In this document: positions 1 through 52,653 of the stretch, one piece after another
Position numbering within the stretch: position 1 is the first letter of the stretch
Layout of the letters: every line of letters begins with the position of its first letter
Assembly (NCBI GenBank): GCA_012520615.1
Contig: JAAYNX010000222.1
Coordinates: forward strand, 1-52,653
DNA: 52,653 nt
Direction of reading: 5' to 3'
Source: Clostridiaceae bacterium
GTDB taxonomy: Bacteria; Bacillota; Clostridia; DSM-8532
The notes under the pieces: generated by a model
What the model was told of the DNA's origin: nothing
The model's database searches: none
The model's input: the letters and a program-made list of their open reading frames with translations, nothing else
Position numbers and translations under genes: made by a program

Positions 1-14
1 TATCTGGGCAAAAA

Positions 15-91
15 TGGCGACCCGGAAGGGGCTCGAACCCTCGACCTCTAGCGTGACAGGCTAGCGTTCTAACCAACTGAACTACCGGGCC
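15..91 (-). tRNA. tRNA-Asp (GTC)
   Basis: Reverse complement GGCCCGGTAGTTCAGTTGGTTAGAACGCTAGCCTGTCACGCTAGAGGTCGAGGGTTCGAGCCCCTTCCGGGTCGCCA folds as a cloverleaf; anticodon GTC; encoded CCA. Confidence 0.96.
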
Positions 92-94
92 GTA

Positions 95-170
95 TGGTGG
101 GAACAATAGGGCTCGAACCTATGACCCTCTGCTTGTAAGGCAGATGCTCTCCCAGCTGAGCTATGCTCCC
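95..170 (-). tRNA. tRNA-Val (TAC)
   Basis: Reverse complement GGGAGCATAGCTCAGCTGGGAGAGCATCTGCCTTACAAGCAGAGGGTCATAGGTTCGAGCCCTATTGTTCCCACCA; anticodon TAC; encoded CCA. Confidence 0.96.
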
Positions 171-346
171 ACACCGTCTCGTTTTTGCCACTCACTTGCG
201 GCTTTTACAGTATACAAAATCCCGTCGGCTCTGTCAAGTTCTTTTTGAATTTTTTTATATGTTCTTTTTGATACATTTCTTAGAGTTTGTGCCCTTCTAC
301 ATGATCCATATGCCACCAAATCATTGAAAATCCAAGCTTATACAAC

Positions 347-396
347 ATAACCCCGGTGTAGCAAAACAAGCTTATTTAGCCACTCACCGGGGTTAT
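347..396 (-). terminator. Inverted repeat, probable terminator downstream of rubredoxin
   Basis: Perfect 12-bp stem ATAACCCCGGTG / CACCGGGGTTAT around a 26-nt loop, just 3' of the minus-strand rubredoxin gene. No clear poly-U tract. Confidence 0.5.
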
Positions 397-453
397 AAAG
401 ATTTATTTTTCGATTCTAATAATTATGCCTGTATCAAAAGATTCCAACGGTGA

Positions 454-612
454 TTATGCTTTTTCGAACATGTCCTTGGAAACTCCGCAATCGGGGCAAA
501 CCCAATCATCGGGAAGATCTTCAAAGGCAGTGCCCGGAGCAACTCCTGAATCTGGATCTCCTATTTCCGGATCATACTCATAGCCGCAAACTGTACAAAC
601 CCACTTCTCCAT
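454..612 (-). CDS. Rubredoxin
   Basis: [52 protein letters not shown]: two CxxC motifs and the canonical rubredoxin core. Start set at internal ATG (612) rather than the longer ORF (681), with a purine-rich RBS. Confidence 0.95.
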
Positions 613-791
613 ACATTTACTCCTTTCCCATGTTATCAGGCAATAACAGTTATCGTTATAAAAAAGCTGCTTAAACCGCATCTCGGAGAAAGTAGCTTTT
701 TAGTCTATTGCCTAAGTAATCATTTTATACCACTATTGCCTTAGTTTAAAACTCTTTTGAATAAACTTCTTGCATTGTGCCCTAAATTTTT

Positions 792-1403
792 TTACAGAAC
801 ATTACACGTATCTTGAAAATTGATGGAGGAGTATTCATTAAAGGCCATATGAAGCCCTCGGGCAATTATATCTGCCATTTTCATTACAACAGACAGCCTC
901 GTACTTTGCAAAACAAGAAAATCCATAAATCCCCCTGTATTTACTACCCCAGTTATATGCATATCACCTACGGCAGGAAGTTCCTTCTTAAGCCCCGCTC
1001 CCGGCTTTATCGGGCCATCTCCGACAGAAATGCACCCAACATGATCAATCGCACCAAGGGATGCGTCTATCGCCACCAAAAAGGCTTGTGGATGGAGAGC
1101 AAGAGCTTTTAAAAGTGTTTCCTCCAAATTTCTCGCATGAACCGGATTTTCTAAAGTACCATATACATGAACACCATTCATTTTCCATTTAAGCAGCATA
1201 TCTCCCACAAGAGGACCCAGCGAATCCCCGGTGGAACGGTCAGTTCCTATGCACATGGCCACAATAGGGCGTTCCCGGGTAATACTTGTTCTGTTTCTAA
1301 ATCCAGCTGTTTCCATGGTTGCTGAAATAGCCCTTGCTACTTTAAATGTAGCTAATTTATCGTCCGATTTAAAATATCCTTTATTGCTCAAATAAACACG
1401 CAA
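792..1403 (-). CDS. yyaC: Spore protease YyaC (DUF1256)
   Basis: Translation contains CIGTDRSTGDSLGPLVG...YGTLENPVHARNLEE...AIDASLG, typical of YyaC/DUF1256. Confidence 0.88.
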   Translation of the reverse strand: MRVYLSNKGYFKSDDKLATFKVARAISATMETAGFRNRTSITRERPIVAMCIGTDRSTGDSLGPLVGDMLLKWKMNGVHVYGTLENPVHARNLEETLLKALALHPQAFLVAIDASLGAIDHVGCISVGDGPIKPGAGLKKELPAVGDMHITGVVNTGGFMDFLVLQSTRLSVVMKMADIIARGLHMAFNEYSSINFQDTCNVL

Positions 1404-1504
1404 CCCTTCCGCTCAATACTCAATTAATAAGTATTCCCGTTGCATGTCCCAATATGCGATTGAAGTAAGGATTATTTGCTATTCGAGCGAAAGTAATAGC
1501 TGAC

Positions 1505-1588
1505 TTTTGTCATACAGCACAAAGCGAAGGATCTTTTATACAAACTCAAAAGATTCTTCATTCCGCTTTGCTTCATTCAGAATGACAC
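1505..1588 (-). repeat. REP-like repeat (GTCATTCTGAATGAAGCAAAGCGGAATGA type)
   Basis: Reverse complement GTGTCATTCTGAATGAAGCAAAGCGGAATGAAGAATCTTTT with an imperfect inverted partner; shares the core with 29218-29250. Confidence 0.7.
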
Positions 1589-1619
1589 TTAGGTTTATCT
1601 TCCTGAACTAAAGGCTGGT

Positions 1620-3779
1620 CTATTTTCCTAGGCCTTTCATAGAAAGAGAAATCCTTTTACGGTTTGCGTCAACCTCTAAAACTCTTACCTTGACTATATC
1701 TCCCACTGATACTACTTCCATTGGATTTCGTACAAATCTGTCACTAAGCTCAGAAATATGTACCAATCCATCCTGATGGACACCTATGTCAACAAATGCG
1801 CCAAAGTCTACAACGTTACGTACTGTGCCGTCTAAAATCATATCAGCCTTTAAATCAGCTATATCCAGAACGTCCTCAGACAATAAGGGGGGCGGAAGCT
1901 CATCTCTGGGGTCTCTTCCGGGCTTTAAAAGCTCATTTACAATATCATTCAATGTAGGCACTCCCACACCTATGAGGGAAGCTACTTTTTCGGTACCGAG
2001 CTTTGTAACCTCTTCCTTTAACATTCCCAGCTTTCTATCCTTTACATCCTCCAAAGTGTGCCCTGTGAGCTTTAAAAGCTCTTTGCAGGCATCATAGCTC
2101 TCGGGATGAACAGAGGTATTGTCAAGAATGTTATTGCCCTCAGGAATGCGTAAAAAACCTGCACATTGCTCAAAAGCCTTTGCGCCGAGTTTTTTCACCT
2201 TCATAAGCTCTTTTCTCGTCTTAAAACCACCGTTTTCTTCCCTATATCCCACAATATTATTTGCTACGGTTGAGTTGACCCCTGCCACATAGGACAGTAG
2301 AGATGGTGAAGCGGTATTTAAGTCAACTCCCACACTATTTACACAGCTTTCAACTACTCCGGACAAGGCTCCGCCAAGTCTTTTTTGATTCATATCATGC
2401 TGGTACTGGCCTACACCTATGGCTTTCGGATCTATCTTAACCAATTCGGCCAAAGGGTCTTGAAGACGTCGTGCAATTGAAACAGCACTTCTTAAGGAAA
2501 CATCAAATTCGGGGAATTCCTCCGCAGCCAGTTTCGAGGCAGAATAAACCGAGGCTCCGGCTTCGCTAACCACCATATACCGAACTTTTTTGTTAAGAGT
2601 CTTTATAACTCCGGCCACAAATATTTCCGATTCTCTGGATGCGGTACCGTTTCCTATTGCTATAATCTCTACATTATACTTTTCTATTAAGGCTTTTAAC
2701 GTAGCTGACGCCTCAACAACCTTATTCTGAGGCGGAGTGGGATAAATTACTCCTGTGTGCAATACTCTTCCGATTTCATTTACAACAGCCAGCTTGCAAC
2801 CGGTACGATAGGCCGGATCAAGCCCCAGCACAGTTTTTCCCTTTACCGGAGGCTGCAAAAGAAGATTCCGTAAGTTCTCGGAGAAGACCTTTATCGCCTG
2901 CTCCGAAGCAGCCTCGGTTAGGCTCCCTCTTATTTCATTCTCTATGGATGGTGCAATTAAACGTTTATATGCATCCTCAACGGCATTTTCTATTATTTCT
3001 CTAAATATAGACCCAGATTTAGAAAGTGTCCGGTTTTTAAGCCAGTCAACTATTCTTGTTTCCGGAGCTTCAAGCTTAACCGACAAAAATTCTTCCTTTT
3101 CTCCTCTGTCAATTGCTAATATTCTATGGGGAGCTATTTTATAAACGGGCTCTTTAAAATCATAGTACATACGATAGGGTGAATCTTCCTCTTTCTTGGC
3201 CGAAGTGATTATTACCCCTTCCTTAAAAGTAAGTTCCCGTACGGCTCTTCTGTATTCGGCATTATCAGAAACAGTTTCAGCGATGATATCCATTGCCCCT
3301 TGGATTGCTTCTTCAACTGTTTTTACGCCCTTTTCTTCATCTAAATATTTTGAGGCTAGATCATTAATATCGCCTTGGACAAGCTTTTGACTGTATATTA
3401 TTACCGCCAGAGGCTCAAGACCCTTTTCCCTTGCTATGGATGCCCGGGTGCGGCGTTTAGGCTTAAAGGGACGGTAAATATCTTCTATTTCTTGCAGGGT
3501 TTCGGCTTTGGTTAAGTTTTCGGAAATCTCATCTGTCAGCATTTCCTGGGCTTCAATTAATCTTTTTACCTCTTCTTTGCGGTTTTCCAGATTCCTCAAA
3601 TAGACCAAACGATCATGGAGTTCTCTTAAAACTTGGTCATCCAGCCCACCGGTAACTTCCTTGCGGTATCGCGCAATAAAAGGAATGGTATTCCCTTCAT
3701 CAATAAGCTTTACCGTACTTTCAACTTGGGACTGTTTTATAGACAATTCCTTTGCAAGCCTTGATAATATATCAGCCAT
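1620..3779 (-). CDS. tex: Tex family RNA-binding transcriptional accessory protein
   Basis: Tex N-terminal region (IPFIARYRKEVTGGLDD), YqgF-like domain (LGLDPAYRTGCKLAVV), HhH region and C-terminal S1 domain (GTVRNVVDFGAFVDIGVHQDGLVHISELS). Confidence 0.96.
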   Translation of the reverse strand: MADILSRLAKELSIKQSQVESTVKLIDEGNTIPFIARYRKEVTGGLDDQVLRELHDRLVYLRNLENRKEEVKRLIEAQEMLTDEISENLTKAETLQEIEDIYRPFKPKRRTRASIAREKGLEPLAVIIYSQKLVQGDINDLASKYLDEEKGVKTVEEAIQGAMDIIAETVSDNAEYRRAVRELTFKEGVIITSAKKEEDSPYRMYYDFKEPVYKIAPHRILAIDRGEKEEFLSVKLEAPETRIVDWLKNRTLSKSGSIFREIIENAVEDAYKRLIAPSIENEIRGSLTEAASEQAIKVFSENLRNLLLQPPVKGKTVLGLDPAYRTGCKLAVVNEIGRVLHTGVIYPTPPQNKVVEASATLKALIEKYNVEIIAIGNGTASRESEIFVAGVIKTLNKKVRYMVVSEAGASVYSASKLAAEEFPEFDVSLRSAVSIARRLQDPLAELVKIDPKAIGVGQYQHDMNQKRLGGALSGVVESCVNSVGVDLNTASPSLLSYVAGVNSTVANNIVGYREENGGFKTRKELMKVKKLGAKAFEQCAGFLRIPEGNNILDNTSVHPESYDACKELLKLTGHTLEDVKDRKLGMLKEEVTKLGTEKVASLIGVGVPTLNDIVNELLKPGRDPRDELPPPLLSEDVLDIADLKADMILDGTVRNVVDFGAFVDIGVHQDGLVHISELSDRFVRNPMEVVSVGDIVKVRVLEVDANRKRISLSMKGLGK

Positions 3780-3893
3780 AAAATCCTCCTGAGTGTAGTA
3801 TATCTTTGGGTTGAGCCCTTTCCAGAATTATAACTAAATTTTGTTCCCGCCTCAATAGACGGCGAAAAATAGATATATCTTAAACCCTTAAAA

Positions 3894-5690
3894 TCACTTG
3901 ATTTTCACAAGTATAAATATGTCCGCAGCATAGTAGGTGTTCTCCGGCGATATATCCATGTTCAGGGTTTTAATTACAACATTGATTGCAGCATTTCCAT
4001 TCTCCTCCGAGAACATTGCCTCTTCAAGCGATATAACTTCTTTTAAGCTATCTTCACGTTCTTCGAACCTCTCAAATATTTTCTTTGTAGAAAAGCTCAA
4101 TATTTCCAGATCATTTTCATCAACCAAGGATATTATACAATCTTCGGAATTGGTGGTTTTTTCAAGGGTAAAGCTTTTTCCTGCCTTGCTTATGGTTCCG
4201 ATAACTTCATTAGCATTACTATTTTGGTATATATTTACCGTCGTTTCGGTTAAAACTTCATAGCCTGCGATATCAAGCATTGCTTTGTCATCCAATCTTA
4301 GATATGCAAATTTTGATTCGCCTCGCGGCCCATACATACTGAATCCAAAAACCTTCTCAAAATTGGAGTAATAATTAAACCCGGAAGGAAGGAACGAAAC
4401 TCTGTCGGTATATTCTATTCTGTTTAAATACTCTAAAGCTCTCACTATTTTTTCTCTGTCCTCAGCAGGAACGTTGGGATTAGGCTTTATCTGGTTGTTT
4501 TCCAGCATATTATTTTTTATAAGTGTGTCACGAAGAATTCCTGTCTGAGTATTTTTGCTGACGGTAAAGGCATCTACAGGAGGAACTATGGATATTATCG
4601 AAATAGCAATCAATATAGCCGCAACAATACCATTTTTCCGTACCGGCAAAATACTGAACAAGATCCCCGAAGCAATTGCAAAAATACCAAACGCTATTAC
4701 AAAGTAGCGGGTATGAGTCATTCCCATCTCCCCGGTTTTCATAATAGAGGCTATAACTTGAAAAATTACAATGGGTACTAAAACCTTAGGAAATATTTTT
4801 CTGAACAGCTGGGCAAACTTGTTTTCCAGCCGGCTTGCCAGAATGTATACAAGAATTACCGTAATGGAATATGATACTATCATGGGCTCTAGCAAATTGT
4901 CACTCCAAAAGTCGCTGCCTATATTAGTTATGATATACACAGCCAGAATCAGTGTGAAAACCGCCGTCAATGGAATTATAATATATGAAATCAGAATTCC
5001 CAGATATTTTGGGCAATTAGCCATGCTGTCAATTTTGTCCGCTTTTAATTTCAAGGTTTCTTCGGACTCATTATCATCTGATTTCCCGTAATAAACAGGT
5101 ATAAGAGACAAGAAGTAAATAGGCGCAAACAATATAAATATTATGTTTGCGGCATGGGAGTATGCTTCGCTGTCCACCTCAAAGAGAAGCTCATTTGTAG
5201 TAGCCATTATAATACTGGTGCCTCCAAAAATGATGCCGGCAAAAAACAATGAGATAAAAAAAGCTTTATACGCAACCATAAAGCTTTCATTAAAGCTTGT
5301 TTTGCTTTTAATGGCCGGAATCCATACGAAAGCAATTAAGAGTGCAAACAGAGCGACCAATGTTCGTATGCTGATTTCTACACTCAGTTCGGGCAGAGGC
5401 ATAATTATAAGGTAATAACCCAGTGTCAGCAGAGCCGCTCCGCCGCTTAAACCAATTCGGGAATAATTCCCTTGATAAAACCGTTCAAATATGACTTGGG
5501 CAACAGCACCAAGTATTGCGCCTACAATTAGTGTCAACACATATTTTGAATAATCACCGTTTCCATGAATATCAATGGCATTGACTATCATAGCTCCAAA
5601 AAGGAACACGGACGTCAACGGAAAACGGGTAATAGCGTTTGTTAATCCTTTAAGGGCATTTTGCAACTTTGTTCTTTTCATCGCTATCAT
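3894..5690 (-). CDS. DUF4153-like multi-pass membrane protein
   Basis: 598-aa ORF with about 12 hydrophobic segments and a soluble C-terminus; resembles the DUF4153 family. Confidence 0.7.
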   Translation of the reverse strand: MIAMKRTKLQNALKGLTNAITRFPLTSVFLFGAMIVNAIDIHGNGDYSKYVLTLIVGAILGAVAQVIFERFYQGNYSRIGLSGGAALLTLGYYLIIMPLPELSVEISIRTLVALFALLIAFVWIPAIKSKTSFNESFMVAYKAFFISLFFAGIIFGGTSIIMATTNELLFEVDSEAYSHAANIIFILFAPIYFLSLIPVYYGKSDDNESEETLKLKADKIDSMANCPKYLGILISYIIIPLTAVFTLILAVYIITNIGSDFWSDNLLEPMIVSYSITVILVYILASRLENKFAQLFRKIFPKVLVPIVIFQVIASIMKTGEMGMTHTRYFVIAFGIFAIASGILFSILPVRKNGIVAAILIAISIISIVPPVDAFTVSKNTQTGILRDTLIKNNMLENNQIKPNPNVPAEDREKIVRALEYLNRIEYTDRVSFLPSGFNYYSNFEKVFGFSMYGPRGESKFAYLRLDDKAMLDIAGYEVLTETTVNIYQNSNANEVIGTISKAGKSFTLEKTTNSEDCIISLVDENDLEILSFSTKKIFERFEEREDSLKEVISLEEAMFSEENGNAAINVVIKTLNMDISPENTYYAADIFILVKIK

Positions 5691-5740
5691 CCTCGTATTA
5701 TATAGTAGTAGTGTTTTAAGTCCCTCTCCAAGGACTTATA

Positions 5741-5790
5741 ACGACCCGCCACCTAAGAGGCGGGAGAAATCTTTATTCTCTTTATATAAG
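5741..5790 (+). repeat. IS200/IS605 right-end-like hairpin remnant (copy 1)
   Basis: CGACCCGCCACCTAAGAGGCGGGAGAAATCTTTATT; shares (A)CCCGC(C)ACCTAAGAGG..GG..AAATCTTT with 11926-11950. Confidence 0.4.
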
Positions 5791-5932
5791 ACTCTTTATA
5801 GATACTGTAGGTTCGTTTATTGTTTATTTTAATTCTAGCATATGTTCCATATGATATATATTACGGTTGTTTTACCTTACACCACTATCGAGCAGCAGTT
5901 GCCGTTACCGCCTCTCTACTCTTTTTTACCTC

Positions 5933-5961
5933 TTTACACCGAACAGATGTTCGATTATAAT
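5933..5961 (+). promoter_or_regulatory. SigA-type promoter with embedded LexA (SOS) box
   Basis: TTTACA (5933-5938), 17-nt spacer, TATAAT (5956-5961). Spacer contains CGAACAGATGTTCG (5940-5953), an exact match to the Gram-positive LexA consensus CGAACNNNNGTTCG. Confidence 0.9.
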
Positions 5962-5995
5962 TGAAACACATACTATTTTTAACCGGAGGAGTATT

Positions 5996-7255
5996 ATGGA
6001 AACATATAAAAGCGGAAACCGTATCATCCTGCATATTGACGTAAACTCCGCTTTTTTGAGTTGGGAAGCCACTTATCGCCTTCAGCACGGAGCAAGCCTT
6101 GACCTGCGAGAAGTGCCAAGTGTTGTGGGAGGAAACGAGGAAAGCCGCCATGGTATTGTATTAGCTAAATCTATTCCTGCCAAAAAATACGGTATCCAGA
6201 CCGGCGAGGTTTTATGGCAGGCCAGAAATAAATGTCCCAACCTTATAATTGTTCCGCCCGATTATTCCCTATACATGAAGTGTTCCACCGCACTGACCGA
6301 TTTATTATACGAATATTCACCCCTTCTGGAGCGATATTCTATTGACGAATGTTTTCTTGATATCACCGAATCTTTAAGAGAAAAAAGTCCTTTGGATATT
6401 GCCCGGGAAATTTCAAATAAGGTTAAGTCCGTTCTGGGGTTTACTGTGAATATCGGAATTTCCGTTAATAAGCTTTTGGCCAAAATGGCCTCGGATTTTG
6501 AGAAACCTGACAAAGTGCATACCCTTTTTCCGGATGAAGTTCCTAAAAAACTATGGCCTCTTCCGGTCAGGGATTTATTTATGGTAGGAAGACGTACAGC
6601 TCCTAAGCTTTACCGTCTGAATATTTTTTCAATAGGCCAGTTGGCACATGCCGATCCAGAATTTCTTACAGCGCATTTTAAAAGCTTCGGAAATTTACTT
6701 TGGAGGTATGCCAACGGCATAGATAATTCTCCAGTGAACCCCTTTAGCGCTGTGGCAAAGGGTATCGGCAATTCTACTACTACACCCTTTAATGTCGACA
6801 CTGAAAGAGAAGCACTTTTATTTCTTCTTTCACTCGTGGAGACAGCCTCTTCCAGGTTGAGAAGTGCCAGGCTACTAGCCCAAGTAGTTTCCGTATCAAT
6901 ACGAAAAACGGATTTATCATTCTTCTCACATCAAAGGAAGCTTCTCACCCCCACAGACAACACCGAGGTCTTATTTAAAACCGCGCGGGCACTTTTTAGG
7001 GAGTTTTGGGATGGTACTCCGCTAAGGCATCTGGGAGTTGCTTTTTCATCCCTCTGCAATGATAGGTTCTGTCAAACTTCTATTTTTGAAGATGAGCGGA
7101 TTTATAAGAAAAAATCATTAGATTCCAGTATTGATGCTATTCGCCTCAACCACGGGAATACTTCGGTGGTTCGGGGAAGCTTTATAAATTCAGGAATTCC
7201 GCCTCTTACGGGTGGAATTATTGATGACTATCCGGGTATGCGCAGCCAGCTTTAA
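5996..7255 (+). CDS. Y-family DNA polymerase (DinB/UmuC-like)
   Basis: ILHIDVNSAFLSWEA, YSIDECFLDIT, VNIGISVNKLLAKMAS motifs. ATG at 5996 follows an RBS (CCGGAGGAG) and lies after the promoter; the longer ORF from 5867 is upstream of the promoter. Confidence 0.93.
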   Translation: METYKSGNRIILHIDVNSAFLSWEATYRLQHGASLDLREVPSVVGGNEESRHGIVLAKSIPAKKYGIQTGEVLWQARNKCPNLIIVPPDYSLYMKCSTALTDLLYEYSPLLERYSIDECFLDITESLREKSPLDIAREISNKVKSVLGFTVNIGISVNKLLAKMASDFEKPDKVHTLFPDEVPKKLWPLPVRDLFMVGRRTAPKLYRLNIFSIGQLAHADPEFLTAHFKSFGNLLWRYANGIDNSPVNPFSAVAKGIGNSTTTPFNVDTEREALLFLLSLVETASSRLRSARLLAQVVSVSIRKTDLSFFSHQRKLLTPTDNTEVLFKTARALFREFWDGTPLRHLGVAFSSLCNDRFCQTSIFEDERIYKKKSLDSSIDAIRLNHGNTSVVRGSFINSGIPPLTGGIIDDYPGMRSQL

Positions 7256-7273
7256 TTCTTTAGGAGCGATATT

Positions 7274-7537
7274 ATGAAAGTTTTAATGAAAAGTGTAGAT
7301 ATGATTTGTATTAGTAGCTGTGAAGGAGTTATCACTCCTATTAAATTTCGGTGGTTCGAGGACGGGCAAGAACCTAAAATCATTCGAATAGACCGTATAT
7401 TGGACAGAAAAACAGAAAAACTTGCGGGAAATCTCATGTTAGTGTTTACAGTTCAAAGCATTATAAACGGAGTTGAACGGATTTTTGAGATGAAATATGA
7501 GGCCAGCACTTATAAATGGTATCTATATAAGCTTTAG
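7274..7537 (+). CDS. Small conserved-type protein, SOS operon partner of the Y-family polymerase
   Basis: 87-aa ORF 18 nt after the polymerase stop with its own RBS (AGGAGCG); no intervening terminator seen. Confidence 0.75.
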   Translation: MKVLMKSVDMICISSCEGVITPIKFRWFEDGQEPKIIRIDRILDRKTEKLAGNLMLVFTVQSIINGVERIFEMKYEASTYKWYLYKL

Positions 7538-7772
7538 GGCAATTTAAAACGGGTTGTCATGAAATCATCCACGCAGTGATGAATGAATACAACTTTTTGC
7601 CTTAATGGGAACTGTAGTTGATGCCATGTGTGAAGTGGAGCATGGATTTACGGAGCGCCGCGAATAATTCCCGAAATTCCAGAGCGGCACACATGACATC
7701 GACTAGAGGTCTTAGGTGTTGCATTCATAGCAATAACACCGTAAAGCAATTTTGAGACAATTCTTAAATCTA

Positions 7773-8603
7773 TCAACTACTTGTATTTGCAATGGCAATT
7801 TTTCGCTTATCAAAGTATGATGCTAAAACTCTTTCCAAATCCAATACATCCTGCATCTCAAAGAAGCCTTTTCTACCTTTGATGAAGCGCACACCTCTCA
7901 TAGCTCCGTCTGCGAAAGCTTTTCGGTTGAAAGATTCGTGCACAATCTCTATTTTATCATTTTCCCCAGCAACCATTAGCTCATGTCTTCCAACTATACC
8001 ACCGGCTCTGACAGCATGAATGGGTATTGATTCGTTTACTTCCACGCCCGAGGATTGCAGCCCTTCTTCAATTTGGCCTGCAATTTTTAATGCAGTTCCT
8101 GATGGAGAATCTTTCTTATACTTATGGTGAGCTTCACTTATTTCAAAATCATAATCTGTCAAAATACGAGCAGCTATATTTGATAAAAGCATCATTACAT
8201 TTACGCCCACGGTTATATTGGGCGCATGTAGAATGCCCGAACCATTCTTTTTTGCCAACACTTTCATACGTAAAATATCAGTTTTAGAAAAACCGGTGGT
8301 GCCGATAACTAAAGCAGCCTTTTTTTCTGAAATACTTGCTACATAATTCATCGTCGCTTTATAATTTGAAAAATCAATAAAAACATCGGGTTTAAGTTTT
8401 TCAAGGACATAATTAAGCTGATTTGGTGGATAAATTTTTGCCCCTATTTCGGGCAATCCCAGAATTTCTCCGATATCTTTTCCAGCTTTTGTTGAGAATT
8501 CAGAACAAATGGCCCCTACAAGCTTCATATCTCGCTGTTTTAGAATAACTTTTGCAATTTCCATGCCTGTTCTACCAAGACCAATTATGCATACATGGGT
8601 CAT
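7773..8603 (-). CDS. dapB: 4-hydroxy-tetrahydrodipicolinate reductase (DapB)
   Basis: GLGRTGMEIAK Rossmann motif, IGTTGFS, HAPNITVGVNVM, EAHHKYKKDSPSGTALKI (DapB signature). Start at ATG 8603 after GGAGGAG. Confidence 0.92.
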   Translation of the reverse strand: MTHVCIIGLGRTGMEIAKVILKQRDMKLVGAICSEFSTKAGKDIGEILGLPEIGAKIYPPNQLNYVLEKLKPDVFIDFSNYKATMNYVASISEKKAALVIGTTGFSKTDILRMKVLAKKNGSGILHAPNITVGVNVMMLLSNIAARILTDYDFEISEAHHKYKKDSPSGTALKIAGQIEEGLQSSGVEVNESIPIHAVRAGGIVGRHELMVAGENDKIEIVHESFNRKAFADGAMRGVRFIKGRKGFFEMQDVLDLERVLASYFDKRKIAIANTSS

Positions 8604-8671
8604 AAAATCTCCTCCAATCAATTTTTAGTAAAAATACTGGATGCGCAATTTTATGACGTTACAACATAATA

Positions 8672-8800
8672 ACCACCCTCTCCTCCAACGCTTACGAGAT
8701 TAGCTGACGGGTTCGGATCGAAAGAGTATAACCCTACCGGTTTACCGGATTCACCCCATAAATTGGTTTTCCCGCTCTTTAATAGCAAAGATTAAGCGCT
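8672..8800 (-). ncRNA. ydaO-yuaA type (cyclic-di-AMP) riboswitch aptamer
   Basis: Minus strand: CGCTTAATCTTTGCTATTAAAGAGCGGGAAAACCAATTTATGGGGTGAATCC...TAGGGTTATACTCTTTCGATCCGAACCCGTCAGCTAATCTCGTAAGCGTTGGAGGAGAGG, matching the remembered ydaO consensus blocks (AGAGCGGGRRAMCCAA, GGGGUGAAUCC, CUCUUUC, CCGAACCCGUCAGCUAA.CUCGUAAGCG). Confidence 0.92.
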
Positions 8801-9118
8801 TACTTTATTTGAACAACCTCAGAGATGCAACATCGCATAAAGACGTTAGAAAATTATATGCGGCAATCTAATAGAATATTCGCAGTTTGTAAGCTTTTTA
8901 ATTTTAACATAAAATCTTCGGACCGGTCAAATTCCCCTCTATAGCTATGTTCCTCCATAGCTAAAAATCAATAATTGTATCAACTTGAAAATTGTATTAA
9001 TTTTCTATTTTATCTGCTGTATAATGTTATAAATTGTATATTTGTAAATGCTTATTATTATTACTTTTTTATGTTACTAATAACTGTTTATTAATTGTAA
9101 ACATGGGAGGAATTTGAT

Positions 9119-9595
9119 ATGAGTAAAGTAAAAAAAATAGGGTTAAAAATTAACACAAAAGCATTATTAGTGATATCGCTTTTAGTTGTGCTTCTTGGCT
9201 GTTTCGAAATGTCTACAGACGTATATGCAGCAGGAGAAAATTTTGATCTCGGTAAATCTTGGACTATGAGGCTTGATGGACCTGAAATGGGGTCTAAGCC
9301 ATACTATCATATACACTTTTATTATAAAGGTGCACAAAAATATTGTTTGCGACTAGACACTTTGCAACCTTGTGATGGATATAAGAGTAATCCAGTACCA
9401 AATTGGGCGATGAAAAAGGCTAAAGGTTACGTGGGGAACAAATGGGGAAGTGCTATTTCTTCTTCCACTATTAGTTGGGGAAAAGCATTGCTTGTGGTTG
9501 GATGCGTTCTATTAATAGTTATTGCAACCATTTGTCCATTTGATGGACCAGCAGGTGATGCAGTAGCATGGGGGCTCTTGCTAGGAGTTGTATAA
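9119..9595 (+). CDS. Small secreted/membrane-associated Cys-containing protein, possible bacteriocin or toxin-like precursor
   Basis: 158 aa; N-terminal signal (KALLVISLLVVLLGCFEMSTDVYAA), compact middle domain (YYHIHFYYKGAQKYCLRLDTLQPCDGYK), hydrophobic C-terminus. RBS GGGAGGAA. Stop overlaps the next start (TAATG). Confidence 0.8.
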   Translation: MSKVKKIGLKINTKALLVISLLVVLLGCFEMSTDVYAAGENFDLGKSWTMRLDGPEMGSKPYYHIHFYYKGAQKYCLRLDTLQPCDGYKSNPVPNWAMKKAKGYVGNKWGSAISSSTISWGKALLVVGCVLLIVIATICPFDGPAGDAVAWGLLLGVV

Positions 9596-10257
9596 TGAGA
9601 TTGGAGGATATAGTTAAGGGAAATATAATCAATAGTCAAATTTCTTTTGACATTTATGAAAAAAACATAGCTATAATTGGGAAAAATGGTAAAGGAAAAA
9701 CAACTTTGTTACGTATATTATCTGGCAACGTCTTACCGGATAAAGGAAGCGTAATATTAGATGAGAAAATATTCTCATTTCCGTTAGAATGGTCTCAAGT
9801 TACAAAATATCAACGTTCTATTAGGAATAAAACCTTGTATTTTGAAAATCAGAATTACTTATATTCTAATTTCACCTGTATGCAAAATGTTAAATATTGT
9901 ATGGCAGATGGGAGTTTTAATAAAGAACTCTTTTGGGAGACATTGGAGGAATTTGAATTTGATAAAAGATTTTTAGAAAAAAAAGTAGAAGAATTATCAC
10001 TTGGGACAAAACAAAAAATCTCTCTGTCATTAGCATTTTCATCTAAAAGGCCAATCATTCTTTTAGATGAACCAACATTAGGACTTGATATAGACTCAAA
10101 AAATGTATTTCTGGAATTTGTAAAAAGTAATAAAAATAAGAGAAAAATTGTAATATCATCAAACGACAATTCTGTTTTAGATGGGTTTAATACATTTTTG
10201 TTATGTGAAGACGGAGAGGTGAGAGAGAGTCATGTTAATCCGTATGGTAAAAGCTGA
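9595..10257 (+). CDS. ABC transporter ATP-binding protein
   Basis: Walker A GKNGKGKTT, signature-like LSLGTKQKISLS, Walker B IILLDEPTLGLD. Start at 9595 overlaps the upstream stop. Confidence 0.93.
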   Translation: MRLEDIVKGNIINSQISFDIYEKNIAIIGKNGKGKTTLLRILSGNVLPDKGSVILDEKIFSFPLEWSQVTKYQRSIRNKTLYFENQNYLYSNFTCMQNVKYCMADGSFNKELFWETLEEFEFDKRFLEKKVEELSLGTKQKISLSLAFSSKRPIILLDEPTLGLDIDSKNVFLEFVKSNKNKRKIVISSNDNSVLDGFNTFLLCEDGEVRESHVNPYGKS

Positions 10258-11020
10258 ACTTAAATATATTTACTATGAAATGATTTCAGTTAGTAGGACA
10301 AACATTATATTTATAGGCTTATTTTTATCTTTGTTTGCATATTGCTCTTTTAACGGGAAATCACTAGCACAATATACAAGTGCAGAAAGTTATTTTATTA
10401 TACAGAGTACATCAATTTATATTTTGTTGCGAATGGTTTTATCAGGAATATCTTTGCCGAATAATGTGTTTGATGCAGAATTAAGAAGTGGCCGCTGTTT
10501 TGGGAATAATGGAATCGTTGATGCGAAAATGACAACTAAATATTCAATAAGAATTTTAATAAAAGCATTTTTTGCAAGTATACTAAATATAGTGACTATG
10601 TTTTTTATTATGTATTCACTTAATCTTGTAGTTGAAATAAAAAATTATATTCTTATAACGATATTAATTATGATAGGAACATTATATCTATTATCAATAG
10701 GATTTATAATTAATACTATTATGCGTGCCTTTTATCTTAAAAGAGAATTAATAATAGCCTTTGAAATTTTGTTTCTAATATTGTATTTTCTTATGAATGA
10801 AGATAGTCATCTTTTTCCCATAACTATTTTAATGACTCAGTTGTCTGGGGTACTTAGCAACGATATATTATATTCAAAATTTCTTTTAAATGAGATTATT
10901 GGATATGCCCTATTATGGATTGCAATGATTTTCTTTAGTATTATTATAGTTTATTTATCAAATTGCGTAACATCAATATTGTTAACAAGGGATTCGTATG
11001 GGAGGAAAAATGAAAAATAA
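10232..11020 (+). CDS. ABC transporter permease-like integral membrane protein
   Basis: 262 aa with about 6 predicted hydrophobic segments; overlaps the end of the ATPase gene. Confidence 0.8.
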   Translation: MLIRMVKAELKYIYYEMISVSRTNIIFIGLFLSLFAYCSFNGKSLAQYTSAESYFIIQSTSIYILLRMVLSGISLPNNVFDAELRSGRCFGNNGIVDAKMTTKYSIRILIKAFFASILNIVTMFFIMYSLNLVVEIKNYILITILIMIGTLYLLSIGFIINTIMRAFYLKRELIIAFEILFLILYFLMNEDSHLFPITILMTQLSGVLSNDILYSKFLLNEIIGYALLWIAMIFFSIIIVYLSNCVTSILLTRDSYGRKNEK

Positions 11021-11453
11021 AATTTTAGTCGGACTAATTCTGATATTAATTATTTTTAATGTTTGTATAATTAAAAAGTCTATGAAAAAAGATATTAAAC
11101 TACTGTATAATGAAAATGAATTATCTGAATTGTTACAAGGTATATATCCTGCCAATATATTGGTGGATTTAAGGGAAAGAGAGGATTATGAGGAGGGGCA
11201 TATAGATGGATTTCTTAATATACCATCTAATGATGGAATTGAGTTATTAGAATATCTAAAAAATAACGAACTTGAAAGAAAATCAATTTATGTAATGTGT
11301 TATTCAGGAAGAAGAGCTGCTGCAGCCTTTGAATTGCTGCAAAAAAATGGATACCCGTATATAACGTATATTACATTTGGCTATGAGGATTACGTAAATA
11401 GTCAAGATGGATTTATACCCAAAACGGGCCAATGCGATTGCTTAGCTGATTAG
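10998..11453 (+). CDS. Membrane-anchored rhodanese-domain protein
   Basis: N-terminal TM (ILVGLILILIIFNVCII), rhodanese motifs LVDLREREDYEEGHIDGFLNIP and active-site loop CYSGRRA; C-terminal CDC. Alternative start at 11010. Confidence 0.9.
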   Translation: MGGKMKNKILVGLILILIIFNVCIIKKSMKKDIKLLYNENELSELLQGIYPANILVDLREREDYEEGHIDGFLNIPSNDGIELLEYLKNNELERKSIYVMCYSGRRAAAAFELLQKNGYPYITYITFGYEDYVNSQDGFIPKTGQCDCLAD

Positions 11454-11466
11454 GGAGGAGAAAATT

Positions 11467-11793
11467 ATGGAACATGAATTTTATTGCAGAGTAAGAAGAT
11501 ATTTCAGAGATAACGATTATGAAATGTGGAGTGTAGAATTTGATTATGGAGAAGGGTATCTAGCCGAAGATAAAATAGTGTTAAACTGGAACCATAACAA
11601 GCCTAATGTCCTCTGGCTTATTAAATTGGAAGGCAGGCTGAAATCAGAAGAATATGAGAGTATTGTTTTAGGGTTGTTTGAAGATGTTTCAGGAGGAGAA
11701 GGAACGTTTATTTTAAAGCGTAAACTTGATACAAATGTTGAAGAGTATGATGTGAACAACTTAATTGATGAGTATACAAAGGTTTTTGGCTGA
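11467..11793 (+). CDS. Small soluble hypothetical protein, possible immunity or accessory protein
   Basis: 108-aa ORF 13 nt after the rhodanese stop with RBS GGGAGGAGAAA; acidic, no signal peptide. Confidence 0.75.
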   Translation: MEHEFYCRVRRYFRDNDYEMWSVEFDYGEGYLAEDKIVLNWNHNKPNVLWLIKLEGRLKSEEYESIVLGLFEDVSGGEGTFILKRKLDTNVEEYDVNNLIDEYTKVFG

Positions 11794-11894
11794 TAATATT
11801 TGGAAATACCCATATCCATAATAATCGAGGTTAAGATGGTGGAAACATATCATCAGGCACAAAGAGGCCAATTTGGGATCATGCTGTCATCTAG

Positions 11895-11950
11895 AGCTTC
11901 GTTGAAGCCCTACCTCTACCCGCACCTAAGAGGTATGGAAATCTTTTTTT
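11895..11950 (+). repeat. IS200/IS605 right-end-like hairpin remnant (copy 2)
   Basis: GAGCTTCGTTGAAGCCCTACCTCTACCCGCACCTAAGAGGTATGGAAATCTTTTTTT: GTTGAAGCC followed by a CCTACCTCT/AGAGGTATGG hairpin, the layout typical of tnpB-associated right ends. Confidence 0.45.
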
Positions 11951-12127
11951 CCTTATAATTTTTGGAAACAAATAATTGTTATCTATACTTTTAAATTCTA
12001 TTCTTTTATAATACAATAATGAGAACCTTAGCGATTAATGCAATCCGAATTGCTTAACGATAATAAGGAAGCCTTCCGATTACGATAAAAATATTAACAT
12101 TAGACAACATGAAAGTGAGTGCAGATT

Positions 12128-13144
12128 ATGAATGCTAGTTCCTGCAAAATACCTGACAATTACAAAACTTCTTTGAACCTTAAGGATACTGAAATTGCTA
12201 TTAAAAAAATTAAAGATTTTTTTGAGGATGCTCTAGCTGAAGAGTTAAATCTTATCCGTGTTTCGGCTCCACTTTTTGTACGCCACGAATCAGGTTTAAA
12301 TGACAATCTTAACGGTGTCGAAAGACCGGTTTCCTTTGACACAATGCATATTGACGGTTCCATAGTGGAGATTGTGCAATCCCTTGCCAAATGGAAAAGG
12401 ATGGCGCTTGGTCGTTATGGTTTCTCTCTTGGTGAGGGCCTTTATACCGACATGAATGCAATACGCCGTGATGAAGAACCGGATAATCTTCATTCTATTT
12501 ATGTCGATCAGTGGGACTGGGAGCTAATTATTAGCAAGGAAGATCGCAATATAAATACTCTAAAGAATATTGTGGAGAGGATATATAAGATTTTTAAGCG
12601 TACCGAAGACTATATAGTAGGCGAATATCCCTCTTTACCCCGGTATTTATCCGATAAAATCACTTTTATTACGACCCAGGAGTTGGAGGATCTTTATCCG
12701 GATTATACCCCAAAGGAACGTGAATATGCGTTTACGAAGGCGCACGGATCAACTTGCCTAATGCAGATAGGCGATAAGCTTAAATCCGGAAAACCCCACG
12801 ACGGCCGAGCTCCTGACTATGATGATTGGAGCCTGAACTGTGATATTATTTTTTATTACCCGGTGTTAGATACTGCCTTTGAGGTTTCGTCCATGGGCAT
12901 TCGTGTAGATGAAGATTCCTTACGCGCTCAGCTAAAAAAATCCGGCTGTGAAGAAAGAAGCAAATTCCCATTTCACAGTGATATACTAAATAAGAAATTA
13001 CCTTATACCATAGGTGGAGGGCTTGGGCAATCCCGTATTTGCATGTTTCTTCTGGGAAAGGCACATGTAGGTGAAGTTCAATCTTCCATCTGGCCCGAGG
13101 AAACTCATAAATGCTGCAATGAGAACGGTATAATTTTGCTGTGA
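12128..13144 (+). CDS. asnA: Aspartate--ammonia ligase (asparagine synthetase A)
   Basis: LIRVSAPLFVRHESGLNDNLNGVERPVSFD, VDQWDWELII, TKAHGSTCLMQIG, LPYTIGGGLGQSRICMFLL are AsnA hallmarks. Confidence 0.96.
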   Translation: MNASSCKIPDNYKTSLNLKDTEIAIKKIKDFFEDALAEELNLIRVSAPLFVRHESGLNDNLNGVERPVSFDTMHIDGSIVEIVQSLAKWKRMALGRYGFSLGEGLYTDMNAIRRDEEPDNLHSIYVDQWDWELIISKEDRNINTLKNIVERIYKIFKRTEDYIVGEYPSLPRYLSDKITFITTQELEDLYPDYTPKEREYAFTKAHGSTCLMQIGDKLKSGKPHDGRAPDYDDWSLNCDIIFYYPVLDTAFEVSSMGIRVDEDSLRAQLKKSGCEERSKFPFHSDILNKKLPYTIGGGLGQSRICMFLLGKAHVGEVQSSIWPEETHKCCNENGIILL

Positions 13145-13300
13145 AGATGCCGAAATTAGATTTTGACAAATGTAGTCCCTTGCCAATATAGGACATATTT
13201 ACTATTGTGCAAAATATATTAATCTGATACTTTATAAAAGAATTCTATTATTTTTACATATTAGCAAATATTGTGTGATTGATAATCTTTTTTGTGAATC

Positions 13301-13329
13301 TTGACAAAAGTCGATAAAAATTTTAGAAT
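13301..13329 (+). promoter_or_regulatory. SigA-type promoter of AbrB-family gene
   Basis: TTGACA (13301-13306), 17-nt spacer, TAGAAT (13324-13329). Confidence 0.7.
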
Positions 13330-13361
13330 TCTCTTATAGATATTATTTGGGGGTATTGATA

Positions 13362-13601
13362 ATGAAAGCAACAGGAATGATAAGAAGTCTTGATCAGTTA
13401 GGCAGAATTGTAATACCGATTGAGCTAAGAAGAGTTCTAAACATAGAAATTGGGGATGGTTTAGAATTCTATTCCGACGAAAATGCCATAGTACTAAAAA
13501 AATATGAACCTGCTTGTGTTTTTTGCGACAATGCAAAAGATATGAAGGTTTATAGAGGCAAGAACGTTTGTAGCGAATGTTACGCTGAATTAAAAAAGTA
13601 G
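13362..13601 (+). CDS. AbrB/SpoVT-type transcriptional regulator with C-terminal zinc-ribbon-like tail
   Basis: MKATGMIRSLDQLGRIVIPIELRRVLNIEIGDGLEFY (AbrB swapped-hairpin) followed by CVFC-x17-CSEC. Confidence 0.9.
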   Translation: MKATGMIRSLDQLGRIVIPIELRRVLNIEIGDGLEFYSDENAIVLKKYEPACVFCDNAKDMKVYRGKNVCSECYAELKK

Positions 13602-13626
13602 ACAAAACGTTTGCTTTTTACAGAAA

Positions 13627-13654
13627 AAGGCTGTCTTAGAGGCGGTCTTTTTTT
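13627..13654 (+). terminator. Rho-independent terminator
   Basis: AAGGCTGTCT-TAG-AGGCGGTCTT hairpin (with G-U pairs) followed by a T run. Confidence 0.85.
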
Positions 13655-13663
13655 TATTTATAT

Positions 13664-14431
13664 TTAAAATTCTGTTTTAGAAAGGCCAATAAAAAACTCT
13701 CCTAAGATGATATCATCGGCTGAGGTAAGCTTGATGTTTCTACTGCTTCCTTCAAACATAGTAACCGGAAACCCTGCTAACTCTGCCAAACTTGCGTCAT
13801 CAGTGCCCAAGATATCTTTTTCCATTGCATTTTTATATGCCTTCATTATTATGCTTCTTTTAAAGGATTGAGGCGTTTGAGCATGCCACATTAAACTTCT
13901 TTCCGGAGTTGACTGAACTGTTCTTTTACTATCCACAATCTTTATTGTATCTTTCGCAGGTATACCTGCACATGCCGCACCTTGTTCCTTAGCAGTTTTT
14001 ATACTGCTTTCAATGATGTTCCGGTCAACGAAAGGCCTTGCTCCATCGTGGATAAGTACAATCTCTACAGTTTCCGGAAGCGCTTTAAGCCCGTTGTATA
14101 CCGATTCTTGGCGGCTATCTCCCCCGTTTGCCATGATAAGGTCAATCTTATTGATATAGGGTTGGCAGATACGCGCCATAGCTTCTTTCTCATCAGGATT
14201 TATTACTAGAATCATAGTATCAATTAGTTGTGAATAAACAAATTTCCTGATAGTCCACTCAATAACCGGTCTTCCCCTTAAATCTGCAAAAACTTTATTG
14301 TAGCCAAGCCCCATACGGCTTCCTTTTCCTGCTGCTACAATAATGGCGCCTACGGCGCCTTCATTCTTTTTCCCATGCTTTGTTCCAGTTATATTATCAA
14401 CCTCAGGCATAAACTCACCTTCTAATTTCAA
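13664..14431 (-). CDS. ispD: 2-C-methyl-D-erythritol 4-phosphate cytidylyltransferase
   Basis: AIIVAAGKGSRMGLGYNKVF, VLIHDGARPFVD, LMWHAQTPQSFK motifs. Confidence 0.94.
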   Translation of the reverse strand: MKLEGEFMPEVDNITGTKHGKKNEGAVGAIIVAAGKGSRMGLGYNKVFADLRGRPVIEWTIRKFVYSQLIDTMILVINPDEKEAMARICQPYINKIDLIMANGGDSRQESVYNGLKALPETVEIVLIHDGARPFVDRNIIESSIKTAKEQGAACAGIPAKDTIKIVDSKRTVQSTPERSLMWHAQTPQSFKRSIIMKAYKNAMEKDILGTDDASLAELAGFPVTMFEGSSRNIKLTSADDIILGEFFIGLSKTEF

Positions 14432-14441
14432 TTAAACGCTT

Positions 14442-15524
14442 TTAGTTCACCAAAGAAAGATGAACGTTTTTAAATTTACCAAAAACCATACGTCCGGCAG
14501 AGGTTTGAAGAACGCTAACCACAGTTACATCAACAAGCTGCCCTTTAAACTTATAGGCCTGCTCAACCACAACCATTGTTCCATCTTCCAAATAGCCCAC
14601 ACCCTGACCGCTCTCTTTACCTTCTTTAACTATACGAATGGTCATTTCTTCTCCAGATACGGCTACCGGCTTCATGGAATTGGCTAAATCATTAATATTA
14701 AGCACTTCAATATTTCTGATAGCCGCAACTTTTCCTAGATTATAGTCATTTGTTATAACTTTTGCTCCTATTTCCTTCGCCCGTGCTAAAAGCTGTTCAT
14801 CCACCTCTATTTGTGAGTCTCCCGTTGATTTATCAATGGTGATAGGAAACTTAGCATCACTTTTTAACATATTCAAAACATCAAGACCTCGGCGCCCTTT
14901 AGCCCTAACTATATCATCTGCCGAATCGGCCAAATGGCGAAGTTCCTCAAGAACAAATCCCGGAATTACAAGTTCACCTTCTAAGAAGCCTGTCCTGCTC
15001 AAATCCAGAATTCGTCCGTCAATAATGGCGCTGGTATCTAACAGCTTAACGCTGCTTGATAATCCTCTCTTTTTGCTCAAGGCTCCTTCAAATATGTTTT
15101 CGTTCTTTTTTATAACTGTAAAGTAAATGCCGCAAATACCAAATAAAATATTTATTATTATTGATAATGGCACTCCCACTAATGCGATTTTTACAAGAGG
15201 AATAGAAATAAGATTAGCAATTATAAGCCCTGCAATAAGCCCACCGGCTCCTATCATGAGCTCATACAGGGTAATTTTTTGCAACGAATCTTCAATTTTA
15301 TCAACAAAACCTGAGGCTAAAAGAATAATTCTGCCTCCGAGAAAAAACATCGCTACACCTAGAGTAATGGCGGCAACAACAACTAACCCAATTCCATAAA
15401 ACGTACTTAGGTATTGTTCCTTGCCGTTTTCAATCATTAACAGACGTACAAGTGATATCCCAGTCAGCGCGCCGGTAAGCCCAAATGCGGACTTTAAGAT
15501 CTTCTCTAGCATATAAACTCCCAT
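14442..15524 (-). CDS. PIN/TRAM domain membrane protein (YacL-like)
   Basis: N-terminal TM segments; LLDTSAIIDGRILDLSRTGFLEGELVIPGFVLEELRHLADSAD (PIN) and a C-terminal TRAM-like region. Confidence 0.93.
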   Translation of the reverse strand: MGVYMLEKILKSAFGLTGALTGISLVRLLMIENGKEQYLSTFYGIGLVVVAAITLGVAMFFLGGRIILLASGFVDKIEDSLQKITLYELMIGAGGLIAGLIIANLISIPLVKIALVGVPLSIIINILFGICGIYFTVIKKNENIFEGALSKKRGLSSSVKLLDTSAIIDGRILDLSRTGFLEGELVIPGFVLEELRHLADSADDIVRAKGRRGLDVLNMLKSDAKFPITIDKSTGDSQIEVDEQLLARAKEIGAKVITNDYNLGKVAAIRNIEVLNINDLANSMKPVAVSGEEMTIRIVKEGKESGQGVGYLEDGTMVVVEQAYKFKGQLVDVTVVSVLQTSAGRMVFGKFKNVHLSLVN

Positions 15525-15537
15525 TGAATGAAATAAA

Positions 15538-16044
15538 TCAAGTCGATATTCGCGTATTAATTATATTTTCTACATCCATAGGGTTCATGTTTTTAGCCAA
15601 AACTAATTCACTAATCAAAATCTGTTTGGCACTGTTAAGCATTTTGCGTTCTCCTGTGGATAAACCTCTGTGTCTTTCTCTTATGACGAGGCTCTTAACC
15701 ACATCAGCAACTTCAAAAACATCGCCGCTTTTTATTTTAATCATATTTTCACGATATCTTTTATTCCAATTTGATGTTTGCTCATCACATCTGGTCTCCA
15801 AAGAATTAAAGACTTTATCGGCTTCATTCCTGTTAATTATATCTCTGATACCAATACAATCCACATTGTTGATAGGAATCATAACTTTCATGTCCCCGAC
15901 GGGCATTTTCATTACATAGTAACTTTTCAGTTCACCAAGAATTTCTCTTTCTTCAATTGATTCGATTATTCCTGCACCATGCATAGGATAAACAATTTTA
16001 TCCCCGATACTGAACATAATTTTTCGCTCCTTTTTCGTATACAT
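15538..16044 (-). CDS. CarD-like/CdnL transcriptional regulator
   Basis: MFSIGDKIVYPMHGAGIIESIEEREILGELKSYYVMKMP; carD-yacL-ispD order. Probable start at internal ATG about 16017. Confidence 0.92.
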   Translation of the reverse strand: MYTKKERKIMFSIGDKIVYPMHGAGIIESIEEREILGELKSYYVMKMPVGDMKVMIPINNVDCIGIRDIINRNEADKVFNSLETRCDEQTSNWNKRYRENMIKIKSGDVFEVADVVKSLVIRERHRGLSTGERKMLNSAKQILISELVLAKNMNPMDVENIINTRIST

Positions 16045-16378
16045 AATCTCATTTGCTTAATTTTTGCTTAATTTTGTATCACATACGGGTTACTAATAAG
16101 CCAAATGTATGTATGGAGCCGTACTTACATGTCATTTTTTAAAGGAGATTATATATACTCGCTTAGCATCCAGTATACACCAACGAGAAGCAAAAGTCAA
16201 AGAAGCGCGGTTGAAAGCCTTTGTTTATAACGATTTTGCCCGTTACCCAAATCGAAGATTTCGAACGGGTCCCGTGTCGTTGAAACTCGAGGCGGATTTT
16301 ATACTTACATAGTCATTTATTCCCGCTTGGAAGTGTTTTTAACCTTTAAAAATCGTATTTGAAGCATATTATAATATT

Positions 16379-19300
16379 TTAGCGACCAATAAGAAAGGCC
16401 TTGAGCTTTTCAAACCCTGAAACTACATTATGATAATGTTTTGCAATATCTAGCTGACTGGCCTTTACTCTGGCCTCAATATCCTCAACATAGTCTTCCA
16501 TCAGCTCTATCAGCGGAATATAGAGTTTTTTGGTTTTGCTTATTTCTTTTAGCTCCTCAAAGGCATCTTGGCACGAAAACTCATAAGTGGAACACTTATT
16601 TTCCATAAGAGAAGCTACAATATCTGCAATTTCAATCATATTTGCTCCGCTGATTATATCCTTGCCCATAAGCATATGTTTATCTGAAAAAGTTGTCTCT
16701 CCAAGGGTGGCATTGAACATATCAAAAATATCCATGAGTTCAGCTTCCTCAAAGATTACGTTCACTTTTTTAATTGCTTCTCTTGCCAAGTTGTGCCGTT
16801 CTAGGGGAGAATGCTCTTTTTCAAAGATCTCTTTGTTATAGGTGAGCATACCAAGATTATATAGGAGGGCTGCGGCTCCTACTGTTTCCATCATACTCCA
16901 GTTCTGTTTTGACATTTGTCCAAGAAGGATAGCAACGGTTTCCATGTTTCTTGCATGGGCAAAACTATGCGGCATTCTAAAGCTTATGGCGTATATAAAT
17001 GTTCTCAGTAAGCTCACTATTTCAGCTTTACTGAGTTTAATGGTTCCAATATACGACAGCAGTTCTACCCTGTATTCGCCTGACGTAATTCTGCTTAGCA
17101 TATTTTCTTCACATAATTGCATTAATACATCTTTATATTCTGGCTTAAACCCGTTTTGTTCAAGTCTTTTGTCAACATTATCATAAACATCTTCTTCCTT
17201 GCTGTTCACAATAACATCGGCAATTGCCACCGCAGAAGACAATAAATATGCTTCATCAGGAATTGATATATTGTTGATAGTACCGTTGACACCAAATTTC
17301 TTATAGTGATACAAAATCATTCTGGCGTATTCGGGATAAGGAGAAAATTCCTTATAAAGCAAATAGGAAAAAATGCTGTGTTCCGATATCTCATCGCCTT
17401 TTACTGGGTTACAATCTTTATATCCGGGGTAAAGTACCCCCACTTCATGAAATATTGTAGTAATAATTAAGCTTACAAATTTCTCTCCTTCAAGGTTTAA
17501 ACGTTTGCCGAGCTTCATCATTAAATAAACCGTAACGGAGAGACTTCTCGCATAATCTAAATTTAAAAGGGCAAGAGATTTTTTCATGATAATATATAAT
17601 TGTCTCAAATCAATATTTTTATTGTGAATAATGCTCTTAATTATTTTCTTCGCTTTTGGATCAGGTTCGGTTAATATGGCACTTGGTCTTCCGGTAAAGT
17701 AACCTTGTACATAATCAACACCCATACGGCATAAGGTTGAGAGTTCCTCCTGATTTTCAACTCCTTCGGCTAATACACGAGTCCCCCGGTAGCGGGCATA
17801 ACTTATTATATCCTCCAGCATATGTTGTTTTCTGAGGTCTTCATTGATTCCTCTGACCATTTCTCTATCAATCTTTATAATGTCCGGTTCAAGTGCCAAG
17901 AGAGCCAAATGGTTGGAATAACCTGACCCAAAATCATCTAGAGCAAACTTAGCACCAGCTTTCCTTACAATAGACTTCCTGAGATTTATTTCATCGGGAT
18001 CCATGCGGGTTCTCTCAATAACCTCAAAGACCACTTTCATATGGCCAAAATATCTGTCCCTAATATCGTTATAGTCTTTTTCATCAAGGGTTGCATAGGG
18101 TGCGGTGTTAATAAAAAGATAATGATCCTTAAATTTTGCGTCGCGAGCCATGTAGGTATCAAGCGCATTATATACCATTCTTTTTTCCAAAATTATATAA
18201 TGTCCTGATGCCTCGGCATCATCAACCAATTCCAGAATGTTGCTGTAAATTGGATTCACAGGCCGAGACAAGGCCTCAAAGCCGTAAAGCTCCCCGGTCC
18301 TTAAAGATACAATGGGCTGAAATACAACACTTAACTGGTTTCTATCAATAATATCCTTAATAAAGGTACGTCTTAAAGATGCCATATGAGCTTCCTCAAA
18401 TCGCTCATAGTTAAATTCATTGGGGCTTTTTGCTATCCCGCGCAATGCTTCATGCTCCGCAAAAGCTGCATATTCAAGTAACTCGGCAGAAGTTTTACCG
18501 TGTATTTTGTAAGCAGCATACCCAATTGCCATAGGAAAAGTAACCGCTATGCCATCTACTTCTCCTATATATTTCTCAATTCTGCTAGCTATGGCGGCAG
18601 TTTCTTTCTCGAATTCCTTTAAGTCTTTTACATCTTTCATAATAATAAGAAAGTCAGATCCCCACCATCTTATCGGAATCATGTCATTGGTTAAAAACTT
18701 TTTAATAACTTCTGCACAAACACGGATGTAGCTATTTCCCGAAACCATTCCAAAGCGCTCTTGAAATTCCTGGTAGCCTTTAAGACCTATATAAACAAAA
18801 ACCACATGCTCATTTTCTGCGCATTGGGCTATTGCCTTGCCACCAACCTCAGACAATGCGTTGCGGTTATAAAATCCGGTGATGTTGTCATGTATAGTCC
18901 GTTCTTTTTCAAGATTTCTGCTTCTTACCTCTCTGGTGATATCAGTTATCGCTCCGGTTATCCTTGTTTTATTTTTATTGGGACGTCCCCAAAACTTGAG
19001 CCAATGAATCTTTTCTTCTTTTCCCACGACACTGCACTCAAAATTCATGTCGCAATCTTTATCAAGGCTCTTTTCCACATGCTTAATAAAGTCTATTAAA
19101 GTAATATCGAACCGGAAATTATTAAAAAGATTTTCTGCACTGATTTCTGTGGCTTCGGTTTCACCGGACAAGGCACTTATCATACCTGATATAAAAGTAA
19201 AATCTGAACTATTAACATCATATTCAAAAAAATCAAATATTAAGTCTGCATCTCTTAAAGTCCGCATTTGTCTATAAAATTCTGCTATGTTTTCTGATAG

Positions 19301-19711
19301 CCGCTCATTTTTTTCAATCTCAGATTTTAGTCTTTCATTCTTCTCATTTAAGCTCTCCAATGAATATTTTAGAACTGCAGATATAGTCATCATGTCCATC
19401 TTCTTTGTGTTTTTCTCACCTGTAGCTAAAATTTCTTTTTCTACATCGTTCAATGAATTACTAAACTCAAAGAAAGCCTGGTCATGTTTTCTAAAAATGA
19501 AATATTGAAAAACAAAATTAAGACCCACCAGTATAGTAAATAAACGCAATAACCAATATAAAGAATTTGGGTTGCTAATAAAAGAGCGTGTATTATCGCT
19601 AAGTAAGGGGAAAATAGATATCAACAGTAGCCCTGCAAAAGAAGCGAAATAAATAAACCAGCTTATATATCGGAAAATAATAGTCCGTTTTGTCTTATGT
19701 AAAAAATTCAT
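16379..19711 (-). CDS. Membrane GGDEF (degenerate)-EAL-HD-GYP-like multidomain protein
   Basis: Two N-terminal TMs; GGDEF position reads RWWGSDF; EAL motifs intact (FEALSRP, FEVIERT, ALDDFGSGYSN, IKIDREMV, LAEGVENQ, YVQGYFTGRP); C-terminal HD-GYP-like repeats with FHEVG and LLYNLG. Confidence 0.88.
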   Translation of the reverse strand: MNFLHKTKRTIIFRYISWFIYFASFAGLLLISIFPLLSDNTRSFISNPNSLYWLLRLFTILVGLNFVFQYFIFRKHDQAFFEFSNSLNDVEKEILATGEKNTKKMDMMTISAVLKYSLESLNEKNERLKSEIEKNERLSENIAEFYRQMRTLRDADLIFDFFEYDVNSSDFTFISGMISALSGETEATEISAENLFNNFRFDITLIDFIKHVEKSLDKDCDMNFECSVVGKEEKIHWLKFWGRPNKNKTRITGAITDITREVRSRNLEKERTIHDNITGFYNRNALSEVGGKAIAQCAENEHVVFVYIGLKGYQEFQERFGMVSGNSYIRVCAEVIKKFLTNDMIPIRWWGSDFLIIMKDVKDLKEFEKETAAIASRIEKYIGEVDGIAVTFPMAIGYAAYKIHGKTSAELLEYAAFAEHEALRGIAKSPNEFNYERFEEAHMASLRRTFIKDIIDRNQLSVVFQPIVSLRTGELYGFEALSRPVNPIYSNILELVDDAEASGHYIILEKRMVYNALDTYMARDAKFKDHYLFINTAPYATLDEKDYNDIRDRYFGHMKVVFEVIERTRMDPDEINLRKSIVRKAGAKFALDDFGSGYSNHLALLALEPDIIKIDREMVRGINEDLRKQHMLEDIISYARYRGTRVLAEGVENQEELSTLCRMGVDYVQGYFTGRPSAILTEPDPKAKKIIKSIIHNKNIDLRQLYIIMKKSLALLNLDYARSLSVTVYLMMKLGKRLNLEGEKFVSLIITTIFHEVGVLYPGYKDCNPVKGDEISEHSIFSYLLYKEFSPYPEYARMILYHYKKFGVNGTINNISIPDEAYLLSSAVAIADVIVNSKEEDVYDNVDKRLEQNGFKPEYKDVLMQLCEENMLSRITSGEYRVELLSYIGTIKLSKAEIVSLLRTFIYAISFRMPHSFAHARNMETVAILLGQMSKQNWSMMETVGAAALLYNLGMLTYNKEIFEKEHSPLERHNLAREAIKKVNVIFEEAELMDIFDMFNATLGETTFSDKHMLMGKDIISGANMIEIADIVASLMENKCSTYEFSCQDAFEELKEISKTKKLYIPLIELMEDYVEDIEARVKASQLDIAKHYHNVVSGFEKLKAFLIGR

Positions 19712-19852
19712 CCGGTTATTCCCTCTTAAACTTGATTACTATACTGATAATTGTTTAATATTGTACTATAATACTTTATCGGCTTAAACACCGCAAAAGC
19801 ATTAGCTAAAATAACTCTTTTTATTAAATTTTTACGAAGGATGTGATGTTCG

Positions 19853-20269
19853 ATGAAATCTTTTAGAAAAGAGCTCACAGTAAACGTTCCAGCAAGACGG
19901 GCTTACCTTAATATTACTCGTGAAGTAGAAAAATGTCTTCAGGAAAGTGGTATCAAGGAGGGTCTTGTTTTGGTTAACGCCATGAATATTACGGCCAGTG
20001 TATTCATTAATGATGATGAGTCGGGTCTTCATGCCGATTTTGAAAGATGGTTGGAAAAGCTTGCTCCTGAAAAGCCCCATTCCCAGTATTCCCATAATGG
20101 CTATGAAGATAATGCAGATGCCCATTTAAAGCGGCAGCTGATGGGAAGAGAGGTTGTCGTTGCTGTAACTAATGGAAAGCTTGACTTTGGAACCTGGGAG
20201 CAAATATTTTACGGAGAATATGACGGAAAACGCAATAAACGAATACTGATAAAAATTATCGGCGAATAG
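19853..20269 (+). CDS. YjbQ family protein (UPF0047; secondary thiamine-phosphate synthase type)
   Basis: [53 protein letters not shown]-terminal [26 protein letters not shown]. Confidence 0.92.
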
Positions 20270-20344
20270 CCTATAAAGGCAGTATTATTAATCTCAATCG
20301 GTGAAATATTAATGATATCAGACAGATTGAGAAAGGTATGCGTT

Positions 20345-20878
20345 ATGGATTTAAGAGAAAATAATCATTACAGGCATTTGTTGAATCAGCATAAAGAAAG
20401 CCGTGCTGATATACTGGACGATATGGAAAATCTAAGGCTGGGCGAAAACGATAATAATGAGTCCAGTGAGCTATCAAATTATGATAATCACCCTGCGGAG
20501 ATAGCCAGCGAATTATATGACATTCAACACCAAATGGCTTTAAAAAAGCTACAGGAACATGAAATTAAAGAAATAGACAAGGCCGCTAAAAAAATAGAAG
20601 AAGGAACATATGGTATCTGTGAAAGTTGCAATAAAGCAATCGATTCCAGAAGGCTGGAACTTTTACCTCAGGCAAAGCTGTGTATTGATTGTGCCAAAGA
20701 AGCCGACAATTTTATTGCTGACATAAAAGCCGATAAAAAGAAAAGACGGCCTTCTGAAGAGCAGGTTATTCACTCATCAAACCTAAACGATTCAGCAAGA
20801 GGAGAACAGTTTCTTGACCTTATGGAATATGGCTCGGCTGATTCTCATCAGGATAGAGGCGGGAAAATCGTACAGTAA
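20345..20878 (+). CDS. TraR/DksA zinc-finger protein (YteA-like)
   Basis: ASELYDIQHQMALKKLQEHEIKEIDKAAKKIEEGTYGICESCNKAIDSRRLELLPQAKLCIDCAKEA. Start ATGGATTTAAGAG after AAAGG. Confidence 0.88.
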   Translation: MDLRENNHYRHLLNQHKESRADILDDMENLRLGENDNNESSELSNYDNHPAEIASELYDIQHQMALKKLQEHEIKEIDKAAKKIEEGTYGICESCNKAIDSRRLELLPQAKLCIDCAKEADNFIADIKADKKKRRPSEEQVIHSSNLNDSARGEQFLDLMEYGSADSHQDRGGKIVQ

Positions 20879-20895
20879 GTAACTATTAATATCAA

Positions 20896-20932
20896 AAGGG
20901 GCTTCTTTGAATGAACTGCCCCTTTTATTATG
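20896..20932 (+). terminator. Rho-independent terminator
   Basis: AAAAGGGGC ... GCCCCTTTTATT hairpin. Confidence 0.85.
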
Positions 20933-21105
20933 CGACAAAGCACCGGTGTTTTATATGCACCAAGTGTAATAACTGGTATAATGGGTATATACAAAGGTGG
21001 AAACTATGTTTACTTTGGAATATTGTTAGAATATAATAATAGTCACATAAAAGACCGATTAAATACTCTATATTTACAATAACAGCAAGGAAAAGGTGTG
21101 GATTT

Positions 21106-22794
21106 TTGATGGAAGAAATGGAAAAAAAGCAGAAGAACTTTATAGAGGAAATAGTTGAAGATGATTTACGCTCTGGTCGCGTTAAAGAGGTTCATACCCG
21201 TTTCCCGCCTGAGCCCAACGGTTATCTTCATATAGGCCATACCAAAGCCATGTGCATCGATTTTGGAATCGCTGAAAAGTATGGAGGAAAGTGTAATTTA
21301 CGCTTCGATGATACAAACCCTAGCAAAGAAGACGTAGAATATGTGGATGCTATTATTGAAGATATAAAATGGATGGGCTTTGATTTTGAGGATCGCCTAT
21401 ATTACGGGTCCGATTATAGTGAAAAAATTTATAACTACGCAATAGACCTAATTAAAAGAGGTTTGGCTTATGTTGATGATTTGAATGTGGACCAAATCCG
21501 TGAGTATCGCGGAACCTTAACTGAGCCTGGAAAAAACAGTCCTTGGCGTGATAGATCCATCGAAGAAACCCTTGATTTATTCCAAAGAATGAGAAACGGT
21601 GAATTCGAAAGCGGAGAGAAGGTTTTAAGGGCCAAAATAGATATGGCTTCGCCTAATATAAACATGAGAGACCCTGTTATTTACCGGATAAAGAAAGAGC
21701 ATCATCATCGTACCGGTGATGAATGGTGCATATATCCTATGTACGATTTTGCTCATCCTTTGCAGGATTCTATCGAGGGTATCACACACTCCTTATGCTC
21801 CATTGAATACGCAGACCACAGGCCTTTATACGATTGGTTCTTGGAAAAGCTTGAAATTAAAAATCCGCCTCATCAATACGAGTTTTCAAGACTAAATATT
21901 AACTATACTGTAATGAGCAAAAGAAAGCTCAGAGAATTGGTGGAAAAGAACTATGTCTCAGGTTGGGATGATCCCAGAATGCCGACACTCTGTGCTTTAA
22001 GACGTCGTGGATATACCCCTGCTTCAATAAGAAATTTTATTGAGCTGGTGGGAGTATCCAGAACCAACAGTATTGTTGATTGGGGACTTTTAGAGCACTG
22101 TGTACGGGAGGACCTTAACAAAAATGCCGACCGGGTAATGGGTGTATTAAATCCCTTAAAGGTTGTAATAGAAAATTATCCCGAGGATAAAACCGAAGAA
22201 TTTGATGTAGAAAATAATCCCGAAAAGCCTGAAAGAGGAACAAGAAAAGTGCCTTTTTCCCGAGAAATATATATTGAGCAGGATGATTTTATGGTGAATC
22301 CTCCTTCAAAATATTTTAGATTAAAGCCAGATGGCGAAGTGCGCCTCAAAAATGCTTATTTTATAAAATGCACCGGCTATGAAACTGACGAAAACGGAAA
22401 TGTGACATTGGTTAAGGCCACATATGACCCTGAGTCCAGAGGCGGTGAATCTCCTGACGGACGCAAGGTTAGAGGAACAATACATTGGGTTTCGGCAGAA
22501 CATGCTGTTGATGTTGAAGTTCGCCTCTATGATATGTTATTTAAAGTTGAAAATCCAGACGACATTCCCGAGGGCGGGGATTATAAGGATAACCTGAATC
22601 CCGATTCCTTAATAGTATTGAATCACAGCAAGGTTGAGCCAGTGCTAAAGGATGCAAAACCGGGAGATCGTTTCCAGTTTTTAAGAATGGGTTATTTTTG
22701 TGTGGACAATAAGGATTCCAAACCCGATTCACTTGTTTTCAACAAAACTGTGGGACTAAAGGACACTTGGGCTAAAATAGCGAAGAAAGGCTGA
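21106..22794 (+). CDS. glnS: Glutamine--tRNA ligase
   Basis: [68 protein letters not shown] motifs distinguish GlnRS from GluRS. Confidence 0.96.
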
Positions 22795-22804
22795 ATGTCG
22801 CTTT

Positions 22805-22912
22805 ACTGTTTACAAGGAGCACAAGCGACTTAAGGAAACAGTAGAAGCTCCCACGCAAGGCTTGCCCATTAGGTCGAGCAAAAGCGGAGTCTTATTGGCA
22901 CCCAAGCTATTT
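22805..22912 (+). repeat. Dispersed structured repeat, copy A
   Basis: ACTGTTTACAAGGAGC..GCGAC..GAAACAGTAGAAGCTCCCACGCAAGGCTTGCC..ATTGGCACCCAAGCTA aligns over its length with the reverse complement of 24174-24281; both keep the ACTGTTT/AAACAGT stem and GCAAGGCTTGC palindrome. Confidence 0.8.
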
Positions 22913-22928
22913 AAATTCAATAATAAAC

Positions 22929-22953
22929 AATGGCGGCTAATAATGCCGCCATT
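22929..22953. terminator. Bidirectional hairpin terminator
   Basis: AATGGCGGC-TAATAAT-GCCGCCATT. Confidence 0.75.
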
Positions 22954-22983
22954 TACTTTACTTCATTTTGCTTTTCCATACTT

Positions 22984-23268
22984 TTATTTATTAGTGTCTA
23001 CAAAAACTCTCTCCCCGTCTTTAACCATGCCAAGCTTTTCTCTGGCTATTTTTTCAATACTTTCATCACTGGAAATTTCATCTTTTTCTTCTAAGAGGCG
23101 CCGTTTTTCTTCCTCTTCTTTGGCAATCTTCTGTTCAAGCTGTTTTATTTCCAGATTAAGTATGTATAAATCATTAGATTGGGCAGTAAAAGTAAAGGCC
23201 GCATAAATCAGCACACATGCAATAAGCGGTATAAGCCACCAGCCTTTCTTTGTCTTTCGTACCGACAC
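22984..23268 (-). CDS. divIC: Septum formation initiator (DivIC/FtsB family)
   Basis: Short protein with TM and coiled coil (LEIKQLEQKIAKEEEEKRRLLEEKDEI...EKIAREKLGMVKDGERVFV). Confidence 0.92.
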   Translation of the reverse strand: MSVRKTKKGWWLIPLIACVLIYAAFTFTAQSNDLYILNLEIKQLEQKIAKEEEEKRRLLEEKDEISSDESIEKIAREKLGMVKDGERVFVDTNK

Positions 23269-23361
23269 TTACATCCATCCTTTTTCTTAAATAAAACACA
23301 TAGTGTTTATATTATACCACGGTTACAATTATTGTAACAGGGTATTTGGACCTACAAAGAC

Positions 23362-23838
23362 CTATTTTTTAACAAAAGTGTTTCTCAGACGGTTAAAATC
23401 AACTCTTGCTTTATAGCTCTCCAATGCCGCTCGATTTCTGATTTTTGAAGATACACTTTTTATATGACCGGTCAGAATTTTAATAATTGGTTTTAATAGG
23501 TCTGTCAGCTTAATAAAAGGCCACAATATAATTTTAATCATAGTGGTTAATAACCATAGAACCGGTTTGCTTAGAACACTAAGGTATAAAGCTCCTCCAA
23601 TAAAGGTTCCCGCATAATAATATGCCCTGGTTTCACCATTACTGATTACATAGGACGACAAGAAGAATATAATCGCTGCAATAAGCCAGAACAGTATATC
23701 CTCAAAATGAACCATCGCGGTTTTTGTTTTTACAATACGCCGCTTTAGTCTGAACATATCATAAAGAAAAGCTATAATAACTCCTGCCGCTCCGGCTCCG
23801 CCAAATACCATTAACTCATATGCTACACTGTTTTGCAT
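23362..23838 (-). CDS. yabQ: Spore cortex biosynthesis protein YabQ
   Basis: Membrane protein with GAAGVIIAFLYDMFRLKRRIVKTKTAMVHFEDILFWLIAAI; in the yabP-yabQ-divIC arrangement. Confidence 0.92.
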   Translation of the reverse strand: MQNSVAYELMVFGGAGAAGVIIAFLYDMFRLKRRIVKTKTAMVHFEDILFWLIAAIIFFLSSYVISNGETRAYYYAGTFIGGALYLSVLSKPVLWLLTTMIKIILWPFIKLTDLLKPIIKILTGHIKSVSSKIRNRAALESYKARVDFNRLRNTFVKK

Positions 23839-23852
23839 CTATTGCCGCCTCT

Positions 23853-24143
23853 CTATCTGAAAAGCCCCGAGAAGAAGCCTCCTTTTCTTTGATTTCCACC
23901 GTTATCCATATACTCACAAGCACCGATATCGCCTTCCACATCAAGCTCCGAGGTTTCAACATTAAGCTTGTTAATATGCATCCCCATACCCCGAACTATT
24001 AGAATACCTAATTCGGTATCTAGTACAATGCAATCTTCATTAAAGCTTTCGACATGTCTTACCCCTGATATCATAAGACGTCGCCTGTCTTTTAGCATAA
24101 TATTCTGTGACCGCTGCTCAAAATTCTTTCGTTCTTCAGGCAT
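23853..24143 (-). CDS. yabP: Sporulation protein YabP
   Basis: MLKDRRRLMISGVRHVESFNEDCIVLDTELGILIVRGMGMHINKLNVETSELDVEGDI. Confidence 0.94.
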   Translation of the reverse strand: MPEERKNFEQRSQNIMLKDRRRLMISGVRHVESFNEDCIVLDTELGILIVRGMGMHINKLNVETSELDVEGDIGACEYMDNGGNQRKGGFFSGLFR

Positions 24144-24173
24144 AACAGCACCTCCTTTTAGTCAAATATATAC

Positions 24174-24281
24174 CGCAGTAGCTTGCTACCAATCAGTCTT
24201 CGCTGCCGCTTGGCTTCTTTGGCAAGCCTTGCATGGGTGTTGCTACTGTTTCTTTCGTCGCATTCGCTCCTTATAAACAGT
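24174..24281 (-). repeat. Dispersed structured repeat, copy B
   Basis: Minus strand ACTGTTTATAAGGAGCGAATGCGACGAAAGAAACAGTAGCAACACCCATGCAAGGCTTGCC..GATTGGTAGCAAGCTACTGC; aligns with copy A at 22805. Confidence 0.8.
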
Positions 24282-24637
24282 GCAACTACCTTCAGCAGTA
24301 GCTTGCTGAAAGTTCTGCCCTTGAATTTTATGCACAAGCTCCCCTTCATATTACTTATTGCCGAAAAATGCAGTTATGTTAATTATATGGCCTGTATTTT
24401 TGTGGTGTTCTGGTGATGAAGGTTACGGCGCTTGTTAACTTGCACAATTTTTTTGTTAAAAATCTAACACTCACAGCAAAAAGGATATGGATAATAAGGT
24501 TAAAATTTGATAGTGTATATACTGTTAACCTAATTAATTCTGATGCAAACGATGTTATTTCATAATATTTTCGGAATAATAAGGAGGACACAATTTATCA
24601 CACAGTTTAAAATAAATTTACAGAAAGGCATAATAGT

Positions 24638-25588
24638 ATGAATAACAACAGATCGAAAGTAGCAATAATTGGAGCAGGATTCGTTGGAGCATCGACAGCA
24701 TTTGCCCTTGCAATGAAGCAGTTGGTAAATGAAATGGTAATCATCGATGTTGACAGGAATAAAGCTGCTGGGGAGGCAATGGATATCAATCACGGGCTGC
24801 CGTTTATCGGGCAGATGAATATTTATGACGGAGATTATTCCGACTGCGCTGATTGTGATGCCATTATTATTACAGCAGGAGTTAACAGAAAACCTGGTGA
24901 AACGCGTATTGATTTAGCTAAAAAGAATGTGAGTATCGCAAAAGAAGTTACAACCAATATAATGAAATATTATACCCGTGGTGTAATTCTTGTGGTTTCT
25001 AATCCGGTAGATATTCTCACTTATAAAGTCCAGAAATGGTCTGGCTTGCCCAATGGGAGAGTATTAGGAACTGGTACGGTTTTAGACAGTTCACGATTCA
25101 GATATCTGCTTAGCGAAAAGCTTGATGTGGATGTAAAAAATGTTCATGGTTATATTATTGGTGAACATGGGGAGACCCAATTACCATTCTGGAGTGCTAC
25201 ACACATTGCAGGTAAAAATATAAGTGAATATTTTAACGACCCAGCCTACGGCATAACAGAAGCCGATAAACTTTCCATTGTAGAGAATGTAAAAAGTGCG
25301 GGCGCCGGAATTATTAAGAACAAAGGTGCAACTTATTATGCAATTGCCGTTTCGGTAAATACACTCTTAGAGTCATTGCTTAAGAATCAAAATACCATTA
25401 GAACGGTTTCATCGGTCATTGATAATAAATTCGGTATTGACGATGTAGCCTTGAGTCTTCCCTCAGTCCTTAATCAAAACGGGGTTAAAAAGGTTATGGA
25501 CTTAAACATGACCGATGAAGAACTTTCCTTACTTCATCATTCAGCAGATCAGTTGAAGCTTATTTTAGAAGAAGTAAAAGATATTTGA
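24638..25588 (+). CDS. LDH/MDH-family dehydrogenase, predicted malate dehydrogenase
   Basis: IIGAGFVGASTAFAL Rossmann motif, HGYIIGEHGETQLPFWS catalytic motif; specificity loop GVNRKPGETRIDL has Arg84 where LDH has Gln. Neighbour is malic enzyme. Confidence 0.9.
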   Translation: MNNNRSKVAIIGAGFVGASTAFALAMKQLVNEMVIIDVDRNKAAGEAMDINHGLPFIGQMNIYDGDYSDCADCDAIIITAGVNRKPGETRIDLAKKNVSIAKEVTTNIMKYYTRGVILVVSNPVDILTYKVQKWSGLPNGRVLGTGTVLDSSRFRYLLSEKLDVDVKNVHGYIIGEHGETQLPFWSATHIAGKNISEYFNDPAYGITEADKLSIVENVKSAGAGIIKNKGATYYAIAVSVNTLLESLLKNQNTIRTVSSVIDNKFGIDDVALSLPSVLNQNGVKKVMDLNMTDEELSLLHHSADQLKLILEEVKDI

Positions 25589-25623
25589 GTTACGGACAAA
25601 TTATTATTAAGGAGCGAAATATT

Positions 25624-26796
25624 ATGGATTACAGAAAAGAATCATTAAAACTTCATAATGAATGGAAGGGAAAAATCGAAGTTATCAGTAAAGTTCCGGT
25701 AAAAGATAAGCAAGACCTTTCACTTGCATATACCCCAGGTGTTGCTGAACCATGCCTTGCCATTCAAAAAGATGTAAACCTCTCATACAACCTGACAAGG
25801 AGATGGAACCTTGTTGCAGTTGTAACAGACGGTACTGCGGTACTTGGGCTGGGGGATATTGGTCCTGAAGCCGGAATGCCTGTTATGGAAGGCAAATGTG
25901 TATTGTTTAAAACCTTTGGTGATGTAGATGCATTTCCGCTTTGCATCCGCTCCAAAGACGTAGATGAAATCGTACACACGATTAAATTGCTTGCCGGAAG
26001 CTTCGGAGGCGTAAATTTGGAGGATATCTCTGCTCCAAGATGTTTTGAAATTGAAAAACGGCTGAAGGCTGAATGCGATATTCCAATATTCCATGATGAC
26101 CAACACGGTACTGCTATCGTCGTTCTGGCAGCTATGCTAAATGCTTTGAAGCTAACAAATAAGGACATACATGATATCGAGGTTGTAGTAAATGGCTCTG
26201 GAGCGGCAGGTATAGCCATCACTAAACTGTTGATGGCTATGGGATTGGAAAAAGTTATCCTTTGCGATACAAAGGGTGCTATTTATGAAGGAAGAGACAA
26301 TCTGAACCCAATAAAAGAAGAAATGGCTAAGATATCAAATCTGCATAAGAAAAAAGGCCTGTTAGAGGATGTCATCGTTGGAGCTGATGTGTTCCTTGGT
26401 GTATCTGCAGCCGGTGTTCTCACAAAGGAAATGGTTAAAACAATGGCAAATGATCCTATTATTTTTGCCATGGCAAATCCCACCCCGGAGATAATGCCGG
26501 ACGAAGCAATTGAAGCCGGTGCAAGTGTTGTGGGTACAGGTCGTTCAGACTTCCCGAACCAGATTAACAACGTTCTTGCATTCCCTGGCATTTTCAGAGG
26601 CACTTTGGATGTAAGAGCAAGCGATATCAATGATGAAATGAAGATTGCAGCAGCAAAAGCTATCGCAGAACTTGTTTCTGATGAGGAACTCAATGCTGAA
26701 TATGTTATTCCCGCTCCTTTTGATCCTAGGGTAGGAAGCGCAGTTGCCAAAGCAGTTGCAGAAGCTGCCAGAAAATCAGGCGTTAGCAGGGTATAA
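25624..26796 (+). CDS. NAD(P)-dependent malic enzyme
   Basis: LAYTPGVAEPCLAI, TDGTAVLGLGDIGPEAGMPVMEGK, NLEDISAPRCFEIE, IFHDDQHGTAIVVLAA. Start ATG 25624 after AAGGAGCG. Confidence 0.95.
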   Translation: MDYRKESLKLHNEWKGKIEVISKVPVKDKQDLSLAYTPGVAEPCLAIQKDVNLSYNLTRRWNLVAVVTDGTAVLGLGDIGPEAGMPVMEGKCVLFKTFGDVDAFPLCIRSKDVDEIVHTIKLLAGSFGGVNLEDISAPRCFEIEKRLKAECDIPIFHDDQHGTAIVVLAAMLNALKLTNKDIHDIEVVVNGSGAAGIAITKLLMAMGLEKVILCDTKGAIYEGRDNLNPIKEEMAKISNLHKKKGLLEDVIVGADVFLGVSAAGVLTKEMVKTMANDPIIFAMANPTPEIMPDEAIEAGASVVGTGRSDFPNQINNVLAFPGIFRGTLDVRASDINDEMKIAAAKAIAELVSDEELNAEYVIPAPFDPRVGSAVAKAVAEAARKSGVSRV

Positions 26797-26818
26797 GGAA
26801 ATCATCCGATTGTATAAA

Positions 26819-26860
26819 TACATACCGGGAGCATCATTTAAGTGAGGCTCCCGGTATGTA
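26819..26860 (+). terminator. Hairpin downstream of malic enzyme
   Basis: TACATACCGGGAGC ... GCTCCCGGTATGTA perfect stem. Confidence 0.65.
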
Positions 26861-26902
26861 ATTAATTCCTAAGTTTAACTCCCCTTTGTGGGAGTCTATT
26901 AT

Positions 26903-27142
26903 TTATATAAGCTCATACATTTCAATGCTTTCTTCTTTTTTAACATGTTCAGTTACCTTTAGAACCTTGAATTTGGTAAGATTCTCACCAAATCGGATTT
27001 CAACAATATCTCCCACATTAACTTCTGTCCCAGGCTTGGCAGTACGACCGTTTATAGTAACTTTCTCCTTTGAACAGGCCTCATTGGCTAGAGTTCTCCT
27101 TTTAATAATACGACTAACTTTAAGAAATTTATCTATACGCAT
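26903..27142 (-). CDS. S4-domain RNA-binding protein (YabO/Hsp15-like)
   Basis: MRIDKFLKVSRIIKRRTLANEACSKEKVTINGRTAKPGTEVNVGDIVEIRFG; start at 27142 directly after mazG. Confidence 0.94.
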   Translation of the reverse strand: MRIDKFLKVSRIIKRRTLANEACSKEKVTINGRTAKPGTEVNVGDIVEIRFGENLTKFKVLKVTEHVKKEESIEMYELI

Positions 27143-27143
27143 G

Positions 27144-27950
27144 CTAATCCTCCTCTTTTTCTTTTCCTTCAAGTTTTTTAGATTCATCCCAGAAAGCATC
27201 CATCTCGGCAAGAGACATATCAGCAAGCTGTTTTCCTTGCTTAGCGGCGCTTTTTTCAACAAATTCAAACCTGCGAATAAACTTGTTAACAGTAGCTGTT
27301 AACGCAAGCTCGGGCTGGACCTTCAAAAACCTTGATACGTTTACTACCGCAAAGAGTAAGTCTCCCAGTTCTTCTTCAATGTTTGCTCTATTTTCGTTTT
27401 TGTATGCCTCCTCCAGCTCTTTAAACTCCTCTTTCACCTTGAGCATGGCATCATTTATATCATCCCAGTCAAACCCAACCTGAGCAGCTTTCTGCTGCAC
27501 TTTAAAGCTTCGCATAAGAGCAGGAAGGTTGCTCGGAACCCCATTCAAAACTTGTGTCTGTGTTTTCTGACCCTTTTCTTCCTTCTTGATCTTTTCCCAA
27601 ATCGTCATTACATCATCGGGAGTTTCTGCTTCTTCTCCCCCGAAAACATGTCGGTGACGATTTACCATTTTTGCACTTACACCGTGAATTACATCGCTAA
27701 AGTCAAATTGTCCGTTCTCTTTGGCAATCTGAGCATGAAATACAACTTGAAGGAGTAAGTCTCCCAACTCATCGCAAAGTTTTGTGGGGCTTTCCTCGTC
27801 TATGGCTTCTAAAACTTCATATGCCTCTTCTATAAGGTATCGTTTAAGACTCTTGTGATCCTGCTCCCTATCCCACGGACAACCATTTGGAGCCCGAAGC
27901 AAAGACATAATCTCCAACAAATCATTATAGTCATATCTTTCTTTTTTCAT
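27144..27950 (-). CDS. mazG: Nucleoside triphosphate pyrophosphohydrolase (MazG)
   Basis: LRAPNGCPWDREQDHKSLKRYLIEEAYEVLEAI, LCDELGDLLLQVVFHAQIA, and a second EELGDLLFAVVNVSR motif. Confidence 0.96.
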   Translation of the reverse strand: MKKERYDYNDLLEIMSLLRAPNGCPWDREQDHKSLKRYLIEEAYEVLEAIDEESPTKLCDELGDLLLQVVFHAQIAKENGQFDFSDVIHGVSAKMVNRHRHVFGGEEAETPDDVMTIWEKIKKEEKGQKTQTQVLNGVPSNLPALMRSFKVQQKAAQVGFDWDDINDAMLKVKEEFKELEEAYKNENRANIEEELGDLLFAVVNVSRFLKVQPELALTATVNKFIRRFEFVEKSAAKQGKQLADMSLAEMDAFWDESKKLEGKEKEED

Positions 27951-28007
27951 ATATTCCTCCGCTATTAGTCCGTTGATTACCTGCCGTAAATTTCTTGATT
28001 TTGTTTA

Positions 28008-28787
28008 TCAGCGTTTGAGTTCCCCTGTACCGGTGAGTTTTTCTATACTCCTTGGCAGGGCATCCTTAGAATTTTTCCAATCCGCTTCGGAGTTACGGTA
28101 ATCAAACATCTTTGTAAAGTAATTTACTTCTTCATTAATTCGTTTTAGTTCTGACAATTCCAAAGGCAACAGTTCAGTTAAAAATTCAGCCTGCGTGGCA
28201 GGAGAAAACACCTCTCTTGCTTTAATAAGCAATCCTTCAACATGCTTTAGACAAAAACCTTTAGATTCATTGAATTTCCTTTTAAATTGCGGCTCCTTTT
28301 TATAAAGATAGAGGGTGTTATCTAAAAGTCTGTCCATATTGTCATTTGTTTTTTTGCATACGGCGCAAGTGCTTTTTAACGTGGTAAGTTTACTTAGCAA
28401 TTCCTCTATAGCCTTTCCCGCAACACTCTTCCTGCCCTTGATGTTTTCTGAAAAAGCTTCGAGGTGACCTTTATTTTGCAAGGAATTGATTTCCTTTTCA
28501 TGCTTTAAATATATTTCTTCTATGTCCTTGATCTGCTCGGCCATATGAGTGTCAATAACCAAAGCCAGCGGTAATCTATTCTTCTGAAGGTTGTACAGCT
28601 TGGCAAAATGATTGGCACAAAAGCCGGTACGATTTGTTTCAATCCTGCAATCAGGTTCCATCATGGCCGGCCCTATAGCATATTCCAGTGCATCATTCTC
28701 TAACCTTTTTTCACAAACACAAAGGGGGCATTCGGTTTTCTGATCAAATGCCTCATTGATAGGAATGGTATATATTCTTTCTTTCAT
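28008..28787 (-). CDS. DUF6062-like Cys-rich protein
   Basis: MKERIYTIPINEAFDQKTECPLCVCEKRLENDALEYAIGPAMMEPDCRIETNRTGFCANHF with paired CxxC and C..H motifs. Confidence 0.7.
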   Translation of the reverse strand: MKERIYTIPINEAFDQKTECPLCVCEKRLENDALEYAIGPAMMEPDCRIETNRTGFCANHFAKLYNLQKNRLPLALVIDTHMAEQIKDIEEIYLKHEKEINSLQNKGHLEAFSENIKGRKSVAGKAIEELLSKLTTLKSTCAVCKKTNDNMDRLLDNTLYLYKKEPQFKRKFNESKGFCLKHVEGLLIKAREVFSPATQAEFLTELLPLELSELKRINEEVNYFTKMFDYRNSEADWKNSKDALPRSIEKLTGTGELKR

Positions 28788-28904
28788 GTATAATATCTCC
28801 AAGTTTTCTAGGACCGCTTTTTACCAATGTGTATAGGATATCACAATTGGAAAAAACTAATCAAGGCTATTACACCCGTTTTTGATGTTTTTTTCAAAAA
28901 ACAC

Positions 28905-28933
28905 TTGACTCTAAATAAGGTCTTTGCTATTAT
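28905..28933 (+). promoter_or_regulatory. Promoter of tRNA-Met/tRNA-Glu
   Basis: TTGACT (28905-28910), 17-nt spacer, TATTAT (28928-28933), upstream of the tRNA pair. Confidence 0.8.
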
Positions 28934-28969
28934 GTAATAGCGTCACAAAACGGTTCGCGAAAAATTTAT

Positions 28970-29046
28970 GGCGGCGTAGCTCAGATGGCTAGAGCACGCG
29001 GTTCATACCCGCGGTGTCGTTGGTTCAATTCCTACCGCCGCTACCA
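28970..29046 (+). tRNA. tRNA-Met (CAT); could be elongator Met or Ile2
   Basis: GGCGGCGTAGCTCAGATGGCTAGAGCACGCGGTTCATACCCGCGGTGTCGTTGGTTCAATTCCTACCGCCGCTACCA; anticodon CAT; encoded CCA. Confidence 0.94.
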
Positions 29047-29049
29047 TAT

Positions 29050-29124
29050 GGCCCCATGGTCAAGAGGTCAAGACACGGCCCTTTCACGGCTGTAACGGGG
29101 GTTCGATTCCCCCTGGGGTCACCA
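29050..29124 (+). tRNA. tRNA-Glu (TTC)
   Basis: GGCCCCATGGTCAAGAGGTCAAGACACGGCCCTTTCACGGCTGTAACGGGGGTTCGATTCCCCCTGGGGTCACCA; anticodon TTC. Confidence 0.96.
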
Positions 29125-29126
29125 AT

Positions 29127-29161
29127 AAAAGCGAGATGATTACAAATCATCTCGCTTTTTG
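29127..29161 (+). terminator. Rho-independent terminator of tRNA operon
   Basis: AAAAGCGAGATGAT-TACAA-ATCATCTCGCTTTT + T. Confidence 0.93.
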
Positions 29162-29169
29162 TTTACGCG

Positions 29170-29250
29170 GAAAATCCTTCGACTCCACTGCGCTCCGCTC
29201 AAGAGGACATCAACATATGTCATTCTGAATGGAGTAAAGCGGAATGACAC
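29170..29250 (+). repeat. REP-like repeat, second copy
   Basis: AAATCCTTCGACTCCACTGCGCTCCGCTCAAGAGGACAT..TGTCATTCTGAATGGAGTAAAGCGGAATGACAC. Confidence 0.7.
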
Positions 29251-29260
29251 ACCACCTATG

Positions 29261-29854
29261 TCAATTCAATTCGTCAAGAGTGAGGGAGAAGTTGTTCATG
29301 AAATGCTTCATGAAGTACTCGACTTCGGGAAGCTTTAAACTTTTTATCTTTTTTTGTATTGACTTTTGTGCTTTTTGGAATTCACCGTTTCCGGCTTTTG
29401 ACTCTTCCACACATTTTATGTAGGCACAAATTCTGTCTGCGGCTTTAACTAGCCTCCCTTCGAGGCTAGTTTCATCATAGAACAGAATTCCTTTATAATA
29501 ATCCTGTAAAAAATCAGGAAGCAGTGATAAAAGCTTATCTTTTGAAAGTTCCTCCAAACCTTTATACGAAGTTTGAATCTCCGGGTTAAAATATTTTATA
29601 GGAGTGGGAAGATCTCCGGTGATGGTTTCGTTGCTATCATGATACATTGCAAATAGAGCTGTTTTTTCAGGATTTGCATTACCATTATATACCTTATTAT
29701 TGATTACAGCCAAACCATGGGCAATCATAGCTACCTGAAGGCTGTGCTCCATAATATTTTCTCTGTCCACATTTCGCATAAGGCTCCATCTGTAAATATG
29801 CCTCATGCGGGACAAAAAAGCAAAAAAGCTGTATTGGTTATTTTCCTGATTCAA
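29261..29854 (-). CDS. HD-domain 5'-deoxynucleotidase (YfbR-like)
   Basis: MRHIYRWSLMRNVDRENIMEHSLQVAMIAHGLA, ALFAMYHDSNETITGDLPTPIKYFNPEI, ADRICAYIKC. Confidence 0.93.
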   Translation of the reverse strand: MNQENNQYSFFAFLSRMRHIYRWSLMRNVDRENIMEHSLQVAMIAHGLAVINNKVYNGNANPEKTALFAMYHDSNETITGDLPTPIKYFNPEIQTSYKGLEELSKDKLLSLLPDFLQDYYKGILFYDETSLEGRLVKAADRICAYIKCVEESKAGNGEFQKAQKSIQKKIKSLKLPEVEYFMKHFMNNFSLTLDELN

Positions 29855-29883
29855 TAAAAAAACCTCCCTTTAAAACAACTCTG

Positions 29884-31143
29884 TCATACCCGTTGAATAT
29901 CTGCACCAAGTCTCTGTAATTTATTCTCTATAAATTCGTACCCTCTGTCAATATGATGTATGTCGAGGACCTCTGTTGTTCCGGTAGCGGCAAGTCCTGC
30001 AATTATAAGCGCCGCTCCTGCCCTTAAATCCGTTGCACGCACCTGCGCCCCCTGTAATGTCTCTATACCTTCTATAATTGCTGTTCTTCCGTCTACGCGT
30101 ATTTGAGCGCCCATTCTTCTAAGTTCATTTACATGCATGAATCTGTTTTCAAAAATAGTTTCCACAATAACGCTGGTTCCTTCGGCAAAACAGACATACG
30201 CAGATAATTGGGCCTGCATATCTGTTGGAAAGCCGGGAAACGGATGGGTCTTAATATCCAAAGCCATAGGCCTGTTTTTACCTATGACTCTTATAGTATT
30301 ATTTTCTTCTATGATTTCGATGCCTGATTCCCGCAGCTTAGCCGTTACAGGTTTTAAATGCTCGGGAACTACATTTTTAAGGGTTATGTCTCCGCCGGTT
30401 AACGCCGCTGCTGTCATAAATGTTCCGGCCTCAATTCTGTCTGGCATAATGGTATGTTCCGTGCCATTTACCTTATCCACACCATCTATTGTTATCGTAT
30501 CCGTTCCCGCTCCGAAGATTTTTGCTCCCATTTTGGTAAGAAATGATGCTAAATCTACTATTTCAGGCTCCGATGCCGCATTTTCGATTACTGTCCGCCC
30601 CTCAGCCAATACTGCCGCAGTTATCAGGTTTTCAGTTGCTCCCACGCTAGGAAAATCAAGATAAATAGTTGCTCCATGCAGCTTTTTATCGGGGCAATAT
30701 GCCTCAATGAAACCATGTCCGTTATTTATTTGCGCACCCATAGCCTCAAAGCCTTTAAGATGGAGGTCTACTGGTCTGCTTCCGATGGGGCATCCTCCTG
30801 GCAAAGCAACTTTTGCGGTTCCTGTTCTGGCAAGCAAAGGCCCCATTACCAAAAAAGAAGCCCGGAGCTTGTTTACCAATTCATACTCTGCAGTATGACC
30901 GGTAAGAGATTGGGCTGATACTGTAATTTTTCTTGATCTTCCGTTTACTTTTACATTTGCCCCCAAGTTTGATATAAGTTCGCACATATCCGAAACATCA
31001 TCTAACCCCGGAATTTGTTTGATGAGGCATTCCTCTGCTGTTAATAAGCATGCAGATATAATGGGGAGAATAGCATTTTTTGAACTTGAAATTAATGCAG
31101 AGCCCATTAAAGGCTTTCCCCCGTTAATAACAAAAGCTCCCAT
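29884..31143 (-). CDS. murA: UDP-N-acetylglucosamine 1-carboxyvinyltransferase
   Basis: SSKNAILPIISACLLT, LRASFLVMGPLLARTGTAKVALPGGCPIGSRPVDLHLKGFEAMGA (PGGCxIG active-site loop), HPFPGFPTDMQAQL. Confidence 0.96.
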   Translation of the reverse strand: MGAFVINGGKPLMGSALISSSKNAILPIISACLLTAEECLIKQIPGLDDVSDMCELISNLGANVKVNGRSRKITVSAQSLTGHTAEYELVNKLRASFLVMGPLLARTGTAKVALPGGCPIGSRPVDLHLKGFEAMGAQINNGHGFIEAYCPDKKLHGATIYLDFPSVGATENLITAAVLAEGRTVIENAASEPEIVDLASFLTKMGAKIFGAGTDTITIDGVDKVNGTEHTIMPDRIEAGTFMTAAALTGGDITLKNVVPEHLKPVTAKLRESGIEIIEENNTIRVIGKNRPMALDIKTHPFPGFPTDMQAQLSAYVCFAEGTSVIVETIFENRFMHVNELRRMGAQIRVDGRTAIIEGIETLQGAQVRATDLRAGAALIIAGLAATGTTEVLDIHHIDRGYEFIENKLQRLGADIQRV

Positions 31144-31250
31144 ATACTTCACCTCTTAATTTTTATGTAAAAGTCTTTAATGAAGCTTTTGTTCATGTCT
31201 TTATTATTTTCTTAAAACTTAGTTTCAATCATGGTAAATAATCTTGTTTT

Positions 31251-34200
31251 TTATAAATCTCCGCAAATTCGCAATGTGCGCTCAAGCATAACCAAAAAAT
31301 CACCAAAAGTCATCATTCTGTCAGGGTATGCCAAGCTTGTAGCATTGCCTTGAAGTATACCTTTTTCAAGGGCAAATTTGTAAGAATTTAAATATCTGTT
31401 TTCAGCCTTATTTAAGTCAGTATAATGTGACCAAATTCCCGGTTTCGTGGGTATAGCGCTTTCACGGGTTTTAAATTTGTAAAATTCAATTAATAAATTT
31501 ACGGCCTTATCCCTTCTGACGTAGGAATTGGTTACCTCTCCCGAATTGTCTATTAGCCCTGCACTGACAGCTTTTTGAACTATATCATAGTCGTTATATT
31601 CTGTCTCTAGCACATCAAACAAAAGCTTTAATATATCCTTTTGCGTCATATGAGCATTGTGATTAAAATTCGTATTTTTTATACTCTTCAAATCATAAAT
31701 CTTCTGAATTCTTTCCATGCTTTCTCTTACATACAAAGGAACAGTTGTTTGAGGCTTAATCTCATTTGTTGCAGCCACAATTGCCCCCGGTTTATCCAAT
31801 TCCCCTATGACACGGCCAAGTGAATAATCAGTGAATGTGGGCAGCTTATACCAACTCTGGTTTGAGCTACAAGCAAAGGTATTAATCTGTCCTTGTGCGT
31901 AGCTTCTTATGTCTGTAACAGGCAGTTCAACCCTGATTGGTATGTTGAGCGTATTTATTGGGCTGCCTTGTATATACGAAAATTTAAAGTCGGTAACCGG
32001 AGTTTTAAAATTCATATTTGCCGATGGTGTGTATTGGCTTGCTGGTGAAAGGGTTTCCAATCTAAAGTCCAATACATTATTCTTTGTTTTCATCTTAAAG
32101 TATGAATCTGTATGAAAAGTACCGGGCCTTATTGTGTACTCACCCCAAGGTAGTATAAGATAGAGCTCCTTTTTTAGCTCTGCTAAAGTATCTATTACAA
32201 CAGAGCTTAAATCCAACCTAATTATAGAGGTTCTTTCAGGAGGAACAGAGAGATCTATTTTTACAATCGATCCATATTGGCTTCGGATTCTTTCTCCCAA
32301 AACATGAGCATCATCACCCTGAGAAGAAATAACCCATATACCGTCTTCAAGCTTGGCCGGAATATTAAGACCGTCGCCCGTTACAGCTTCTTCAAGATCA
32401 AAGCTGCCGTCATACTCGTTTTTGCTTTTGTTGGTTATAACCATAATAGTACGGGTAGGCATACTCCGAAGTTTGGTTGTTGGGTCGTACGCATAAAGCC
32501 TTGCATAATAGCGCCTGTTAGATATCAATCCGGTAGCCGTATATGTATCGCTGTTCACTTCAATTGTTTTCGAACCTGTAAAATTCAAATCCTCGGAAAA
32601 CTCCAAGAGATATAAAAGTCCGCTTTCCTGAACCCAGATATAGGTTATACTGCTTTCGGTGACACCATTTGGACCAGTATCAACACCGAATCCGGTAGGC
32701 GGTGCAGGAGGCTTGTGGGCTTCTGTTTTTATAACCAGCGGGTTGCTAAATTCCGATTCTATAGCATTTCCCTGAGAGTCTATGCTGATTGCCTTTATCC
32801 AGAAATAATAAACTGTATCGGACTGGAGTGAATCCACTCTGAAAAAGGTGTTGTTTTTTATTTGTTCATAGCTGACCTGCTTTATTATGGTCGCTTGTTC
32901 CAGTTTATCGCTGGTACCTCCTCTGATTTCATAATTCATATCAATAAAATATGTCCAGAAAAGGTCTACAAAGGTTGAGGCTGCAATGCCCTTTAAATCA
33001 ACGGGCACTGTCGGGGTTACCGGAGTTTCCGGAACATCTACAGGAGTAGTAATAATTATGGGGTCGGAAGGATCGGAAGAAACCCCGTTCTGATTTTCTA
33101 TGGTAACCCAGACCAGGTATGTAGTATTATCGTTAAGACCTGATATATCAAAGCTAAAGGTCTGGTCTTCATCATCCTGCAGGTCAGGAACATTGAATCT
33201 CTGTTGCGGAATTTCAAAGGCTTGGATATCAGGTTGAGATAAATCGCTGTATGCTATAAATGGTTCATCCCTGTTATTTCTCATACTAATAGCGTTTACA
33301 GCCTCATTGTAGCTAACTACATGAGGAACCACTGACCACCCGGTAAGATATTCAAACTTTTTACCAATTTTTTTATCATCATATCCCTCGTCACCGGGAT
33401 TAAGTTCGTCATTCGCTATGTAATCGTCCTTGGAGACTTGGTCCCATCTCTCGTCATTAGCATTATATAAAGCATACCATGTTTTATCCAGTACCAGCGT
33501 TGCGCCTGTTAACGTAACGCTGTCAGACCCGTCAGCATTTACTTTTAATCCAAATGGCGGCGCAGAAGGGGCTTCCGGTCTGTCAGCTCCCGCATCGGGA
33601 TCTGTAATAATTACCTTCACCGATTGCTTTGATACATATGGCATAGTTATCATAAAACCATCGGTAGGGCTTTCTACCAGATAGCTCTTTTTCGCATATA
33701 TCACAAAATAATATGTTGAGTTGGATTTTAAGCCAGTCAGATCATATCTGTATCCAATAACCTCGCCCGAAGCTTTGCTCCTAATCATATTTGATTCGCT
33801 GATTGTCAGGTTTGAGGCAATCATAAAGTTGGACGGCGGATTGCTGACATCCTGTATATCTTCCAACAAATAAACATCGTAGGTTACTTCATTGTCAATA
33901 ATACCTTCCCCTGTTCTGGGTGGTTTCCAAAAAATTGATGCACTAAAGGGCGTGAGAAAGTCTTCATACTTTAAATCAGAATCTGCAGGAGGAAAAGAAT
34001 CTACAATCTCAGGAGCCTGGGGCTGCTGGGGAATCTGTTCCTTAAGCATAACCTTGTTATTGGATCTGAAATCAACTGGGGTAAGCGAGCCCGGCGCATA
34101 AGCTTTGGCATCAATTTTAAAGCTATATGAATTAGTGTCACCCTTTTTAACTGTTATCTGATAACTGTCAATATCAGGAATGAGTCTGTATAGCTTTCCT

Positions 34201-35144
34201 TCCGGCTCATTATTGACGTAACGGTACAGCTCGTAATCAACTCGGGTAAAAGTGCTCCCCTTAACAATCGGATTCCAGAAAAGCCTCCAGATAGTGTCCC
34301 CTTCATTATTGTAGCCTACCTTCTGAGCTTTAAGAAGAATATCAGTTTTAATTGTAACTGCTTCTATCTCTTCTGCCGTGGCATAAGCAACACTAGCGTT
34401 AGGTTGAGGAACAACTTTTATTGAATATTCCCGGCCGGGCATGGCATGGGTATATACATACTCCAGTTTTTTCTCGGCACTGTTTATGGTAACATTGGAA
34501 CCCGGTTTACCTATTTCAGATGCTACTATATCTGGAATTGGCGGGGGCTGAGTAAAACCCTTGGTATCAGATACCAGAATTTTATAGTTAATACGGCCGG
34601 TGGTGTCCCATACATCATCCCATTTGATTTTCATGTTATTGGTGCCGGGTATAAGCTCTACAGATACATGCAGACCTGTCAGAAACTTTGCAGGATTAGA
34701 TTTCTGCGAAGTAATAGTGTACTGACCTGTAGGAGTATTAATCTTATATTGTGATTTTAAATAGGTTTCATAAATAGTTCCATGCTTTATACCTTCCGGC
34801 GTATACTCGGTAAATCTAAAGCTTGTGGCAGCACCGTTCAAGGGAATAGTCATCGCTTCTTGAATTACTTGCCCCGAACCGGTCGAAATCTCATTCATTC
34901 CTACAATTATATATCTTTCATCTGCTTCGGCAGGGAAATTAGTTATGGACCAAGTCCAGCCTAGTTCTGCATACCATTCGCTGCTGTTTACATTTTTAAC
35001 ATAGCCTATATCAGTGACCTTGTTCTGGCTGGGCGGCTGCAGAAGCATGGTGTCAGCAAATATACTTGGGCTCGGTATAAGCCCCAGCATGAATGTAAAT
35101 ACAAGCAGGATTGCTATTATTTTAATTTTTATTTTTTGGTCCAT
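31251..35144 (-). CDS. Large secreted fibronectin type III-like protein with SLH-like C-terminus
   Basis: 1297 aa; signal peptide; repeated FN3-type strands (NNTTYLVWVTIENQNGVSSDPSDPIIITT; SDTVYYFWIKAISIDSQGNAI); SLH-like C-terminus (VRRDKAVNLLIEFYKF...FALEKGILQGNATSLAYPDRMMTFGDFLVMLERTL). Confidence 0.85.
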   Translation of the reverse strand: MDQKIKIKIIAILLVFTFMLGLIPSPSIFADTMLLQPPSQNKVTDIGYVKNVNSSEWYAELGWTWSITNFPAEADERYIIVGMNEISTGSGQVIQEAMTIPLNGAATSFRFTEYTPEGIKHGTIYETYLKSQYKINTPTGQYTITSQKSNPAKFLTGLHVSVELIPGTNNMKIKWDDVWDTTGRINYKILVSDTKGFTQPPPIPDIVASEIGKPGSNVTINSAEKKLEYVYTHAMPGREYSIKVVPQPNASVAYATAEEIEAVTIKTDILLKAQKVGYNNEGDTIWRLFWNPIVKGSTFTRVDYELYRYVNNEPEGKLYRLIPDIDSYQITVKKGDTNSYSFKIDAKAYAPGSLTPVDFRSNNKVMLKEQIPQQPQAPEIVDSFPPADSDLKYEDFLTPFSASIFWKPPRTGEGIIDNEVTYDVYLLEDIQDVSNPPSNFMIASNLTISESNMIRSKASGEVIGYRYDLTGLKSNSTYYFVIYAKKSYLVESPTDGFMITMPYVSKQSVKVIITDPDAGADRPEAPSAPPFGLKVNADGSDSVTLTGATLVLDKTWYALYNANDERWDQVSKDDYIANDELNPGDEGYDDKKIGKKFEYLTGWSVVPHVVSYNEAVNAISMRNNRDEPFIAYSDLSQPDIQAFEIPQQRFNVPDLQDDEDQTFSFDISGLNDNTTYLVWVTIENQNGVSSDPSDPIIITTPVDVPETPVTPTVPVDLKGIAASTFVDLFWTYFIDMNYEIRGGTSDKLEQATIIKQVSYEQIKNNTFFRVDSLQSDTVYYFWIKAISIDSQGNAIESEFSNPLVIKTEAHKPPAPPTGFGVDTGPNGVTESSITYIWVQESGLLYLLEFSEDLNFTGSKTIEVNSDTYTATGLISNRRYYARLYAYDPTTKLRSMPTRTIMVITNKSKNEYDGSFDLEEAVTGDGLNIPAKLEDGIWVISSQGDDAHVLGERIRSQYGSIVKIDLSVPPERTSIIRLDLSSVVIDTLAELKKELYLILPWGEYTIRPGTFHTDSYFKMKTKNNVLDFRLETLSPASQYTPSANMNFKTPVTDFKFSYIQGSPINTLNIPIRVELPVTDIRSYAQGQINTFACSSNQSWYKLPTFTDYSLGRVIGELDKPGAIVAATNEIKPQTTVPLYVRESMERIQKIYDLKSIKNTNFNHNAHMTQKDILKLLFDVLETEYNDYDIVQKAVSAGLIDNSGEVTNSYVRRDKAVNLLIEFYKFKTRESAIPTKPGIWSHYTDLNKAENRYLNSYKFALEKGILQGNATSLAYPDRMMTFGDFLVMLERTLRICGDL

Positions 35145-35167
35145 AAGCTTGTTCTCCTTTGGATTCT

Positions 35168-38100
35168 CTAATTAAGCTCTTCCAAAACCTTGGATACCAT
35201 ATCTAGCATTTCACCAATGGTTGTTCTGTCGTTTGCTTCAAATCTATTATTATTAAGGATAACGAGATTTAAATCTACTCCCAGAACCACATAGGGGTAT
35301 AAGCGAGGGGTTATTTCGGTACCATTTGCAATGGATATAGTTCTGGATGGCTTCATAAATTCCGGATTTATGCCAGCTTTCGTACAATAGAGCTTAACCG
35401 CCATTGAAACAGAGGATTGGTTATCCATATACCCGGTGAGCTGGCTTCTTCCAATAATACCGTCTATACCAAGTTTTGAAGCTTTTTGAGCCGGAGTCAT
35501 TCCAATAATTTCGCCTTCTCTTCTAGTTACCACAGCATAGAGCATAACAGCCTGCTCACCACTTAACGGATTAGCCGGGTAGATGGTTCCCTGCCCGAAT
35601 ACCTTGGTAAGATCATAGCGGGATGACAGGTAGGAATAAGAACCGCTGCCCGATGTACCGGGCTGTGTAATTATTTCCCCTTTGTTTATTACAAGATACT
35701 CTCCCGGTTTTTCTGCACGGAAAAGCACATATTGCATAACATAGCCTTTGCCTCCGGCAGGTTCCATAAACCCTGAACCGTAATTAACAAATGGAGTAAT
35801 ATAACCGCTTCGATAAGTATACTCAATATTTACACCTATTCTTCCGGGCAACTCATTTATCCCTTTAGTTACAAGATAATTTGCTGGCATTCCGCTTCCG
35901 CCATCGATAATATCCCTCAAATAACGGGAGAGCTCTATTTCAATCTTGTTAATAACTGAATCTATCATGTCCTTGAGCTCTATATGGCTCTTATAGCTGT
36001 GACTTGCCAGATTGTTCAATATTATGGTAAGTTCACGGTCGATAATTCCGTACTTAAATGGCCCGGTGGCATCGGGGTTTCTAAGAATGTCATACAGTAT
36101 ATTGTTTATTTCTGCATATGTAAGGCGCGAACCTACGGCGACAGTCTGAAGTTCATACGCTTTAGAAATTAATGTAATGCCGCTAGGTAAAGGATTTTTC
36201 GGGCTTTGCCTACGGTTTATTTTCAAAAGAAGCATGGCCTCCTTTGCCCCGCCTGCCAGAGCCTTCGCCTGTAAATCTGCAAGATCGATACTGCCCTTAT
36301 TAAGAGTAAATTCAGCCCCTAAAATTTTAATATTAAGCCTGCTCCCGTAGGCTTCAATTGCTTGCAATGTCTTATTGGGGATGAGCACCTCATAATATGA
36401 TGTATTTGCTTGCTCTGCTGATATATTCACCGTAACGGTGGAATTCCTAGATGCCTTCAGCAAGCCTTCAATTCTATCGTCCTTTAATAAAACCCTGACG
36501 GTAGAGTCGTCCTTTTTATCAATCCGCCAGTAAAGCTTTTGGGTTAGCTTATCCGCTGAATAATTAAACAGATCGATAACATTTTCTTCTCGCTTTCCTT
36601 CGTCATAGTCAGCCTGGGAAAAGTCTGTTCTTGCTGTAACAGGCCCTATATGGAGAGAATCTTCCAAGTTCTGGGCCCATAGTTTAATATAATACAGGGT
36701 ATTGGACTTTAACAATTGATTTGTTAAAACACCGTTTTCGTCCTTTACCGGTTTCCCTCTAATTTTTGCGTAATAAATATATTTGGAAGAGCCTTCATCC
36801 ACATAGATACGGGTTTTCTCGCGGTAAAACTCAATTCTTCCCCACTCGGTTTCATAGCCATAATCAGTATGCCCGGTGGCACTGTAATTTAACTGCTGGT
36901 ATTCAGAATCACTGTCTGTTCTGGCCTCTAAAAAGTAACGATACGGGGCCTCCCCTTCAAAACGTATCTCTATTTCTTTTAAGCCGTCCCGGGTTTTCTC
37001 CTGTATAGGCGCTCCTCCTTCATCTACCCAGGTGCTGCTCTTGTTGTCATACCATTGTCCATTGTCTTTGTTTTTTACTTGTACATCATACCATTGATTG
37101 GAGTTTAAATTGTACATCCTGAAATAATAGGTGGTTCCATCCTGTACACAAGTGTATTCAGCTCTGTTCAGAAGGACATATTCTGATTCCGCTTCTTCCG
37201 CTTTTTTAAGATAAACCTGCATAGAATCCGCAGTAGCACCGGGAGCGGTGCTTTGAATATTGAAACCTATCTCCATGTCCTTAACAGCTTCAATAAACGC
37301 CGGGGCTTTTACCATACGGGTTGTGACGGGTATGGTAATCCATCTGCTTGTGGTTTCAATAGACTCCCCTTCTGTATCTGTCTGATTTCTATTTCGAACT
37401 GCTCTAAGGCTGAAGAAATAAATCCTGTTAGGCCTTAAAAAGTCCCTGCGTATGGGCATAAGAACCTGTCCGTTTTCGCTCACGGTAAGTTTGATATTCT
37501 CAAGGGCACTATCATTTATATCCAGATGCAGCTTACTATCACCGGCAGGATTTCTGAATTCGTTGTATGCCTCAAGAAAATTAATGTTTACGGCGTCATT
37601 CTCATAATCAGCATCATCTGCCCTTTCAGGGATGGCTTTCGATGTACAAACCATTTCATAGGTAACATCCTTTTCGGCGTGAAGCCAGTTTAAGATAACC
37701 CAGGCATCACTTAGAAGCAATTCTCCGTCTTCATCAACTGCGATAGAAAATTCAGCAGGCGCCCGGGGGTCTCTATAATCATTATCCAAACCTCCGTCAT
37801 CTATTTTCGGAGTAGTAATGGTCTTCACCGCTGTATCCACTGAGCTGCCGAGCTTTTCATCCCCTACCATGAGAGTTGCTCTGGCTTTAATGTAATATAC
37901 GGTATTTGGAAGGATCGGGGTGCCATCTTTATCATTATAAATGATTGTTTCTAGCATAGGTTCTTCTGCTCTTAAAGTTGAATATGAAACTTCATCAACA
38001 ACATCGGGATTTTCGCTAAAATTAGACGAATCTCTGCTAATAAAAAATTCGTATCTAATGGATCTGCCATCAACAACATCAGTATAGCGCTGCCACTCCA

Positions 38101-40231
38101 CATTGGTCAGGATACGGGGGTATTCTACCCGGATTCCGTCCAACTCTATTTCGCCTGTTACCGGATCGGGATCAATATTTGGCTCAATATGCAGACTAAT
38201 ATCGGGCATGGGTACCGGTGTTTCTGTTAAAGGCCATGTAGTGAAGCTAATAACAGGCGATTTGTAAGAAAGGCGGTTGTTTAAATCACTGCTCAGTCCA
38301 TCAGCCCATAGTTCATCATATATGTCGTCATTATCCTCCAGACGGGAGGAGAAAATCTGCATAAAATATGTGGTGTTGGGTACCAGAAAATCAGGGTAAT
38401 CGCCGGGTATAAGGTTTTCATCCGGGTCTTCGTTATTTTCCTTTGTAAGTTTCGATCCGCTTACATAATCGTAGAAAAGATTATCTCCCGGCAAAGTATT
38501 ACTATTGCTGTACTCGGGATCCCCCGGATCCTGTGGGATTTTGCATATTATTCTGTTTGGGTTATCAGGATCCTGAATAAAATGCTTTTTACCCAGAACC
38601 AGCACTCGCTTTTGAGCTGTAGGCAAATAAATCTCCTTGGGATTTGTTGTGCCTATTTTAGTGGTACTTACTGCTTTTTCTGTGTCAGGTAAAAGGGTCG
38701 ATAAAAGGATATGGAATATTATATCTGAACCAACTTCTGGCTTGCTTTTAAAGGTTTCCCAATCCTCGGTTCTCCATGACAAAGGCTTTTCAAATGATAG
38801 TTGCAAATCGTTTATTGGTATTTCCACTTCACCGCTAGAAAGCTCTGTTGTAGGCACTGTTACTGTGTCACGCCCTGAATATATCGCCTCGACTCGGATT
38901 TCCTTAGGAAGAGGCGGCTTTCCGGAATCTACACCTAAATTTCGTATATCAATGGCAAGAGATGAGCTTCTTGGTTTATCAGAGGAGCTATCATAATAAA
39001 CCACTCTGAAATAGTATTCCGGGTTTTGGTTGCCATCAATTACTATGTTTACGATTTCACTTCCGTAGTCCACGGAGGCTTGCAATGACGAAGCAGGTAT
39101 TTTGACCCATTTATTCGTATCTGTGTATAGATCCTGTATACGGGGCGCATATTGAACTTGATAAAAAAGCTCCGGATAATTACCGTTCACTATTTTTTTA
39201 AACCGCACCTCTACCTTATCAGTATCAATCTTTGTCAGCTCCATTTGCATCGGGGTAAAAATAGAGGTAAGATTGTGCCCGATACCTTTAAAAGCATTAT
39301 CAATATTTTTTACAGGGAAACGGTTTCCACTATCTGTTTGCAACTTGGTTATTCTTGTGTTTACCTGTTCCGAAGCAGCGTTTTCAAATATAATACCTAT
39401 GTTGGTAAAGGCATATTCGGTTCCAGGCTCTATACCCTCTTCTTTTTTAAGAACTACCGAAACAACGTTGTCAGGATCGGTAACTAAACCGTTCTCAAAT
39501 CCACTGACTGAAGCCGTCTTTCCCTCAATTATCATGTTGTTTTCAGAGTCATAGTCAGTAGTAAAATTAAGCTGACGTGTTGAGCCTTGCCCTACTGTCA
39601 TATTGATTTGGAAACAGGCTTTGCTTATTGGAGCTTCTGAAGTTTGAAGAAGTTCTAAGGCTTGTGGTTCCGTTAAATCTACCAATTCATGAGTATTACG
39701 ATTATATATGGTTGGTATTTTCCAGTTTAATTTCATTATGGGGTTGTCCCCGCTTTTTACAAGGACAGCATTGCCTTGGGTACTGCCTTCCGGCTCTAAT
39801 ATAGGGGCATCATCCTCGATATCTTTCATTTTAGCCATTACATTGAAGGATTCACCCGTAAAAGTGATATCGGCAAGATAATAAGTCTCTCCATAATGAG
39901 ACAACGCACCATCTCCTGCCCTGTAAATACTTAGGGACAAATCATAAATATGGTCTGGCGCAAGCTCTGTACTTACTATAACCTTTCCGTCTTTATATTC
40001 CCCTAACACCGTAATTACTTCATCAATATTTGCCGGGTTATGATATGTAAGCTCTGAACGCGCTGGCTCGTTTAGTAAGGGATAACTTATTTCATATTTG
40101 TATGTAACAGGGTTATATTCTACCGTCAGGTCAATTCCCTCAGCAGCAAAAGTTTTTATTTCAGTCGGTAACCCTGATAAAACAAGTATTAATACCAAAA
40201 GCAGCGATATGACTTTTTTGAATTTATTCAT
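35168..40231 (-). CDS. Giant secreted fibronectin type III-like protein with divergent SLH-like C-terminus
   Basis: 1687 aa; signal peptide; multiple FN3-like modules (ILPNTVYYIKARATL; LLKSNTLYYIKLWAQNL); same overall plan as the 31251-35144 product. Confidence 0.83.
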   Translation of the reverse strand: MNKFKKVISLLLVLILVLSGLPTEIKTFAAEGIDLTVEYNPVTYKYEISYPLLNEPARSELTYHNPANIDEVITVLGEYKDGKVIVSTELAPDHIYDLSLSIYRAGDGALSHYGETYYLADITFTGESFNVMAKMKDIEDDAPILEPEGSTQGNAVLVKSGDNPIMKLNWKIPTIYNRNTHELVDLTEPQALELLQTSEAPISKACFQINMTVGQGSTRQLNFTTDYDSENNMIIEGKTASVSGFENGLVTDPDNVVSVVLKKEEGIEPGTEYAFTNIGIIFENAASEQVNTRITKLQTDSGNRFPVKNIDNAFKGIGHNLTSIFTPMQMELTKIDTDKVEVRFKKIVNGNYPELFYQVQYAPRIQDLYTDTNKWVKIPASSLQASVDYGSEIVNIVIDGNQNPEYYFRVVYYDSSSDKPRSSSLAIDIRNLGVDSGKPPLPKEIRVEAIYSGRDTVTVPTTELSSGEVEIPINDLQLSFEKPLSWRTEDWETFKSKPEVGSDIIFHILLSTLLPDTEKAVSTTKIGTTNPKEIYLPTAQKRVLVLGKKHFIQDPDNPNRIICKIPQDPGDPEYSNSNTLPGDNLFYDYVSGSKLTKENNEDPDENLIPGDYPDFLVPNTTYFMQIFSSRLEDNDDIYDELWADGLSSDLNNRLSYKSPVISFTTWPLTETPVPMPDISLHIEPNIDPDPVTGEIELDGIRVEYPRILTNVEWQRYTDVVDGRSIRYEFFISRDSSNFSENPDVVDEVSYSTLRAEEPMLETIIYNDKDGTPILPNTVYYIKARATLMVGDEKLGSSVDTAVKTITTPKIDDGGLDNDYRDPRAPAEFSIAVDEDGELLLSDAWVILNWLHAEKDVTYEMVCTSKAIPERADDADYENDAVNINFLEAYNEFRNPAGDSKLHLDINDSALENIKLTVSENGQVLMPIRRDFLRPNRIYFFSLRAVRNRNQTDTEGESIETTSRWITIPVTTRMVKAPAFIEAVKDMEIGFNIQSTAPGATADSMQVYLKKAEEAESEYVLLNRAEYTCVQDGTTYYFRMYNLNSNQWYDVQVKNKDNGQWYDNKSSTWVDEGGAPIQEKTRDGLKEIEIRFEGEAPYRYFLEARTDSDSEYQQLNYSATGHTDYGYETEWGRIEFYREKTRIYVDEGSSKYIYYAKIRGKPVKDENGVLTNQLLKSNTLYYIKLWAQNLEDSLHIGPVTARTDFSQADYDEGKREENVIDLFNYSADKLTQKLYWRIDKKDDSTVRVLLKDDRIEGLLKASRNSTVTVNISAEQANTSYYEVLIPNKTLQAIEAYGSRLNIKILGAEFTLNKGSIDLADLQAKALAGGAKEAMLLLKINRRQSPKNPLPSGITLISKAYELQTVAVGSRLTYAEINNILYDILRNPDATGPFKYGIIDRELTIILNNLASHSYKSHIELKDMIDSVINKIEIELSRYLRDIIDGGSGMPANYLVTKGINELPGRIGVNIEYTYRSGYITPFVNYGSGFMEPAGGKGYVMQYVLFRAEKPGEYLVINKGEIITQPGTSGSGSYSYLSSRYDLTKVFGQGTIYPANPLSGEQAVMLYAVVTRREGEIIGMTPAQKASKLGIDGIIGRSQLTGYMDNQSSVSMAVKLYCTKAGINPEFMKPSRTISIANGTEITPRLYPYVVLGVDLNLVILNNNRFEANDRTTIGEMLDMVSKVLEELN

Positions 40232-40350
40232 TAAGGAATCCCCCTAATTATTTTCACATATATTTTTGCGCATCATTATTCGCAAATCAGATTTAAAGAT
40301 ACTATTACTATATCTTTATCGACATATTAAGCCCTGTTTTTAATGAGCCG

Positions 40351-40420
40351 CTCCATTACATTTTGTTTACTAATATGGGACATGGGGACAGGTACCTTGT
40401 CCCACATATATGTAATGGAG
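40351..40420. repeat. Nested palindromic element
   Basis: CTCCATTACAT (40351-40361) / ATGTAATGGAG (40410-40420), enclosing TATGGGACATGGGGACAGGTACCTTGTCCCACATA. Confidence 0.75.
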
Positions 40421-40458
40421 GGAACGCAGCATCCCCTAGTCATTTTTATAATTCCTCA

Positions 40459-41496
40459 CTATTCAGAATTTACCCTACTTCCAAGGGTGAGTACCTCATC
40501 TTTATGAAAGACCGGAATTATATGGCCGATATGCTCATCAAGATTGTTTAACAGTTTCGATATATGCCAATGCTTTAGCTTTTCATACTCATCATCGCCA
40601 ATAACCTTAAGCTCCAATAAAAGCTGAATCACTACTGGGTATACAGCTCTTTCTCCTCCGTCGACAATCTTGATACAAATACCTAGATTTTTTTCTTTGA
40701 TTCCCAGGCAGTAAACTGATTCAGCTCCTATCTTTGCTATTAATTTACCATTAGTATGCTGCATGAGCTCGGTACAAAATTCACCTGTTCCAGCCACCAT
40801 TTCCGGATGTTTATTCATAGCCTCAAATACGGCTTTGCAAGATTCATGATAAGTGCTGTCCGGATCTTTGGAATACTTTGTTAGTCTGGCATAGGACAAA
40901 GCCATATTATAAATGGGCAAAATGAAAATAGGCAACCCGCAGCCATCGGTACCTATGGGGATGCCATCAATCTGCTGGTCGGTAAAAATACTGATGGTTT
41001 TTAAAACTTCCTGCTGCACCGGATGAGATGCTTTATTGTAGTCAGATATATCGTATCCTAGAAATTTTGAATAAGCGAGCATTGCTGCATGCTTTCCTGA
41101 ACAGCCTGCATGCAGAGCAGAAGGTTTTTCTCCTTGGAGAATTAGCCTGTTATTTTCATCCTCATTATAAGGTCTTTTTACACCGCAATGAAGATCTTTA
41201 ACGTCTAGATTCAATCTTTTCAGAACATTTAAAACCGTATCCTGATGCATTTTTTCACCACTATGAGAAGCACAGCCTATGGCAATTTCTTTCGGTGAAT
41301 AGTCCATGGCTTTTGCTCCTCCCGAGTGGATGAAAGGTATAATCTGAATAGGCTTTGCCGATGACCTAAAAAAGAACTTTGTATTAATATCGCCTTTCTT
41401 GTATATCACTTTTCCATCCGAATCAACAACGCATATATAGCCCTGATGAATACTCTCTACATATCGGTTTCTCGTAACTACTGCTAATTGTTCCAT
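40459..41496 (-). CDS. Asparaginase (PF06089-type, Rhizobium etli-like), paralog 1
   Basis: FFRSSAKPIQIIPF, CSGKHAAMLAYSKFLGY, IGTDGCGLPIF; start at internal ATG (MEQLAVVTRNR). Confidence 0.9.
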   Translation of the reverse strand: MEQLAVVTRNRYVESIHQGYICVVDSDGKVIYKKGDINTKFFFRSSAKPIQIIPFIHSGGAKAMDYSPKEIAIGCASHSGEKMHQDTVLNVLKRLNLDVKDLHCGVKRPYNEDENNRLILQGEKPSALHAGCSGKHAAMLAYSKFLGYDISDYNKASHPVQQEVLKTISIFTDQQIDGIPIGTDGCGLPIFILPIYNMALSYARLTKYSKDPDSTYHESCKAVFEAMNKHPEMVAGTGEFCTELMQHTNGKLIAKIGAESVYCLGIKEKNLGICIKIVDGGERAVYPVVIQLLLELKVIGDDEYEKLKHWHISKLLNNLDEHIGHIIPVFHKDEVLTLGSRVNSE

Positions 41497-41509
41497 GTTT
41501 ATGACTCCT

Positions 41510-42550
41510 TTAGGGATATATGTCTCCCGGTTCATATTTGCTTGTTTTGTTTTCTATCAAGCTAAAAGAAGGATGAATATAGCCTACGATATTCCCCTTA
41601 TCGTCTTTTACCGCCGGAAGAGCCCACTTCTCAAGTTTTTTTACAGTTGCACTATCTAATATTTCTAATTCCTCCAGTATCCGTACTGCTACTGGGTAGC
41701 TTGACCATGGATGACCGTCGGACATCTTTATACATACACCTAACCGCTTTTCCGGAATGGATATGCAATAAACCCCTTCCGCTCCGATTTTTCCTATGGC
41801 GCGTCCGTCGGAATAATTAATTAAATCGGTGCAAAATGTATCGCTGCCTCTTATAACACGGGGGTATTTTGTCATGGCGCTTTGAATGAGGCCGAAGCAA
41901 TCTTTGTATTTTCTATTTCCTTCATAGCCATGGGCAAGTCGGGCGTACAACCAGGCCGTTTGCTGCATGGTAAGAAAATATGTGGGTAATGTGCAGCCAT
42001 CTTTCCCTGTAATAATCTCACTTTCATCACACTCTAACAGCTCAGCCATTGTCTTTGATATCAGATGATTTACGGGGTGCTCCGGTTTTGTATAGTCTTT
42101 AGGGGAGTAATTGTAAAACTGGCAAAGGGCCAGAAATCCTGCGTGCTTTCCTGAGCAATTGCTAAATATGGGAGTAGGCCGTTTGTTTAACATCACAAGG
42201 GCGTCGTGAACCTTTTGGCTTTCCGGATACTTATGGCCGCAATCCAAAGCTTTTTCGTTAAGACCAATTTTCTTTAGTATTGACAGTATGATTTTACGGT
42301 GAAAAGCCTGTCCCTCATGAGAAGAGCACATAATGGCAAATTCTTTTAGAGATATATTGAATTTTTCCAATAGTCCGGAATTGACATAGGCAACTGCATA
42401 AAGTGGCTTTCCCGAAGAACGCAGGTAGATTCCTGCATTAGGATTGCCAATAGAATGAATAATATTATTATCTGAATCGGTTACACAAATATATCCGTCA
42501 TGCAAACTTTCTACTCGGCCTGATCTTGTTCTGACTGCTAATTGCGGCAT
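41510..42550 (-). CDS. Asparaginase (PF06089-type), paralog 2
   Basis: YLRSSGKPLYAVAY, CSGKHAGFLALCQFY, TGKDGCTLPTYFL; start at MPQLAVRTRSGR. Confidence 0.9.
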   Translation of the reverse strand: MPQLAVRTRSGRVESLHDGYICVTDSDNNIIHSIGNPNAGIYLRSSGKPLYAVAYVNSGLLEKFNISLKEFAIMCSSHEGQAFHRKIILSILKKIGLNEKALDCGHKYPESQKVHDALVMLNKRPTPIFSNCSGKHAGFLALCQFYNYSPKDYTKPEHPVNHLISKTMAELLECDESEIITGKDGCTLPTYFLTMQQTAWLYARLAHGYEGNRKYKDCFGLIQSAMTKYPRVIRGSDTFCTDLINYSDGRAIGKIGAEGVYCISIPEKRLGVCIKMSDGHPWSSYPVAVRILEELEILDSATVKKLEKWALPAVKDDKGNIVGYIHPSFSLIENKTSKYEPGDIYP

Positions 42551-42670
42551 ATTTTTTCTCCTTTTCACAATGTTTACATACATTAATGTTGTTATTATTT
42601 TAGTCTTAAGAATATCTTGAGTTTGTGCTATAATGTCTTTACCTATTCAAAATATAAATGAGGTTTTTTT

Positions 42671-43639
42671 ATGCAATTTGAATTTGTTAAGGACATCCTC
42701 CTATCGGACACATTGGTTCCGGACATTTTTCTAAGCGATATAATGCCCCGGATTCCATCCGATGCTGTTAAGGTGTACCTTTACTGCATTTTTTTAAGTA
42801 AATACAATAAAGAAGCCCGTCCTGAAGATTTGGCCGCAAAGTTGGATCTTTCATTGGATACAGTTAATGCATCATTTTTTATTCTCGAGCAAGAGGAGCT
42901 AATTTTGCGCACCCCGAAAGTTGTTTCTCTTACAAACATTAAAGAGCTCGCTCTATCAAAGCATTATAAAAAGAGAACAACTTCCGAAGCCGATTCTGCC
43001 AATAATAAAACCCAGACGAATATTAAAAGAAATCAATGTATTGATTCAATAAATAAAATGTTTTTTCAGGGAATTATGGCTCCCAGCTGGTATGCTGCAA
43101 TAGACAATTGGTTTTTAACTCATCGCTTTGACGAGGATGTTATGGTGAGCCTGTTTAAATTTTGCTATGATAATAACGCAATGAATATTAAGTATGTGGA
43201 AAAGGTTGCTGCAACATGGGCTTCAAAAAATATAACTAGTCACTGGGAACTTGAAAAATACATGGAAGCCTGTGAGAGAACAAGAGAAATAGGCAAAACC
43301 ATTGCTAAATCTTTAAGGCTTGGTAAAAAACTAACTGCCTATGAAGAAAAACATCTTGAAACCTGGCTTAATGAATATGGTTATGATATGACTATAATTG
43401 ATGAAGCTCTTAAGCTTACTGTCGGTAAATCTACCCCCTTCAAATATGCCCACAATATCCTTACAAATTGGCATAAAGAGGGCATACAAAGCCTTGAGCA
43501 GCTTAAGGCGTATCAGGAAGCGTCATTCTCATCAAAAAGAAGTAAATCATCGACCAATACCGGGAAAAAGCCCCGTCGTGATAACTTTCAGCAACGTCGC
43601 TACGATGATAGCTTCTATGATAAGCTTGAAAACTTATAA
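42671..43639 (+). CDS. DnaD-domain replication protein
   Basis: N-terminal winged-helix-like region; DnaD-type modules with YAHNILTNWHKEGI; followed by DnaC/DnaI ATPase. Confidence 0.92.
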   Translation: MQFEFVKDILLSDTLVPDIFLSDIMPRIPSDAVKVYLYCIFLSKYNKEARPEDLAAKLDLSLDTVNASFFILEQEELILRTPKVVSLTNIKELALSKHYKKRTTSEADSANNKTQTNIKRNQCIDSINKMFFQGIMAPSWYAAIDNWFLTHRFDEDVMVSLFKFCYDNNAMNIKYVEKVAATWASKNITSHWELEKYMEACERTREIGKTIAKSLRLGKKLTAYEEKHLETWLNEYGYDMTIIDEALKLTVGKSTPFKYAHNILTNWHKEGIQSLEQLKAYQEASFSSKRSKSSTNTGKKPRRDNFQQRRYDDSFYDKLENL

Positions 43640-43699
43640 ATGGCAACATTAGTTACCACTGTATAATCGTTATAGTTAAACTGAAAGGACAAGGGTTAA

Positions 43700-44719
43700 A
43701 TGGCTGATATTAGGCGCTTTTTAGATAGCGAGTACGCTCTTAAGCGTGATAGGGCTATTTATGAGGCAGAACGGCGGAAACGTGACGTTTTCGAAAAAAT
43801 CCCCGAGCTATCTCGCATTGAAACTGAGATCACTTTGACAGGCGTGCGCTATGCCCGTTCACTTATTAGTGATGCTGATTCAGCGAATGCTATTAGTGAG
43901 TATTTGGAAAAGATGGGGCGTTTGAATGCCGAGAAGGAAGCCATTTTATCAAAACACAATATACCCGTTAATTATTTGGAACCCCGCTTTTCCTGTACAA
44001 TTTGCGAGGACAAAGGTTATATTTCCAAAGATGGGGCATCTGTGCCGTGTTCATGCTATCAAAAACTGTATTTAGAGCAATTGTACAAGGTTTCAAATCT
44101 TGTGGACGATGAAGGAACAGGCTTTGAGTTTTTTGATGAGAGCTTCTATTCGGTCACCCCCGATAAAAAGAAATACTTTACTGAAATTTCTCCGAGGGCC
44201 CAGATTTTAGCGGTAAAAGAGCAATGCCTTGAATTCATAGATAATTTTGCTGATAACGCCTCTCATAATCTTTATTTTTACGGTCCCACCGGTACGGGAA
44301 AGACTTTCATGGCAAAAAGCATAGGTATTGAAATCCTTAAGGCAGGGTTCACCGTCTTATATTTAAGTGCAACAACTTTATTCCCAATAATACAGCAATA
44401 TCGCCTTAATATAGACAGAGACGGCGTATCTAGTGAACAAGCATATAAGAATCTTATTACCGTGAATCTTTTAATTCTGGATGATTTGGGTACAGAACCG
44501 GGAAGTGATTCAAAATATGCTGAATTATTATCCCTTCTTGAGCTAAGAAAGGCTCAGGGGAAAAACAATATTGCCAGAACCATTATTTCTTCGAACCTTG
44601 ATTTTAAAAGGCTCTTCCAGGAATATAACGAGCGGATAGCATCCCGTATTATAGGAGAATTCCAAGCACTACAGTTTGCAGGCGAAGATATTCGTATTCT
44701 CAAAAAACTAAAAAGATGA
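43700..44719 (+). CDS. DnaC/DnaI-like helicase loader ATPase
   Basis: NLYFYGPTGTGKTFMAKSIG Walker A, VNLLILDDLGTEP Walker B; Cys-rich zinc-binding N-terminal region (CTICEDKGYISKDGASVPCSC). Confidence 0.95.
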   Translation: MADIRRFLDSEYALKRDRAIYEAERRKRDVFEKIPELSRIETEITLTGVRYARSLISDADSANAISEYLEKMGRLNAEKEAILSKHNIPVNYLEPRFSCTICEDKGYISKDGASVPCSCYQKLYLEQLYKVSNLVDDEGTGFEFFDESFYSVTPDKKKYFTEISPRAQILAVKEQCLEFIDNFADNASHNLYFYGPTGTGKTFMAKSIGIEILKAGFTVLYLSATTLFPIIQQYRLNIDRDGVSSEQAYKNLITVNLLILDDLGTEPGSDSKYAELLSLLELRKAQGKNNIARTIISSNLDFKRLFQEYNERIASRIIGEFQALQFAGEDIRILKKLKR

Positions 44720-44805
44720 TTATTTATGACAAAATGTTGTAAATTCTACATGTAAGTGATACAATATTTAGTAATAAACTGTAATGTTTAAAGGAGCCGA
44801 TTTAA

Positions 44806-46281
44806 ATGCAACAAAATTCCTCATTTCAGAGAACTAATAAAGTTGTATTGATGATTAATATGCTGCTTAACGTCACTACTTTCACCGGATACTTGCTGGA
44901 AGTGCTGAGGGGAGGCAGGACCCTAGGTTATCTTCTTGTGTTTTCAGCAATTATCTTTATACCGCTTATTATAGCATTAATCGTATATCAGAAAAAACCC
45001 GCCTCTTTAAGCATTAAATACATTACTTTAATAGGATATTTGTTTTTTTATCTATTTGTTAACTTTACTTCTACCCATTTGATTACCTATGTGTATTTCT
45101 TCTGTATAATTTTAATGTATTACCTATACTTTGACTTAAAGCTTATAATAGTTTCCTGCGCAGTAGCTTTTGCAATAAACATCGGGAAAATCGGATATAG
45201 TATTTTGGTGATGAAACTAAATGCCGGAAGTATTGTAGCGGATTACATGATTCAAGTTGCGTCATTCATCCTTTTTTCTCTTTCTATCATCATCTCCACT
45301 AGACTTTCTATTATCATTAATAATGAGAATTTAGAAAATATCAGAGCCCAACAGAAGAAGCAGGCAGAAATATTGGATGATGTCCTTAAAATAGCCGCTT
45401 CTATAGAAAAAAACTCACAAGATGTTTACGCCATTGTGGAAGAATCCGCAAGCAGTTCTGATATTATTTCAAATGCCGTTAACGAGATAAGTTCAGGGAT
45501 TGTACATACTGCCGAAAGCATACAGAATCAATCTGTAATGGCTAAAAATATTCACTCCCTAATAGTTAATACATCTGAACTCTCAGACAAAATGGAAGCT
45601 CTCTCGAATGAGTCTGTCTGTGCATTGAATGAGGGCATTGAACATGTCCGTGAGCTAAGTGATAAGGCTTTAGTAGTTAGCGACAAGAATCAATATGCAT
45701 ATAGAAAAATGCAGGAATTAACCGAGAAAGCTAACGAAATTCAAGGCATCGCCCAAATAATAACGGGCATCTCAGAACAAACTAATCTGCTTTCTTTAAA
45801 CGCTTCTATCGAGGCTGCCCGTGCTGGAGAAAACGGCCGTGGCTTTGCAGTTGTAGCTGATGAAATACGAAAACTTGCCATACAGAGTAAGGACAGTGCC
45901 ACCAGTATAGCAGAGATTCTTGAATCCTTAGGGAGAAAAGCATTTAAAACATCCGAGTCGGTTATAACCTTAAAAGAAATAAATGATCAACAAACTAACC
46001 TTATAAACAACACCAAAAATGTATTTGATAGTATCGCTAATAAAATGGAAGTATTCACCGATGATGTTCGCTTGGTAACCCAAAAGCTTGGCGAAATAGT
46101 AAACTCTAATAACAAGGTCATTGAAAGCATAACCGAAATCTCTGCCTTGAGTGAAGAGGCTACCGCCAATGCCGAAGAAGCCAATTCCATGACTGCAATA
46201 AGCAGGCAGAATGCTGACAAAGCAAGGGTTATCGTAAAAGAATTAATTGACACTTCCAATAATTTTAAAAAATATCTCTGA
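44806..46281 (+). CDS. Methyl-accepting chemotaxis protein
   Basis: N-terminal TM region; signalling hairpin tip [37 protein letters not shown]. Confidence 0.96.
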
Positions 46282-46391
46282 TTTATTAACACTAGACAAT
46301 GACGTATGAAGGGTCTTAAAGCTCCAGACTAAACGCTCTTATTTTTCTATGGGTTAGTACCCTAAATGTATTTCAACTTAGTAAATGTTTT

Positions 46392-46434
46392 AATAGCCGG
46401 ATGTCACAGTTTTAATGCGATATCCGGCTATTTA
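46392..46434. terminator. Bidirectional hairpin terminator between convergent genes
   Basis: AATAGCCGGATGTC ... GATATCCGGCTATT. Confidence 0.8.
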
Positions 46435-46539
46435 TATTTCCAAGATGAAATATTAACACCACCGACATACAACCCTAGAAAAAGACTTTCAGTAGAAAAC
46501 TTTTTATTTCAGGGGGGCTGGCACTAATGAGCAAAAAAC

Positions 46540-47970
46540 CTACATGGTTAAAATACCTTCTTCAGAGTTTATAATTATTAGCACCTCCTCTTCGGCACCT
46601 GTGTTCGCGTTGATATAAACTAAGAAGTCCTTGTCTTCTACTTTACCTGTAAACTCATAGCATAGAATCTCAGTGCCATAATTAGTAGGTATCACTGCAA
46701 GACCTGACGATTTAATGTTTTCCCCTCTTTTTACTTTTTCTCTGGCCTGAGCCTCTGTCAATTTTGGTTCACCAAACTTCCGTTCTGTATGATTCATAAG
46801 ATAGCCATTTGCCTCAAAACCGACAACCTCTCCATTGTCCAAAGCTACCTTTACTTTTATAAGATCAGGATAGTAGGTAATATTATTTTCGGTATAAGCG
46901 TAATTAATAGTTGCAACACCATCGTTTTGCATGTAGTAGGATTGCTTCATATTCGGATAATTTCGATCCTTTAAAAACTTCGCGCCTATTTCCATCGCTT
47001 TATTAATATCTATGGTCTTATCACCTACTTCTCTGTTGTAGAGATACCATACCACTCTGCCCCCAATTACCGAAACATCAGCTTCTGCGACGCTATCCTC
47101 ATCTTTGTTAGCTAATTCCATTTTAAAATTATACGTATTTATTATTCCGTTATTGTTATCTGCAAGCTTGGCAATGTTCCTAACCTTTCCATCACCCATA
47201 AACTTACTCAATATTTCCATAGCCTGGTTCTCTGTTACCTTATTCCCGGATAAACCGAGAGCTTTTCGATTTTGCATGTGTTCGGAATAAGGCCCGTCAT
47301 AAATCAAAGTGGGCATTTCCTCAAATTGATCGTTTATGCTGCTAAATGTCTTTGGCATTTCCTCTGAGATTTCTTTCATCTCTTCTTGACCCTCATAGGC
47401 CACGTTCTCCCACTTAAGGTTGCCGTTAGAAAGATCCTGCTGCATTTCCAAAAGACCTTTTTCAAGATTTACCGAAAAGCTGTGCAGATTGGCCAATGTT
47501 TTCATCTGCTCATCATCAATGGGTTTTCCGTTGGTATTTTGCCTTACCATTGATTTTGACATATCGGCCACTTGAGTTAAAAATTTCTCTGTGTTGGATA
47601 ATACCCCTACTGAAATAGGCAGCTGACCCAAATTGCTAGCGGCACAGTATGATTCCCGCCAAACATCGCTTAAAGTTGCGGCAGTAAGCTCGGGAGAGGA
47701 AGTCATGCGTGCTTTCATAAGCATAACCTCCACGTTCTGAATATATCCCACCAGCTCATAAAAGGCTTTGTTGTAAGCATTATTCAGCTGTTGTCTTAAC
47801 CTCATGGCCATATTATATTGATATGCCCCAAATATGGTGGTTAAAAGAAGTATGACTATTATTACGCTTTTAGCCCGATTCTTAGCCTGTGAGCGTTTTA
47901 GTGCCTCATAATTATCTTTAATGTTTTCCGCTCTTTCTCTTTCTAAATTCATTTCCACATCTTTTTCCAT
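46540..47970 (-). CDS. ypeB: Germination protein YpeB
   Basis: NMAMRLRQQLNNAYNKAFYELVGYIQNVEVMLMKA and PepSY-like C-terminal repeats; adjacent to sleB. Confidence 0.94.
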   Translation of the reverse strand: MEKDVEMNLERERAENIKDNYEALKRSQAKNRAKSVIIVILLLTTIFGAYQYNMAMRLRQQLNNAYNKAFYELVGYIQNVEVMLMKARMTSSPELTAATLSDVWRESYCAASNLGQLPISVGVLSNTEKFLTQVADMSKSMVRQNTNGKPIDDEQMKTLANLHSFSVNLEKGLLEMQQDLSNGNLKWENVAYEGQEEMKEISEEMPKTFSSINDQFEEMPTLIYDGPYSEHMQNRKALGLSGNKVTENQAMEILSKFMGDGKVRNIAKLADNNNGIINTYNFKMELANKDEDSVAEADVSVIGGRVVWYLYNREVGDKTIDINKAMEIGAKFLKDRNYPNMKQSYYMQNDGVATINYAYTENNITYYPDLIKVKVALDNGEVVGFEANGYLMNHTERKFGEPKLTEAQAREKVKRGENIKSSGLAVIPTNYGTEILCYEFTGKVEDKDFLVYINANTGAEEEVLIIINSEEGILTM

Positions 47971-48002
47971 ATCACACCTACGCCTTTCCGTACTATGTTT
48001 TT

Positions 48003-48470
48003 TTACTTTCCAAAATTATGTTTCCCAATTTTAACAATAATTTTCCTGGACCAAATCCATTTACTTGTAGCTGTTGCCGGATTCCAATAATATAAGCATC
48101 CATAGGTGGGATCCCAACCGTTTAAGGCATCCTGAGCCGCTTTTACGACTGTTGATTTTGGATCAATAGCAACATTAATTTGGCCGTCACTCACCGCAGT
48201 AAAAGCTCCCGGTTGATAAATCACTCCAGCAATGGAATTTGGAAAGCTCGAAGACTTTACCCGATTAAGAATTACCGCTCCAACGGCTACCTGCCCCTCA
48301 TAAGGCTCTCCCCTAGCTTCGCCATTTATTGCTCTTGCCAGAAGCTGTAAATCGCTTACTTGGCCGGCAGGTGCTCCAAAGCTGCTTTGTCCAGAAATAA
48401 CACTTAATGCAATAATCGAAAAAATCATAATAAGTAGCTTTTTAGTTTTAATACTTTTCCTTGTCCTCAT
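48003..48470 (-). CDS. sleB: Spore cortex-lytic enzyme SleB (hydrolase domain only)
   Basis: LLARAINGEARGEPYEGQVAVGAVILNRVKSSSFPNSIAGVIYQPGAFTAVSDGQIN; no N-terminal peptidoglycan-binding repeat. Confidence 0.92.
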   Translation of the reverse strand: MRTRKSIKTKKLLIMIFSIIALSVISGQSSFGAPAGQVSDLQLLARAINGEARGEPYEGQVAVGAVILNRVKSSSFPNSIAGVIYQPGAFTAVSDGQINVAIDPKSTVVKAAQDALNGWDPTYGCLYYWNPATATSKWIWSRKIIVKIGKHNFGK

Positions 48471-48538
48471 AGTAATGCCACCTCTGTGTATATTCTCAGA
48501 ATCTATTCTTTCAAAATTCTGGACAATTATGCTACAAA

Positions 48539-48569
48539 AAAAGTACGGCTAATTATTTGCCGTACTTTT
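48539..48569. terminator. Bidirectional hairpin terminator
   Basis: AAAAGTACGGC-TAATTATTT-GCCGTACTTTT. Confidence 0.88.
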
Positions 48570-48572
48570 CCC

Positions 48573-48643
48573 ATGCGCCCATCAGGGGCGCAAACTAACG
48601 GGTGAAAGTCTCGAACACGTCTTAGTAGCGGGAAGTGTATACC
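48573..48643 (+). mobile_element. Truncated 5' fragment of a group II intron
   Basis: ATGCGCCCATCAGGGGCGCAAACTAACGGGTGAAAGTCTCGAACACGTCTTAGTAGCGGGAAGTGTATACC: GCGCCC/GGGCGC stem followed by AAACTAACGGGTGAAAGTC(C/T)CGAACACG, characteristic of bacterial group II intron 5' ends. Confidence 0.7.
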
Positions 48644-48646
48644 TTT

Positions 48647-50032
48647 CTATAACACTCCAAGCATAGCAAGTTCAACCGCATCAAGTGCCCTTACATAATT
48701 GTACAAAGCTTTCCATGCATCAAGTTCGCTTTGTCTAAATCGAAGCTCTGCTTCTTGTAATTCAATTTTGCTAATTAAGCCGAGATTATACTTATTACGC
48801 GCGACAATATACTTTTTTTGTTGTGCTGCAGCCTTTTTTTCTTGAATTTTTACCGCATCATATTTTGTTTCATATTCAGAATAAAGATTGTTAAAATTAA
48901 TAGATCTCTCAATTAACCATGTATCCAGCTCTGCTTTTGCAATTTCTCTGTTCTTTTCTTCTATTTTTATGATGCTTGATTCCGCTTCATAAACATCATC
49001 TAAAATATCAATTTTTCCATCAATAATAGAAATATTTTTTATAAGTTGTTTTGCTTTAATATCATTTTTTTCAAAACTACTCTCGGCAGCACTATGTTTA
49101 ATAATATTTTGCGGCCGTATATTTTTGATATCTATAGTTATTTCAGCACTTAGATTCTCATTGATATCAATGATTCTAAGAATATGCTTATATAAGTTAT
49201 TATAGCTAGACAAAACAGATTCACGCTCATTTTTTGCAACTAACAATTCCGCATCCTGATAATCAACATCAATCTGAGTAGCTCTTCCTTGGTCAAGGTT
49301 TGCCTTATTTATTTGGTAGAGAATATTATTGTATTCAACTGAATTATCCGCAAGATTATAATTTTCTTTTAATATTATTAAGGAAAGACATTTTTCTTTA
49401 AAATCCGCTACCAGCTTCTTTTGTTCCTGTTCACGTAAAAGTTCTTCGTTAGCCTGAACGAACTTATAATTTTCACTTTGAACGTATATATCTGCTTTTA
49501 ATGCTATTGAATCAGCAAGGTAAGCCTGATACATGCTTAAATCCAATGAACACGCATCCATGCTGGTTGCAACAGTCACCCATTCTCCTGATCCTTCTGT
49601 TAAAGTCTCCATTTCTTTTTGATAGAGTTCTATCAAGATTTCATTCTGGTTTATTAATTGTCGATACTTTTCTTGATTGGCGTTCTGGGCAGATAATTCC
49701 GCATCCAGCCGCATTAGATTTAAATTATTTAGTTGATACGCTAATTCGATCTTTCTGTATTCCGGACCTGAAGTTTTATAAATTTGAATAATCCCGTCCA
49801 GTGTGTATTCTGCTTTTTTACCTTCACCATAATCAATTGAATAAACCTCATTAAGACTCCAATCAGTTATTGGAAGTAAATTTGCTGCGAATATGGTTCC
49901 TCCAGAAAGCGAAACCAATAATACAATACATATAATTGCAATCAACGTTTTTAGCTTCATATAAAACTCTTTCCTTTCTTTATTACTGAGTTTAGAATGT
50001 TTTCCTTTAATCCAGCAAATCGATTTTCTCAA
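48647..50032 (-). CDS. TolC-like (outer membrane efflux protein family) secreted coiled-coil protein
   Basis: Signal-like N-terminus (internal start MKLKTLIAIICIVLLVSLSGGTIFAA); two halves of long helices; terminal repeat KYIVARNKYNLGLISKIELQEAELRFRQSELDAWKALYNYVRALDAVE typical of TolC/OEP. Confidence 0.82.
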   Translation of the reverse strand: MRKSICWIKGKHSKLSNKERKEFYMKLKTLIAIICIVLLVSLSGGTIFAANLLPITDWSLNEVYSIDYGEGKKAEYTLDGIIQIYKTSGPEYRKIELAYQLNNLNLMRLDAELSAQNANQEKYRQLINQNEILIELYQKEMETLTEGSGEWVTVATSMDACSLDLSMYQAYLADSIALKADIYVQSENYKFVQANEELLREQEQKKLVADFKEKCLSLIILKENYNLADNSVEYNNILYQINKANLDQGRATQIDVDYQDAELLVAKNERESVLSSYNNLYKHILRIIDINENLSAEITIDIKNIRPQNIIKHSAAESSFEKNDIKAKQLIKNISIIDGKIDILDDVYEAESSIIKIEEKNREIAKAELDTWLIERSINFNNLYSEYETKYDAVKIQEKKAAAQQKKYIVARNKYNLGLISKIELQEAELRFRQSELDAWKALYNYVRALDAVELAMLGVL

Positions 50033-51890
50033 GAAAATATCTTAGAAATGTTTTTTGTTTGGTAATAATATTTGCTTCACAAAGCATTCCAACTTTTATC
50101 TCTCCTTGCTTCCCATTTGCTCCAATTAGCTTAGTTCCGGGTACTGTAGCTTTGACTATATAGAAGCTTTGCCCACTGGATTCATTTATCATTGCATCCT
50201 TTGAAATACTTACTATTTGCCCTCTAATCTCTCCGTACTCCTTATTAGGCAAGGCCGCAAAATTATACTTAACAGTATCGTTTACTTTGAGTTCTCCGAT
50301 ATCTTCATTGCTTACATATATCTGCATGGTATACGCTGTGTTGTTATCAGGAATAATTGTAAGTACCTCTTGCCCTCCTGGTATAAAATCCCCCGGAAGC
50401 ATCTCATACAAAACGTTTACAGCTCCATCAATACTAGCTGTAACTAGGGCATTGTCGATATCTATTTCAACCTTTTTTATACTCTGCTCAAGCGTCTTAA
50501 TATTTTCAGTAATACTTCTGATTTTGTCATCAGTCGCCACAATTTCTTGAGCCTTTAACCTATTGATATAAAGAAGTCCGTTTTGGTCATTTGAAGATTC
50601 TGTCTTGTTTGATTTTAATGATTTTAACTCCACTTCTCCCAACTTAATGCTTAAGTTGATTGAATTAATCGTATCAATAAGCTTTTCTTTGTAATCCATC
50701 ATATTTTGCCGTTCATCCAGATAGAGCTTCTTTATAGAATTGCTCCTGTCTTCTTCGTTCAAATTTAATAATGTTTCTTTGTCCAGTGATCCACTTATTC
50801 TACTTTCTAGTTCTAGGATACTCTTTTCTTTCTCCTTTATATTTTTTTGAATGTCCGCCTTATAACTTGTTTCAAAATTTGAATATGTTCCCTCTGCTTT
50901 ATCCATTTGCATTCTGGCGTTTTCAATTTCAACTTCCGATACTCCATACTGTTCCATTGATTTATATGCTTCGTATATCTTCTTTGCTTCCATATACTGG
51001 TTCTCTAAATCCCTTAAATTCAGAAGATATTCATCATACAAATAAGCAAATTCGTCATCTTTTGCAAATACTGATTTATTTTGTGTTATGCATTCAAGCA
51101 GTGTAGAATAAGCATTCTTTAAAGTTTTTTCTTCTTCAAGTGCCAGCTTTAGTGCTTCATAATTGCTTGCCTTTATCTGGTTAGCTTGTTCATCATACTT
51201 TCTATTTATATCTCTATAGGTTATTTTATAATTCTCATATTTCTGACGGTACTCCATATCGGTATCGGTTTTTGTTTCAATAAGGTTCTTATTTGCATCC
51301 AGCGACTTTATATAGTTTTCAATGCTGATTTTCTCATTGTTATATTTTGAAAGTTGAGCTTTGTTTATATTAATCTCTTCGTCAAGCTTTACCACCTTAT
51401 AATCTGCATCAATTCTGGCGAATTCAATTTCAATCAGTAATTTATTAACTTTTTGGTAATACACTGTTTCTGTTTCCTCATTGAATACATTTTGTTCGGT
51501 AATAATCGACTCCCTGTATTTACCAAGGTTATCTAGTTCCATATTCAACTCATCCAGTTGCCTTCCCAGATTATCTTTTTCAACGGTTAGTGCCTCATGC
51601 TCAATTGTATAGAGTATATCTCCTTTTCGTACAGAAGCTCCCTGCTCAAATCTCATTTCTTTTACAACGCCGCCATAGAGATTTCTTACAGTACTAATAC
51701 CTGCCGCAGGTCTTACCTGACCATTGGCTTTAACAACAATCTCAACTTTTCCCAAGGATGCCCATAATATAGCACTGCCTAAAATGGCTAGAAGTATATA
51801 TGTAAATATCCATAAAAACGGATGGGGCTTTGACTGGTATACTTCCCGGCTATCGCTCATGTCTTTAATATCAACCAAAACTGCTTTCAT
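50007..51890 (-). CDS. HlyD-family membrane fusion/adaptor protein
   Basis: Single N-terminal TM; lipoyl halves (VVKANGQVRPAAGISTVRNLYGGVVKEMRFEQGASVRKGDILYTIE; ASIDGAVNVLYEMLPGDFIPGGQEVLTIIP) flanking a long coiled coil. Start 51890 overlaps ABC stop (ATGA). Confidence 0.93.
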   Translation of the reverse strand: MKAVLVDIKDMSDSREVYQSKPHPFLWIFTYILLAILGSAILWASLGKVEIVVKANGQVRPAAGISTVRNLYGGVVKEMRFEQGASVRKGDILYTIEHEALTVEKDNLGRQLDELNMELDNLGKYRESIITEQNVFNEETETVYYQKVNKLLIEIEFARIDADYKVVKLDEEININKAQLSKYNNEKISIENYIKSLDANKNLIETKTDTDMEYRQKYENYKITYRDINRKYDEQANQIKASNYEALKLALEEEKTLKNAYSTLLECITQNKSVFAKDDEFAYLYDEYLLNLRDLENQYMEAKKIYEAYKSMEQYGVSEVEIENARMQMDKAEGTYSNFETSYKADIQKNIKEKEKSILELESRISGSLDKETLLNLNEEDRSNSIKKLYLDERQNMMDYKEKLIDTINSINLSIKLGEVELKSLKSNKTESSNDQNGLLYINRLKAQEIVATDDKIRSITENIKTLEQSIKKVEIDIDNALVTASIDGAVNVLYEMLPGDFIPGGQEVLTIIPDNNTAYTMQIYVSNEDIGELKVNDTVKYNFAALPNKEYGEIRGQIVSISKDAMINESSGQSFYIVKATVPGTKLIGANGKQGEIKVGMLCEANIITKQKTFLRYFLEKIDLLD

Positions 51891-52653
51891 GGGTTGCTGC
51901 CCCCTTCCGTACAATCAGAAGTGGCACTAGCTTCTGCAACACAGGATGAAAACTCAGGGATATATAATCCGGGAACTGCCAGGATAGGCACAGTTGCAGT
52001 TGCAGTTTCCTTGTTTGAAGCAGGTGCGCTTTCCTTGTCTGCAATCAACTGAGTGTTATCTTTATTCTCTTTATTCTCTTCGTTATCAGGTAATTGTTCC
52101 TTCCAAAGCTCGTAATACCTACCATGTTTGTTCATTAGTTCTTTGTGAGTACCCATTTCTATAATTTTACCTTCATCCATTACATAAATTCTGTCACATC
52201 TTTTTATAGTGCTGAGCCTGTGAGCTATGATAATAGTAGTGACACCTTTGCACACAGTTTCAATGGTTCGTTCTATAGCTTTTTCTGAAATTGAGTCAAG
52301 GTTACTGGTTGCTTCGTCCATAATGAAAATATCAGGTTTTTTAAGAATTGCCCTTGCAATAGCCAACCGTTGTTTTTGGCCTCCTGACAGATTTGCAGCG
52401 TTTTCCTCCAAATGTGTTTCGTATCTTAACGGAAGCTTATTAATAAAATCATGAGCCTGTGCCATCTGACAAGCCTCGACTATATCGTTCATATCAGCAT
52501 CTTTTCTTCCGAGGCAAAGATTTTCCCTTATAGTTCCGCTGAACATAAAGATGTCTTGCGAGATATATGCTATTTTTTCACGCAAGGAATCGTAAGATAT
52601 ATCTTTCACATTATAGTTTTTTATTGTAATATCGCCTTTTTCCCACGAATAAA
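51887..52653 (-). CDS. ABC exporter, ATPase domain (partial, runs off window)
   Basis: ISQDIFMFSGTIRENLCLG Q-loop, LSGGQKQRLAIARAILKKPDIFIMDEATSNLD, AHRLSTIKRCDRIYVMDEGKI; open frame continues to the window edge. Confidence 0.94.
   Translation of the reverse strand, partial: YSWEKGDITIKNYNVKDISYDSLREKIAYISQDIFMFSGTIRENLCLGRKDADMNDIVEACQMAQAHDFINKLPLRYETHLEENAANLSGGQKQRLAIARAILKKPDIFIMDEATSNLDSISEKAIERTIETVCKGVTTIIIAHRLSTIKRCDRIYVMDEGKIIEMGTHKELMNKHGRYYELWKEQLPDNEENKENKDNTQLIADKESAPASNKETATATVPILAVPGLYIPEFSSCVAEASATSDCTEGGSNP

What the first reader, a model, noticed from the sequence alone, without database searches (positions are those of the whole stretch)
9119..11793. Five-gene cassette: secreted Cys protein, ABC ATPase, permease, tethered rhodanese and small soluble protein (candidate undescribed export/immunity system)
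Seen: five same-strand ORFs packed with overlaps (TAATG between genes 1 and 2, 26-nt overlap between 2 and 3, 23-nt between 3 and 4, 13-nt gap before 5). Gene 1 has a signal peptide, a compact HIHFYYKGAQKYCLRLDTLQPCDG domain and a hydrophobic Gly/Ala-rich C-terminus. The block is more AT-rich than its neighbours and sits between a dapB leader and an IS605-like end. Known: small exported peptides with dedicated two-component ABC transporters are typical of bacteriocin and self-immunity loci. Inference: gene 1 is the effector, genes 2-3 export or immunity, gene 5 immunity or an accessory. The rhodanese is not a usual part of the bacteriocin loci I know.
Basis: partly seen in the sequence, partly recalled or inferred. 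Interest (0 to 1): 0.72.

Follow-up and report, generated by a model that had tools for sequence, protein, structure and literature searches.

The report
Mobile bacteriocin-like toxin, ABC, rhodanese cassette
Five neighbouring genes, acquired as one block by this clostridial genome and found in the same order in one other species, most likely make a small secreted toxin against other bacteria together with the pump, the sulfur-handling enzyme and the self-protection protein that go with it.

Summary
In detail: five same-strand ORFs at 9119-11793 with the stated packing. It is a real unit: the same five genes in the same order occur in Lacrimispora amygdalina (L002; 60-71% identity each, purifying selection) between unrelated flanks, and four congeners have the empty dapB-asnA site, so about 3.0 kb was inserted here. 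Gene 1 is a secreted protein with an N-terminal 'HxH' beta domain and a hydrophobic tail. Its domain is homologous to (i) proteins on small plasmids (B. pumilus pPL10, pPL7065 and others), each followed by a small-protein gene, and (ii) the segment before the predicted pore-forming Tox-WTIP domain of an RHS polymorphic toxin. One distant Clostridia homologue also has an ABC ATPase gene behind its pair. I read the cassette as a bacteriocin-like membrane-active toxin with ABC export or self-protection, a membrane-tethered rhodanese that may handle the toxin's four conserved cysteines, and gene 5 as immunity candidate. The rhodanese is the new element: the other stand-alone homologues lack both conserved mature cysteines and a rhodanese. 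Not shown: toxicity, gene 5 as immunity (no detectable homology to the plasmid partner proteins), any rhodanese reaction, and the 'IS605-like end'.

The parts
8933..11953 (.). Inserted stretch, absent from the dapB-asnA interval of four congeners (approximate limits)
   Evidence: Congener intervals of about 514-591 bp against 3.5 kb here; flank matches end at 8913-8942 and resume at about 11954
9119..9595 (+). Gene 1: secreted protein, signal peptide, HxH beta domain, hydrophobic C-terminal tail; proposed toxin
9595..10257 (+). Gene 2: ABC transporter ATPase
   Evidence: Pfam ABC_tran E 1.2e-22; Walker A/B and signature by sequence, no H-loop His
10232..11020 (+). Gene 3: multi-spanning membrane protein, proposed ABC permease
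   Evidence: Hydrophobicity segments, position next to gene 2, 63% identity in L002; no family match
11010..11453 (+). Gene 4: membrane-tethered rhodanese with CYSGRR loop and C-terminal CDCLA[DE] motif
   Evidence: Pfam Rhodanese E 1.5e-13, PDB relatives, one N-terminal TM, conserved motifs
11467..11793 (+). Gene 5: small soluble acidic protein, candidate immunity protein
   Evidence: No family match, 61-62% identity in L002; model unusable, pLDDT 45

Best explanation
The block is a horizontally acquired bacteriocin-like cassette. Gene 1 is made as a precursor and secreted by the general pathway (inferred from its signal peptide); its HxH domain carries a hydrophobic, probably helical tail that inserts into the membrane of competing bacteria (inferred). 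Genes 2-3 form an ABC transporter that exports the toxin or clears it from the producer's membrane (inferred, direction unknown). Gene 4, a rhodanese anchored at the membrane, acts on the conserved cysteines of gene 1, in maturation or as thiol protection (inferred). Gene 5 protects the producer from inside (inferred, weakest step). Shown are conservation as a unit, acquisition, secretion-type anatomy and domain homology to toxin-associated proteins.
For: Five genes conserved in order in L002 under purifying selection; empty site in four congeners; low GC in both hosts. Gene 1 domain shared with secreted proteins on small plasmids that form two-gene modules (profile-profile E 5.5e-9; mature part above all 15,000 shuffles). 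Same domain in front of Tox-WTIP in RHS protein L015, listed as pore-forming with two membrane helices (PMC3482391). ABC ATPase gene 13 nt behind the distant pair in G242. Four cysteines conserved in both cassettes, none conserved in the homologues without rhodanese.
Against: No toxicity data. The tail of gene 1 is not shown homologous to Tox-WTIP, and the direct gene 1-L015 comparison is weak. Gene 5 is not related to the plasmid partner proteins by any test. The cassette is known from two related copies only, so the cysteine-rhodanese link is one evolutionary case. The tail helices are low-confidence in the model.
Confidence: 0.6

Rival explanations
1. Gene 1 is a secreted signal or envelope protein and the ABC-rhodanese set is an envelope-stress or sulfur-handling module without a toxin.
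For: No toxicity test was possible; the rhodanese belongs to a superfamily with stress members such as PspE; gene 5 has no link to known immunity proteins.
Against: Shared domain with an RHS polymorphic-toxin C-terminus and with two-gene plasmid modules; patchy, mobile distribution, absent from the other 31 held genomes of the family.
Confidence: 0.2
2. Genes 2-4 are an immunity or detoxification set against someone else's peptide, and gene 1 is the sensor or decoy rather than a weapon of the owner.
For: Two-component ABC pairs often give peptide resistance (general knowledge); gene 2 shares weak similarity with lantibiotic protection ATPases.
Against: Gene 1 and its homologues travel without ABC genes on small plasmids, with only a small partner gene, which fits a weapon plus immunity better.
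Confidence: 0.12
3. The five genes are a chance neighbourhood of unrelated genes in an AT-rich stretch.
For: Only low GC.
Against: Same five-gene order in L002 with different neighbours and a single inserted stretch here.
Confidence: 0.02

Closest known systems
Two-gene modules of plasmids pPL10, pPL7065, pBP-B171 (B. pumilus), pESS17301d (Clostridioides) and relatives, annotated 'hypothetical protein'
   Same: Signal peptide (or N-terminal extension in Clostridioides), homologous HxH domain, mostly a hydrophobic tail, a small soluble protein encoded nearby
   Different: No ABC or rhodanese genes in the module, no conserved mature cysteines, partner protein unrelated to gene 5 by sequence
RHS polymorphic toxins with Tox-WTIP (PF15654)
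   Same: HxH-type domain followed by a hydrophobic C-terminal segment
   Different: Gene 1 is free and Sec-type secreted, has no RHS repeats and no PF15654 match
SdpC cannibalism toxin family
   Same: Secreted precursor with a hydrophobic, cysteine-bearing C-terminal stretch (general knowledge)
   Different: No TIGR04032 match, no sdpAB or sdpI-like neighbours
Lactococcin 972 type bacteriocin loci
   Same: Secreted bacteriocin with an ABC ATPase/permease pair (general knowledge)
   Different: Gene 1 has no family match; gene 2 scores 78.9 bits against a cut-off of 254.85 for TIGR03608; the rhodanese is extra

Membership tests
HxH secreted-protein family (pPL10 type) | Homologous (D)LGxGW..R.D.P..HxH domain in the mature protein | tested here: met
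   hhalign prob 95.9, E 5.5e-9; mature-only hmmsearch 18.7-19.7 bits against at most 10.9 for 15,000 shuffles
HxH secreted-protein family (pPL10 type) | Adjacent partner gene of the B type | tested here: not met
   Gene 5 against B profile: prob 0.2, shuffle z 0.4 and -0.3
HxH secreted-protein family (pPL10 type) | Killing of related bacteria with producer immunity | not testable with these tools
   Needs expression and indicator strains; I recall pPL10 as a killer plasmid, paper not held
Tox-WTIP polymorphic toxins | Match to PF15654 | tested here: not met
   No Pfam match for gene 1 at E up to 5; no hit in own genome
Tox-WTIP polymorphic toxins | Two membrane-spanning helices in the C-terminal segment | tested here: inconclusive
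   Model draws helices 115-138 and 144-157 at pLDDT about 50; one strong hydrophobic segment 123-141
SdpC family | Match to TIGR04032 | tested here: not met
   (the model does ring in the B. subtilis control)
Lactococcin 972 ABC system | ATPase above the TIGR03608 cut-off | tested here: not met
   78.9 bits against 254.85
ABC transporter ATPase | ABC_tran domain with Walker A, signature, Walker B | tested here: met
   E 1.2e-22; motifs GKNGKGKT, LSLGTKQ, ILLDEP in the sequence; H-loop His replaced by Asn
Rhodanese | Rhodanese domain with active-site cysteine loop | tested here: met
   PF00581 E 1.5e-13, CYSGRR loop; sulfurtransferase activity not tested

The most novel reading that the evidence does not exclude
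A family of free bacteriocins shares its carrier domain with RHS polymorphic toxins, and in one branch a membrane-tethered rhodanese with a C-terminal CxC motif has become a dedicated thiol-modifying (disulfide- or persulfide-forming) maturation enzyme for the cysteine-bearing toxin.
Probability: 0.17. Interest if true: 0.75.

Novelty: new variant of a known kind. Interest (0 to 1): 0.52.

Why it matters
If right, it gives a name and a likely function to a protein family now annotated as 'hypothetical' on small Bacillus and Clostridioides plasmids, links free bacteriocins to RHS polymorphic toxins through a shared domain, and offers a testable case of a rhodanese serving a secreted antibacterial protein.

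Tried and rejected
Genes 1, 3 and 5 against Pfam, NCBIfam, PHROGs: no convincing match. PADLOC: only generic ATPase hits for gene 2. Gene 1 against PDB sequences: none. Foldseek of the gene 1 model against PDB and BFVD: nothing at E <= 0.001. Gene 5 model: pLDDT 45, not used. Gene 5 as a homologue of the plasmid B proteins: looked plausible by eye, failed shuffles. Weak hits L005, L006 and L016 were dropped: no comparable gene there. Home of the full cassette on mobile records: viral contigs and plasmids gave nothing for gene 1, gene 3 or gene 5; phages were searched only with the distant homologue L004. Wider spread: the gene 3 profile found only the own genome among 388 of the class, gene 1 only the own genome in the family and order, and A6 nothing new in the family of G242. 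Literature on rhodaneses in bacteriocin loci: none found that describes one (titles and abstracts only); pPL10 killing papers not held.

Full report
Observation. The five ORFs, their strand and their junctions are as described. Gene 4 more likely starts at 11010, the start that aligns with its relative. The cassette has 30.4% GC against 38.4% in the window.

The block is a unit. A scan of one genome for each of 85,462 species with gene 1 found one close relative, L002 in Lacrimispora amygdalina; that scan reaches close relatives only. There all five genes follow in the same order at about 71, 60, 63, 64 and 61% identity, with pN/pS 0.25-0.43. Its cassette has 30.6% GC with flanks at 40-42%, and the flanking genes differ from ours. 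In congeners G010, G009, G006 and G008 the dapB and asnA genes that flank our cassette lie about 514-591 bp apart; alignment places the extra DNA here at about 8933-11953. None of the 31 other held genomes of the family has gene 1. So this is an acquired block; the element that moved it is not visible.

What gene 1 is. It has a signal peptide, a predicted four-stranded beta domain with a following helix (residues 41-108, block means of pLDDT 65-88) and a hydrophobic tail drawn as two helices at low confidence. A profile of the two close copies found L004 in genome G242 at E 2.4e-4; L004 led to proteins on plasmids of B. pumilus, B. altitudinis, B. badius, Priestia flexa and Clostridioides. Nearly all of these keep the secretion-type N-terminus, the HxH domain and a hydrophobic tail, and in the six loci opened each is followed by a gene for a soluble protein of 134-157 aa. 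With signal peptides removed, a profile of the distant members scores mature gene 1 at 18.7 bits and the L002 protein at 19.7 bits, above all 15,000 shuffled sequences (best 10.9). A wider profile search brought up L015, an RHS protein whose last ~130 residues are an HxH segment followed by Pfam Tox-WTIP, E 3.3e-17. Zhang et al. 2012 (PMC3482391) list Tox-WTIP under pore-forming toxins, with two membrane-spanning helices. The link from gene 1 to L015 runs through the family profile; the direct comparison is weak. The tails are not shown to be homologous.

Neighbours. In G242 the L004 gene is followed by its partner gene and, 13 nt further, by an ABC ATPase gene with 30% identity to gene 2; the permease-like frames behind it contain stops, so that copy may be broken. 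An ABC gene beside this domain thus occurs outside the two close cassettes, but in one case only. Gene 2 has Walker A, signature and Walker B motifs; the H-loop histidine is replaced (sequence). Gene 3 matches no family. Gene 4 is a rhodanese with an intact CYSGRR loop, one N-terminal membrane segment and a C-terminal CDCLA[DE] motif in both copies. Gene 5 matches nothing and is not demonstrably related to the plasmid partner proteins.

Mechanism. Shown: conservation, acquisition, secretion-type anatomy, domain homology to toxin-associated proteins. Inferred: the tail inserts into target membranes; the ABC pair exports or clears it; gene 5 is immunity. The most original point is the rhodanese. 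Gene 1 keeps four cysteines in both cassettes (C76 and C85 in the domain, C129 and C139 in the tail), whereas the stand-alone homologues without a rhodanese have no conserved mature cysteine. This fits a thiol-modifying or thiol-protecting role, but the two cassettes are close relatives and count as one evolutionary case.

Status. It looks like a bacteriocin locus in anatomy; by the tests made it is not a member of SdpC, lactococcin 972 or Tox-WTIP. I recall from older literature that pPL10 carries a killing activity in B. pumilus, but that paper is not held, and I could not check which genes are responsible.

Noticed in passing
window 8673-8808, minus strand: Strong c-di-AMP (ydaO/yuaA) riboswitch match (100.5 bits) directly upstream of dapB on the minus strand; its conserved core is also in the congeners' dapB leaders. 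I did not establish whether c-di-AMP control of dapB has been reported.
   Followed up: partly
   Followed up: partly
L012 4995-5372: The B. badius plasmid homologue lacks the hydrophobic tail (ends in a basic stretch), so it may be truncated or have another tail.
   Followed up: no
L038 9515-11200: ABC ATPase gene and permease-like frames with stops behind the L004-type gene pair in G242, lying between two transposase-like ORFs.
   Followed up: partly
L018 1495-2121, minus strand: Second RHS protein with a Tox-WTIP end; its segment before the tail has a different His-rich motif, not tested for homology to the HxH domain.
   Followed up: no
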